A stretch of 39,904 nucleotides of DNA, from positions 1 through 39,904 of IMG/VR virus record IMGVR_UViG_3300020190_000138. One strand, given 5' to 3'. A program made the position numbers and the translations under genes. Below, piece by piece: positions 1-39,904 of this stretch (position 1 is its first letter; every line of letters starts with the position of its first letter). The notes beneath the pieces were generated by a model. That model worked only from the letters and a program-made list of their open reading frames with translations, was not told the DNA's origin and ran no database searches. Source of the DNA: a virus.

Positions 1-972
1 AGAGCTGTTGATATTGTAGGTACTACTAGAGGTACTATTGCTGAAATAAATAGACCTAGAGTATTAACGTATGCTCAACTAAGTGCTAAACTTAAGGAAG
101 ATAATAATAGAGAAGCAAGTGGTATTAACACTGGATTAGCTATTAACGGTGATTTTAGAAGAGATATTATAGGATATAAAGGTCCTAAAACCGAAGGGTA
201 TGCAGGTAGATCTGGAGAAGGTTATAGAGCAAATAAGAAAGGAACTGGTAATCCTGGTTCAAAAATTATTAAGAGAGAGACTTATAATACCGTTGGTGAT
301 AAAAATAATGATTTAGGAGTAGATAAAATAAATGCTTTAGACGTAGGAGCTTCAAATGCTGGAGATAATACTGATATGATTAAATGTATTATTACAGCAA
401 TGGAAGTACAACCTGATAACTCTAATAAATCAATACCAATGGTATTTAGAGCTTTTCTTACAAACTTTCAAGATAACTATAGTGCAAATTATCAAGATTA
501 TCAGTATATCGGTAGAGGAGAAAAGTTCTATACGTACAACTCGGCAGAGAGAAAAGTAAACTTCGACTTAACTATAGCAGCTCAATCTAGAGCTGAAATG
601 AAACCTCTTTATAGAAAGTTAAATTATTTAGTATCTCAAACCTATCCAGCTTATGCAGGATTTGGTACAGGAGGAGGTTCCGGATTTATGAGAGCTCCGT
701 TAGTTCAAATAACTATTGGAGATTATATTTACGAACAACCTGGATTTATAAACAATATAAATTTAACTATAGTAGAAAATAGTCCTTGGGAAGTTGCTTT
801 AGATCCTCTAGGTATAGATAAAGATATCTATCAACTACCTCACGCTATTAAAGCAAGTATGCAATTTACTCCAATACACAACTTCTTACCAAGAAGATCT
901 TTTGATGCTAAGAACATTACACCGTTCGTTACACCTAATACTGGTCAAAAAGCTAACTTATTCGAAATATAA
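1..972 (+). CDS. Baseplate/tail-tube-associated protein, 5'-truncated by window edge
   Basis: The frame is open from base 1 through the ATG at 376 to the stop at 970-972, so the gene starts upstream of the window and 376 is probably an internal Met. About 323 residues are visible. The first 120 are polar and Gly/Asn-rich. The remainder, from about residue 126, is a compact beta-rich domain with FRAFLTNFQDNYS, a YIGRGEKFYTYNSAERKVNF segment and a GDYIYEQPGFI segment. It ends in a TAATG overlap with a gp53-like baseplate wedge gene, and the M23-carrying tail protein follows. The position suggests a baseplate or tube-cap role like T4 gp48/gp54, but I do not recognise the family securely. Confidence 0.6.
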   Translation, partial: RAVDIVGTTRGTIAEINRPRVLTYAQLSAKLKEDNNREASGINTGLAINGDFRRDIIGYKGPKTEGYAGRSGEGYRANKKGTGNPGSKIIKRETYNTVGDKNNDLGVDKINALDVGASNAGDNTDMIKCIITAMEVQPDNSNKSIPMVFRAFLTNFQDNYSANYQDYQYIGRGEKFYTYNSAERKVNFDLTIAAQSRAEMKPLYRKLNYLVSQTYPAYAGFGTGGGSGFMRAPLVQITIGDYIYEQPGFINNINLTIVENSPWEVALDPLGIDKDIYQLPHAIKASMQFTPIHNFLPRRSFDAKNITPFVTPNTGQKANLFEI

Positions 973-1283
973 TGGCAAATAGATACTTAGACATACAACT
1001 TTTATCAGGCAGTGCTCCTACAGATCCTCGTTATTATAGAAACGCACTCTATCCAGAAGTTGAACCTTCTGTAGATGATACTTATATTATAACTACGTCT
1101 GATGACAGACTAGATTTACTAGCTTACGATTTCTATTCTGATCCTAGTTTGTGGTGGGTTATTGCAGTAGCAAATAACTTATCAGGAAGTTCAATGTACG
1201 TTAAGAATGGAATACAAATTAGAATACCAAGCAATGTACAAGATATACTTAGCAAATTTGTTCAGATAAATAAAGTTAGATAA
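972..1283 (+). CDS. Baseplate wedge protein, gp53-like (LysM-type fold)
   Basis: This 103-residue protein has the features of the T4 gp53 family of baseplate wedge proteins. Near the N-terminus is RYYRNALYPEV. A central DRLDLLAYDFYSDPSLWWVIAVAN segment (residues about 45-68) resembles the D-x-L-x-x-A-x-x-x-Y/L-x-x-x-x-x-W-W-I-I-A-x-x-N core of LysM-like tail proteins. It ends in a basic beta segment with a RIPS motif. In contractile tails such proteins join wedge and hub. The ATG overlaps the upstream stop by one base, indicating translational coupling. Its position between two other tail genes fits. Confidence 0.8.
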   Translation: MANRYLDIQLLSGSAPTDPRYYRNALYPEVEPSVDDTYIITTSDDRLDLLAYDFYSDPSLWWVIAVANNLSGSSMYVKNGIQIRIPSNVQDILSKFVQINKVR

Positions 1284-1290
1284 AGTAGTT

Positions 1291-4200
1291 ATGGGAAATA
1301 ATCCTTATAATCTTATTGGTAATCCACTTGAACAGAGCGTAATAGATCAAGTTAAAAGAAGAGCTTCTTTACAAGGAGTAGATGAGTTACAATCTGAAGC
1401 TAGTATAATCTTTAAATCTAGAAAGAATGCTTTTGCTAAATTAACTTCTTTCGTAGAAGTAAAAGATGATGAACTAGCTAAAGTGTTAGGAGATGGAGGG
1501 ATCGAGTTAGCAAAAAAATGGACTCTTTTTAATGGAATTTACGCAGGTAACGGAAAAGATTATAGTATATTAGGTAATAAATCTTACGGTCAAGGAGGTA
1601 TTACAGAGCTAGGAGTCAGACCAATGCCAGGTATAAAATCTATAAACATTACTCCGGCAGGTACTGCAGGTTCAGTACGAATTGCTAAAATAGAACTTAA
1701 CTGTCACAATCTAAATCAGTTAGATATAATAGACGTACTGTACCTTAGGTTAGGTTTTGATATGTTATTAGAATGGGGACATACTACTTATGCAGATAAT
1801 AACGGAGGTATTCAAATAGCAAAATTTCCTATAGATATTTTCTCTAACGATTACAACAAAGAGGAACTCTATATAGAGATGAATAAGAGAAGAAGAGAGA
1901 GTTTTGGTAACTATGACGCTATGTTAGGTAGAGTAAGTAATTATTCTTGGGCAATGGATAAGGGAGGAAGTTATACTTGTACCTTAACTTTAACTGGAAT
2001 AGGAGCTATAATAGAATCTTTAAAGGTTAATGGTACTGATGGAACTCCTATAGTAACAGGTGTACCAACAGTTCCTTCTCAACAATCAGGAGAAGAAACT
2101 AAAAAAAGCGAACAGAGTAATACCACTGATGCTCAAACTACCGCTAATAACTTTAGTTCAGCTTTATCTTCGGCTTTAATGCTATGGAAACAACAAGCTT
2201 TATTAGGAAAAAACTTTTCTGATTTTAATAGTTACGTTGGATATGCTTGTAATGCAGGATTAGGGTTATGGAGAAATCCAACTGAAGATTTTAAATATGG
2301 TTATAATTCTGCTTACATGGCAGGTAGAACTGACGTAACTATACCTCAAGTATCTTTTGAAAAATTAGGAACTTACTATTATCCAGATTTTGAAGTAGTA
2401 GCTAATAACGAAGTAACTACTACAGAATTAGTTTATATACCTTTAGGTTTACTTCTTGCCTATATGAATAGTAACTGTACTATGTACAATACCGGCAAAG
2501 GAGAAAAAAAACCTTTAGTTTATATAGACTTTAATCCAGATACTAACTTTTGCTTTACTTTTCCAGCTCAATGTTCAGTTGATCCTACGGTTTGTTTATT
2601 AGATTTTAGAGCAAATTCTGAAAGAATAAAAGAAATGTATACTAAAAGGAGTATCGATGTAGCTAAAATTACTCCTGAACTATTTGGTCCTGATATGAAC
2701 GTTATTGCTACTGATATGGATAGTAAGAAATCCCAAATGGGATCCTATATCGATGATACAGTTCAAGATTTTACTAGAGGTAAAATAATGAATATTTTAG
2801 TATCTATAGACTATATACTTCTTACTTTGCAGAATATGTCAATGTCTGATAAAGATGGAATAGTTTATCTTTCAGGGTTTTTAGATAATCTTCTTTCAGG
2901 TATCGCTAAAGCTACGGGTAATATTAATAAATTTAAAGTTGGTTATGATGATGATTCTAACGTAATGAGAATTTACGACGAACAGTTAGTTAACAGAGGA
3001 GAGAATACAGAGTACCCTACTTTTCCTATTTACGGATTAGGTACAGTAGTCCACAGTTTAAATTTTTCTACCGATGTAAGTAATAAGTTAGCTTCAGCTA
3101 TTGCTACTACCGCAGCTGCAGGAGAGAGAAATCCAGTACAACCAGGACAGGATGTTTCTGCTTTTACTGCTTTAAATAGTAAACTAGAAAACAGAATAAT
3201 GCCGTTTAAAACGGTAACACCTTCAGGTAAAGGCGTAGTAACTGCTACTCCGGAAAATTTACTTCCTTTAGCTATCAGTCTTAACCAGCATATGATTAAT
3301 ATCTACAGTACTAAGAAGTTTAATATTTTAGATATTCAGAACGTATCAAATTTTTATTCTGAAACTTGTGGTACGTTGAAGTCTAATATTAAATCAACTA
3401 ATACAGGATTTACGGTGGAAAGTGACAGCGTTACTGCTAGAGGTATTCTTCCGTTGAAGATTGATTTTACGATGGACGGGATAAGTACAATGAAGTTAAG
3501 AGAAGGATTTGTAATACCTGCAGATAGGTTACCTTCTCAATATAAAAACGGAAGCGTAGTTAAGGTAGGTTTCGTTATAAGTAAATTAGATCACGAAATT
3601 AGTAATAATAGATGGTTTACCAAGGTAGCCGCGCAAATGGTTAATATACCAAAACAAAATACTTTAAATTCAGGTTATACTATATCTCAAAAAGCAAGAC
3701 AGTTAGCAGGATCAGCAGCTGGATCCAGAGCTTTAGGAAGTGCTCCTATAACTACTGCTACTCCTCCAACTAGCGTATCAAAATTAGGATTTATATGGCC
3801 TCTTAACATTCCTTATACTTTTGCAGACTTTTTAGGAAGAGCTGGTAGTAAAACTAAAGGAGTAGCAGGTAATCCTAATGGTCACAAGGGATACGATATA
3901 ACGGGTCCTAACGGAAGTAATAAGAATATCACTCTCAGTAGTAAAGTAGGTAGTAAAGGTACTAACGGAGATATTATCTACGCTATTGCAGATAGTACTG
4001 TAAAGATTGCCTGTGGTCCTTGCGACCCTCAAGGGTATGGAGGGTACGTAGTTTTATCTCATAATATAGAAGGTAAAGTTTACGAGTCAGTATACGGACA
4101 CCTACCTCCTGGTGGTATACAAGTAAAAGCTGGCCAAAAAATAAAACAAGGAACACCTATTGGATATATGGGTACTGAAGGTAGGTCTTCGGGATTCCAT

Positions 4201-4341
4201 TTACACTTTGAACTATACGAAGGAGAGTGGAAGACTGGAAAAGTATGTGATCCAGGAGATTTCTTACCTATGTTCGTATCAGATGGAGGAGCAGTACCTG
4301 GAAACGAAGCAAAAGTAGGTACTAGATATGGATCAAAATAA
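1291..4341 (+). CDS. Large tail/baseplate hub-like protein with C-terminal M23 endopeptidase
   Basis: This 1016-residue protein carries a C-terminal LytM/M23 zinc endopeptidase domain at about residues 864-980. The visible zinc and catalytic signature is H865-x3-D869, YGHLP with H937, and HLHF with H970 and H972. The ~850-residue N-terminal part has no family I can name. It contains a GFDMLLEWGHTTYAD segment near residue 155, a Ser/Thr/Gln-rich linker near 250-285, and beta-rich segments, as in tail hub proteins. The likely role is to pierce the host envelope and cut peptidoglycan during injection, analogous to T4 gp5 but with a different enzyme. It lies 7 bp after the wedge gene. Confidence 0.8.
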   Translation: MGNNPYNLIGNPLEQSVIDQVKRRASLQGVDELQSEASIIFKSRKNAFAKLTSFVEVKDDELAKVLGDGGIELAKKWTLFNGIYAGNGKDYSILGNKSYGQGGITELGVRPMPGIKSINITPAGTAGSVRIAKIELNCHNLNQLDIIDVLYLRLGFDMLLEWGHTTYADNNGGIQIAKFPIDIFSNDYNKEELYIEMNKRRRESFGNYDAMLGRVSNYSWAMDKGGSYTCTLTLTGIGAIIESLKVNGTDGTPIVTGVPTVPSQQSGEETKKSEQSNTTDAQTTANNFSSALSSALMLWKQQALLGKNFSDFNSYVGYACNAGLGLWRNPTEDFKYGYNSAYMAGRTDVTIPQVSFEKLGTYYYPDFEVVANNEVTTTELVYIPLGLLLAYMNSNCTMYNTGKGEKKPLVYIDFNPDTNFCFTFPAQCSVDPTVCLLDFRANSERIKEMYTKRSIDVAKITPELFGPDMNVIATDMDSKKSQMGSYIDDTVQDFTRGKIMNILVSIDYILLTLQNMSMSDKDGIVYLSGFLDNLLSGIAKATGNINKFKVGYDDDSNVMRIYDEQLVNRGENTEYPTFPIYGLGTVVHSLNFSTDVSNKLASAIATTAAAGERNPVQPGQDVSAFTALNSKLENRIMPFKTVTPSGKGVVTATPENLLPLAISLNQHMINIYSTKKFNILDIQNVSNFYSETCGTLKSNIKSTNTGFTVESDSVTARGILPLKIDFTMDGISTMKLREGFVIPADRLPSQYKNGSVVKVGFVISKLDHEISNNRWFTKVAAQMVNIPKQNTLNSGYTISQKARQLAGSAAGSRALGSAPITTATPPTSVSKLGFIWPLNIPYTFADFLGRAGSKTKGVAGNPNGHKGYDITGPNGSNKNITLSSKVGSKGTNGDIIYAIADSTVKIACGPCDPQGYGGYVVLSHNIEGKVYESVYGHLPPGGIQVKAGQKIKQGTPIGYMGTEGRSSGFHLHFELYEGEWKTGKVCDPGDFLPMFVSDGGAVPGNEAKVGTRYGSK

Positions 4342-4356
4342 TAACAGATTAAGAAT

Positions 4357-5013
4357 ATGAAATACTATCCTTTAAGTAGAGTAATAACTGGATTAATATC
4401 AACAGGGGATTCTCTCTACCTAGACGGAAAACCTTATAGAGGTCCTTATTATCAAACTTATGATAACAAGTATTTTACTGGAAACGACCCGGTAACTGGA
4501 CAGTCTAAACTTTTAACGGTTATAAGACCTTCAGCAGGAGCGAACGATACTACTGAATTTCCTGTAGCAACGGGATATACTATAGCAAATACTGATACTG
4601 CTAACGAGTATAATACTCTAAAAAATGTAAGCCTACCAGAAATAGAATCTTTTACAACTATAAGATCTTTCTTCCCTCAACCAACTCCTTCTGATTATCA
4701 AAGAGGATCTATTACTAGATACTTTGCTAAAAGAAGAAATCAAGATGGATTTATAGTAGAAGTAAGTAAAGATGTTTTTAATTCACTTAAACTACCAGGA
4801 AGCGAATATAATTACGAAATGCATGTAGCAACGGACTTATTCTGGCAAATATCAGGACCTTTAACAGATTCAGTTAATACTAAAACGGGAGTTAGAACTG
4901 CTGGTATTATAGATACGAACAAAAGATTAGTTGAAAGCAGAAACGTATTTTTTAAAGGATTAGTAGAGTTTATTGGAGGTAAGTACGATAAGTTTGCAAA
5001 ACCTACTAGGTAG
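4357..5013 (+). CDS. Putative tail/baseplate protein of unknown function
   Basis: I do not recognise this 218-residue protein. It begins MKYYPLSRVITGL and is rich in Tyr, Thr and Asn, with no signal peptide or membrane segment. A central part holds FTTIRSFFPQPTPSDYQRGSITRYFAKRR and a VSKDVFNSL segment, and it ends in a basic GGKYDKFAKPTR. It is the last gene of the tail block; a promoter of the AGTTGGA class starts at its stop codon, so a transcription boundary falls here. A structural role is inferred only from position. Confidence 0.65.
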   Translation: MKYYPLSRVITGLISTGDSLYLDGKPYRGPYYQTYDNKYFTGNDPVTGQSKLLTVIRPSAGANDTTEFPVATGYTIANTDTANEYNTLKNVSLPEIESFTTIRSFFPQPTPSDYQRGSITRYFAKRRNQDGFIVEVSKDVFNSLKLPGSEYNYEMHVATDLFWQISGPLTDSVNTKTGVRTAGIIDTNKRLVESRNVFFKGLVEFIGGKYDKFAKPTR

Positions 5014-5047
5014 AGTTGGATCTCTAGATGTAATAGATTATATTATA
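5014..5047 (+). promoter_or_regulatory. AGTTGGA-N18-TATATT promoter for the divergent polymerase
   Basis: AGTTGGA lies at 5014-5020, an 18-bp spacer follows, and TATATTATA is at 5039-5047. The ATG of the next gene is 25 bp after the start of the downstream box. The arrangement matches nine other exact copies in this window and resembles the Bacteroidota TTG / TAnnTTTG promoter. It marks the switch from tail genes to replication genes. Confidence 0.75.
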
Positions 5048-5063
5048 AAAATGAAGGTTACAC

Positions 5064-6383
5064 ATGGCTTATTTCATAATTGAAACAAGAGAGCAGCTCT
5101 CACAACTTTTTCCTGAAGAGAATGCATACATAGAAGTAATAGTAGGTAATAATAATTATCATCCTAAACTAAATACTCCTATAGCAATATACTACCGAAC
5201 TCAAGAGAAGGGCTATATACTACCTTTGAGTCACTCTGAAACTTTTAGCCTAGATTTCAACCTTATAAAAACTTTTTTAGGATTACACAAATCTCTCTAT
5301 TGCTATGATAGAAAGTTTACAAGTTACTTTTTGGATACCAAAAATGTTTGGGATATAAGTACAATTATAATGAACAGGGATAATAAAATTCCTGAGTTTG
5401 ATATTGAACCTCAAATATACAAAGAGTTTTATAGAAAACATTATCAAAGAACAGATCTAAATAGGATTATACCGATAGTTAAATTATATGAAAGGTCAGA
5501 GATCTTCTATAACCTGTTAAAAGGATACATAGGGGACACATATTCCGATACCCAAAACAAAATGATTGATGTTTACAAAGCAGTAGAAGAACAAGGCTTA
5601 GCTATAGATGAAAAGCTATTCAACAAATATTTTGAATTTAACAGTTCTTTATTTTCGTTCAAAGATGGTAAGGTTTATTCTTCTTATAATCTAAACAATC
5701 TAACAGCTAGACCTACAAATGCTTTCAATAGTATAAACTTTCTCGCAATAAATAAAGAAGATAAATCTAGAAGTGCATTTATTCCTACAAATAGTATGTT
5801 GATTGAGTTGGATTTTGAAGCATACCATCTTAGATTGATTGCAAATTTACTTGGTGAGTACGCTGACTCTGAGGAAAGTATACATACTCTACTTGCAAGA
5901 GAATACTTTAAGAAAGAAGACATTACGGAAGAAGAGTATAAGGAAGCAAAAGAGCTTAGTTTTAGACTAATCTATGGAGGTATTTCGGAGGATTATATAA
6001 GTATACCCTTTTTTAAGAAGATCGTTCAGATGCAAAGATTTTTATGGGATTCATATACTAATAACGATGGAATTTACTTACCAACTGGAAGATGGTTAAG
6101 AAAAAATAACGATTTATACCCTCAAAAACTATTTAATTATTACATACAAAACCTCGAAACCAACAGCAACACTAGCCTATTACTCAGCATTTTAGACGTG
6201 TTAAATGAAGTAAAGAGTAAGGTAATATTGGTTGTTTACGACTCTTTACTTATAGATTTTGATGTAAAAGATGGCAAAGAACCCATCTTAAAAATTAAAG
6301 AACTAATTAAGAATCACAAATTAACAGCCAAGTTTAAATACGGCAAGGACTACAATTCTCTACAAAACCAGACATATTTATAA
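5064..6383 (+). CDS. Small divergent family A DNA polymerase with degenerate exonuclease domain
   Basis: This 439-residue protein keeps the family A polymerase core. Motif A is LDFEAYHLRL with Asp250; His255 replaces the usual Glu (E. coli Pol I Glu710). Motif B is K296-ELS-F300-RLI-Y304-G305, matching KxxxFxxxYG, with the upstream Arg missing. Motif C is VVYDSLL with Asp393, where the usual HDE reads YDS. Upstream, residues about 40-100 resemble a DnaQ-type fold (LYCYDRKFTSYFL, then VWDIST), but no DxE first motif is visible, so proofreading is probably absent. A standard PolA is encoded separately at 22911. It could be a repair or accessory polymerase or a catalytically altered paralog. Confidence 0.75.
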   Translation: MAYFIIETREQLSQLFPEENAYIEVIVGNNNYHPKLNTPIAIYYRTQEKGYILPLSHSETFSLDFNLIKTFLGLHKSLYCYDRKFTSYFLDTKNVWDISTIIMNRDNKIPEFDIEPQIYKEFYRKHYQRTDLNRIIPIVKLYERSEIFYNLLKGYIGDTYSDTQNKMIDVYKAVEEQGLAIDEKLFNKYFEFNSSLFSFKDGKVYSSYNLNNLTARPTNAFNSINFLAINKEDKSRSAFIPTNSMLIELDFEAYHLRLIANLLGEYADSEESIHTLLAREYFKKEDITEEEYKEAKELSFRLIYGGISEDYISIPFFKKIVQMQRFLWDSYTNNDGIYLPTGRWLRKNNDLYPQKLFNYYIQNLETNSNTSLLLSILDVLNEVKSKVILVVYDSLLIDFDVKDGKEPILKIKELIKNHKLTAKFKYGKDYNSLQNQTYL

Positions 6384-6814
6384 TGGAACACATTGAGTTA
6401 CAGGAATATTACACAATTGAACAGATTTTGAATAAGTTATTTGCCACATTTTCTTCGAAAGATAAATTAGAAGAAACGTTACAAACTATTAAAGATACTT
6501 ATAGTATTCTTTACGGAAAGATCTTTGTTCTCGAATCACCAGATACGGAAGAGGTACTTTGTACTTATAATATAGATCCAATAAATTCTTCTTCTAGAAT
6601 TCTACCAAATACTATTCTCTTACACAGAAAAAAAGAGACTAACACTTTATATACTATTAATGCTCTTAACCTTTTAATTAAGGAACTAAATGAAGGAGTA
6701 GTAGATTCAAGCTATAAGGTTAATTGGCTAGACTTTAAAAACACGGTTTTATTAACGCAAGGTGCTGACTTGAGAAAGCTGCAAACTAAAATATTTAAAA
6801 TTATAGCAGCCTAA
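6383..6814 (+). CDS. Protein of unknown function coupled to the divergent polymerase
   Basis: This 143-residue protein is not recognised. It is soluble, starts with a helical EYYTIEQILNKLFATFSSKDK segment, and ends with LRKLQTKIFKIIAA. No metal-binding or nucleotide-binding motif is visible. Its ATG overlaps the polymerase stop by one base, so the two are probably co-translated and may work together. It ends at the promoter for the gp32-like gene. Confidence 0.7.
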   Translation: MEHIELQEYYTIEQILNKLFATFSSKDKLEETLQTIKDTYSILYGKIFVLESPDTEEVLCTYNIDPINSSSRILPNTILLHRKKETNTLYTINALNLLIKELNEGVVDSSYKVNWLDFKNTVLLTQGADLRKLQTKIFKIIAA

Positions 6815-6848
6815 AGTTGGAAACGATCAGCTTTTGATTTATATTAAA
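6815..6848 (+). promoter_or_regulatory. AGTTGGA-N18-TATATT promoter for the ssDNA-binding protein gene
   Basis: AGTTGGA is at 6815-6821 and TATATTAAA at 6840-6848 with an 18-bp spacer. The gene starts at 6869. The downstream box is preceded by GATT, as at 5039 and 10217. Confidence 0.78.
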
Positions 6849-6868
6849 GAAAGAAAAAATAATAAGTT

Positions 6869-7675
6869 ATGGATTTACAAGCAATCAAAGCAAAGCTAAA
6901 TGCATTGCAAGCTAAGCCAGGTGTCAATCAACGTAAGGATTTGACTGAAACAATGTGGAGACCAACTACAGGTAAGTACACAATCCGTATTGTACCTTCG
7001 GCTTTCGACAAAACATCTCCGTTTAAAGAGTTGTTTATTCACTATGGTATTGGAAATGCCAAAGTAATGATTTCTCCTATTAATTTTGGAGAGAAAGACC
7101 CTATTGTTGACTTTGCAAATGAGTTAAAAAAAGGTCCATATGATAGAGATAATTGGGCTCTATCTAAAAAACTTCAACCTAAAATGAGAGTCTTTGCACC
7201 AGTAATTGTACGTGGTGAAGAAAACAAAGGCGTTCGTTTGTGGGAATTTGGTAAAGAAGTTTACATGGAATTATTGGCAATTGCAGAAGATGAAGACGTA
7301 CAAGATTACACAGATCCTGTAAATGGACGTGATTTGACTGTAGAAAAGTTGGATGCAGCTGCAGCAGGTAATTCTTTTGGTAAAACAAACATTCGTGTTA
7401 AAACCAAAACCACATCACTATCCGAAGATGCAAATCAAGTAAAGACTTGGTTAACAACTCAACCAAATCCAGCAGATCAATTTAAACGTTTTGATTATGA
7501 CACTATGAAAACTCGTTTAGTTGAGTTCTTGGATCCAGAAGCTGCTCAAGAGCCTGCAGCTGCAGTTGAACCTGAAGTATCGGAATCAACTACAGAAGCT
7601 CCTAAAGCAAACTACACTTTAGAGGCTAAGCCTAAGAAGTCAGTAGACGATGAGTTTGATGCACTATTCAGTTAA
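6869..7675 (+). CDS. gp32: ssDNA-binding protein, T4 gp32-like
   Basis: This 268-residue protein matches gp32-type phage single-stranded DNA-binding proteins. A basic N-terminal arm is followed by an OB-fold region with the WRPTTGKYTIRIVPS start, a FKELFIHYGIG segment, and a WEFGKEVYMELLAIAED segment near residue 125. An Ala/Glu-rich linker (about 215-245) leads to the acidic tail SVDDEFDALFS. In gp32 such a tail recruits replication partners. It coats ssDNA during replication and recombination. Base usage is more GTT/CGT-rich than neighbours, as expected for a highly expressed gene, and its own promoter lies just upstream. UvsX follows after 15 bp. Confidence 0.87.
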   Translation: MDLQAIKAKLNALQAKPGVNQRKDLTETMWRPTTGKYTIRIVPSAFDKTSPFKELFIHYGIGNAKVMISPINFGEKDPIVDFANELKKGPYDRDNWALSKKLQPKMRVFAPVIVRGEENKGVRLWEFGKEVYMELLAIAEDEDVQDYTDPVNGRDLTVEKLDAAAAGNSFGKTNIRVKTKTTSLSEDANQVKTWLTTQPNPADQFKRFDYDTMKTRLVEFLDPEAAQEPAAAVEPEVSESTTEAPKANYTLEAKPKKSVDDEFDALFS

Positions 7676-7690
7676 TCTTAAAATTAAAAT

Positions 7691-8761
7691 ATGGCAAAAG
7701 GTAAATCACTAAATGCTGCAGTCGCAGCCGCAGTGAAGGGAGATTTTAATCTTGAAAAATTCAAGAAAAGTAAGAACTTATCTGCTACTTCGGTAAAGTT
7801 TAAATCTCAAGAGTGGATTCCTTTATCGAGTGCATTTCAAGAAACATTATCAATTCCAGGTATTCCTAAAGGTCATATTACTATTCTAAGAGGACACAGT
7901 GATACAGGTAAAACAACAGCTTTATTAGAAGCTGCTGTTAATGCTCAGAACATGGGCATATTACCTGTATTCATTGTAACTGAAATGAAGTGGAGTTGGG
8001 AACATGCTCGTATGATGGGACTACAGTTTGAGGAAGTATGTGATGAAAATGGAGAGGTAGTTGATTATAAAGGATTCTTTTTATTTAGAGATAGAGAAAC
8101 TTTGAACAGTATTGAAGATGTAGGTGCTTTTATGGCAGATATTTTAGATGAACAAAAGAGAGGCAACCTACCCTACGAATTATGCTTCTTCTGGGATTCA
8201 GTGGGATCTATTCCATGTGAGCTATCAATAACATCTAATAAGAATAACAATGAGTGGAATGCAGGTGCAATGTCAAAGACATTTGGTAACTTTATTAATC
8301 AGAAGATTGTTCTATCAAGAAAAGAAAGCCAGCCTTACACAAATACATTTGTAGCAATCAATAAAGTTTGGGTAGCAAAGCCTGAATCTATTATGGGTCA
8401 ACCTAAGTTAAAGAACAAAGGTGGTGATACAATGTTCTTCGATGCTTCGTTGGTAATTACATTTGGTAATGTTACGAACTCTGGAACTAATAAGATTAAA
8501 GCTACTAAGAATGGTAAGGATGTAGAGTTTGCTAAGAGAACTAAAATTAGTTGCGATAAAAACCACGTTACTGGAATTACCACCACGAATAAGGTAATTA
8601 TGACAGTTCACGGATTTATTTTAGATACCACAAATGATCTAAATAAGTATAAAAAAGATCACTCAGGTGAGTGGTTAAAGGTTCTTGGATCTACAGACTT
8701 TGATGTAGTAGAAGAAACGGAAGAGGATAATCGAGATATTTTTGATGCCTCCGAAGAGTAA
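7691..8761 (+). CDS. uvsX: UvsX-like RecA recombinase
   Basis: This 356-residue RecA-fold ATPase has a Walker A motif GHSDTGKT at residues 68-75, followed by TALLEAAVNAQ. A Walker B-like strand is LCFFWDSVGSIP near residue 162. A LDTTNDLNKY segment and an acidic tail EETEEDNRDIFDASEE complete it. UvsX catalyses strand exchange and recombination-dependent replication and cooperates with gp32, whose homologue is the gene immediately upstream. Gene order SSB-UvsX-DenV-nuclease-helicase gives a compact replication/recombination block. No promoter of the AGTTGGA class separates the two genes, so they are probably cotranscribed. Confidence 0.9.
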   Translation: MAKGKSLNAAVAAAVKGDFNLEKFKKSKNLSATSVKFKSQEWIPLSSAFQETLSIPGIPKGHITILRGHSDTGKTTALLEAAVNAQNMGILPVFIVTEMKWSWEHARMMGLQFEEVCDENGEVVDYKGFFLFRDRETLNSIEDVGAFMADILDEQKRGNLPYELCFFWDSVGSIPCELSITSNKNNNEWNAGAMSKTFGNFINQKIVLSRKESQPYTNTFVAINKVWVAKPESIMGQPKLKNKGGDTMFFDASLVITFGNVTNSGTNKIKATKNGKDVEFAKRTKISCDKNHVTGITTTNKVIMTVHGFILDTTNDLNKYKKDHSGEWLKVLGSTDFDVVEETEEDNRDIFDASEE

Positions 8762-8790
8762 AATATTGATATTACAAAAAATAAAGGTTT

Positions 8791-9189
8791 ATGACACGTA
8801 TTAATATCGGTATTCCTCCTAAAACTCTTACAGATAAACATTTGATGGCTGAGCATAGAGAGATGAAGCGTATTCCAAATGTAGTAGGAAAAGGTAAATA
8901 TAATCTTAAAAACGTACCTGCTCAGTTTACTTTAGGTAAGGGGCACGTTAGCTTTTTCTATGACAAGCTAGGATATTTAAAAGAGCGTTATATTGATGTG
9001 TATACTGAATGTAAGGCTCGAGGATTTAATGTACAAAGTTATCTTAGTTCGTGGGACAACGTTCCAGCTCATCTAATGAATGGTTATGTACCAACACAAA
9101 GAGATATTGATATTGTGGCAGAGCGAATTAAAGAAAGATTAGCTAATCCATTAGCTAAACAAAAAAAAGAGAGTGGACAAACTATTTAA
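8791..9189 (+). CDS. denV: Pyrimidine dimer DNA glycosylase/AP lyase, endonuclease V
   Basis: The 132-residue product closely follows T4 DenV. It opens MTRIN, giving the catalytic Thr2 that becomes N-terminal after Met removal, and this fixes the start. HLMAEHREM holds Arg23 and the catalytic Glu24 (one residue later than in T4). LGKGHVSFFYDKLGYLKERY matches the central conserved block. It removes UV-induced cyclobutane dimers by glycosylase plus lyase action. The aromatic WYKYY end of T4 DenV is missing; the C-terminus is basic instead. The last 17 bases overlap the following nuclease gene. Confidence 0.93.
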   Translation: MTRINIGIPPKTLTDKHLMAEHREMKRIPNVVGKGKYNLKNVPAQFTLGKGHVSFFYDKLGYLKERYIDVYTECKARGFNVQSYLSSWDNVPAHLMNGYVPTQRDIDIVAERIKERLANPLAKQKKESGQTI

Positions 9190-10204
9190 TGACATTATAA
9201 GTAAATTAAAGCAAGCTAAGCAAGAGGAGCTCTATCGTAATGATAGAGTTCTTATTATTGATGCACTAAATACTTTTCTAAGAAGTTTTGTAGTAGTTCA
9301 TCAACTAAATCCTCAAGGTAACCATATTGGTGGTATGGTAGGTTTTTTAAAGTCCTTAGGACATGCAATAGAGTTAACAAACCCTACAAGAGTTATATTA
9401 GTTTTTGACGGAGAAGGTGGATCTACAAATAAAAGAAACCTATACCCAGAGTATAAAGCAAACAGACGTCTAAAAAAGATTACTAACTGGGATGCTTTTG
9501 ATGATCAAGAAGAGGAGTCGGAAGCAATCACAACTCAGATCGTACGATTAATCCAGTATTTAAAATGTCTACCAGTTGATATTATTGTGGAAGATAAAAT
9601 TGAGGCAGACGATGTTATTGGATATATTGCAAAGGTTTTACGTAAGGAGGTTTTTATAATGTCTTCGGATAAAGATTATATTCAGCTTGTTAGTGATAAA
9701 GTAACAGTTTATTCTCCTACTAAGAAAAAATTTTATAATCCTGAAACAGTTCAAAAGGAGTTTGGTATTTTACCAATAAACTACCTTACACAAAAAATAC
9801 TTTTAGGTGATAATGGAGATGATGTACCAGGTGTACATGGATTAGGAGAAAAAACTATGCTTAAATTATTTCCTATGCTAAAAGAAGATAGGCAAGTTCG
9901 ACTTATTGAGGTTTTAGATCACTGTAGAAGAAATTTAGATAGCAGTAAAATGTATGGAAAGATTGCAAACTTCTCCTACCAACTTGAAATAAATCAAAAA
10001 TTAATGGATTTACACGATCCAAACATTCCTGAGGATTCTATTCAAGCAATTAAAGAAACGCTTGTAAATCCAAAAGAAACAATGGATAAGAAGAAATTTC
10101 TCAGGATGTATGAGGATGACACCTTGCAAAATGCAATTCCTAATGCCGAGCTCTGGCTTTTTAATAAGTTTGAGAAGTTGAAACATTACAAAGTTGCAAA
10201 ATAG
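9173..10204 (+). CDS. 5'-3' exonuclease / flap endonuclease (T4 RNase H-like)
   Basis: This 343-residue protein belongs to the FEN/5'-nuclease family. Acidic metal ligands are visible in LIIDALNTF (about residue 29), VFDGEGG, IEADDVIGYIA and MSSDKDYIQLVSD. The helix-hairpin-helix DNA-binding part is GDNGDDVPGVHGLGEKT near residue 220. It would remove RNA primers and flaps during lagging-strand synthesis. The start is GTG at 9173, overlapping denV by 17 bp; no Met precedes the catalytic core, so a later start would destroy the fold. Confidence 0.88.
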   Translation: MDKLFNDIISKLKQAKQEELYRNDRVLIIDALNTFLRSFVVVHQLNPQGNHIGGMVGFLKSLGHAIELTNPTRVILVFDGEGGSTNKRNLYPEYKANRRLKKITNWDAFDDQEEESEAITTQIVRLIQYLKCLPVDIIVEDKIEADDVIGYIAKVLRKEVFIMSSDKDYIQLVSDKVTVYSPTKKKFYNPETVQKEFGILPINYLTQKILLGDNGDDVPGVHGLGEKTMLKLFPMLKEDRQVRLIEVLDHCRRNLDSSKMYGKIANFSYQLEINQKLMDLHDPNIPEDSIQAIKETLVNPKETMDKKKFLRMYEDDTLQNAIPNAELWLFNKFEKLKHYKVAK

Positions 10205-10236
10205 ATTAAAATAGATTATATTAAATAAAGGAGAGG
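10192..10236 (+). promoter_or_regulatory. AGTTGCA-N18-TATATT promoter and strong ribosome-binding site of the helicase gene
   Basis: AGTTGCA at 10192-10198 differs at one base from the family upstream box; TATATTAAA at 10217-10225 follows after 18 bp. Immediately downstream AAGGAGAGG at 10228-10236 is a strong Shine-Dalgarno sequence four bases before the ATG at 10241. Such a sequence is unusual for a Bacteroidota-type system, where the anti-Shine-Dalgarno is normally occluded. Confidence 0.68.
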
Positions 10237-10240
10237 TTAT

Positions 10241-11638
10241 ATGGGAACATTATCGAGTTTATCACAATATGGTATGAGTTTTCAAATTAAAGTTTTGAAC
10301 TCACTACTAAAACATAAAGAATTTTTAACAAACATATACGACGTTGTAGATCCAGAGCATTTTGATAACCCAGCACATAAATGGATACTAGAAGAGGTCT
10401 TACAATATTATGCAAAATACCATACTACTCCTTCTTTGGATTATCTATCAGCAGAAGTAAAAAAAATACCTAACGAAGTACTTAAAGTCTCTATTATAGA
10501 GCAGTTAAAAGAAGCTTATAAGGTAATTAACGATGATAGAGAATATATTGAGCAAGAGTTTTCTAATTTTTGTCGTAACCAGCAGCTAAAGAACGCTATT
10601 TTTAAATCTATTGAATTATTGGAGAAGGGAGATTATGAAAATATTAGAGGTTTAATTGATAGAGCTTCTAAAGCAGGCCAAGATAAAAACTTGGGACATG
10701 AATATGTTAAAGATGTAGAAAGTCGTTATAGAGTAGAAGAGAGAGGCTGTGTACCAACAGGATGGACTATAATTGATGGATTACTTGCAGGAGGTTTAGG
10801 CAAAGGAGACCTTGGTTTGGTATTTGGTAATCCTGGAGGTGGTAAATCTTGGATGTTGATATCTCTAGGAGCAGAAGCCGTAAGACTTGGTTACAACGTA
10901 CTTCACTATACATTAGAGTTATCAGAAGTTTATGTAGGAAGAAGATATGATGCTAACTTTATTCAAGCAAGTATGGAACAGGCAGCCGGTAGAAGGGATG
11001 AGGTAGAAGATACAATCAAGACTCTACAGGGCAAACTTATCGTAAAAGAGTATACTCCAGGTAAAGCTTCAATATCTACAATTGAAGGGCATATTCAAAA
11101 ATGTAGAGATTTAGGCTTTCATCCAGATCTTATTATTATAGATTACGTTGATTTACTTAAATCTGGCAGGAAAGCTGCAGATAGAAAGGAAGAAATTGAT
11201 GATGTTTATACAGCAACAAAGGGATTAGCAAGAGAATTTAATCTACCTGTATGGACGGTTTCTCAGGTAAATAGAATGGGGGCTAAGGATGATATTATTG
11301 AAGCTGATAAAGCAGCAGGTAGCTATGGTAAGATAATGGTTGCAGATTTTGCTATATCTCTTTCAAGGAAGAGACAAGATAAGGTAGATGGAACTGGTAG
11401 GGTTCATATTATGAAAAATAGATATGGAATGGATGGAATGACGTATGGAGCCAAGATCGATACAAATGTTGGTAAGATTGAAATAGCTTCAACCGAGTTA
11501 GATGATACTAATATGTATATAAGTGATCCTAATAACCCAATACGACCTACTGGTAGTCAATCATTTACATCTTTTAGTAACAATGAGAGAGCAGCTTTGG
11601 GTAAAAAATACTTCGAATTAACAAGAAAAATTGGTTAA
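10241..11638 (+). CDS. dnaB: Replicative DNA helicase, DnaB/gp41-like
   Basis: This 465-residue protein has the two-domain layout of hexameric replicative helicases. The helical N-terminal domain (residues 1-115) is followed by a linker and a RecA-like motor with Walker A GNPGGGKS at 196-203, Walker B-like DLIIIDYVDLL near 294, and a SQVNRMGAK segment at about 340. It unwinds DNA ahead of the fork. The primase partner is not visible in this window. It has its own promoter and the strongest Shine-Dalgarno of this block. Confidence 0.92.
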   Translation: MGTLSSLSQYGMSFQIKVLNSLLKHKEFLTNIYDVVDPEHFDNPAHKWILEEVLQYYAKYHTTPSLDYLSAEVKKIPNEVLKVSIIEQLKEAYKVINDDREYIEQEFSNFCRNQQLKNAIFKSIELLEKGDYENIRGLIDRASKAGQDKNLGHEYVKDVESRYRVEERGCVPTGWTIIDGLLAGGLGKGDLGLVFGNPGGGKSWMLISLGAEAVRLGYNVLHYTLELSEVYVGRRYDANFIQASMEQAAGRRDEVEDTIKTLQGKLIVKEYTPGKASISTIEGHIQKCRDLGFHPDLIIIDYVDLLKSGRKAADRKEEIDDVYTATKGLAREFNLPVWTVSQVNRMGAKDDIIEADKAAGSYGKIMVADFAISLSRKRQDKVDGTGRVHIMKNRYGMDGMTYGAKIDTNVGKIEIASTELDDTNMYISDPNNPIRPTGSQSFTSFSNNERAALGKKYFELTRKIG

Positions 11639-11679
11639 AATTGAGAAAAACTAGTATTTATTATTACAATCGAGGAATC

Positions 11680-11886
11680 ATGAGTATATTATCAATTTAT
11701 GAAGCTAAAAAAGCAGCTGTTAGCAAATTTAAAGTTGCTAAGACTTATCTACAGAAGTTGACAGCGTCTAAGGTACAATCAAACCTATTGGGACAAGCTA
11801 CAGAAGCTGAGACATTAAAAATGTCTAGCATAGTTGGTAAAGACTCAGATTTCAACCGCGATAAAATCACCAAATACCTAAGCTAA
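11680..11886 (+). CDS. Small protein of unknown function after the helicase
   Basis: The frame is open from a TTG at 11641, but the ATG at 11680 is preceded by GAGGAAT, so I take 11680 as the start, giving 68 residues. The sequence is helical (SIYEAKKAAVSKFKVAKTYL) and polar, with no recognisable motif. It lies between the helicase and the ribonucleotide reductase gene. Confidence 0.6.
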   Translation: MSILSIYEAKKAAVSKFKVAKTYLQKLTASKVQSNLLGQATEAETLKMSSIVGKDSDFNRDKITKYLS

Positions 11887-11910
11887 ATTAAAAAAGGTTT
11901 TGTACGTAAA

Positions 11911-11928
11911 CTGCTGAGAAATCAGCGG
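11911..11928 (+). other. Hairpin in the leader of the ribonucleotide reductase gene
   Basis: CTGCTGA and TCAGCGG form a 7-bp stem closed by a GAAA loop of the stable GNRA type. It sits in the 82-bp gap 11887-11968 and is not followed by a T-run, so it is unlikely to be an intrinsic terminator. I see no clear AGTTGGA-type promoter here and no cobalamin-riboswitch B12 box. It may protect or regulate the mRNA leader. Confidence 0.4.
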
Positions 11929-11968
11929 TAATGCTATTTCTATTTTTAAATTTTATAACCAAAAAACA

Positions 11969-13825
11969 ATGGACATCTCGCAAAAAATTTTATCAGACAT
12001 TACTGTGCACATGAAATATGGCAAATACGTTCCTGAATTACAAAGAAGGGAAACGTGGACAGAGTTAGTAGACAGAAATAAATCAATGCATTTAAAAAAG
12101 TTTCCTAATTTAGCTGATGAAATTGAGACGGCCTATAAGTTTGTATATGATAAAAAGGCCCTGCCTTCAATGAGGTCTATGCAATTTGCAGGTAAGCCTA
12201 TTGAAATCAGTCCTAATAGAATATACAACTGTGCTTATCTACCTATTGATGATTGGAGAGCATTTGGAGAAACCATGTTCCTTTTGCTAGGCGGAACAGG
12301 GGTAGGATTTTCAGTACAAAAACATCACGTAGAAGAATTACCAGAAATTAGAAAACCAGATCCAAAAAAGACAAGACGTTTTTTAGTTGGTGATTCAATT
12401 GAGGGATGGGCTGATGCTGTTAAAGTATTAGTTAGATCTTATTTTGAAGGTGGATCAACTCCCGCATTTGATTTTTCTGACATTAGACCCAAAGGTGCTA
12501 GACTTGTAACTTCAGGTGGAAAAGCTCCAGGACCTCAGCCATTAAAAGAATGTTTAGTAAAGTTAGAAGGAATTTTATCAAGTAAACAAGATCGTGATAA
12601 ATTATCTCCTATTGAAGTACATGATATGATCTGTCACATTGCAGATGCAGTATTAGCAGGTGGTATTAGAAGAGCAGCTTTAATTAGTTTATTTAGTGCA
12701 GATGATAATGAGATGATATCAGCTAAGTCAGGTGCTTGGTGGGAGTTAAACCCTCAAAGAGGAAGAGCTAATAACTCAGCAGTACTATTGAGAAATAAAG
12801 TAACAAAGGAATTTTTCATAGATCTCTGGAAGAGGATTGAAGCTTCTCATGCAGGAGAGCCAGGAATCTACTTTAATAATGATAAAGATTGGGGAACTAA
12901 TCCTTGTTGTGAAATTGCATTAAGACCTTTTCAATTCTGTAACCTCTGTGAAGTAAACGTCTCAGATGTTGTAGATCAAGAAGATTTGAATGCAAGAGTT
13001 AAAGCAGCATCCTTTATTGGAACACTACAGGCTTCCTATACAGACTTCCATTATTTAAGACCAGTATGGAAGCGTACAACAGAAAAAGAAGCTTTAATTG
13101 GAGTAGGTATGACCGGTATTGGTTCTGGTAAAGCACAGAAGTTAGATTTAAAAGCAGCTGCTCAAGTAGTAAAAGAAGAAAATGAAAGAGTAGCAAAGTT
13201 GTTAGGTATTAACTCAGCAGCAAGATGCACTGCAATCAAACCTTCAGGAACTTCTTCTTTAACTTTAGGTACAAGCTCAGGTATACATGCTTGGCATAAC
13301 GACTATTATATTCGTAGAATCAGAGTTGGTAAAAACGAAGCAATATACTCCTACTTAGCAATTTATCATCCAGAACTTCTTGAAGACGATGCTTATAGAC
13401 CTCACGATACAGCAATCATCTCAGCTCCACAAAAAGCTCCAGAAGGATCTATTCTTAGAACCGAATCTGCATTAGAATTACTAGAAAGAGTAAAATACTT
13501 CTATCAAAACTGGATTAAACCAGGACATAGAACAGGGCAAAACACTCACAATATTTCAGCAACTGTTTCTATAAAAGACGATGAGTGGGAAATGGTAGGA
13601 GAGTGGATGTGGGATAATAGAAAGTTCTATAATGGTTTATCGGTATTACCATACTCAGAACATACCTACACTCAAGCACCTTTTTCAGACTGCACCAAGG
13701 AGGAGTATGAAGAAAAAGTGACTCACCTACATAATATTGACTTATCAAAAGTTATAGAGTTAGCAGACAACACAGATTTAAAAGGTGAAGTTGCCTGTGC
13801 AGGAGGAGCGTGTGAAATAGTATAA
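11969..13825 (+). CDS. nrdJ: Adenosylcobalamin-dependent (class II) ribonucleotide reductase
   Basis: This 618-residue protein matches the monomeric class II reductase type of Lactobacillus leichmannii. It shows NCAYLPIDDW (first active-site Cys), LLGGTGVGFS, the GGIRRAALISLF block, NPCCEIAL and FCNLCEVN with the radical and active-site cysteines, and PSGTSSLTLG. The C-terminus carries the CX4C redox pair, Cys610 and Cys615, used for re-reduction. It makes deoxyribonucleotides from ribonucleotides without oxygen dependence but needs vitamin B12 from the host. Thioredoxin at 30766 could be its reductant. A Cys-rich DUF5522 gene follows after one base. Confidence 0.92.
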   Translation: MDISQKILSDITVHMKYGKYVPELQRRETWTELVDRNKSMHLKKFPNLADEIETAYKFVYDKKALPSMRSMQFAGKPIEISPNRIYNCAYLPIDDWRAFGETMFLLLGGTGVGFSVQKHHVEELPEIRKPDPKKTRRFLVGDSIEGWADAVKVLVRSYFEGGSTPAFDFSDIRPKGARLVTSGGKAPGPQPLKECLVKLEGILSSKQDRDKLSPIEVHDMICHIADAVLAGGIRRAALISLFSADDNEMISAKSGAWWELNPQRGRANNSAVLLRNKVTKEFFIDLWKRIEASHAGEPGIYFNNDKDWGTNPCCEIALRPFQFCNLCEVNVSDVVDQEDLNARVKAASFIGTLQASYTDFHYLRPVWKRTTEKEALIGVGMTGIGSGKAQKLDLKAAAQVVKEENERVAKLLGINSAARCTAIKPSGTSSLTLGTSSGIHAWHNDYYIRRIRVGKNEAIYSYLAIYHPELLEDDAYRPHDTAIISAPQKAPEGSILRTESALELLERVKYFYQNWIKPGHRTGQNTHNISATVSIKDDEWEMVGEWMWDNRKFYNGLSVLPYSEHTYTQAPFSDCTKEEYEEKVTHLHNIDLSKVIELADNTDLKGEVACAGGACEIV

Positions 13826-13826
13826 C

Positions 13827-14015
13827 ATGGCTAAAGAGTTCATAAACGGAATTCATTATTATATAGAAGATACAAAAGTAGTATTTAAGGAGCAGTGGCA
13901 TTTAGACAGAGGTTACTGTTGTGGTAACAAATGTCGCCACTGTCCCTATACTCCCAAACATAAGGAGGGAACTACAGAAGTTGGAAGCAAAAATAAAAAA
14001 CAAGATATTAAATAA
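13827..14015 (+). CDS. DUF5522-like Cys-rich small protein
   Basis: This 62-residue protein has the layout YYIEDTKVVF, then HLDRGYCCGNKCRHCPY with Cys31, Cys32, Cys36 and Cys39. That signature matches the DUF5522 family, which I know from Bacteroidota genomes. The cysteines suggest a metal or Fe-S site. The C-terminus is a Lys-rich tail. The gene starts one base after the nrdJ stop, and the promoter for the queD-like gene lies inside its 3' end. Function is unknown; a redox or metal-handling link to the reductase is possible but only from context. Confidence 0.75.
   Translation: MAKEFINGIHYYIEDTKVVFKEQWHLDRGYCCGNKCRHCPYTPKHKEGTTEVGSKNKKQDIK
13979..14012 (+). promoter_or_regulatory. AGTTGGA-N18-GATATT promoter for the queD-like gene
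   Basis: AGTTGGA at 13979-13985, an 18-bp spacer, and GATATTAAA at 14004-14012. The upstream box lies inside the DUF5522 coding region. The ATG at 14028 is 24 bp after the start of the downstream box. Confidence 0.75.
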
Positions 14016-14027
14016 ATAAGTTAAGTT

Positions 14028-14492
14028 ATGGCAAAATTTATTTCGAGTAAGTTATTTGACGGTTATAGTACTATCTTTAGACAATGGAAAGCAGAGGGTA
14101 CTCACTGTAAGTATATTCACGGATATGGTATCTCCTTTAGAGTTTATTTTGAAGGAGATTTAGATGAGAGAAACTGGGTATGGGATTTCGGAGGTATGAA
14201 AAGATCTCAAGGTAAGATTGATGGAAAGAGTCCTAAAGAGTGGATGGATTATATGTTCGATCACACTTGCTTAGTAGCAGAAGATGATCCAGGTATTAGT
14301 GGATTTAAAACTATGGATTCTTTAGGAGTTATTCAATTAAGACTTTTGCCTAATGTAGGCGCAGAGAAATTTGCAGAGTTCCTATATAGTAAACTAAATC
14401 CTTTAGTAGTAGAAGAAACTAATGGAAGAGTTAAAATAATTAAAGTAGAGTTTTTCGAAAATGAAAGAAACTCTGCTACGTATATTCCCTAA
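14028..14492 (+). CDS. queD: QueD-like 6-carboxytetrahydropterin synthase homologue
   Basis: This 154-residue PTPS-fold protein keeps the catalytic Cys27 and His31 in CKYIHGYGISF, DFGGMKR at 53-59, the FDHTCL block with His79, and a C-terminal VEFFENERNSATY that matches the family's glutamate strand. Canonical QueD has HGH and an upstream His as zinc ligands; here the second His of HGH is Tyr33 and the upstream position reads FRQW, so zinc binding looks altered. In the preQ0 pathway QueD turns dihydroneopterin triphosphate into carboxytetrahydropterin for QueE. It is driven by its own promoter and lies in a window with QueE, FolE and a DpdA-like enzyme. Confidence 0.8.
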   Translation: MAKFISSKLFDGYSTIFRQWKAEGTHCKYIHGYGISFRVYFEGDLDERNWVWDFGGMKRSQGKIDGKSPKEWMDYMFDHTCLVAEDDPGISGFKTMDSLGVIQLRLLPNVGAEKFAEFLYSKLNPLVVEETNGRVKIIKVEFFENERNSATYIP

Positions 14493-14507
14493 TAAATAAA
14501 AAAACAC

Positions 14508-14514
14508 GGAGGAA
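14508..14514 (+). promoter_or_regulatory. Strong Shine-Dalgarno before the small gene at 14518
   Basis: GGAGGAA lies four bases before the ATG at 14518. Such a full Shine-Dalgarno is rare in the window, where most genes start after A-rich sequence. Confidence 0.6.
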
Positions 14515-14517
14515 ACT

Positions 14518-14757
14518 ATGAAGTGTATAAAAGCAGTAAAGGAAACCAAGCACTACAAACTTGGAGAAATTAGAAGAACTGATAATCAAGATGCTGAGGA
14601 TAAAGTAAATAGCGGAGTGTTTCAGTACATTGGCAAGGAAGAATGGAAAAAAGAAGTTAGAGATCTAGTAAGACCAGAACCAAAGAAAGAAAAGACGGTA
14701 GAGGAAGATCTTACAATTGCAGAGAAACAACTTAAGAGAAAGAAAAAATCTAAGTAA
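14518..14757 (+). CDS. Small charged protein of unknown function
   Basis: This 79-residue protein begins MKCIKAVKETKHYKLGEIRR, has a compact N-terminal half, and a Lys/Glu-rich C-terminal half ending KKKKSK. It resembles small basic phage proteins of unknown role. The start is fixed by the strong ribosome-binding site. A gap of about 135 bp with a tandem repeat follows. Confidence 0.68.
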   Translation: MKCIKAVKETKHYKLGEIRRTDNQDAEDKVNSGVFQYIGKEEWKKEVRDLVRPEPKKEKTVEEDLTIAEKQLKRKKKSK

Positions 14758-14844
14758 TGCACGAGTTATTTCACATACTTGGTCTATGTGGTGAAAAACA
14801 CCCAAGTTTAATTATACTCTTATCAGAATGGCCGAGTATTCGTA

Positions 14845-14886
14845 TTTTGATTGATTATATTAAAATTTTGATTGATTATATTAAAA
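14845..14886 (+). repeat. Tandem 21-bp repeat with two -10-like boxes
   Basis: Two perfect adjacent 21-bp units occupy 14845-14865 and 14866-14886. Each contains TTGATTGA followed by TATATTAAAA, the same downstream box as the promoter family, preceded by GAT as at 5039 and 10217. No AGTTGGA stands 18 bp upstream of either box. The repeat ends 7 bp before the ATG at 14894. The rest of the gap 14758-14844 holds nothing I can identify. Confidence 0.75.
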
Positions 14887-14893
14887 CAAAATT

Positions 14894-15367
14894 ATGAGCT
14901 ACTCGAGATGGTCAAGTAGTAGGTGGTATACCTTTTGGAGTTCTACTTGGAGTACTGATATGCAATATAAATTTCCTACAAATAAGTTGAGACGCAGTCA
15001 AGTGTTTGAAATCTGTGACATGCCAAGTTACTGTATAACCTACGGTGACTTGGTAGACAGATCTCGTTCGTCAGTATTACGTGAAGTAGAGGAACTTTTT
15101 GCAAAAGATTTTACCTATACACCATCAGAGTATAACGAAGAAAGTGGAAAGTTAGAATATAAAGAAACTGAAATACTCCCAGGTAAAAAACCTACTTGGG
15201 AAGAGTTGAACGAATTACAAGATTACTTTAGCAGTTTTCTAAATGATGTTGATGAACACTTTAAGACTTGGAACTTTTTTAAGTATGAATGGTTGTATCC
15301 TATTAGAAATAAGATTATATTCAGGTATAAAAAATTAAAACAAAAATATGTCAAAGATAGACCCTAA
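14894..15367 (+). CDS. Protein of unknown function with Trp/Ser-rich N-terminus
   Basis: This 157-residue protein starts with an unusual Ser/Trp/Tyr-rich stretch (SRWSSSRWYTFWSSTWS, residues 4-20), then a polar region with an ICDMPSYCITYGDL segment, acidic helices, and a basic tail FRYKKLKQKY. No known domain is recognised. Its last 20 bases overlap the QueE gene, so the two are likely co-translated. Confidence 0.7.
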   Translation: MSYSRWSSSRWYTFWSSTWSTDMQYKFPTNKLRRSQVFEICDMPSYCITYGDLVDRSRSSVLREVEELFAKDFTYTPSEYNEESGKLEYKETEILPGKKPTWEELNELQDYFSSFLNDVDEHFKTWNFFKYEWLYPIRNKIIFRYKKLKQKYVKDRP

Positions 15368-16178
15368 TAAACTATTAATATCAAGTGACTTCTACTCTGT
15401 CCAAGGTGAAGGTATTTCGTCTGGAATACCTTCCTATTTTGTTAGATTAGGTATTTGTAACCTAACTTGCGGTATGAGCCGTAAGTATGCTAATGCCTTA
15501 GAGAAAGCAAAATTATTAGAAGACGGAGAAATATTCGTAGGTGATCTTCACGCAGAAGGTAAAGCAACTTGGACTTGCGATAGTACTTCTCAATGGTTGT
15601 GGAGAGGTGAAGATAGAGATTTTCAGTATCTAATCGATAGATGGAAAGAGCAAGGAGTTTACGAAGATATTAAGAACGGTGATATTCATATTATTTGGAC
15701 TGGTGGTGAACCTACAATTAAAGGACACCAAGAAGCAATCTATAATTTCTTAACTTATTGGTACGAGCAAGATGCTTCGATTACGCCTTATAATGAAATA
15801 GAAACTAACGGTACTGTTTATATTGAAGATAATTTGTTTAAGGAATTGAATCAAATTAACTGCTCACCTAAACTAGCTAATTCAGGTATGACTAAAAAGC
15901 AACGGTTTATTGAACCTGCTCTTAGACGTATTATGGAACACAGTAATTATCAATTTAAGTTTGTTATCAGTACAGAAGATGATATTAAGGAGATTTTTGA
16001 AGACTTTGTAAAACCTTTAGATATTCCTTTGAAGAATATCGTCTGTATGCCTGGTTTAGATGATGTTGAAGATTTTGAAGAGCGTACTCAATTCTGTTTA
16101 GAAATGGCTAAAAAGTATCGTTTCCGTGGTTTAACTAGATTGCATATTGCAGCTTGGAATAAAACATTAAACGTATAA
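15348..16178 (+). CDS. queE: 7-carboxy-7-deazaguanine synthase, radical SAM (QueE)
   Basis: This 276-residue protein shows the QueE start FYSVQGEGISSGIPSYFVRLG, the cluster cysteines Cys37 and Cys41 in ICNLTC, IWTGGEPT (the radical SAM GGE motif) near residue 117, and EIETNGT and NCSPKL segments. The third cluster cysteine is probably Cys77 in WTCDST, after an insertion: the spacing is CX3CX35C instead of the usual CX3CX2C. It converts carboxytetrahydropterin to 7-carboxy-7-deazaguanine. The start ATG at 15348 overlaps the preceding gene by 20 bp. Confidence 0.9.
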   Translation: MSKIDPNKLLISSDFYSVQGEGISSGIPSYFVRLGICNLTCGMSRKYANALEKAKLLEDGEIFVGDLHAEGKATWTCDSTSQWLWRGEDRDFQYLIDRWKEQGVYEDIKNGDIHIIWTGGEPTIKGHQEAIYNFLTYWYEQDASITPYNEIETNGTVYIEDNLFKELNQINCSPKLANSGMTKKQRFIEPALRRIMEHSNYQFKFVISTEDDIKEIFEDFVKPLDIPLKNIVCMPGLDDVEDFEERTQFCLEMAKKYRFRGLTRLHIAAWNKTLNV

Positions 16179-16179
16179 C

Positions 16180-16371
16180 ATGAGCGGAAGTATAAAATTA
16201 TACACATTCTCTATAGAAGGAATGGAAGGTATTGTTAATATAGTAGCATATAATATTACAGATGCTGAAGATACTCTTAAAGAATGGCTTGATCCTGGAG
16301 TGAAGATTAAACTGCTAAGTAAAGATAAAGTAACGTTAGGTAAACAATTTAGAGAAATAAATCAATATTAA
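16180..16371 (+). CDS. Small protein of unknown function
   Basis: This 63-residue protein starts two bases after the QueE stop. It resembles a small beta-alpha-beta unit (IKLYTFSIEG, then an ITDAEDTLKEWL helix) with no motif I can assign. The close spacing suggests the same transcript as QueE. Confidence 0.6.
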   Translation: MSGSIKLYTFSIEGMEGIVNIVAYNITDAEDTLKEWLDPGVKIKLLSKDKVTLGKQFREINQY

Positions 16372-16382
16372 ATGTATAATAT

Positions 16383-16547
16383 ATGGAAATTAAAGACAAC
16401 AAAAAACACATCGAATTTCTACTTGCTGAAATCGAAGTATTAAGATCAAGATTTGAACCTACTGATACTGGTCACCTTCGTACTGCAGTGAATGTATTAG
16501 AAGAAAGGGTAAAAGAAATAGTAAAAGAAATTTCAAATTCGCTATAA
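16383..16547 (+). CDS. Small predicted coiled-coil protein
   Basis: An ATG at 16383 opens a 54-residue frame ending at 16547. The product is mostly helical and charged (HIEFLLAEIEVLRSRF, then LEERVKEIVKEISNSL). It fits exactly between two genes, one base before the next ATG at 16549, which supports it being real despite its size. Confidence 0.6.
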   Translation: MEIKDNKKHIEFLLAEIEVLRSRFEPTDTGHLRTAVNVLEERVKEIVKEISNSL

Positions 16548-16548
16548 T

Positions 16549-16971
16549 ATGGAAGTACTAATTGGTTTAGGATTCGTAATGTTTGCATACTTTGCAGTAA
16601 TCGGTTTTATAGACGTTTGGAAACAAACAGCAAAAATCAAAAATGAAGATGATATTACGTTAAATGAATCTACAAAAGAAAGATTAAGGAGTCTTGCTGG
16701 TATAAATCTCAAATCTACTAAATCTGTAGAAACTAAAGTAGAAGTACCTACTAAGTTAGATCAGAAGGTAGTTAACGAACTACTATCCGATAGTATTAGA
16801 GAATTGGATAACTTAGCACAAAATAAATCAAAATCAAAAGAAAAAATAAAAGCTAGAAAGAAAACTCTTGATATGCTTAAAGAAACTGAAGTTGATCCTG
16901 CTACTCGTGTAGTTAGTTCTAAAGATATTGCACTACTTGCAAAAAAAGCAAAAGAAATAAACAGTAAGTAG
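16549..16971 (+). CDS. Single-pass membrane protein with charged cytoplasmic tail
   Basis: This 140-residue protein has one hydrophobic segment at residues about 3-24 (VLIGLGFVMFAYFAVIGFI), followed by a long charged region rich in Lys, Glu and Ser with likely helices. It is probably anchored by its N-terminus. No homologous family is recognised. Confidence 0.65.
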   Translation: MEVLIGLGFVMFAYFAVIGFIDVWKQTAKIKNEDDITLNESTKERLRSLAGINLKSTKSVETKVEVPTKLDQKVVNELLSDSIRELDNLAQNKSKSKEKIKARKKTLDMLKETEVDPATRVVSSKDIALLAKKAKEINSK

Positions 16972-16972
16972 A

Positions 16973-17152
16973 ATGACTACTAAGAAACTAATAGAACAGT
17001 ATAGATATTGGAAATATACTTTTAAACCTGTAAATAATATGGGTAAGTGGTATCAGCAAGTTCAAGTAGATAAGTGGATGAGAAAGATTTATGATCGACA
17101 AGTAAAACTAGGTAAAATTAAAAAAAATGGTGGCAGATATGGAAATAAATGA
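16973..17152 (+). CDS. Small basic protein of unknown function
   Basis: The ATG at 16973 opens a 59-residue frame ending TGA at 17150-17152. The product is rich in Lys, Tyr and Trp (QYRYWKYTFKP, then WMRKIYDRQVKLGKIKKNGG), suggesting nucleic-acid binding. It starts one base after the previous stop and overlaps the next gene. Confidence 0.55.
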   Translation: MTTKKLIEQYRYWKYTFKPVNNMGKWYQQVQVDKWMRKIYDRQVKLGKIKKNGGRYGNK

Positions 17153-17351
17153 TGGACACTATTTAGAAGTTATGGATCGATTGCATATTATAATGGATAA
17201 CATTGATGGGCATCTACTTCAACATCCTTTAGTAGAACAGAATCCAAAACTAGGTAAACTTATAGATAAGAGTATTGGGGATTTGTACAGAGCATATCAA
17301 CTAGCAGGAGAACTATCTACAAAAAATAAAAGAAATGGAACAGCAGATTAA
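17127..17351 (+). CDS. Small helical acidic protein of unknown function
   Basis: This frame gives 74 residues from the ATG at 17127, or 70 from the ATG at 17139, which reduces the overlap with the preceding gene. The sequence (HYLEVMDRLHIIMDNIDGHLL, then LIDKSIGDLYRAYQLAGEL) looks like a helical bundle. No motif is recognised. Its 3' end overlaps the next gene by 17 bp. Confidence 0.6.
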   Translation: MVADMEINDGHYLEVMDRLHIIMDNIDGHLLQHPLVEQNPKLGKLIDKSIGDLYRAYQLAGELSTKNKRNGTAD

Positions 17352-17592
17352 AAACCGAGACATTTTTGAAACTTGTATTTTGTGCGGAGAAATTACTGAT
17401 GTACTAGTAGACTCACATATTGATTATAGAGTAGGATATATTGAAGGAGCAGGACAGTTATGTAGAAAATGTTACAGTAAAGGAACAGATAGAAGTTTAG
17501 TAGCAATCCCAGCGTACGAAGTTTATAATACTCCAAACAACTACGAATTAGGAGAGAAGGTGAGAAAGATTTATAACGATTCAAAAAATTAA
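17335..17592 (+). CDS. Small zinc-finger-like protein
   Basis: This 85-residue protein has two CxxC pairs, ETCILCGE (Cys14, Cys17) and QLCRKCYS (Cys43, Cys46 approximately), typical of a treble-clef or zinc-ribbon fold. The tail is unremarkable. The ATG overlaps the preceding gene, and the next gene starts one base after its stop. Confidence 0.65.
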   Translation: MEQQIKNRDIFETCILCGEITDVLVDSHIDYRVGYIEGAGQLCRKCYSKGTDRSLVAIPAYEVYNTPNNYELGEKVRKIYNDSKN

Positions 17593-17593
17593 A

Positions 17594-17833
17594 ATGACAG
17601 TTCAAATTACACAAGAGTGGTTGTATGTAGCTATTATATTAGTTCTTATGGGTATTCAAGTATATCAACGAACAAAAATTAACAGACTCTACAAAGAGTC
17701 AGTAAGCCTATGGGAAAATATAAGTATTCTAACCATGACTGTTGCTAATAAGTTTACTGAGTTAGATACCAAGATTGGAGAATTAAAAGATCAAGTTGTA
17801 TCTAACGTTAAAAAAGAAGATATTAAGCAATGA
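17594..17833 (+). CDS. Small single-pass membrane protein with coiled coil
   Basis: This 79-residue protein has a transmembrane segment at residues about 9-24 (WLYVAIILVLMGIQVY), then a basic stretch and a heptad-like helix (VANKFTELDTKIGELKDQV). The layout resembles an inner-membrane spanin or a small membrane scaffold, but nothing in the context decides it. It overlaps the next gene by 4 bp. Confidence 0.6.
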   Translation: MTVQITQEWLYVAIILVLMGIQVYQRTKINRLYKESVSLWENISILTMTVANKFTELDTKIGELKDQVVSNVKKEDIKQ

Positions 17834-18177
17834 ACACATACATTATAGTAAGACTGCAAGTTGAGGGTTTACATAACTTTCCTGCAGCAAGAGAAATCTT
17901 TCCAGAAGTAGGTTTCTTAGCAGATGGACATAGACATATTTTTCACATGGAAGTTAAGAAAGAAGTGTTTCACGATAACAGGGATGTGGAATTTATTATG
18001 TTTAAAAGAAATGTTATCAGCTATCTCAAAGATAGATATTATGATAGCTCTATTCGTTGTCATGACTTTGGTCCACTTAGTTGTGAAATGATTGCAAGAG
18101 AGCTTCTAGAAAATTTCGAGTGTAAATCTGTATCAGTATGGGAGGATCTAGAAAATGGTGCCATCGTCGAAGCCTAA
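17830..18177 (+). CDS. Second PTPS-fold (6-pyruvoyltetrahydropterin synthase-like) protein
   Basis: This 115-residue protein resembles small phage proteins related to the PTPS/QueD fold. It keeps a possible zinc triad: His15 in LHNFPAA and His34/His36 in GHRHIFH. A FHDNRDVEFI strand, an LSCEMIARELL helix, and the C-terminal VSVWEDLENGA glutamate strand also match. Unlike QueD it has no Cys shortly before the HxH pair. It is distinct from the QueD-like gene at 14028, which keeps the Cys but lacks zinc histidines. A role in pterin chemistry is likely but not certain. Confidence 0.6.
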   Translation: MNTYIIVRLQVEGLHNFPAAREIFPEVGFLADGHRHIFHMEVKKEVFHDNRDVEFIMFKRNVISYLKDRYYDSSIRCHDFGPLSCEMIARELLENFECKSVSVWEDLENGAIVEA

Positions 18178-18613
18178 AGTAATTTTAGTATTTGGAAGAA
18201 TATGTAGTGGTAAGGGATCCTATATGACGGATGTTGAACGCATAGTCGTATCTGATATCATAAGGGCGGTCACTAAGTTCTCAAAAAGAACCGATCTGCA
18301 AAACACTCAGCATCTTGATACAGCTATTGCTGGTGAAATTATAATTCAAATAGCTCTTTCCGATGCTCCCACAGTTATAGTTGATGGTATTCGACAGATA
18401 AGCATTGTAAATAAGATATTAGAGCACTTTTCCGATATTGAAATGGTTTGGCTAGAAGTTCCCACTGAAGAAAGAAAGCGTAGGTATAGTGCCAGAAAAG
18501 ATAGGAAAGATGATCAACCTTTTGAGATAGTTGATAATAAACCCATAGAGTTGGAATGCCAGAAGATTTACGAGATATTAAAAGACAGATTAAAAGTTAT
18601 AAACAATTATTAA
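18155..18613 (+). CDS. P-loop nucleotide kinase-like protein
   Basis: This 152-residue protein has a Walker A motif FGRICSGKGSY at residues 13-23 near the N-terminus, a VIVDGIRQ strand near residue 74 as in adenylate-kinase/dephospho-CoA-kinase-like families, and a basic lid-like segment EERKRRYSARKDRKDDQP. It probably phosphorylates a (deoxy)nucleotide or related small molecule. The ATG overlaps the preceding gene by 23 bp. The promoter of folE lies in its 3' end. Confidence 0.72.
   Translation: MVPSSKPKVILVFGRICSGKGSYMTDVERIVVSDIIRAVTKFSKRTDLQNTQHLDTAIAGEIIIQIALSDAPTVIVDGIRQISIVNKILEHFSDIEMVWLEVPTEERKRRYSARKDRKDDQPFEIVDNKPIELECQKIYEILKDRLKVINNY
18549..18582 (+). promoter_or_regulatory. AGTTGGA-N18-GATATT promoter for folE
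   Basis: AGTTGGA at 18549-18555 and GATATTAAA at 18574-18582, spaced by 18 bp, both inside the end of the kinase-like gene. folE starts at 18629, leaving a leader of about 40 bases. Confidence 0.7.
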
Positions 18614-18628
18614 AATAAAAGACAGATT

Positions 18629-19273
18629 ATGGAACTTTTGAAAAAAGCCAATGGGAATTTAGTAAGAACAGAAGAGGAAAAGCAAAAGATGGTAGAAGAA
18701 GCAACTGTACACTACGGTAACTTCTTAACTTCTTTAGGATTTGACTGGGCAGCTGATCCAAATTCAGCAGACACACCAAGACGTGTATCGAAAGCTTGGG
18801 TATATGATTTAATTAAAGGATCTAACAGCGAAGCACCAAGTGTTACAGCTTTTCCAAATGACGAGGGGTATACAGGTTTAATTTGCCAAACACGCATTCC
18901 AGTTGTTAGTTTATGCGCTCACCATAATTTAGGATTCACGGGCTTTTGCCACGTAGCCTATATTCCTGGTAAAGAAAAAAGTGGTATGGTAGTAGGATTG
19001 AGTAAGTTGAATCGTATTGTAGACTTTTACTCACGTAGACCTAATATTCAAGAATCCTTGACTAAACAAATACACGATGAAGTAGATAGATTATGTGTAG
19101 GTAACAGAGGTGTTGCTGTAGTAATCGAATCGCAGCATAATTGCGTTAAATGTCGTGGAATTAAACATGATAGTGTTATGAAAACATCTCAAATGTCAGG
19201 ATATTTTTGGACTAATGAGGTAGGAACTCGCGCTGAGTTTTTTAATCTTATCGACCAAAGCAGAACTGCTTAG
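18629..19273 (+). CDS. folE: GTP cyclohydrolase I
   Basis: This 214-residue protein carries the full FolE signature: DTPRRVSKAW, SLCAHHNLGFTG with zinc ligand Cys96 and His98/His99, GLSKLNRIVDFYSRRPNIQE, and SQHNCVKCRGIKHDSVMKTS with the second zinc Cys. It makes 7,8-dihydroneopterin triphosphate from GTP, the first step toward 7-deazaguanines. Length is normal for the family. It shares the window with QueD-like, QueE and DpdA-like proteins, so it most likely feeds DNA modification rather than folate synthesis. Confidence 0.95.
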   Translation: MELLKKANGNLVRTEEEKQKMVEEATVHYGNFLTSLGFDWAADPNSADTPRRVSKAWVYDLIKGSNSEAPSVTAFPNDEGYTGLICQTRIPVVSLCAHHNLGFTGFCHVAYIPGKEKSGMVVGLSKLNRIVDFYSRRPNIQESLTKQIHDEVDRLCVGNRGVAVVIESQHNCVKCRGIKHDSVMKTSQMSGYFWTNEVGTRAEFFNLIDQSRTA

Positions 19274-19310
19274 TTTTTGTAAAGCAGATAAATAATTACA
19301 AACAATTATA

Positions 19311-20123
19311 ATGAAGAAAGTAAAATACGGCTATATTAGCCCTGTAAAGTACCAGCACCTCATTCCAGAGAGTGCTGACTTTCACTTAATTTTAGCTCAC
19401 CTACTAGATAATCAAGAATATGTTGACTTTTATAAAGAGAAGATTAAACGAGGTGATCAAGTAATTTTAGATAATAGTGCTTTTGAATTTAAAAGAGCTC
19501 TATCAGCTACAGAAATTCTTGGCTTTATTGAACGTAGTGGTATACAACCAACTTATGTAGTAGCTCCTGATTATCCATTCTTAGACTGGAAAGAAACAAT
19601 GGCTTCTACGTTGAGCTTTATTCAACAAGTAAAAGATCAACCGTACAAGATTATGGCTGTTCCTCAAAGTGTTAAAGGTGATGTTAAAGGATGGATGCAA
19701 TGTTATCAAGGAATGTATGACAACCCGAATATTTCAATTATTGGCATGTCTATTCTTGGTATTCCTAATGCATTTTGCTCTTTAACAGGAACTGACGACA
19801 TTGCATTTAATAGAGTTTATGCAACACAATATATTCTAGAAAATACAACAGTTAAACCAGGTAGAAAGTGGCACCACTATTTAGGCTTGGGAGGAGGTCC
19901 TAGAGAAATATTACTACAGAGAGGATTAGAGTTAATGGATAGTAATGATAGTTCATCTCCGATCTGGCATGGTTATTTAGGTATTAAATTTGATGATAGT
20001 TTATGGGGATTAAAAGATGGTAAGACAAAAAGAGAAGTAGATTTTAGTGTTCCATTTTTTAATAGCAGTGAAGAATCTATTAAGTTTAATATTGGTTACA
20101 TAGAAAATCTTATTCTGAAATAA
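19311..20123 (+). CDS. dpdA: DpdA-like DNA-guanine transglycosylase
   Basis: This 270-residue protein resembles phage members of the tRNA-guanine transglycosylase superfamily. Candidate catalytic acids are Asp54 in VILDNSAFE and Asp87 in VVAPDYPF. KIMAVPQS and SIIGMSILGIP are strands of the barrel, and a HHYLGLGGG segment comes later. TGT proper is about 380 residues with zinc cysteines near the end; these are not seen here. DpdA enzymes replace guanine in DNA with a 7-deazaguanine, which blocks restriction enzymes. The presence of FolE, QueD-like and QueE supports that role. The stop overlaps the next ATG. Confidence 0.8.
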   Translation: MKKVKYGYISPVKYQHLIPESADFHLILAHLLDNQEYVDFYKEKIKRGDQVILDNSAFEFKRALSATEILGFIERSGIQPTYVVAPDYPFLDWKETMASTLSFIQQVKDQPYKIMAVPQSVKGDVKGWMQCYQGMYDNPNISIIGMSILGIPNAFCSLTGTDDIAFNRVYATQYILENTTVKPGRKWHHYLGLGGGPREILLQRGLELMDSNDSSSPIWHGYLGIKFDDSLWGLKDGKTKREVDFSVPFFNSSEESIKFNIGYIENLILK

Positions 20124-20527
20124 TGAAAAAGAGGTTTATTACATGGAAGTATGTTGAAAAAGCTGTAAATGAACTAGCTAGTCAGATTACACAGAGTGGT
20201 TTAGAATTTGAGTGTGTACAGGGATTAGCAAGAGGTGGACTTATACCAGCTGTGCTTTTATCCCATAAACTAGGAATTCCTTACTGTAAGGATAATGGAG
20301 ATTCTGCTTGCTACGGAAGTATGCTAGTAGTAGATGATATTTGTGATACAGGATATACATTAGAGGAGTTTAGTGAGTTTACAGAAGTTTACACAGCAAC
20401 TATACACTATAAACCAACAGCCATTGTAAAACCTAATTTTTACTACGAAGAGATTAAAAATGAGTGGATTGTATACCCCTGGGAAGAAGAAACAGCAGAA
20501 CCAGTACCAGACTATTTAAATCAGTAA
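20123..20527 (+). CDS. Type I phosphoribosyltransferase
   Basis: This 134-residue protein has the PRPP-binding loop MLVVDDICDTGYT at residues 67-79 and a GLARGGLIPAVLLSHKLGIP block that matches the N-terminal half of purine phosphoribosyltransferases such as Gpt. It would attach or remove ribose-phosphate on a base, for salvage of guanine, xanthine or hypoxanthine. Its ATG overlaps the dpdA stop by one base, so it may recycle guanine released by base exchange; this is inference. Confidence 0.82.
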   Translation: MKKRFITWKYVEKAVNELASQITQSGLEFECVQGLARGGLIPAVLLSHKLGIPYCKDNGDSACYGSMLVVDDICDTGYTLEEFSEFTEVYTATIHYKPTAIVKPNFYYEEIKNEWIVYPWEEETAEPVPDYLNQ

Positions 20528-20528
20528 T

Positions 20529-20690
20529 ATGCAACAAAAAGAATCAAAAACAAACTGGCATTTTAGAATAAGTATCTTGAAATCCTTATTGAGACTTGGT
20601 GCTTGTATAGCTTTGTGGGAAGGTGCTTACGGTACGGCAGCACTAGGATTTGCAGGAGCAGAGGTGTTGGGAATTGTGGAAGAATTGTAG
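20529..20690 (+). CDS. Small hydrophobic protein of unknown function
   Basis: The ATG at 20529 opens a 53-residue frame ending TAG at 20688-20690. The product starts with a polar MQQKESKTNWHFRIS, then ILKSLLRLGACIALWEGAYGTAALGFAGAEVLGIVEEL, one or two short membrane-like helices. It begins two bases after the phosphoribosyltransferase. The bS21 promoter sits in its 3' end. Confidence 0.6.
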   Translation: MQQKESKTNWHFRISILKSLLRLGACIALWEGAYGTAALGFAGAEVLGIVEEL

Positions 20691-20698
20691 ATATTTAT
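20665..20698 (+). promoter_or_regulatory. TGTTGGG-N18-GATATT promoter for the bS21 gene
   Basis: A variant upstream box TGTTGGG at 20665-20671 and GATATTTAT at 20690-20698, with the exact 18-bp spacer of the family. The ATG of bS21 follows at 20704, so the mRNA leader would be very short. Confidence 0.6.
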
Positions 20699-20703
20699 TA
20701 TAT

Positions 20704-20889
20704 ATGATTATAGTTGATATAAGTAAATATAAATCTATAGAACAAGCTTTGAAAGTTTATAAAAATAAGCATTCAAAGATAGGGATAGTCCCAGAACTCC
20801 GTGATAGACAATACTTTACTAAAAAATCAGTAAAGAAGAGAGAAGAGTTGTTGAATGCCGTCTACAAAGAGAGAAAATATAAAAGGTAA
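20704..20889 (+). CDS. rpsU: Ribosomal protein bS21
   Basis: The frame is open from a TTG at 20650, but the ATG at 20704 gives a 61-residue protein that matches bS21 end to end: MIIVDISKYKSIEQALKVYK, then ELRDRQYFTKKSVKKREELL and a basic tail. bS21 binds the 30S platform next to the 3' end of 16S rRNA. From memory of work on Flavobacterium, bS21 there helps hide the anti-Shine-Dalgarno sequence, with a tyrosine at position 54; this protein has Tyr54 too. A phage copy could alter which mRNAs are translated. It has its own promoter. Confidence 0.88.
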   Translation: MIIVDISKYKSIEQALKVYKNKHSKIGIVPELRDRQYFTKKSVKKREELLNAVYKERKYKR

Positions 20890-20891
20890 GT

Positions 20892-21902
20892 ATGAAGTTA
20901 CAGAAATTCAACAAACTAAAAAATGAGTTCGAAATATTTAGTTTTGAGAGAAATTTTAATTCACTCAGCACGACTCTCTATTATTTTTCCTTTTTAGGGA
21001 ATATATTCTCAATTTTATTTTCGTACTTCTTTATTAAAGACATAACAAACTCAATTCCAGTTTTATTTCAAGGACAGGATATTTTCTTTTCTATCTTTAT
21101 TATCCTCTTTATGACAGGATACGAGTTGTTCAAGAGATTTTCTTTTGAGCAATTAATGTTTTCTTTTATCAGGGAAGGAAAAGCAAAAGTAAATAATATC
21201 TCAGGAGCAATTTTATGTATGGGATTAGTAGTAGGATCTTTTTACCTATCTTTGAATGGTGCTCACCGTTTGATAGATACTTCTGAAACTATAGAAATTA
21301 AAACTGATTCTCTATTTTCTACTAAAGCAGATTCTATAGCAAAGTATTACGATAAAGAAATAATCTTCTATAGAAGTCAAGTAGCAAGGACCAGAGTAGA
21401 TAGAAAGTATCGTGACTCTATAGTTAACGAACTACAAATAGCAAAAGATAATAAAATAAAAGAAATAGAGAATAAAACAGATACTAAACTACAATCTCAG
21501 ACTTCTAAAGTACAACAAAACAGTCAAGCCTTTGCTATAATGGTTTCTTTTCTAGAGTTTATTATTCTCTTAGGAGTAGGATTTGCAAGTTACTACAAGT
21601 ATACTTCCTACTTAGAAATGAAGACTCTACTTACTACTCCTAAGTTTAAGCAATTAGACTTACATTTACAGTTGCTTAAACTTTACTATCAAAATGGTAG
21701 AAAGAAAGAAGGAGATCAAGTAATTGCAAAAACCAAGTTTTTTGCTCTAGCATCAGCAGCTAAGTTAGGATGCACACAGAGAGAATTGAATAACTTTATA
21801 GCTTTGTGCTCTGAGTTGGAGATAGCAGTTGGAGACAAACGTAAAAAATCTTATAATATAGGGTACGAAAAAGCTTATCAATTAATAGAAAATAGAGATT
21901 AG
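20892..21902 (+). CDS. Multi-pass membrane protein with a predicted coiled coil
   Basis: This 336-residue protein has hydrophobic segments near residues 28-48, 60-80, 102-120 and 210-232. A charged coiled-coil-like region of about 85 residues (around 125-205) lies between the third and fourth. The C-terminal ~100 residues are soluble and helical with a Lys/Arg-rich stretch. Two copies of AGTTGGA occur in its last 100 bp, one of which starts a promoter. I do not recognise the family. It starts two bases after bS21. Confidence 0.7.
   Translation: MKLQKFNKLKNEFEIFSFERNFNSLSTTLYYFSFLGNIFSILFSYFFIKDITNSIPVLFQGQDIFFSIFIILFMTGYELFKRFSFEQLMFSFIREGKAKVNNISGAILCMGLVVGSFYLSLNGAHRLIDTSETIEIKTDSLFSTKADSIAKYYDKEIIFYRSQVARTRVDRKYRDSIVNELQIAKDNKIKEIENKTDTKLQSQTSKVQQNSQAFAIMVSFLEFIILLGVGFASYYKYTSYLEMKTLLTTPKFKQLDLHLQLLKLYYQNGRKKEGDQVIAKTKFFALASAAKLGCTQRELNNFIALCSELEIAVGDKRKKSYNIGYEKAYQLIENRD
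21827..21860 (+). promoter_or_regulatory. AGTTGGA-N18-TATAAT promoter for the dCTP deaminase-family gene
   Basis: AGTTGGA at 21827-21833 and TATAATATA at 21852-21860, 18 bp apart, in the 3' end of the membrane protein gene. The next ATG is at 21905. Confidence 0.65.
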
Positions 21903-21904
21903 TT

Positions 21905-22405
21905 ATGTTAAATGCAGAACAAATAGAAGGATACGGACTATTGAAGTTAAAGGAATCTAAAGGTAAAAAAGCTCAAGTAGGTTATGACTTAAGCCTAAAA
22001 GCAGTAAACAAAATTGGACATGTTGGTAAAATCCTTAAAGATAAAACCCAACTAGCAGCTTACGAACCTATTGAAAAGATTCAACTAGATGGATACAGAG
22101 GATGGCTACTATATCCAGGTGCTTACGATATTACTTTTTGGGAAGGATGTAAAATACCAGCTAACTTAGTTGGTTTAATCAGACAAAGATCTTCCATGTT
22201 AAGAAATGGCACAGTTTTACATTCGTCAGTATTTGATCCTGGCTTTGAAACAGAATATATGGGAACTGTAATGGTTGTAAATGAAACTATATTTATAGAA
22301 GAAGATGCTCGCGTAGCACAAATATACTTTCACACCTGTGAAGAAGTGCTTGAAGGAAATTTATATAATGGCCAGTTTCAACATGATCGTCAGAGACTTG
22401 GATAG
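21905..22405 (+). CDS. dcd: dCTP deaminase / dUTPase-family enzyme
   Basis: This 166-residue protein shows the trimeric dUTPase/dCTP deaminase motifs: GYDLSL (26-31), RQRSSMLRNG (93-102), VFDPGFETEYMG (109-120) and a C-terminal YNGQFQHDR. It makes dUMP or dUTP from dCTP, or hydrolyses dUTP, giving precursors for dTMP and keeping uracil out of DNA. Sequence alone does not separate the two activities. No thymidylate synthase was found in the window. Confidence 0.82.
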   Translation: MLNAEQIEGYGLLKLKESKGKKAQVGYDLSLKAVNKIGHVGKILKDKTQLAAYEPIEKIQLDGYRGWLLYPGAYDITFWEGCKIPANLVGLIRQRSSMLRNGTVLHSSVFDPGFETEYMGTVMVVNETIFIEEDARVAQIYFHTCEEVLEGNLYNGQFQHDRQRLG

Positions 22406-22541
22406 ACGGTGGCAGGACTTTTTAAAATTCAGAAGTGCAAAGCGAGAAGAGGTTAGAAAGAAAATATCAGAAAGCATGAAATTGCGATGGCAAGATCCTA
22501 ACTACAGCAGAAATAAGCAAAGAAGTGAACAAGGAATTTAA
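22368..22541 (+). CDS. Small DNA-binding-like protein with homing-nuclease-type helix
   Basis: The frame is open from 22338, but an ATG at 22368 limits the overlap with the upstream gene to 38 bp, giving 57 residues. The segment EEVRKKISESMKLRWQDPNY resembles the NUMOD-type DNA-binding helix found at the ends of GIY-YIG and HNH homing nucleases. No nuclease domain precedes it, so it may be a solo DNA-binding protein or a remnant. The 3' end overlaps the next gene by 17 bp. Confidence 0.5.
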   Translation: MASFNMIVRDLDRRWQDFLKFRSAKREEVRKKISESMKLRWQDPNYSRNKQRSEQGI

Positions 22542-22890
22542 AAAAGACGATTATCAAGAAGGACAAGAGTCGCAAGGCTTAGGGGATTCTATAGCTAAAG
22601 TAACTCACTTTTTTCGTATCAATAAAGTTGCAGAAGCAGTTGCGAAGATGGCAGGAGCAGAAGGATGTGGCTGTAAAGAAAGAAGGGAGTTTCTAAATCA
22701 ACTATTTCCGTATAAAGATACAGTAAGAAAGTTTAAAGTTCTGAGAGAGGTTAATTTAAATAGAGACGAAAACGGAGTACCTCAAAAGACCTACAGAGAA
22801 GGGGATATAATAGAAATTAAAAGAGGACACGAACTTTTTTCTGGCGTAATTGAATTACAAAAAGAAGGTGGAGTGGTTGAGATCGATTAG
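22525..22890 (+). CDS. Conserved-looking phage protein with GLGDSIAKVT motif
   Basis: This 121-residue protein starts with GTG at 22525. It holds GLGDSIAKVTHFF near residue 18, then AGAEGCGCKERREFLNQLFPY with a CGC cysteine pair near residue 48. I know this pattern from uncharacterised large-phage proteins, without a function. The second half looks like a small beta barrel (YREGDIIEIKRG). The last bases hold the upstream box of the polA promoter. Confidence 0.65.
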   Translation: MNKEFKKDDYQEGQESQGLGDSIAKVTHFFRINKVAEAVAKMAGAEGCGCKERREFLNQLFPYKDTVRKFKVLREVNLNRDENGVPQKTYREGDIIEIKRGHELFSGVIELQKEGGVVEID

Positions 22891-22908
22891 TTTTTTTAAC
22901 ATATTATA
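22875..22908 (+). promoter_or_regulatory. GGTTGAG-N18-CATATT promoter directly abutting polA
   Basis: A variant upstream box GGTTGAG at 22875-22881 and CATATTATA at 22900-22908, spaced by 18 bp. The polA ATG begins at 22911, two bases after the box, so transcription would start at or next to the start codon. This predicts a leaderless mRNA. Confidence 0.55.
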
Positions 22909-22910
22909 GT

Positions 22911-25244
22911 ATGATCCAAAAAAAGTATTATACTGTAACTGATAAAGAAACTATAAAGTTGCTTATTCAACATATTGAGGAATCCGAAGAGATAGCCTAC
23001 GATACTGAAACTGACAGCTTAAATGTCAGAAAAGGTAATATCGTAGGTTTTTCTGTATCTGGGGATGTGGGTATTGGTTTTTACATGCCTATAATGGTTT
23101 TTAACCCAGTAAAAAACGAGTTAGAAGAAATTATGATAGAAGGCATGGGTGCACATAGAATAGCTAAAAATATCCTATCTAAATTAAAAGGAAAGCGTAT
23201 TATTTGTCACAACGCTTCTTTTGACTTGAGATTTACTAGAAACTACTACGGAATAGATTTGGTTAATGATCTTTATATAGATACTGCTTTACTAGTTCAC
23301 ACGGTTCAAGAAGAAGGTGCTTTGGGGTTTGGTAATCCCTTTGGTTTAAAATCAATTGCCCAGATGGTTCAAAAAGAGATTGGTTTAGATATAGAAAGTG
23401 CTGCTAACCAAGAACAGTTAGATCTTAAAGAGAGTATTAAAAGGAATGGTGGGTCGATCACAAAGGATAACTTTGAAATCTTTAAAGCAGATATTGAAAT
23501 TTTAAGTAAGTATGCTGCTGCTGATACAGACCTTACTTTGAGGATATGTAGATTATTTTTGGATAAGTTAAAGAGCGAAGGATTAGAAAAATTCTTTTTT
23601 GAGGAGGAGGTTATGCCTATCTATAGAGAAGTTACTATACCTATGGAAGAGTTTGGTGTTAAGTTAGACTTAGAGCTAATTACCAAAACTAGAGATGAGA
23701 TAGCAGTGGATATGGAGCACTATAAAAATGCTGCGTTAGACGAACTAATCAAAAAACCAGAAGTAAAAAAATGGGTTGTTGATAGAGCGCTAGAAACCTA
23801 CCCTCCAAATAACAAAGGATCTTTTGCACAGAAGTTAATTGAGTTAACAAACCTATCAATGCCTAAATCTGCAAAAGGTAAATACTCCATAAACAAAAGT
23901 ACTGTTAAGCTACTAGAAGAAGGACCACTTAAGGAGTTTTTTATAAATGGAGATTATAATATATTAGATACGATGCTTGTTGTCAAAACAAGTTTAGCAC
24001 TGTGGAGGGAGGATAATGAAGGAAAAGATTTTAATATTCAATCAAAAGATCAATTAGGTAAGATTGCTTTTGATGCTTTAGGGTTAAAACCCATATCAGC
24101 TACATCAAAAGGCAAGCCACAATTTGATGATGATTTTATTGACTCTATTGCTGATAAACATCCTTGGGCAAAGAATTTACAAATCTATAATCGATTAACT
24201 AAAATTAAATCTGCTTACATTGATCGATTTTTAGAAAAGGAAGAGGATGGTAGATACTACTTCTACTTTAAACAGAACGGTACTGTATCAGGTAGATACG
24301 GTTCTGACTTGCAACAGTTACCTAAGCCAAAAGAGGAAGGAGAAGCAGATCCTATTGTAATTAAATATACAAACGTAGTAAGAGCTTTTTTAATTGCAGA
24401 AGAAGGAAGAACACTTATTGATTGTGATTATGAAAGTTTGGAACCTCACTGCTTTGCTTCTGTAAGTGGCGATGAAAGTTTACAGGAGATTTTTAATAAG
24501 AATTGGGATTTCTATTCAACAGTTGCAATTAAGACTGAGAGATTAGATGAAGACAAAGTAAACTATCCTAACGGAGTATCTGCAGATAAGAAATCTCCAG
24601 TGTTTCTCAAGAAATTAAACCCAGTAAAAAGACAAACAGCAAAGAGCTATGCATTAGGTATTGCCTATGGTATGTCAGGATATGCATTAGCAATGACATT
24701 AGGATGTAGTCAAAAAGAAGCAGATGCTTTAGTAGAAGGTTACTTATCAGGATTTCCTGGATTAAAAAATTGGAGAGAAAGTTCAAGACAGTTTACTAAA
24801 GAGAATGGTTATATTACAAATAAGGTAGGTAGAATTAGACATTTACCAAATGTTAAGAAACTATATGACTCGATGCAGGATGGTATACTAGATTGGAAAG
24901 TGAGAAGGGAGTTAGAACAGAAGTATGGCAAAGAAGCTGTTGAGAAGGCTTATAGAGATTATAGAAACGGTTTGAATAACTGTCTTAATTTTCAGTTACA
25001 GAGTCTAGCTGCTGCGGTAGTAAACAGAGCTGCAGTACAAATTAATAGAGAACTGAAGAGAAGGGGTATCGATGGTAGAGTTCAAGCTCAAGTGCATGAC
25101 CAATTAGTAATAAATGTACCCGATGAGTATGTAGAAGAAGTAGCGACAATGGTAAAAGATAAGATGGAAAACACAACCAAGTTAGACGGAGTAACTTTAA
25201 AAGCTCCTCCAGCTTTAGCAAAAAACTTTCGCGATGGGCATTGA
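22911..25244 (+). CDS. polA: Family A DNA polymerase with 3'-5' exonuclease
   Basis: This 777-residue protein is the main replicative polymerase candidate. The proofreading domain shows Exo I DTET (31-34), Exo II CHNASFDL with Asp105, and Exo III YAAADTDL with Asp205. The polymerase domain has motif A DCDYESLEPH with Asp506 and Glu511, motif B R574QTAK578SYAL582GIAY586G, and motif C VHDQL with Asp730. The residue equivalent to E. coli Phe762 is Leu582, and the usual HDE is HDQ. There is no 5' nuclease domain; that activity is supplied by the gene at 9173. The 3' end overlaps the DUF2452 gene by 11 bp. Confidence 0.95.
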   Translation: MIQKKYYTVTDKETIKLLIQHIEESEEIAYDTETDSLNVRKGNIVGFSVSGDVGIGFYMPIMVFNPVKNELEEIMIEGMGAHRIAKNILSKLKGKRIICHNASFDLRFTRNYYGIDLVNDLYIDTALLVHTVQEEGALGFGNPFGLKSIAQMVQKEIGLDIESAANQEQLDLKESIKRNGGSITKDNFEIFKADIEILSKYAAADTDLTLRICRLFLDKLKSEGLEKFFFEEEVMPIYREVTIPMEEFGVKLDLELITKTRDEIAVDMEHYKNAALDELIKKPEVKKWVVDRALETYPPNNKGSFAQKLIELTNLSMPKSAKGKYSINKSTVKLLEEGPLKEFFINGDYNILDTMLVVKTSLALWREDNEGKDFNIQSKDQLGKIAFDALGLKPISATSKGKPQFDDDFIDSIADKHPWAKNLQIYNRLTKIKSAYIDRFLEKEEDGRYYFYFKQNGTVSGRYGSDLQQLPKPKEEGEADPIVIKYTNVVRAFLIAEEGRTLIDCDYESLEPHCFASVSGDESLQEIFNKNWDFYSTVAIKTERLDEDKVNYPNGVSADKKSPVFLKKLNPVKRQTAKSYALGIAYGMSGYALAMTLGCSQKEADALVEGYLSGFPGLKNWRESSRQFTKENGYITNKVGRIRHLPNVKKLYDSMQDGILDWKVRRELEQKYGKEAVEKAYRDYRNGLNNCLNFQLQSLAAAVVNRAAVQINRELKRRGIDGRVQAQVHDQLVINVPDEYVEEVATMVKDKMENTTKLDGVTLKAPPALAKNFRDGH

Positions 25245-25641
25245 TAAGAAAAAAATATCCGATTTAGTTGCTTACGATGAAGAAAGAGGTTATTACTCCA
25301 GGGAATTAACTTACGGTAGTAATATTGGTGCTCCTGCTATTCAACTAGAAGACGTTAAAGGATGGAAACAAAATCAAGCTAACGTAGCAAATAAACAATT
25401 CAAAAAGAAATACAAGGAGTTAAAAGAAGAGTTTAAGAAGTTAGTAGATGAAGTTAACTGGAACGAGATAGTATATTCTGCAACTTATAATTTTCAACCA
25501 ATTATAGGAGCAGTTTATCACCTATACGTAAGAAAAGACAACACTATGTTTCTCTCTCTAATAGATCCAAGTAGTTGGAATCAAGATCATGTAGGATCTT
25601 TTGAACTAGATTCTACACAAAAATGGATAAAAGTAAAGTAG
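25234..25641 (+). CDS. DUF2452-like protein
   Basis: This 135-residue protein matches the pattern I know for DUF2452: AYDEERGYYSRELTYGSNIGAPAI, VKGWKQNQANVANKQFKKKYKEL, a WNEIVYSATYNFQPIIGAVYHLY block, and a LSLIDPSSWNQ C-terminal strand. The family occurs in Bacteroidota and eukaryotes; its function is unknown. The 11-bp overlap with polA suggests coexpression. Confidence 0.78.
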   Translation: MGIDKKKISDLVAYDEERGYYSRELTYGSNIGAPAIQLEDVKGWKQNQANVANKQFKKKYKELKEEFKKLVDEVNWNEIVYSATYNFQPIIGAVYHLYVRKDNTMFLSLIDPSSWNQDHVGSFELDSTQKWIKVK

Positions 25642-25759
25642 TTTTTTAAAAACTTATATATTTATTATTATAAAAAGAGATACAAGTAGGTCTCTAGTTA
25701 CGAACAACAAAAAATATATTGTTAACCGCTTACCAAAAGGAAGCACAAACTAAAAAACT
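25642..25759. other. Gene-free gap before the Hsp20 gene
   Basis: This AT-rich 118-bp gap holds a near-palindrome AGTTTTTTAAAAACT at its start, and AGAGA (25676-25680) and TCTCT (25691-25695) that could pair in a small hairpin. TATATTTATTATTATA follows the palindrome, but no AGTTGGA box stands 18 bp before it. I cannot assign a promoter with confidence. Confidence 0.4.
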
Positions 25760-26200
25760 ATGGGAATTAGTACTCCATTCTTTGTCGATTCATTCGACTT
25801 TCTATGGCGAGATTTACTCGCAGATCAAGCGATTTTCAGAGACGCAACAACAAAGACTCCACATCCTATTGACATTTATAAGACTGATGACGGTATTCAG
25901 TTAGAAGTCGCTGCAGTAGGTTTAGATTACGAAGATATAGATATCTTAGTAGAAGGAGAGCAATTACGTATTAAGTATCAAGCAAAACCAGAGGATAGAG
26001 CAGTAATGCTGAAAGGTATTAAGAAAGGTTCTTTTGATATTACCTGGAAAATTTCAAACAAGTTAGATTTAAACAAATTAACAGCGACCCTGAATAGAGG
26101 GTTGTTAACGTTACATATTCCAACTGCTGAAGGACAATTAGTAAGAAAAATTGAAATCCAAAATTCAGACAAACCAAAGTTGGAAAATAAGAAAAAATAA
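25760..26200 (+). CDS. Small heat shock protein (Hsp20 / alpha-crystallin)
   Basis: This 146-residue protein has an alpha-crystallin domain. Strands include IDIYKTDDGIQLEVAAVGLDYEDIDILVEG (about 37-66), GSFDITWKISNKLDLNKLTATLNRGLLTLHIP (about 90-121) with the family's A-x-L-x-x-G-L-L-x-L-x-I-P ending, and a C-terminal I-x-I motif in RKIEIQ. It holds unfolded proteins for refolding. GroES and GroEL follow, so this is a chaperone block. The promoter for the next genes begins in its last codons. Confidence 0.9.
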   Translation: MGISTPFFVDSFDFLWRDLLADQAIFRDATTKTPHPIDIYKTDDGIQLEVAAVGLDYEDIDILVEGEQLRIKYQAKPEDRAVMLKGIKKGSFDITWKISNKLDLNKLTATLNRGLLTLHIPTAEGQLVRKIEIQNSDKPKLENKKK

Positions 26201-26211
26201 GTTATAATTAA
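26178..26211 (+). promoter_or_regulatory. AGTTGGA-N18-TATAAT promoter for the GroES/GroEL operon
   Basis: AGTTGGA at 26178-26184 and TATAATTAA at 26203-26211, 18 bp apart. The upstream box lies in the Hsp20 3' end. It would drive the small gene at 26234 and then GroES and GroEL. Confidence 0.75.
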
Positions 26212-26233
26212 AGAGACCTACTAAATTTCTGTT

Positions 26234-26425
26234 ATGTTACCTTCATTGATTAAAGTCGCAGACGGATTGTACAAAGTTGTGAGAGTTATTAACTTTCAGG
26301 ATAACTTAGATGTCCAAGCTTGGAAAGATTGGTTAGGAGCAACTCACTCTTTTAGAAAAGAGGATAAACTATACTTCGTAGAGGAAGTTCAAGTATTAGA
26401 ATTTGAAGAAATAAAAATAATGTAG
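26234..26425 (+). CDS. Small protein of unknown function leading the groES-groEL operon
   Basis: This 63-residue protein (MLPSLIKVADGLYKVVRVINF, then WKDWLGATHSFRKEDKLYFVEEV) is short and beta-rich. It resembles nothing I can name. It begins just after the promoter and ends one base before groES, so it is in the chaperonin operon. Confidence 0.62.
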   Translation: MLPSLIKVADGLYKVVRVINFQDNLDVQAWKDWLGATHSFRKEDKLYFVEEVQVLEFEEIKIM

Positions 26426-26426
26426 A

Positions 26427-26720
26427 ATGAATGAAAAATTAATTCCGCTAAACGGGCATGTTATATTAAAGCCTGTAGAAGAAGGTGAAACAACTTATGG
26501 CAATATTGTATTACCTGATTTAGGAAAAGAAAAACCAGAAATGGGAGAAGTAGTTGCAGCAAGCGATACTTACAATTGGCATACTGGTGCTTACTATCCA
26601 TCTCATTTAGAAGTTGGAGATAAAGTATTAATACCTAAATTAGGAGCAATGAAAATTACTATTGAAGGAGAAGATTATTATATAACAAAAGAAACTGAAG
26701 TATTAGCCAAAGTTAAGTAA
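26427..26720 (+). CDS. groES: Co-chaperonin GroES (Cpn10)
   Basis: This 97-residue protein has the GroES layout: IPLNGHVILKPVEEGE, the mobile loop YGNIVLPD whose Ile-Val-Leu binds GroEL, EMGEVVAAS, then LEVGDKVLIPKLGAMKI and EGEDYYITKETEVLAKV. An insertion (NWHTGAYYPSH) lengthens the roof loop relative to bacterial GroES. GroEL starts two bases later, so the phage carries a matched pair. Confidence 0.9.
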   Translation: MNEKLIPLNGHVILKPVEEGETTYGNIVLPDLGKEKPEMGEVVAASDTYNWHTGAYYPSHLEVGDKVLIPKLGAMKITIEGEDYYITKETEVLAKVK

Positions 26721-26722
26721 TT

Positions 26723-28351
26723 ATGAGTACAAAATTAACATCAGGAGCAGAGTTAAAGAATAAACTCTTAGCAGGTATTAAACAATTAAATCAAGCAGTT
26801 AGTTCAACATTAGGTCCAGGAGGTAGAACAGTCTTAATCGAAGATAAAGTAAATGGAACTAAGGTAACCAAAGATGGTGTAACAGTAGCTAAAGCATTTC
26901 ACGATCTATCAGATGAAATTGAGAATATCGGTGCACAGTTAGTAAAGCAAGTTAGTATCAAATCTGCAAACGAAGCAGGCGATGGTACAACTACTTCTAC
27001 ACTCCTTACAGCTACTATGGTTGAGGAAGGTTTAAAGTATATTACTCAAGGAGTTAATCCAGTAGAAGTGAAAAAATCTATGGATAAAATCTCTAAAGAA
27101 GTAATTAAGAATTTAAAAGAAGCAGCATTGGGTATTGATAGTGAGGAGCAAGTAAGACAGGTTGCTACTATTTCTGGTAATAATGACGAAGAGGTAGGGA
27201 ACTTAATTGCAACAGCTATTGAGAAAGTAGGTAGAGATGGTATTATTTCTTTAGAAGAAAGTAAGACAGGGGAACAAAAACTAGAAGTAGTAGAAGGTTT
27301 ACAATTTGATAGAGGTTATAAATCTCCTTATTTCGTTACAGATAACAACACGATGCAAGCAGTTCTAGAAGATCCTTACGTACTACTTTATGATGGTATG
27401 ATAGCTTCAGCACAAGATTTATTACAGGTACTAACAAAAGCAAATACGGATAACAAATCCTTATTGATTGTAGCTCAAGAGTTTGGAGAAGAAGCATTAG
27501 CAGTATTGATTGTAAACAAAATGAGAGGTATTGTTAAAGTTGTAGCAGTAAAAGCACCAGACTACGGAGAGAGAAAAACTTTACTGATGGAAGATATGGC
27601 TATACTAACTGGCGGTCAATTATTATCAAAAGAGAAAGGTCATAAGTTAGATAAGTTAGCACCAAACGTTTTAGGTCAATATTTAGGTAATGCAAGAAGA
27701 GTAACCGTAGATAAGGATACTACTACTATTGTAGACGGTAAAGGAGATTCTGAAGTAATTGCAGCAAGAGCAGAAGAAATAAAGGACCATATTGAAAAAG
27801 CGACTACTCCATACGAGAAAGAGAAATTACAGGAAAGATTAGGAAAGTTAATTGGTGGGGTAGCAATTATTTCCGTAGGTGGTAATTCAGATGTAGAGAT
27901 TAAAGAGAAGAAAGATAGAGTAGAAGATGCTTTATATGCAACCAAAGCTGCATTAGCAGAAGGAGTAGTTGAAGGTGGTGGTATTGCTTTGATTAAAGCA
28001 TTTAATAAGTTAGGAGATTTTAATCCTGAAAAGTATAACTCTGTAGCATGGAACGTAATTAAAGCAGCATGCTATGCTCCTTTTCTAACTATTCAGAAGA
28101 ATACAGGTACGGATAATCCCTATCCATTTCTATCTGAAACGCTAGCTTCTAAGTTAGATTTCGCTACGTTTGACGCAAAGATGGATAAAGTAGTAAATGC
28201 TAGAGAAGTAGGATTACTAGATCCAGTAAAAGTTACTAGGTTAGCATTAGAGAATTCAGTATCTGTTGCAGGAACTATCTTAACTACAGAATCGGTTATC
28301 TTTGATAAAAAAGATAAAAAAACTGAAGAACCTTCTCAAGAAATGTTTTAA
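26723..28351 (+). CDS. groEL: Chaperonin GroEL (Cpn60)
   Basis: This 542-residue protein is full length. The ATP site is intact: TLGPGGR (29-35), GDGTTT with Asp87, and RVEDALYATKAALAEGVVEGGG carrying the catalytic aspartate equivalent to E. coli Asp398. The apical domain has the YKSPYFVTDN segment used for substrate and GroES binding. The usual GGM tail is absent; it ends SQEMF. Phage GroEL probably helps fold capsid or tail proteins. Most phages that encode chaperonin parts carry only GroES-like genes. Confidence 0.95.
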   Translation: MSTKLTSGAELKNKLLAGIKQLNQAVSSTLGPGGRTVLIEDKVNGTKVTKDGVTVAKAFHDLSDEIENIGAQLVKQVSIKSANEAGDGTTTSTLLTATMVEEGLKYITQGVNPVEVKKSMDKISKEVIKNLKEAALGIDSEEQVRQVATISGNNDEEVGNLIATAIEKVGRDGIISLEESKTGEQKLEVVEGLQFDRGYKSPYFVTDNNTMQAVLEDPYVLLYDGMIASAQDLLQVLTKANTDNKSLLIVAQEFGEEALAVLIVNKMRGIVKVVAVKAPDYGERKTLLMEDMAILTGGQLLSKEKGHKLDKLAPNVLGQYLGNARRVTVDKDTTTIVDGKGDSEVIAARAEEIKDHIEKATTPYEKEKLQERLGKLIGGVAIISVGGNSDVEIKEKKDRVEDALYATKAALAEGVVEGGGIALIKAFNKLGDFNPEKYNSVAWNVIKAACYAPFLTIQKNTGTDNPYPFLSETLASKLDFATFDAKMDKVVNAREVGLLDPVKVTRLALENSVSVAGTILTTESVIFDKKDKKTEEPSQEMF

Positions 28352-28353
28352 TC

Positions 28354-28387
28354 AGTTGGAACCAATAATGAATCCTACGATATTAGA
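28354..28387 (+). promoter_or_regulatory. AGTTGGA-N18-GATATT promoter directly before the metallopeptidase gene
   Basis: AGTTGGA at 28354-28360 and GATATTAGA at 28379-28387, spaced by 18 bp. The ATG at 28391 starts three bases after the box, so the transcript is predicted to be leaderless. Confidence 0.7.
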
Positions 28388-28390
28388 GTA

Positions 28391-28990
28391 ATGCCACTAA
28401 CTAAAAACGATAGGTTATTTATAGATTTTGTCAAAAGCCAATGTAGATACTACGGTATTAAGTATGATCTAAGGCCTACTCAATCCGTTGTAGTTGGACC
28501 TAATCAAAAGTCTGCTGGATACTTTGACGAAGCAAATAGAATATTGGTGGTGGCGATGAAGAGGAGAGACTCACTAGGTATATTAGTTCACGAGTATTGT
28601 CACTTAACTCAATGGGCAGAGCAGGCTGACGTTTGGATGGAAGGAGCTGATTCTTATGAGAAGATGAATAACTGGCTAGATGGAAAAAACTACGACGATA
28701 TTGAGGAGCATATAGCCAAAGCAAGGGATATAGAGTTGGATAACGAGAAGAGAACTGTGAAGATGATAAAAGACTATGGTTTAGGAATTGATCACAGAGC
28801 ATATACTAAAAAAGCAAATGCCTACATTCAATTCTTTAATTACATACCAAGTACTAGAAAATGGTGTAAACCTTCAAATAGTCCTTATAAGAACAGAAGG
28901 ATTATAGCAGCAATGCCTGATAAGTTTAGTATGGATTATACTAAGATGTCTAAAAAATTATTCAATTTGTACAAAGAAGAAACTATATAA
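28391..28990 (+). CDS. HExxH zinc metallopeptidase-like protein
   Basis: This 199-residue protein has LGILVHEYCHLTQWAEQ with His67, Glu68 and His71, the classic zinc HExxH site, and an IELDNEKRTVKM helix about 45 residues later that could give the third ligand. The N-terminal part forms a small mixed domain. No signal peptide is seen, so it acts in the cytoplasm or virion. It could cleave a host regulator or process a structural protein. Confidence 0.78.
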   Translation: MPLTKNDRLFIDFVKSQCRYYGIKYDLRPTQSVVVGPNQKSAGYFDEANRILVVAMKRRDSLGILVHEYCHLTQWAEQADVWMEGADSYEKMNNWLDGKNYDDIEEHIAKARDIELDNEKRTVKMIKDYGLGIDHRAYTKKANAYIQFFNYIPSTRKWCKPSNSPYKNRRIIAAMPDKFSMDYTKMSKKLFNLYKEETI

Positions 28991-28992
28991 TT

Positions 28993-29259
28993 ATGTCAGT
29001 ATTTTTAGTTTATTATTTAATTACGTTTCTCTACTGTATGATAATGTCAGCAAGAAAGTGGAACAAAGATGTTAAAGTAGGAGGATTAGGGATAACCCCT
29101 GGTTTAGATACATTAGCGATTATGATAATGTGTTGGGCACTAGCTCCGGTGGATATCTTCCTAACTTGGACAAGAGTATATAGAGAAGCAGAAGAGGTAA
29201 AAAGAAGACAAGAAAATCAGACTTCTTTTAAAAAGAAGAAAGAGGTTTTGAAAGACTAA
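28993..29259 (+). CDS. Small membrane protein of unknown function
   Basis: This 88-residue protein has a hydrophobic N-terminus (residues 2-19), a GLGITPGLDTLAIMIMCWALAPVDIF segment (about 30-55) as a second membrane helix, and a Lys/Glu/Arg-rich tail. It starts two bases after the metallopeptidase stop and ends four bases before the RNA locus. Confidence 0.65.
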   Translation: MSVFLVYYLITFLYCMIMSARKWNKDVKVGGLGITPGLDTLAIMIMCWALAPVDIFLTWTRVYREAEEVKRRQENQTSFKKKKEVLKD

Positions 29260-29262
29260 TAT

Positions 29263-29424
29263 TGTAGTGTGGCGGAATAGAAGGTAGCACCTTCGTGGCA
29301 GACGTACCCTTTTGTCTAGAGGGTGGGGAGTACAAGATAGATAACTGATATGGGTTGACCACAAAGCATGCTTATTTGTCAGTTGTTGAATTGCCTCGTA
29401 TTGGTTCGACTCCAATCACTACAG
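29263..29424 (+). tRNA. Expanded class II tRNA-like RNA (putative)
   Basis: A perfect 7-bp acceptor stem joins TGTAGTG (29263-29269) with CACTACA (29417-29423). The T arm is ATTGG-TTCGACT-CCAAT (29400-29416). The D-arm sequence looks like tRNA-Leu (TGGCGGAAT ... TGGCAGACGT) with an extra hairpin GAAGGT-AGC-ACCTTC at 29280-29294 inside the D loop. ACCCT/AGGGT (29306-29310, 29320-29324) could be the anticodon stem, but with a 9-base loop. GGGG/CCTC (29325-29328, 29394-29397) could close a variable arm that holds a further AACTGA/TCAGTT hairpin. At 162 nt it is about twice a normal tRNA; CCA is not encoded. Anticodon and charging cannot be assigned. Confidence 0.45.
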
Positions 29425-29446
29425 CCTGAACACAGTGAAGTCTACT

Positions 29447-29533
29447 GCCTCGGTGGTGGAATTGGTAGACACGCAGGACTTAAAATCCTGTTCGCCGAAA
29501 AAGCGAGTGCGAGTTCGATTCTCGCCTGAGGCA
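29447..29533 (+). tRNA. tRNA-Leu(TAA)
   Basis: An 87-nt class II tRNA. The acceptor stem GCCTCGG pairs with CTGAGGC, with one G-T pair. The D arm is GTGGAATTGGTAGACAC, the anticodon stem-loop CAGGA-CTTAAAA-TCCTG gives anticodon TAA, the variable arm is a TTCGCCGAAAAAGCGAGT-type hairpin, and the T arm is GCGAG-TTCGATT-CTCGC. The discriminator is A, and CCA is not encoded. It reads UUA, a common leucine codon in these AT-rich genes. Confidence 0.95.
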
Positions 29534-29565
29534 CTTAGATATTTATTATTAGTTCTTTAACATAT

Positions 29566-29973
29566 GGGGAAAACTTGGAATTGATTGCTATGCGATTAAT
29601 AATACCACAGGTAGAGATACGTACTAGATCTCTTTAAACTCTGTACAGACAATAAATGACGAAATGTCAACAATGACCTTCGACGACCTTTTGGCGTTCG
29701 TAGGCGCTGAAGAGTATGCATACGCAGCCTAGTAAGCAACGGGTGAGTAACCTAGGAACAGAACTACTCTGAGTATTCACGATCGACTCATTAAATAAGG
29801 ACTGTGGATTATGGCATTCTTGCTTGAGCCATGTAATTAAGCAAGCGGTGGATCCGACCACGAAAGGTCAGCCCTTAGGGTGCAGAAGATTGTCTCTTCA
29901 GTACTAAACCTGTGAGACGTTGGTATTATGAATACTTAGTAAGACGTGGGTTCGAATCCCACTTTCTCCACCA
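29566..29973 (+). ncRNA. ssrA: Transfer-messenger RNA (tmRNA)
   Basis: The tRNA-like ends are GGGGAAA (29566-29572) pairing with TTTCTCC (29963-29969), a T arm GTGGG-TTCGAAT-CCCAC (29946-29962), discriminator A and an encoded CCA (29971-29973). The tag frame at 29703-29732 reads GAEEYAYAA then TAG TAA. Bacteroidota tags are usually GENNYALAA, so the length and first residue agree. It rescues stalled ribosomes and tags their products. Total length 408 nt is typical. The resume codon GGC is inferred from comparison with host tags. Confidence 0.9.
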
Positions 29974-29991
29974 TTAACTTTTAGGAACGCT

Positions 29992-30012
29992 GGGGCTACG
30001 GATTCCGTCCTC
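29992..30012 (+). other. GC-rich hairpin after the tmRNA
   Basis: GGGG-CTA-CGG-ATT-CCG-T-CCTC can fold into a two-part stem. It lies 19 bp after the tmRNA CCA end and may guide 3' processing. No T-run follows directly. Confidence 0.4.
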
Positions 30013-30016
30013 TCAC

Positions 30017-30052
30017 GTTTAAATAACTAAGGAAGGTGTCCTAAACTTTTTT
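30017..30052 (+). terminator. Candidate intrinsic terminator of the RNA locus
   Basis: GTTTA (30017-30021) pairs with TAAAC (30042-30046), an inner AGGA/TCC pairing extends the stem, and TTTTTT (30047-30052) follows. The ATG of the GIY-YIG gene comes immediately after the T-run. The internal loop makes the stem weak. Confidence 0.45.
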
Positions 30053-30409
30053 ATGAAGTATCACTTTATCTATAAGACAACTGATTTAGTTACTGGTAAG
30101 TACTATATTGGAATGCATTCTACTAACGATCTCAATGATGGTTATATGGGAAGTGGAAAGAGGATCTCTTATCTACTTAAAACTTACGAGAAGAGTAGGT
30201 TTTCCTTTGAAATCCTGCATTATCTTCCAAACCGTGAACTACTTGTTATGAAAGAGAAACAGGTTATTAATGAAGAGATAATTAAGGATCCTAAGTGTTT
30301 AAATATGAAGAAAGGAGGAGAAGGAGGATTTACTACTCAGGCAAAAATAAAAGCAAGAGTAAAACAATTAAAAAGAAGTTGGAAAGTTAAAAGAAAGGAA
30401 CTATATTAG
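30053..30409 (+). CDS. GIY-YIG endonuclease (Seg-like homing nuclease)
   Basis: This 118-residue protein has the GIY-YIG core: HFIYKTTDLVTGKYYIGMHS with Phe5-Ile6-Tyr7 and Tyr18-Ile19-Gly20, then DLNDGYMGSGK, a FSFEILHYL strand and a MKEKQVINEE helix with the metal-binding Glu, and a CLNMKKGGEGG turn. A basic C-terminal helix replaces a full DNA-binding domain. Such free-standing nucleases often sit next to tRNA genes and cut related phage DNA to spread. It starts immediately after the terminator, and its 3' end holds the promoter for the next gene. Confidence 0.82.
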   Translation: MKYHFIYKTTDLVTGKYYIGMHSTNDLNDGYMGSGKRISYLLKTYEKSRFSFEILHYLPNRELLVMKEKQVINEEIIKDPKCLNMKKGGEGGFTTQAKIKARVKQLKRSWKVKRKELY

Positions 30410-30410
30410 T
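30377..30410 (+). promoter_or_regulatory. AGTTGGA-N18-TATATT promoter directly before the zinc-ribbon gene
   Basis: AGTTGGA at 30377-30383 and TATATTAGT at 30402-30410, 18 bp apart, inside the end of the GIY-YIG gene. The next ATG is at 30413, two bases after the box, so a leaderless transcript is predicted. Confidence 0.7.
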
Positions 30411-30412
30411 GT

Positions 30413-30643
30413 ATGCAACAACCTAAAAAATTATCAATTCCTCTTAGTCAGACTGAGGGAATTATTTGCGAAAAATGTCAGAACGAAGTATTCGTACCAG
30501 GATTTATTTTGAGAAAAGCTTCTAAGTTTTTAACTGGAGATCCTCAAGATTCGTTAGTACCTTTACAGGTATTTGCTTGTGCTTCTTGCGGACACGTAAA
30601 TGAAGAGTTTCTTCCTATAGAACTAAAAGGAGATGTTGAGTAA
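30413..30643 (+). CDS. Zinc-ribbon protein of unknown function
   Basis: This 76-residue protein has IICEKCQNEVF (Cys19, Cys22) and FACASCGHVNEEF (Cys55, Cys58), forming a four-Cys zinc ribbon. The middle holds FILRKASKFLTGDPQDSLVPLQ. I recall similar small phage proteins without known function. The product may bind nucleic acid or a polymerase. It has its own promoter and overlaps the next small frame by 11 bp. Confidence 0.7.
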   Translation: MQQPKKLSIPLSQTEGIICEKCQNEVFVPGFILRKASKFLTGDPQDSLVPLQVFACASCGHVNEEFLPIELKGDVE

Positions 30644-30764
30644 TGTTTTTAGATCAAAATTTAGAACAATGGTGGGATTAGTAATATTTGTAACAGCACT
30701 ATCGCTATCTTTAATCTGGTTAAAGTCAGGTGGTATAGATTACATACAGAAACTAAATAAATAA
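30633..30764 (+). CDS. Small single-pass membrane protein
   Basis: An ATG at 30633 opens a 43-residue frame ending TAA at 30762-30764. It has a basic N-terminus and a hydrophobic helix (MVGLVIFVTALSLSLIWL). An internal ATG at 30669 would give 31 residues. The stop is one base before the thioredoxin ATG, which supports expression, but the start is uncertain. Confidence 0.45.
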   Translation: MLSNVFRSKFRTMVGLVIFVTALSLSLIWLKSGGIDYIQKLNK

Positions 30765-30765
30765 T

Positions 30766-31026
30766 ATGAACGTTTTATACTTTACAGCAGACTGGTGTCA
30801 GCCTTGCAGAATGTTTAAACCTGTACTACAATCAGTAACCTCTAATCTTGGAATTCAGGTACAAATGATTAACGTAGACTCAAGTCCAGAATTAGTACAG
30901 AGATATTCAGTAACTAGTGTACCGACTTTAATTATTGAACAAGGAGGAATAATTACTTATAGGAGTACAGGAGCAATGTCTAAAACTCAACTAGAAAAAA
31001 CTTTTGAGTCTATAGTTGGAAATTAA
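30766..31026 (+). CDS. Thioredoxin-like protein
   Basis: This 86-residue protein has the active site W10-CQPC-14, the cis-Pro loop SVPT with Pro53, and a complete but minimal thioredoxin fold. It lacks the first strand and helix of E. coli thioredoxin, like short phage thioredoxins and glutaredoxins. It could reduce the CX4C pair of the class II ribonucleotide reductase. Its 3' end holds a promoter. Confidence 0.88.
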   Translation: MNVLYFTADWCQPCRMFKPVLQSVTSNLGIQVQMINVDSSPELVQRYSVTSVPTLIIEQGGIITYRSTGAMSKTQLEKTFESIVGN

Positions 31027-31047
31027 TAAAGTCTCTTCTATATTGGG
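31014..31047 (+). promoter_or_regulatory. AGTTGGA-N18-TATATT promoter for the small lipoprotein
   Basis: AGTTGGA at 31014-31020 and TATATTGGG at 31039-31047, 18 bp apart. The lipoprotein ATG is at 31078, leaving an A-rich leader of about 25 bases. Confidence 0.75.
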
Positions 31048-31077
31048 TTATAATAATTTTTAACTAAAAAAAGAAAA

Positions 31078-31245
31078 ATGAAAAAAGCATTCGTAATTTT
31101 CGCATTGGCTACTTTAGTGGCTTGCGGTGGAGGTTCTTCTTCAGAAGCTCCAAAGGATTCAGTAGCAGCTCAAGTTGAATCAGCAGCAGTATCTGCAGTT
31201 GATTCTTCAGTTGCTCAAATCCCAGCTGATTCTTCAGCTAAGTAA
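31078..31245 (+). CDS. Small lipoprotein, Ser/Ala-rich
   Basis: The ATG at 31078 opens a 55-residue frame. The signal peptide MKKAFVIFALATLVAC ends at the lipobox Cys16, followed by GGG and a Ser/Ala/Asp/Val-rich mature part of about 40 residues. Small lipoproteins of this kind may alter the host surface. It has a clear promoter and no close downstream partner, suggesting strong individual expression. Confidence 0.75.
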   Translation: MKKAFVIFALATLVACGGGSSSEAPKDSVAAQVESAAVSAVDSSVAQIPADSSAK

Positions 31246-31294
31246 TCTTATATATTAAGGTTACAAAAATTAAAATTCCTTTCTTCATAAACCA

Positions 31295-31328
31295 CCTTGG
31301 TTAGACTATTTATATAGGATAATCTACA
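31295..31328 (+). promoter_or_regulatory. Weak promoter candidate before the exported-protein block
   Basis: CCTTGGT at 31295-31301 and TAATCTACA at 31320-31328 have the 18-bp spacing, but both boxes diverge. The ATG at 31335 lies seven bases later. It fits the position of an expected start but is not convincing. Confidence 0.3.
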
Positions 31329-31334
31329 AGCTTT

Positions 31335-31814
31335 ATGAAGTTAGGAATTTTTTTATTTACTATACTGTTGAGTCTTAACGTTTTAGGACAACAAAAGATA
31401 TATGTGAATAATGTAAATAACTTAATAAAGGTTGGGGTTTTAACAAATAACAAACAATTAAGTCTAGGTGTAAAAAACGTTTTAGAAGAAGCTCTTCAAG
31501 ACAAGGGATATGAACTAGTTTCGGATAAGTGGGACGCTGAACTTCTCATTGACGTAGATATCGTCTATTTTGACTATGAGCAGACTAAGAGTAACTTATC
31601 GGTATTTCACAAGGATGAAAATGCCGTTATAGTGAAAATGAGAGGTGTTGTAACTAAGGACGGACAAATTGTAAAAGATGTTCTTGTTACAGACCAATCT
31701 AAAGAATTAGTTAGCTCTACAGGTATTGTTGCTTCAGATGGAAAGTTTAGCTCTACAATGGTTAGGAATGCAGTCAAAAAGACTTGCGTTCTAGTTGTGA
31801 CTAAACTATTCTAA
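31335..31814 (+). CDS. Exported protein of unknown function
   Basis: This 159-residue protein starts with a signal peptide (MKLGIFLFTILLSLNVLGQQ). The mature part has a LSLGVKNVLEEALQDKGYELV helix, an AELLIDVDIVYFDYEQ strand, a VIVKMRGVVTKDG strand, and ends VLVVTKLF. This alternation resembles small periplasmic anchor-type domains such as CsgG or LpoB, but the similarity is only in pattern. It opens the exported-protein block. Confidence 0.65.
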   Translation: MKLGIFLFTILLSLNVLGQQKIYVNNVNNLIKVGVLTNNKQLSLGVKNVLEEALQDKGYELVSDKWDAELLIDVDIVYFDYEQTKSNLSVFHKDENAVIVKMRGVVTKDGQIVKDVLVTDQSKELVSSTGIVASDGKFSSTMVRNAVKKTCVLVVTKLF

Positions 31815-31817
31815 TCC

Positions 31818-33459
31818 ATGAAGAAATTATTTACTATTATTACGATACTCTTAGTATCTACAATCGCTAAATCTCAAATTATAGTTAACCTCAATTTCTG
31901 CTGGTTCTTATAAAGTAGGAGATACTGTAACGGTAACCTACTCTATAGATAAAGGTACTACTAAACCAAGATATTTCTGGTTAAGATATAAGTGGAATAA
32001 TAAGGCTTTAACTTACGTTTCGACTACTTTTTCCCAAGGTAATTCCTCTCAGACTTACTATACAAGTTGGAACAATTATACCTTTAATCCAAATGCAAAT
32101 AAACCAGATACTTCTCTATATGAACAGTATAAACTTACTCCTTGGAGTTATGTAGTAAATAACGATTGGAACGTAGGACAACTTTCAGTACAGAGAGTAG
32201 ATCAATCTATAAACGGTACTATTGCTACTCAAAAATATATTGTGAAAGATCAAAATAGTTACGTAGATATTCATAAGTTAGATCTCTCTTATGCATTAGA
32301 TAGTGCTACAGGAGGTAATATACCTTTTGTAAAAACAACTTCAGGACCAATCTCTTTATCAAACGTAACTGGAAATACTTCTTATTTTAAAGTAAGAGTT
32401 TTATTTCCTTCCAACTATACTATTACCGATCACAGAGTTCAGTTAATGAAATTAAAAACGGACGGTAGTGGCGAGATAGATTGGGCACAACAACCAGTAG
32501 GTAACTTAGCGTTAGATGCTAGTGGAGAAGCCTTATTTACAACTCAAGTTAAAGTAGGAGACAGTGTAGGAGTATTTATTACGCCTGCTTCTTCTAAACA
32601 ATGGATGAATAACGTCATTACAGTATCGGATGCCTACAAAGCATTTTTAGGTTATTCTCAAACCGATATTGCAGGTACTGCTAACTTCTTTACTCGTCCA
32701 GTATTGGAAAAGAAAGTTGGTAACGTTAATAAAAATAGTATGACGTTTTCAGAAGCAGATTCCTATTATCTATTCGCTTATGTAATGGGACAGGATGTTT
32801 CAGCAAATGCGTTTATTCCTACTTCAACTGCACAGAGTTGGAGATGGTTTAGCGGTTTACTTAATCAGAAATGGTTAGACGGTACTCCAGTTAATAAAGT
32901 ACAAATTACTACAGCACAACAAACAGCAGAAGCAGTATTTGCTTGGGCAGGAGATTTAGACTGGTCTCACTCTTCTCACCCTGATACAATTGCTGCAAGA
33001 ATTCAAAGTGGTATATTCACAAATTCGAAGTTAAAACTTAGTGGTATAAACTCTGCAGCAGTTGGTTCAATGGCTTACTCTCCTGCAACTTTAGAGAGTG
33101 TATCTTTAGGAGTAACTTCTAAGTTAGAAGCAGGTAAAGTAATTTTATCTACAAACTTAACTAAAGAAGGTTTAGCTGGTTTGCAAGTTATTATGAACTA
33201 CGATTCTACTAAATTAACTCTAGATAATGTAGTATTTGATGCAGGATCTACAGTTACAAACTTCTCTACTAAAGCAGATGGTAGATTAACTTTTGGATCA
33301 GTAGATCAGATTAAGACGGGTAGAATTAAAACGGGTACTCCTTATAAATTAATATTTACGCCTAAAGTTACACTAAGCAATACTGCCGGTTTATTCTTCT
33401 TTGTATTAGCTGATGCAGTAGATGCTAGTGGTAAGAAGGTAGAACTTGTAGTAGAATAA
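31818..33459 (+). CDS. Exported cohesin/dockerin-like surface protein, reading frame interrupted
   Basis: The ATG at 31818 encodes a signal peptide (MKKLFTIITILLVSTIAKSQ) but this frame stops at 31911-31913. The downstream frame, open from 31885 to 33459, continues the protein (SAGSYKVGDTVTVTYSI ...); its first usable start is GTG at 32242. Shifting by one base between 31885 and 31910 would join them into about 545 residues. The mature part has a SDAYKAF region, an Asn/Ser-rich EF-hand-like loop (NVNKNSMTFSEAD), a GDLDWSHS motif and a C-terminal cohesin-like beta domain. The next gene shares this layout. It may be a pseudogene, a sequence error or a frameshifted gene. Confidence 0.6.
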
Positions 33460-35417
33460 TGAGAATATTAGTAACAATTCTATTATCTTTAGTAACGTGT
33501 TTCGGGTTTGGTCAGCAGGTTAATGCACCAGACCCAAAAGCGTTTACACAATCCACTAGCGGACAGGATGCAAGTGGATTTTCTCTAAGTGGATTCAATT
33601 CAACAGCAACACTTCTTTGTGCTATTGGTTTACCAACTGCACCAACCGGAACTACATTTTATTTTACAACTACAACGGGTGTAACCGCAGCAACCGGTTA
33701 TACTATGAGTGGTAATAAAACTCGTTTAGCATTTACCGGCACTCAAGCTAATATCAATACGGTATTGGCATCAATGAAAGTAAACACACCAGCAACCGCA
33801 GGAACAATTCAAATATCAGTATCGGCAACTGTAAACCCAACTGGATATTTTTATAATCCTACAAATGGACACTTTTACAGACCAATATCATCGGGTACAA
33901 CTTATTCTAATGCAAAATTATTATCATCTCAGCAAACATTCAAAGGACAGAATGGATATCTCGTAACAATTACTTCTGCAGATGAAGATAATTTCGTATT
34001 TAATAATGTTCCGCAATCAAGTATATGGTTTGCTTTAAGTGATGTTGCACAAGAAGGTTATTGGCGAATAGATGCAGGTCCTGAAAATGGAACTTTAATT
34101 AAAACATCAAACGGACAATTTGCTGGAAACATACAAGGACAATATAATAACTGGGCACCAGGTGAACCAAACAACGCTGGCAATGAAGATTATGCAGTAA
34201 CAAAATGGAATGGTTCTCAATGGAATGATTTACCAAATCATGTTAGTTGTGCTTATGTAATTGAATTCGGAACTTGGACTAACCCTGATGACCAAACATT
34301 TACTGAATTTTATAACAATAGTACTTTACACAGTAATGGTGCAGATTTAAATTTGAAAGCACTATTCAATTTTAACTTTGGTAGTAATATAGATGAAACT
34401 AAATTCTCAGCAAATCTTTCCAAACGAAATTCTAGTACATCAAATTGGACCGGTGGTTCATTTGTAGCACTTAATGGATTGGGTAGAGTAACACTTACAA
34501 ATCAATTGGATACTGCAAAAATATTAGGTTCATTCAAACAACATAAATTAGTTTTTAATAATTACGATTCAACTCAACTCAAAACACTTTACGGAAGTAT
34601 TGTGACAGTATCGGATGTTTATTTGGCATTTAAGGAATTAGCAAATGGTGGAATATTTGGTAATCAAACTGGTAACGAATTTGGATATGGTATTCAGTTT
34701 GATAACGCAGATGTAAATGATGATGATGTTTTCAATGAAGCAGATTGTTTTGATTTGTTGCAAGATTTGACTGGAAAGAAACCTTTAGTATCTGAATACA
34801 ATTTAGATAATACTATGAAAATTATTTTAGATACAACCTACGGACAAATAGGTAAATCTAATTGGGCATCTTTCCCATCGCATTTGGGTAATGATTGGGG
34901 ATTTGCTTTACAAGATGGTAAAACAAATTACACTTACAATTTGGCAGTAACTTGGAAAGGAGATGTAAACCTTTCACATTCGGCAACCCCACCTTCAAAC
35001 GGTATTACAAACGCATCTGCAAATTTTGCAGAAAAGGTTAAGACTGTTACAAATCTACCAACTGCTGAAGTAGTAAGTGAGTTATCTAACGATTCCGTAT
35101 ACGTTGATATAAGGTTTAATCCAGGAACTATTAACGTAGTAGGTACTCAATTTCAACTAAGTTATAATAACTCTATATTAGAGTTTAATAAAACTGAATA
35201 TAAAGTAAGTGGAACACCTACTAACTACTCTGCTAATAAAGGAGATTATATAAATTTAGGATCTCTAAATACGGACGGTTCTCAAATAACTTCAGCAACT
35301 TACAGACTATTATTTAAAACTAAACAGAAGTTGAATAGTGTACTGGGTGCTTTAAGTATCGCTAGTTCAGAAGTAGTAGATAAGGATGGAAAGTCTTCAA
35401 CTATAAAAATACAGTAG
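33459..35417 (+). CDS. Exported C-type lectin and cohesin/dockerin-like protein
   Basis: This 652-residue protein has a signal peptide (1-19) and a beta-rich N-terminal region. A C-type lectin-like domain at about 130-271 shows GYLVTITSADEDNFV, FALSDVAQEGYWRI, NWAPGEPNN (231-239) and WND (255-257). An EF-hand/dockerin-like loop D418-x-N420-x-D422 ends at D429, a GDVNLSHS motif follows, and a cohesin-like C-terminal domain spans about 540-652. It probably binds a glycan or protein at the host surface. Base usage in 33540-35040 is richer in A-ending and CCG/ACC codons than the flanks, suggesting domain exchange. It overlaps the previous gene by one base. Confidence 0.78.
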   Translation: MRILVTILLSLVTCFGFGQQVNAPDPKAFTQSTSGQDASGFSLSGFNSTATLLCAIGLPTAPTGTTFYFTTTTGVTAATGYTMSGNKTRLAFTGTQANINTVLASMKVNTPATAGTIQISVSATVNPTGYFYNPTNGHFYRPISSGTTYSNAKLLSSQQTFKGQNGYLVTITSADEDNFVFNNVPQSSIWFALSDVAQEGYWRIDAGPENGTLIKTSNGQFAGNIQGQYNNWAPGEPNNAGNEDYAVTKWNGSQWNDLPNHVSCAYVIEFGTWTNPDDQTFTEFYNNSTLHSNGADLNLKALFNFNFGSNIDETKFSANLSKRNSSTSNWTGGSFVALNGLGRVTLTNQLDTAKILGSFKQHKLVFNNYDSTQLKTLYGSIVTVSDVYLAFKELANGGIFGNQTGNEFGYGIQFDNADVNDDDVFNEADCFDLLQDLTGKKPLVSEYNLDNTMKIILDTTYGQIGKSNWASFPSHLGNDWGFALQDGKTNYTYNLAVTWKGDVNLSHSATPPSNGITNASANFAEKVKTVTNLPTAEVVSELSNDSVYVDIRFNPGTINVVGTQFQLSYNNSILEFNKTEYKVSGTPTNYSANKGDYINLGSLNTDGSQITSATYRLLFKTKQKLNSVLGALSIASSEVVDKDGKSSTIKIQ

Positions 35418-35759
35418 ATGAAATGGATTAAGTTTATATTAATATGTTTAGTATTTTCTTGCAGAAAGATAGAAATACCTATACCTCCACCGGAGAGTAA
35501 AGATATATTCTCTAAGTCAGAAGTTACAGTAATTGATGGGCAAGATATTCAATTTGACTTAAAAACTGCCGGAAAATATACGTTAAGTCTATATGACTCA
35601 ACTTCGCAGAATGTAATTATGAAAGAGAGATTTACGGGAGTAACCGGAACTAACGTGAAAAAGATATATATCAAATTGTTATCACAAAAAAGTTTATATT
35701 TATATCTGATAGATCAAGACAACAATCAAATAGCAAAAACTAAATTAATTTTAAACTAA
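35418..35759 (+). CDS. Lipoprotein of unknown function
   Basis: This 113-residue protein has a signal peptide ending in the lipobox LVFSC (Cys15), a Pro/Ile-rich linker, then a beta-sandwich-like domain (QDIQFDLKTAGKYTLSLYD ... KTKLILN). The pattern resembles C-terminal modules of type IX-secreted proteins of Bacteroidota. The following gene is a likely paralog. It starts directly after the lectin gene stop. Confidence 0.72.
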   Translation: MKWIKFILICLVFSCRKIEIPIPPPESKDIFSKSEVTVIDGQDIQFDLKTAGKYTLSLYDSTSQNVIMKERFTGVTGTNVKKIYIKLLSQKSLYLYLIDQDNNQIAKTKLILN

Positions 35760-35760
35760 A

Positions 35761-36126
35761 ATGAAAAATCTATTATTCGTATTATTTGGAATAATGGTTA
35801 TTGTAGGGTGTAGGAAAGAGATTGTAAATCCTCCGGTAATAGTTGAAGATAATCTTAAAATTACTAACTCAGTAGGTATCAAATTAGAATCTCCTTTCGT
35901 AACCTCAGAAGTAGCGATGAACGTAAAGATAGACTACGGACAGAACGTAACTGTAAAAATATTTGATATTGCGAATAAAGTAGTATCAAAAGAAACGATG
36001 TGGGTTAATAGTGGAAATAATATTTTGAAAGTATATACTTCAATACTCCCTTCCTCAGCCTATAGGATTGGATTATATGATAAGAATAACGTTCAATTAG
36101 GTATAACAGATTTTAATAAACTATAA
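35761..36126 (+). CDS. Lipoprotein, paralog of the preceding gene
   Basis: This 121-residue protein has a lipobox VIVGC (Cys17) and a mature domain NVTVKIFDIANKVVSKETMWVNSGNNILKVY... SAYRIGLYDKNN. The K-I-F/Y-D ... G-N-N-I-L ... Y-R-I-x-L-Y-D pattern is like Por-secretion tail domains, and also like the previous lipoprotein. One base separates the genes. Confidence 0.72.
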   Translation: MKNLLFVLFGIMVIVGCRKEIVNPPVIVEDNLKITNSVGIKLESPFVTSEVAMNVKIDYGQNVTVKIFDIANKVVSKETMWVNSGNNILKVYTSILPSSAYRIGLYDKNNVQLGITDFNKL

Positions 36127-36136
36127 AACAAGTAAT

Positions 36137-36442
36137 ATGTCAGAAGAACAAAAAGAAAGCGCAGGAACCTCTATTAAGAATATTCTTATTGGATTGGTTT
36201 CAACTATCACTTTAGGTGTAGGTGGTTGGGTTACTACTAAGCTCACAGGTGGAGATGATAAAGATACAGCTCCAGTACAACAGGTAGCTCCTATCGTTAT
36301 CAACAACAACCAGACTCAACAACAAGCAGCAGGTGGAACGAAAACGGTAGTTATAAAAGAGAAAGCAGCAGAGTCTAAACCAGCAGCACCAGCTAAGAGA
36401 AAAGAAGGCGATGAGTTTAAAGAGAAACCAGCTCAATGGTAA
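36137..36442 (+). CDS. Membrane-anchored protein with Ala/Gln/Pro-rich tail
   Basis: This 101-residue protein has one membrane segment near residues 14-34 (IKNILIGLVSTITLGVGGWV) and a low-complexity tail rich in Gln, Ala, Lys and Pro. With its three neighbours it forms a run of small membrane proteins where holin or spanin genes might lie. The family is not recognised. Confidence 0.65.
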   Translation: MSEEQKESAGTSIKNILIGLVSTITLGVGGWVTTKLTGGDDKDTAPVQQVAPIVINNNQTQQQAAGGTKTVVIKEKAAESKPAAPAKRKEGDEFKEKPAQW

Positions 36443-36445
36443 TAC

Positions 36446-37093
36446 ATGTCACAAGAACAGAAACAAGAATCAGGTTTTAAGGATCTACTAACTAGTATAA
36501 TGTCTAAAAGGTGGTATATTACTGCCTTGGTATTAGGATCCTTTATGTTTATTATTGCAGGTATATTTGCAGCAATTGTTGCTAAAACTCCTGCGTCAGC
36601 AGAATGGAAAGAGTTACTACTTTTAATGTTAGGTGCCTTTATTGGTAGTTACGGTAAAATTATTGATTACTGGTTCAGCGACCAAGACAAGGATAAACTA
36701 CTTGTAGCTAAAATGGATGAAGAGAATGATAGCCCTGAAGTATTAGCAGCTAAGATGGAAAGAGGAATATCTTCAGGAGATATGAAATTAGAAAAATATA
36801 CTCCAACTCAGATTATTCCAGATGCGTTTGTTCAGGGAGCTCAAGCAGCAAGAGAGTTAGCAGTAGTAGAAAATAAACAGAACTACGACTTAACAAAAGA
36901 CGAACAGGAACACAGACAACTTCTCGAAGCAGATGAGCAAGAGCATGAACAAGAAATGGCTAAATTAAAATTAGAACACGAACTAAAAGCACACAGATAT
37001 TGTCAGCATCAATGGGGTGACTCAGATAACGATGGTGAGTTAGAATGTCAGAAGTGCGGGTTACTAAAAGACAGTTTAGATGATTCACATTAA
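36446..37093 (+). CDS. Two-helix membrane protein with zinc-ribbon-like C-terminus (holin candidate)
   Basis: This 215-residue protein has membrane helices near 22-46 (WYITALVLGSFMFIIAGIF) and 56-72 (LLLLMLGAFIGSYGKII). A long helical, Glu-rich region (about 140-185) follows. The end YCQHQWGDSDNDGELECQKCGLL may bind zinc through Cys, His and a CxxC pair. The helices resemble phage holins, but the long soluble tail is unusual. Confidence 0.62.
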   Translation: MSQEQKQESGFKDLLTSIMSKRWYITALVLGSFMFIIAGIFAAIVAKTPASAEWKELLLLMLGAFIGSYGKIIDYWFSDQDKDKLLVAKMDEENDSPEVLAAKMERGISSGDMKLEKYTPTQIIPDAFVQGAQAARELAVVENKQNYDLTKDEQEHRQLLEADEQEHEQEMAKLKLEHELKAHRYCQHQWGDSDNDGELECQKCGLLKDSLDDSH

Positions 37094-37104
37094 AATTTTG
37101 TAAA

Positions 37105-37341
37105 ATGAAACAGTTTTTTAAAAACTTATTTGACGACAGTAACTCAATTAACGAAAAATCAGTAGTTGGATTTGCTGCATTTGTTATTATGGTTGTATTT
37201 GCAGTATCTGATATTGTTACTGGATCTTTAGGAAAAGATTTAGTTATTAATGAGTTTATCTTTAACGCATTTATGTGGTTAGTATTAGGTTCATTTGGTA
37301 TTGGATCTGTGGATAAGTGGATTAATAAGAAAGGTGAATAG
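37105..37341 (+). CDS. Small two-helix membrane protein (holin candidate)
   Basis: This 78-residue protein has two hydrophobic helices (about 20-42, VVGFAAFVIMVVFAVSDIV, and 50-68, FIFNAFMWLVLGSFGIGSV) with short charged ends and a Lys-rich tail. The size and layout fit class II holins. No endolysin lies next to it. The promoter at 37340 overlaps its stop codon. Confidence 0.62.
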   Translation: MKQFFKNLFDDSNSINEKSVVGFAAFVIMVVFAVSDIVTGSLGKDLVINEFIFNAFMWLVLGSFGIGSVDKWINKKGE

Positions 37342-37373
37342 TTGGAACATATTATAAAATTCACTACATTTAA
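37340..37373 (+). promoter_or_regulatory. AGTTGGA-N18-TACATT promoter for the small membrane protein and CsgG-like gene
   Basis: AGTTGGA at 37340-37346 and TACATTTAA at 37365-37373, spaced by 18 bp. The next ATG is at 37383. It is the only exact copy in the exported-protein block. Confidence 0.68.
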
Positions 37374-37382
37374 TAAAAAGTT

Positions 37383-37559
37383 ATGAAAAATTGGAAAGAG
37401 AAGTTGTTAGATGTTTATGCTTACTTCTGTTTAGCTTGGGTAGCATTGGCATTAGCATTTCAAGTTACATTAATTTGTCTAGATTTTAAAGATCCCAAAC
37501 TTGCTACAAAAGTTAGTAATGAGTTAATCTGGAAGTTAGACGATACGTTTAAAAAGTAA
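37383..37559 (+). CDS. Small membrane protein before the CsgG-like gene
   Basis: The ATG at 37383 opens a 58-residue frame ending TAA at 37557-37559. It has a single hydrophobic helix (YAYFCLAWVALALAFQVTLICL) and a charged tail with KVSNELIWKLDD. It has its own promoter and stands two bases before the CsgG-like gene. Confidence 0.6.
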   Translation: MKNWKEKLLDVYAYFCLAWVALALAFQVTLICLDFKDPKLATKVSNELIWKLDDTFKK

Positions 37560-37561
37560 GT

Positions 37562-38284
37562 ATGAAAAGAATTATATTATTGGCAGTAGTATTTCTAGCA
37601 TTTGCTGTAGGTATCAAAGCTCAGACTATTGGTTCAACTAAAACGGAGAAGTATACAGCAAGCTTTGAAAAAGCTATCGATATCTCTGATTATCTAGAAT
37701 ACGATGGTAAACAAATTCCAGTTCAAATTTTAAAATGTGGTATTAGTGATGAGATGTATGAAATGTATCCTGAATTAAAAGAAAAAAGAATTGGTTTAGG
37801 TGTTGCTAATATTACAATGGAGTATCTCGAAAATCTAAATAGATTTAAGTTTACTGAAGATAAGACAGAGATTAAGAATAGGATGGTAAAACAGTTTCAA
37901 GCAAGTCAAGCAGGTATTTCGGAGAACAAGCTAGATGGTAGAGGTAAGATCAACTTAGCTGAATACTTTGTTACAGTAGAGTGTTACGATTACAGTGTGA
38001 GTGAAGATGAGACTATAAACTTAAAAGATGGTATTAAAGATAACTTAGTAACTCGTATTGGTTTACAGGTTAGATTTACAGATGCAGAGACTGGAGTAGT
38101 ATTCGGTGCTTCCGGTTTAGGAGAGGCGACTACTAAAAGAGAATTAACTTTAATGAGTGATGCAACAGTAGATCCTATAAAATTTAATCAGTCTTCTATC
38201 TCTATTGCAACTAAGAAGGCTCTAGATATTGCTTGTGCAAGAATACTTAAAAGAATGGTGGATAAAAAAATATTTGAAAAATAA
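37562..38284 (+). CDS. CsgG-like exported protein
   Basis: This 240-residue protein has a signal peptide (MKRIILLAVVFLAFAVGIKAQ) without a lipobox. The mature part has KRIGLGVANITMEYLENLNRFKFTED, a NLAEYFVTVECYDYSV strand, a RIGLQVRFTDAETGVVFGASGLGEAT block and a C-terminal amphipathic helix. These match the CsgG/HfaB fold of curli secretion channels and related periplasmic proteins. CsgG channels are lipoproteins of about 260-280 residues; lack of the Cys leaves its membrane anchoring unclear. Its neighbours are exported proteins. Confidence 0.62.
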   Translation: MKRIILLAVVFLAFAVGIKAQTIGSTKTEKYTASFEKAIDISDYLEYDGKQIPVQILKCGISDEMYEMYPELKEKRIGLGVANITMEYLENLNRFKFTEDKTEIKNRMVKQFQASQAGISENKLDGRGKINLAEYFVTVECYDYSVSEDETINLKDGIKDNLVTRIGLQVRFTDAETGVVFGASGLGEATTKRELTLMSDATVDPIKFNQSSISIATKKALDIACARILKRMVDKKIFEK

Positions 38285-38391
38285 TGGCAAACGCAAAACC
38301 AAAACCAAGACCAATGAGAAGTAGGAGGAGTGGAGTAAAGAAAATGAAATTAATAAAAAAGAACTTAGAGATTTTAAGTAAGTTTAAATGA
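38284..38391 (+). CDS. Tiny basic protein of 35 residues
   Basis: The ATG at 38284 overlaps the CsgG-like stop by one base, and the frame ends TGA at 38389-38391, overlapping the next ATG by four bases. The product is about half Lys and Arg, with a PKPRPMRSRRSG stretch and a helical KKMKLIKKNLEILSKF end. The double overlap supports translation. It may bind nucleic acid or membranes. Confidence 0.5.
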   Translation: MANAKPKPRPMRSRRSGVKKMKLIKKNLEILSKFK

Positions 38392-38729
38392 TAAAGTTAA
38401 CTGAAATATTAAACGAAGTTGTAAACGATAAAGAATCCTTCACTGAGTTTTCAGAAAAGAGATTAAAAGGTGCAACTAAGATAGCAGATAATGCTAAAGA
38501 GAAGGGAGGACCTTCTATGTTAACTTATCACCACTTCGTAGTTAAACTTCCTTACTATAAGAAAGCCTCAGAAGGTAAGTTTGACTTAGACAAAGCAGAG
38601 TTGGAATATAAGGAGTTACTATCCAAATTATCTAAAGCAGGCAAAGACGTAGATTTAGGAATGACAGAATTCCAAAAGTTAGTTGGTAAGTTAGAAGTTT
38701 TAGGTGAATTGATTATTAAATCTAAATAA
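38388..38729 (+). CDS. Helical protein of unknown function
   Basis: This 113-residue protein starts MIKLTEILNEVVNDKE, a form of N-terminus common in proteins of T4-like phages, and is predicted helical throughout (ELEYKELLSKLSKAG, FQKLVGKLEVLGELI). No signal peptide is visible, unlike its neighbours. The ATG overlaps the preceding stop. Confidence 0.62.
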   Translation: MIKLTEILNEVVNDKESFTEFSEKRLKGATKIADNAKEKGGPSMLTYHHFVVKLPYYKKASEGKFDLDKAELEYKELLSKLSKAGKDVDLGMTEFQKLVGKLEVLGELIIKSK

Positions 38730-38737
38730 ATAAAAGT

Positions 38738-39565
38738 ATGAAAAAGCTACTATTGTTTTTATTATTAATTCCAACGTTAGCTTTTACTCAAGTTAGTAGT
38801 TGGAGAAGTAACCCACCTTCAAGAGTTCAAAGCGGACCTTCAATTCAAGGACAAAGAAGTGATATTAGTGGATGGAGGAATACGAGTCCAAGAGAATTTA
38901 ATAGACCACAGCAAACCAGACCAGGTTCTAATATTGTAATATCCGATCCTTGGTTTTATGATAACTGGGGTTGGGGATGGGGTTGGAATAGATGGAATAT
39001 GTGGGGTGCCCCAGCTTTTGGTTGGAGTTACTGGAACCCTTATTTTTACTATAACGATTGGGGTTATAGACAACCAGCCAGAATCTATGTTTATGAAGAC
39101 GGTAGAAAAGATACTATAAAAGGAGTAAAACCAGTAATAAACTTCGGTTTATCTAAAACTAACGATGAACAAATAGGAGGATTCTTTGCTATAGGTAATA
39201 GGAGTTACTTTATAATGGACTTTGTTACTACCTACGAAAAAGATAACTCTACTTTCTTCCCTTACGGTACTATAACTAAAGTAGACTTTCCTTTAATAAG
39301 TGATTTAAGAAAGAATGCTGCTATCTACTTAGGAGGCGGTAAAAGATTTGGTAGAACCGGTGTTCATGCTATGATAGGGTTTGGTAAAGAAATTATTAGA
39401 TATAGAGGAAAGGATAAATTAGGAGAAATTACTTTTCCTAAGTATAACAGAGATTACTCAACTATTAAAGTAGGTGTACTACAAGACTTCAAAAACTTCA
39501 CTCTTAAAGTAGATTCAGACCCTATTAGAAATTATTGGCAAGTGGGATTAGGATTAAATCTATAA
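38738..39565 (+). CDS. Predicted outer-membrane barrel protein with aromatic-rich insert
   Basis: This 275-residue protein has a signal peptide (MKKLLLFLLLIPTLAFTQ), a Ser/Arg/Pro-rich region to about residue 65, a striking Trp/Gly/Tyr-rich stretch at about 72-108 (WGWGWGWNRWNMW, then YWNPYFYY), and about 170 residues of alternating strands. It ends WQVGLGLNL, like outer-membrane barrels. It may sit in the host outer membrane or the virion. The stop overlaps the next ATG. Confidence 0.65.
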   Translation: MKKLLLFLLLIPTLAFTQVSSWRSNPPSRVQSGPSIQGQRSDISGWRNTSPREFNRPQQTRPGSNIVISDPWFYDNWGWGWGWNRWNMWGAPAFGWSYWNPYFYYNDWGYRQPARIYVYEDGRKDTIKGVKPVINFGLSKTNDEQIGGFFAIGNRSYFIMDFVTTYEKDNSTFFPYGTITKVDFPLISDLRKNAAIYLGGGKRFGRTGVHAMIGFGKEIIRYRGKDKLGEITFPKYNRDYSTIKVGVLQDFKNFTLKVDSDPIRNYWQVGLGLNL

Positions 39566-39904
39566 TGAAGAAATGGAGTATAGTTTTTCAAATAACGGTT
39601 CTTCTTTTAATAGCTATTTCGGCTAAAGGCCAGACCTATACTCAAACTTTCAAAGATAAATGTAGTGGTGAAATAAAAGTAGCCACTACTACTTACATTA
39701 ACGGAAACGCAGTCGTATCCTTTTACAATCAAATCAAAACTTTCACACCCTTAGAAGTACAAACTGGAGTTATGCAAGCGTGGTTAACCGCGACTTACGT
39801 TTCATATAATTCAGCAGCATGTCCAGTAAACACACAAGTACAGCAATCAATAACAAACTCCGTAACTCAAGCAGCAACAACAGCAGCAAGCACAGCAGCA
39901 TCGT
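39565..39904 (+). CDS. Exported protein, 3'-truncated by window edge
   Basis: The ATG at 39565 overlaps the previous stop by one base and the frame is open to the window end (113 codons). It has a signal peptide (MKKWSIVFQITVLLLIAISAKGQ), a domain with two cysteines (Cys33 and one near residue 85), and then a Gln/Ala/Thr/Ser-rich run. I do not recognise the family. It continues the exported-protein operon downstream of the window. Confidence 0.65.
   Translation, partial: MKKWSIVFQITVLLLIAISAKGQTYTQTFKDKCSGEIKVATTTYINGNAVVSFYNQIKTFTPLEVQTGVMQAWLTATYVSYNSAACPVNTQVQQSITNSVTQAATTAASTAAS

Follow-up and report, generated by a model that had tools for sequence, protein, structure and literature searches.

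In Flavobacterium johnsoniae, rpsU, the gene for ribosomal protein bS21, is autoregulated via an extended Shine-Dalgarno (SD) sequence, and bS21-lacking ribosomes translate it best; the protein itself is exchangeable, joins late in 30S assembly, and stacks its Tyr54 on A1534 of the 16S rRNA (PMC9976891). Chen et al. (2022) described a class of phage bS21, from freshwater-lake phages of Bacteroidetes, that is expressed together with the structural genes (PMC9723584). The existence of phage bS21, its Bacteroidota hosts, the conservation of Tyr54 and its late expression are thus already published, and McNutt et al. (2023) already weigh phage bS21 against host autoregulation (PMC9976891). The bS21 of Pelagibacter phage HTVC008M enters E. 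coli ribosomes (PMC6375957).

Here, we analyzed the linear virus fragment IMGVR_UViG_3300020190_000138, all 39,904 bases of which are referred to as the window, and the bS21 gene that it carries (Table 1). A first-pass annotation of this DNA had stated that other phages carry bS21, as many aquatic phages are known to do, and that bS21 and its Tyr54 are tied to the hiding of the anti-SD in Flavobacterium, as is documented (PMC9976891; PMC9723584). It had also called the effect of phage bS21 in Bacteroidota open, which is fair with regard to experiments, although the hypothesis itself has been published. New in the present analysis are a family member from another genomic context, a promoter element shared with related phages, and the uniform lack of an autoregulatory SD.

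Table 1. Features of the bS21 locus and related sites in the window
Feature	Position	Strand	Remarks
bS21 (rpsU-like) CDS, 61 aa	20704..20889	+	PF01165, TIGR00030, PDB 9i5v/7jil
Codon for Tyr54	20863..20865	+	From the translation; invariant in alignment A2
ATATTTATT promoter-like element	20691..20699	+	First base 13 nt from the bS21 ATG
Same ATATTTATT element	25658..25666	+	Upstream of the Hsp20 gene 25760-26200
Same ATATTTATT element	29539..29547	+	27 nt upstream of the tmRNA gene
53-aa ORF	20529..20690	+	Directly upstream; stop adjoins the promoter-like element, 13 nt before bS21
336-aa ORF	20892..21902	+	Begins 2 nt after the bS21 stop; no family match
SD-like AAAGGAGAGG	10227..10236	+	Before the DnaB-like helicase gene; -9.1 kcal/mol
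SD-like GGAGGA	14508..14513	+	Before ORF 14518-14757; -9.5 kcal/mol

Results

Identity and conservation of the phage bS21

The bS21 reading frame is complete from ATG to TAA, as had been annotated, and its product exceeds the curated cut-offs of both Pfam PF01165 (45.7 bits, E 5.5e-12; cut-off 27) and NCBIfam TIGR00030 (39 bits; cut-off 28.95), with Bacteroidota-type bS21 chains as its best PDB matches. An in-frame TTG at 20650 would extend the protein; the relatives begin at the Met equivalent to position 20704. The AlphaFold2 model (mean pLDDT 85) contains helices at residues 12-26, 28-35 and 41-60, and a Foldseek search with this short, extended chain returned zero PDB matches. The C-terminal region, residues 43-64 in F. 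johnsoniae bS21, corresponds to residues 43-61 of the window protein, where the helix 41-60 is predicted. The two proteins are alike in the three predicted helices and in Tyr54 (PMC9976891; PDB 7jil), share the ALK..K and KxSVxxR blocks, and are 44% identical over the aligned part. Toward the N-terminus, the window bS21 reads VYKNK where the host copies read R(F/Y)KRK. The HTVC008M protein is likewise borne by a myovirus, but is of the proteobacterial type and belongs to a phage with an alphaproteobacterial host, whereas the window protein is of the Bacteroidota type (PMC6375957).

The Tyr at position 54, which the first-pass annotation had pointed out, is seen in the translation and does not vary in alignment A2, which comprises 25 phage and bacterial sequences. 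Across 56 sequences, comprising 55 distinct phage copies and F. johnsoniae bS21, column 54 is aromatic in 52 (Tyr 44, His 8), and the rest have Arg (3) or Lys (1). Comparison with host bS21 at residues contacting the 16S 3′ end, which had been proposed as a check, finds Tyr54 kept in the phage copy.

The nearest relatives of the window bS21 are in other uncultured contigs and are at most 72% identical to it. In the tree, it groups with 11 other phage copies (SH-aLRT 98), on an alignment whose 64 columns are too few to name the donor host. A recent transfer from a known host was considered and rejected, because the nearest bacterial bS21 is only 57% identical and the phage copies cluster together. 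The dN/dS ratios, which cover related phage copies since the window bS21 itself is too distant for dS (saturated), were mostly 0.02-0.35 among unsaturated pairs, with 0.61 for the highest pair. These results show that bS21 is under purifying selection in the related phages.

The gene might instead be a passenger acquired from a host and now without function, as its absence from Flavobacterium phage immuto, and hence its dispensability in the group, would allow. However, it is intact, its family occurs in dozens of contigs and is under purifying selection, and it is at most 72% identical to its nearest relative, which makes the passenger reading scarcely credible. The window gene is rather more probably a functional Bacteroidota-type bS21 carried by a myovirus, an assessment made jointly with that of the role proposed for it below.

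Genomic setting and host

The DnaB-like helicase and the chaperonin of the window are 52% and 51% identical, respectively, to those of immuto (NC_055915, Immutovirus), and its RecA-like, exonuclease, DNA polymerase, QueD and FolE genes match the same phage; identities in the replication and chaperonin genes range over 37-64%. Judged from these similarities, the window is a fragment of an immuto-related phage, and the phage is a myovirus. Immuto, a 160-kb myovirus, differs from the window in that no bS21 was found in its whole 160,410 bases and no tmRNA in its first 150 kb. The kinship with immuto points to a Flavobacteriales host. Two other routes to the host were abandoned: the tmRNA similarity is confined to the 3′ end, and a comparison of the window DNA with 396 genomes of one order was swamped by GroEL conservation. 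Among cultured Bacteroidota phages, no named isolate matched the bS21; the matches were huge-phage metagenome assemblies and one faecal contig.

The phages of Chen et al. resemble the window in the bS21 family, the predicted host phylum and the aromatic residue 54 (PMC9723584). In those phages, however, bS21 lies antisense inside a TerL-portal-protease-MCP block, whereas the window gene lies outside such a block, co-directional with its neighbors among phosphoribosyltransferase, dCTP deaminase and DNA polymerase genes. The 53-aa ORF before it has no Pfam or PHROGs match, and the 336-aa ORF behind it is probably co-transcribed with bS21.

The window also encodes a tmRNA at 29566-29973 (Rfam RF00023, 66 bits; tag AEEYAYAA), adjoined by a tRNA-Leu at 29447-29534, and a cluster of Hsp20, GroES and GroEL, including the full chaperonin pair, at 25760-28351 downstream of bS21. 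Another bS21-bearing phage contig, L103, likewise encodes a tmRNA (7278-7632; tag ANEYAVAA), located about 1.1 kb beyond the bS21 gene. This company favors the idea that the phage bS21 is a matter of dosage, a spare copy that makes up for a late-infection loss of host rpsU mRNA or protein and leaves specificity and host feedback unchanged: the tmRNA, tRNA-Leu, GroES/GroEL and Hsp20 nearby suggest a general upkeep of translation and folding, and the purifying selection would agree. Taken alone, however, such maintenance fails to explain why the phage copies form separate lineages that diverge in the N-terminal helix. We regard a plain dosage role as a close rival of the reading that we prefer, with a substantial though lesser share of the probability.

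Elsewhere in the window, the genes at 14028-14492, 15348-16178, 18629-19273 and 19311-20123 comprise QueD-like, FolE, DpdA-like and QueE-like ones; the DpdA-like protein is 25% identical to immuto DpdA, and the QueE-like one, that at 15348, was recognized by motif only. The set suggests 7-deazaguanine modification of the phage DNA.

A promoter-like element shared with related phages

The short gap 5′ of bS21 contains ATATTTATTAT at 20691-20701, and intergenic + strand copies of ATATTTATT occur in the window only before bS21, Hsp20 and the tmRNA. In the first 150 kb of immuto, where 5% of the bases lie between annotated genes, ATATTTAT has 30 sites on the + (coding) strand, 21 of them intergenic, and four on the − strand. 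The genes 3′ of it include those for terL, tail sheath, tail tube, baseplate hub, tail spike and PhoH, and some copies lie directly 3′ of terminator-like hairpins. Two thirds of the intergenic copies (14/21) fall within 78-150 kb, the structural-gene part, and seven within the first 60 kb, including one at groES. For two contigs of the Chen et al. phage type (L123 and L140), in which MCP, protease, portal and terL were identified, structural genes, portal and protease among them, are preceded by a TATTTAT core at a distance of about 20 nt, and ATATTTAT precedes the antisense bS21.

ATATTTAT was found within 45 nt of the start in 15 of 46 non-redundant phage bS21 genes (shuffles: mean 0.8, largest 4), a figure that overstates the independent cases because related phages are not independent, and before none of 153 bacterial bS21 genes. 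The contigs with the nearest bS21 relatives (L097-L099) are without it. The signal resides in the exact ATATTTAT, its strand bias and its intergenic placement: TATTTATTAT with one mismatch occurs at chance frequency across the whole window, and an EM motif search on all window leaders returned just an A-rich start context and a purine-rich word. In the literature searched, we found no description of ATATTTAT(A/T), which resembles a late promoter element of Immutovirus. The text of Chen et al. contains no analysis of the phage bS21 promoter (PMC9723584), and the element is described here for the window and its relatives.

A second promoter-like element, GATTATATTA, was considered and rejected as the bS21 promoter, being absent there. 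It has four exact copies in the window (5036, 10214, 14853 and 14874), all intergenic and on the + strand, which precede genes 5064, 10241 (DnaB-like) and 14894.

Because ATATTTAT is common to bS21 and to the structural genes of related phages, bS21 of the window is likely transcribed in the late class, a timing that rests on the promoter element here and on transcripts in Chen et al. The position of the window bS21 amid nucleotide and replication genes, away from structural ones, is a counter-point. In the window, as in L112, L114, L121 and L123, the element lies 12-13 nt from the ATG. In a T4-late-like geometry, this spacing would place the transcription start at or next to the ATG, yielding a near-leaderless bS21 message.

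The claim that bS21 follows a family promoter, of which ATATTTATT/ATATTTAT is likely the source, therefore holds for a strand-specific intergenic element supported by immuto, but not for a conventional one: neither a sigma-70 nor a Bacteroidota TTG/TAnnTTTG promoter was found at the bS21 start.

SD pairing of bS21 leaders and of window starts

For all sets, a single method was used to calculate how strongly the leaders pair with the 16S tail ACCUCCUUUCU; by this method, a perfect extended SD gives -17.6 kcal/mol. The main rpsU copies of Flavobacteriaceae had a median of -17.1 kcal/mol, with 35 of 36 at or below -13 kcal/mol, a regulation threshold that PMC9976891 computed by its own method on a similar, not identical, scale. 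In contrast, the median for phage bS21 leaders was -1.0 kcal/mol, and none of the 55 distinct copies reached that threshold. The window leader, at -1.6 kcal/mol, lacks the extended SD by which F. johnsoniae rpsU is autoregulated. The only fairly strong SD of a phage bS21 (-12.1 kcal/mol) is that of L265, a 735-kb uncultured phage, at position 1501.

These results suggest that, in a Flavobacteriaceae-type host, the phage bS21 would escape the rpsU feedback. With a Saprospiraceae-type host, the contrast would vanish, since in the order containing Saprospiraceae just 2 of 26 bacterial bS21 genes have a strong SD. Phage genes are generally SD-less, so that the missing SD at bS21 is also the default state. 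Several Flavobacteriaceae genomes have a second chromosomal bS21 (type KHRNIKVMQNLRDGQFF) without an SD beside the SD-bearing main copy (loci L235, L239, L240, L242, L244, L246, L249 and L250), and in G011 this second bS21 adjoins a sigma-70 gene (L094 602-1465).

Across the window, 4 of 60 starts pair at -9 kcal/mol or lower (200 dinucleotide shuffles: mean 0.87, largest 4). The mean over the 60 starts is -2.2 kcal/mol, compared with -2.0 in the shuffles and -3.5 at internal ATGs, and no start lies below -10.3 kcal/mol, whereas host rpsU reaches about -17 kcal/mol in the same calculation. The SD-like sites of the window are thus at most a small excess over chance, and the two at 10227 and 14508, even if genuine, are weak. 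Of the earlier statement that a few genes have strong SDs while most do not, the existence of the two sites and the SD-less majority stand, and the strength does not.

The first-pass annotation had further proposed that exchanging bS21 could change which messages are read. In such an SD switch, the phage protein would free the anti-SD or alter access to it in favor of the few SD-bearing phage genes. The two SD-like sites would give such a switch something to act on, and Y54A and deletion mutants of F. johnsoniae bS21 do raise SD-dependent translation (PMC9976891). However, the phage protein keeps Tyr54, no site is as strong as those to which bS21-depleted ribosomes respond, and the starts pair less than internal ATGs, on top of the near-chance frequency. 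The data do not support the proposal, and we consider it very unlikely.

Discussion

In the explanation that we favor with some confidence, transcription of bS21 would start from the late-class phage promoter ATATTTATT and its translation would proceed without an SD, so that its message would be readable by complete ribosomes. The phage protein would then supplant or supplement host bS21 at the 30S platform; its entry into ribosomes is likely, because bS21 is exchangeable and a phage bS21 enters E. coli ribosomes. Given an intact Tyr54 and C-terminal helix, the 16S 3′ tail with its anti-SD should stay tucked away, and the ribosomes would remain complete and committed to SD-less messages, which are nearly all messages of phage and host. 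Since host rpsU is best translated by bS21-lacking ribosomes, phage bS21 made outside the feedback should also depress host bS21 synthesis. One published result counts against this explanation: E. coli ribosomes with a phage bS21 were nearly inactive, at about 5% of wild type (PMC6375957).

Selective translation has also been proposed, in which the divergent N-terminal helix, lying over the mRNA path, steers ribosomes to phage mRNA (PMC9723584). The proposal was drawn from divergent N-terminal residues, and the VYKNK of the window protein is of that kind. Conversely, we found no feature separating phage from host messages, the leaders being SD-less in both, and the E. coli test revealed a general loss of activity and no selectivity (PMC6375957). 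We judge selective translation unlikely, although worth keeping in view.

A stronger form of the favored explanation, which we put forward only tentatively, is that a feedback-blind phage bS21 takes over the host circuit: made from a near-leaderless late message independent of the anti-SD, the protein would fill the 30S subunits, remove the bS21-lacking ribosomes that read rpsU, silence host bS21 synthesis, and keep the ribosomes on SD-less messages.

bS21 is the ribosomal protein most common in phages, and in Bacteroidota it governs both access to the anti-SD and its own synthesis. The SD-less phage copies, together with the late-type element, make the vague idea of ribosome hijacking specific, in that phage bS21 would escape, and may shut, the host feedback loop.
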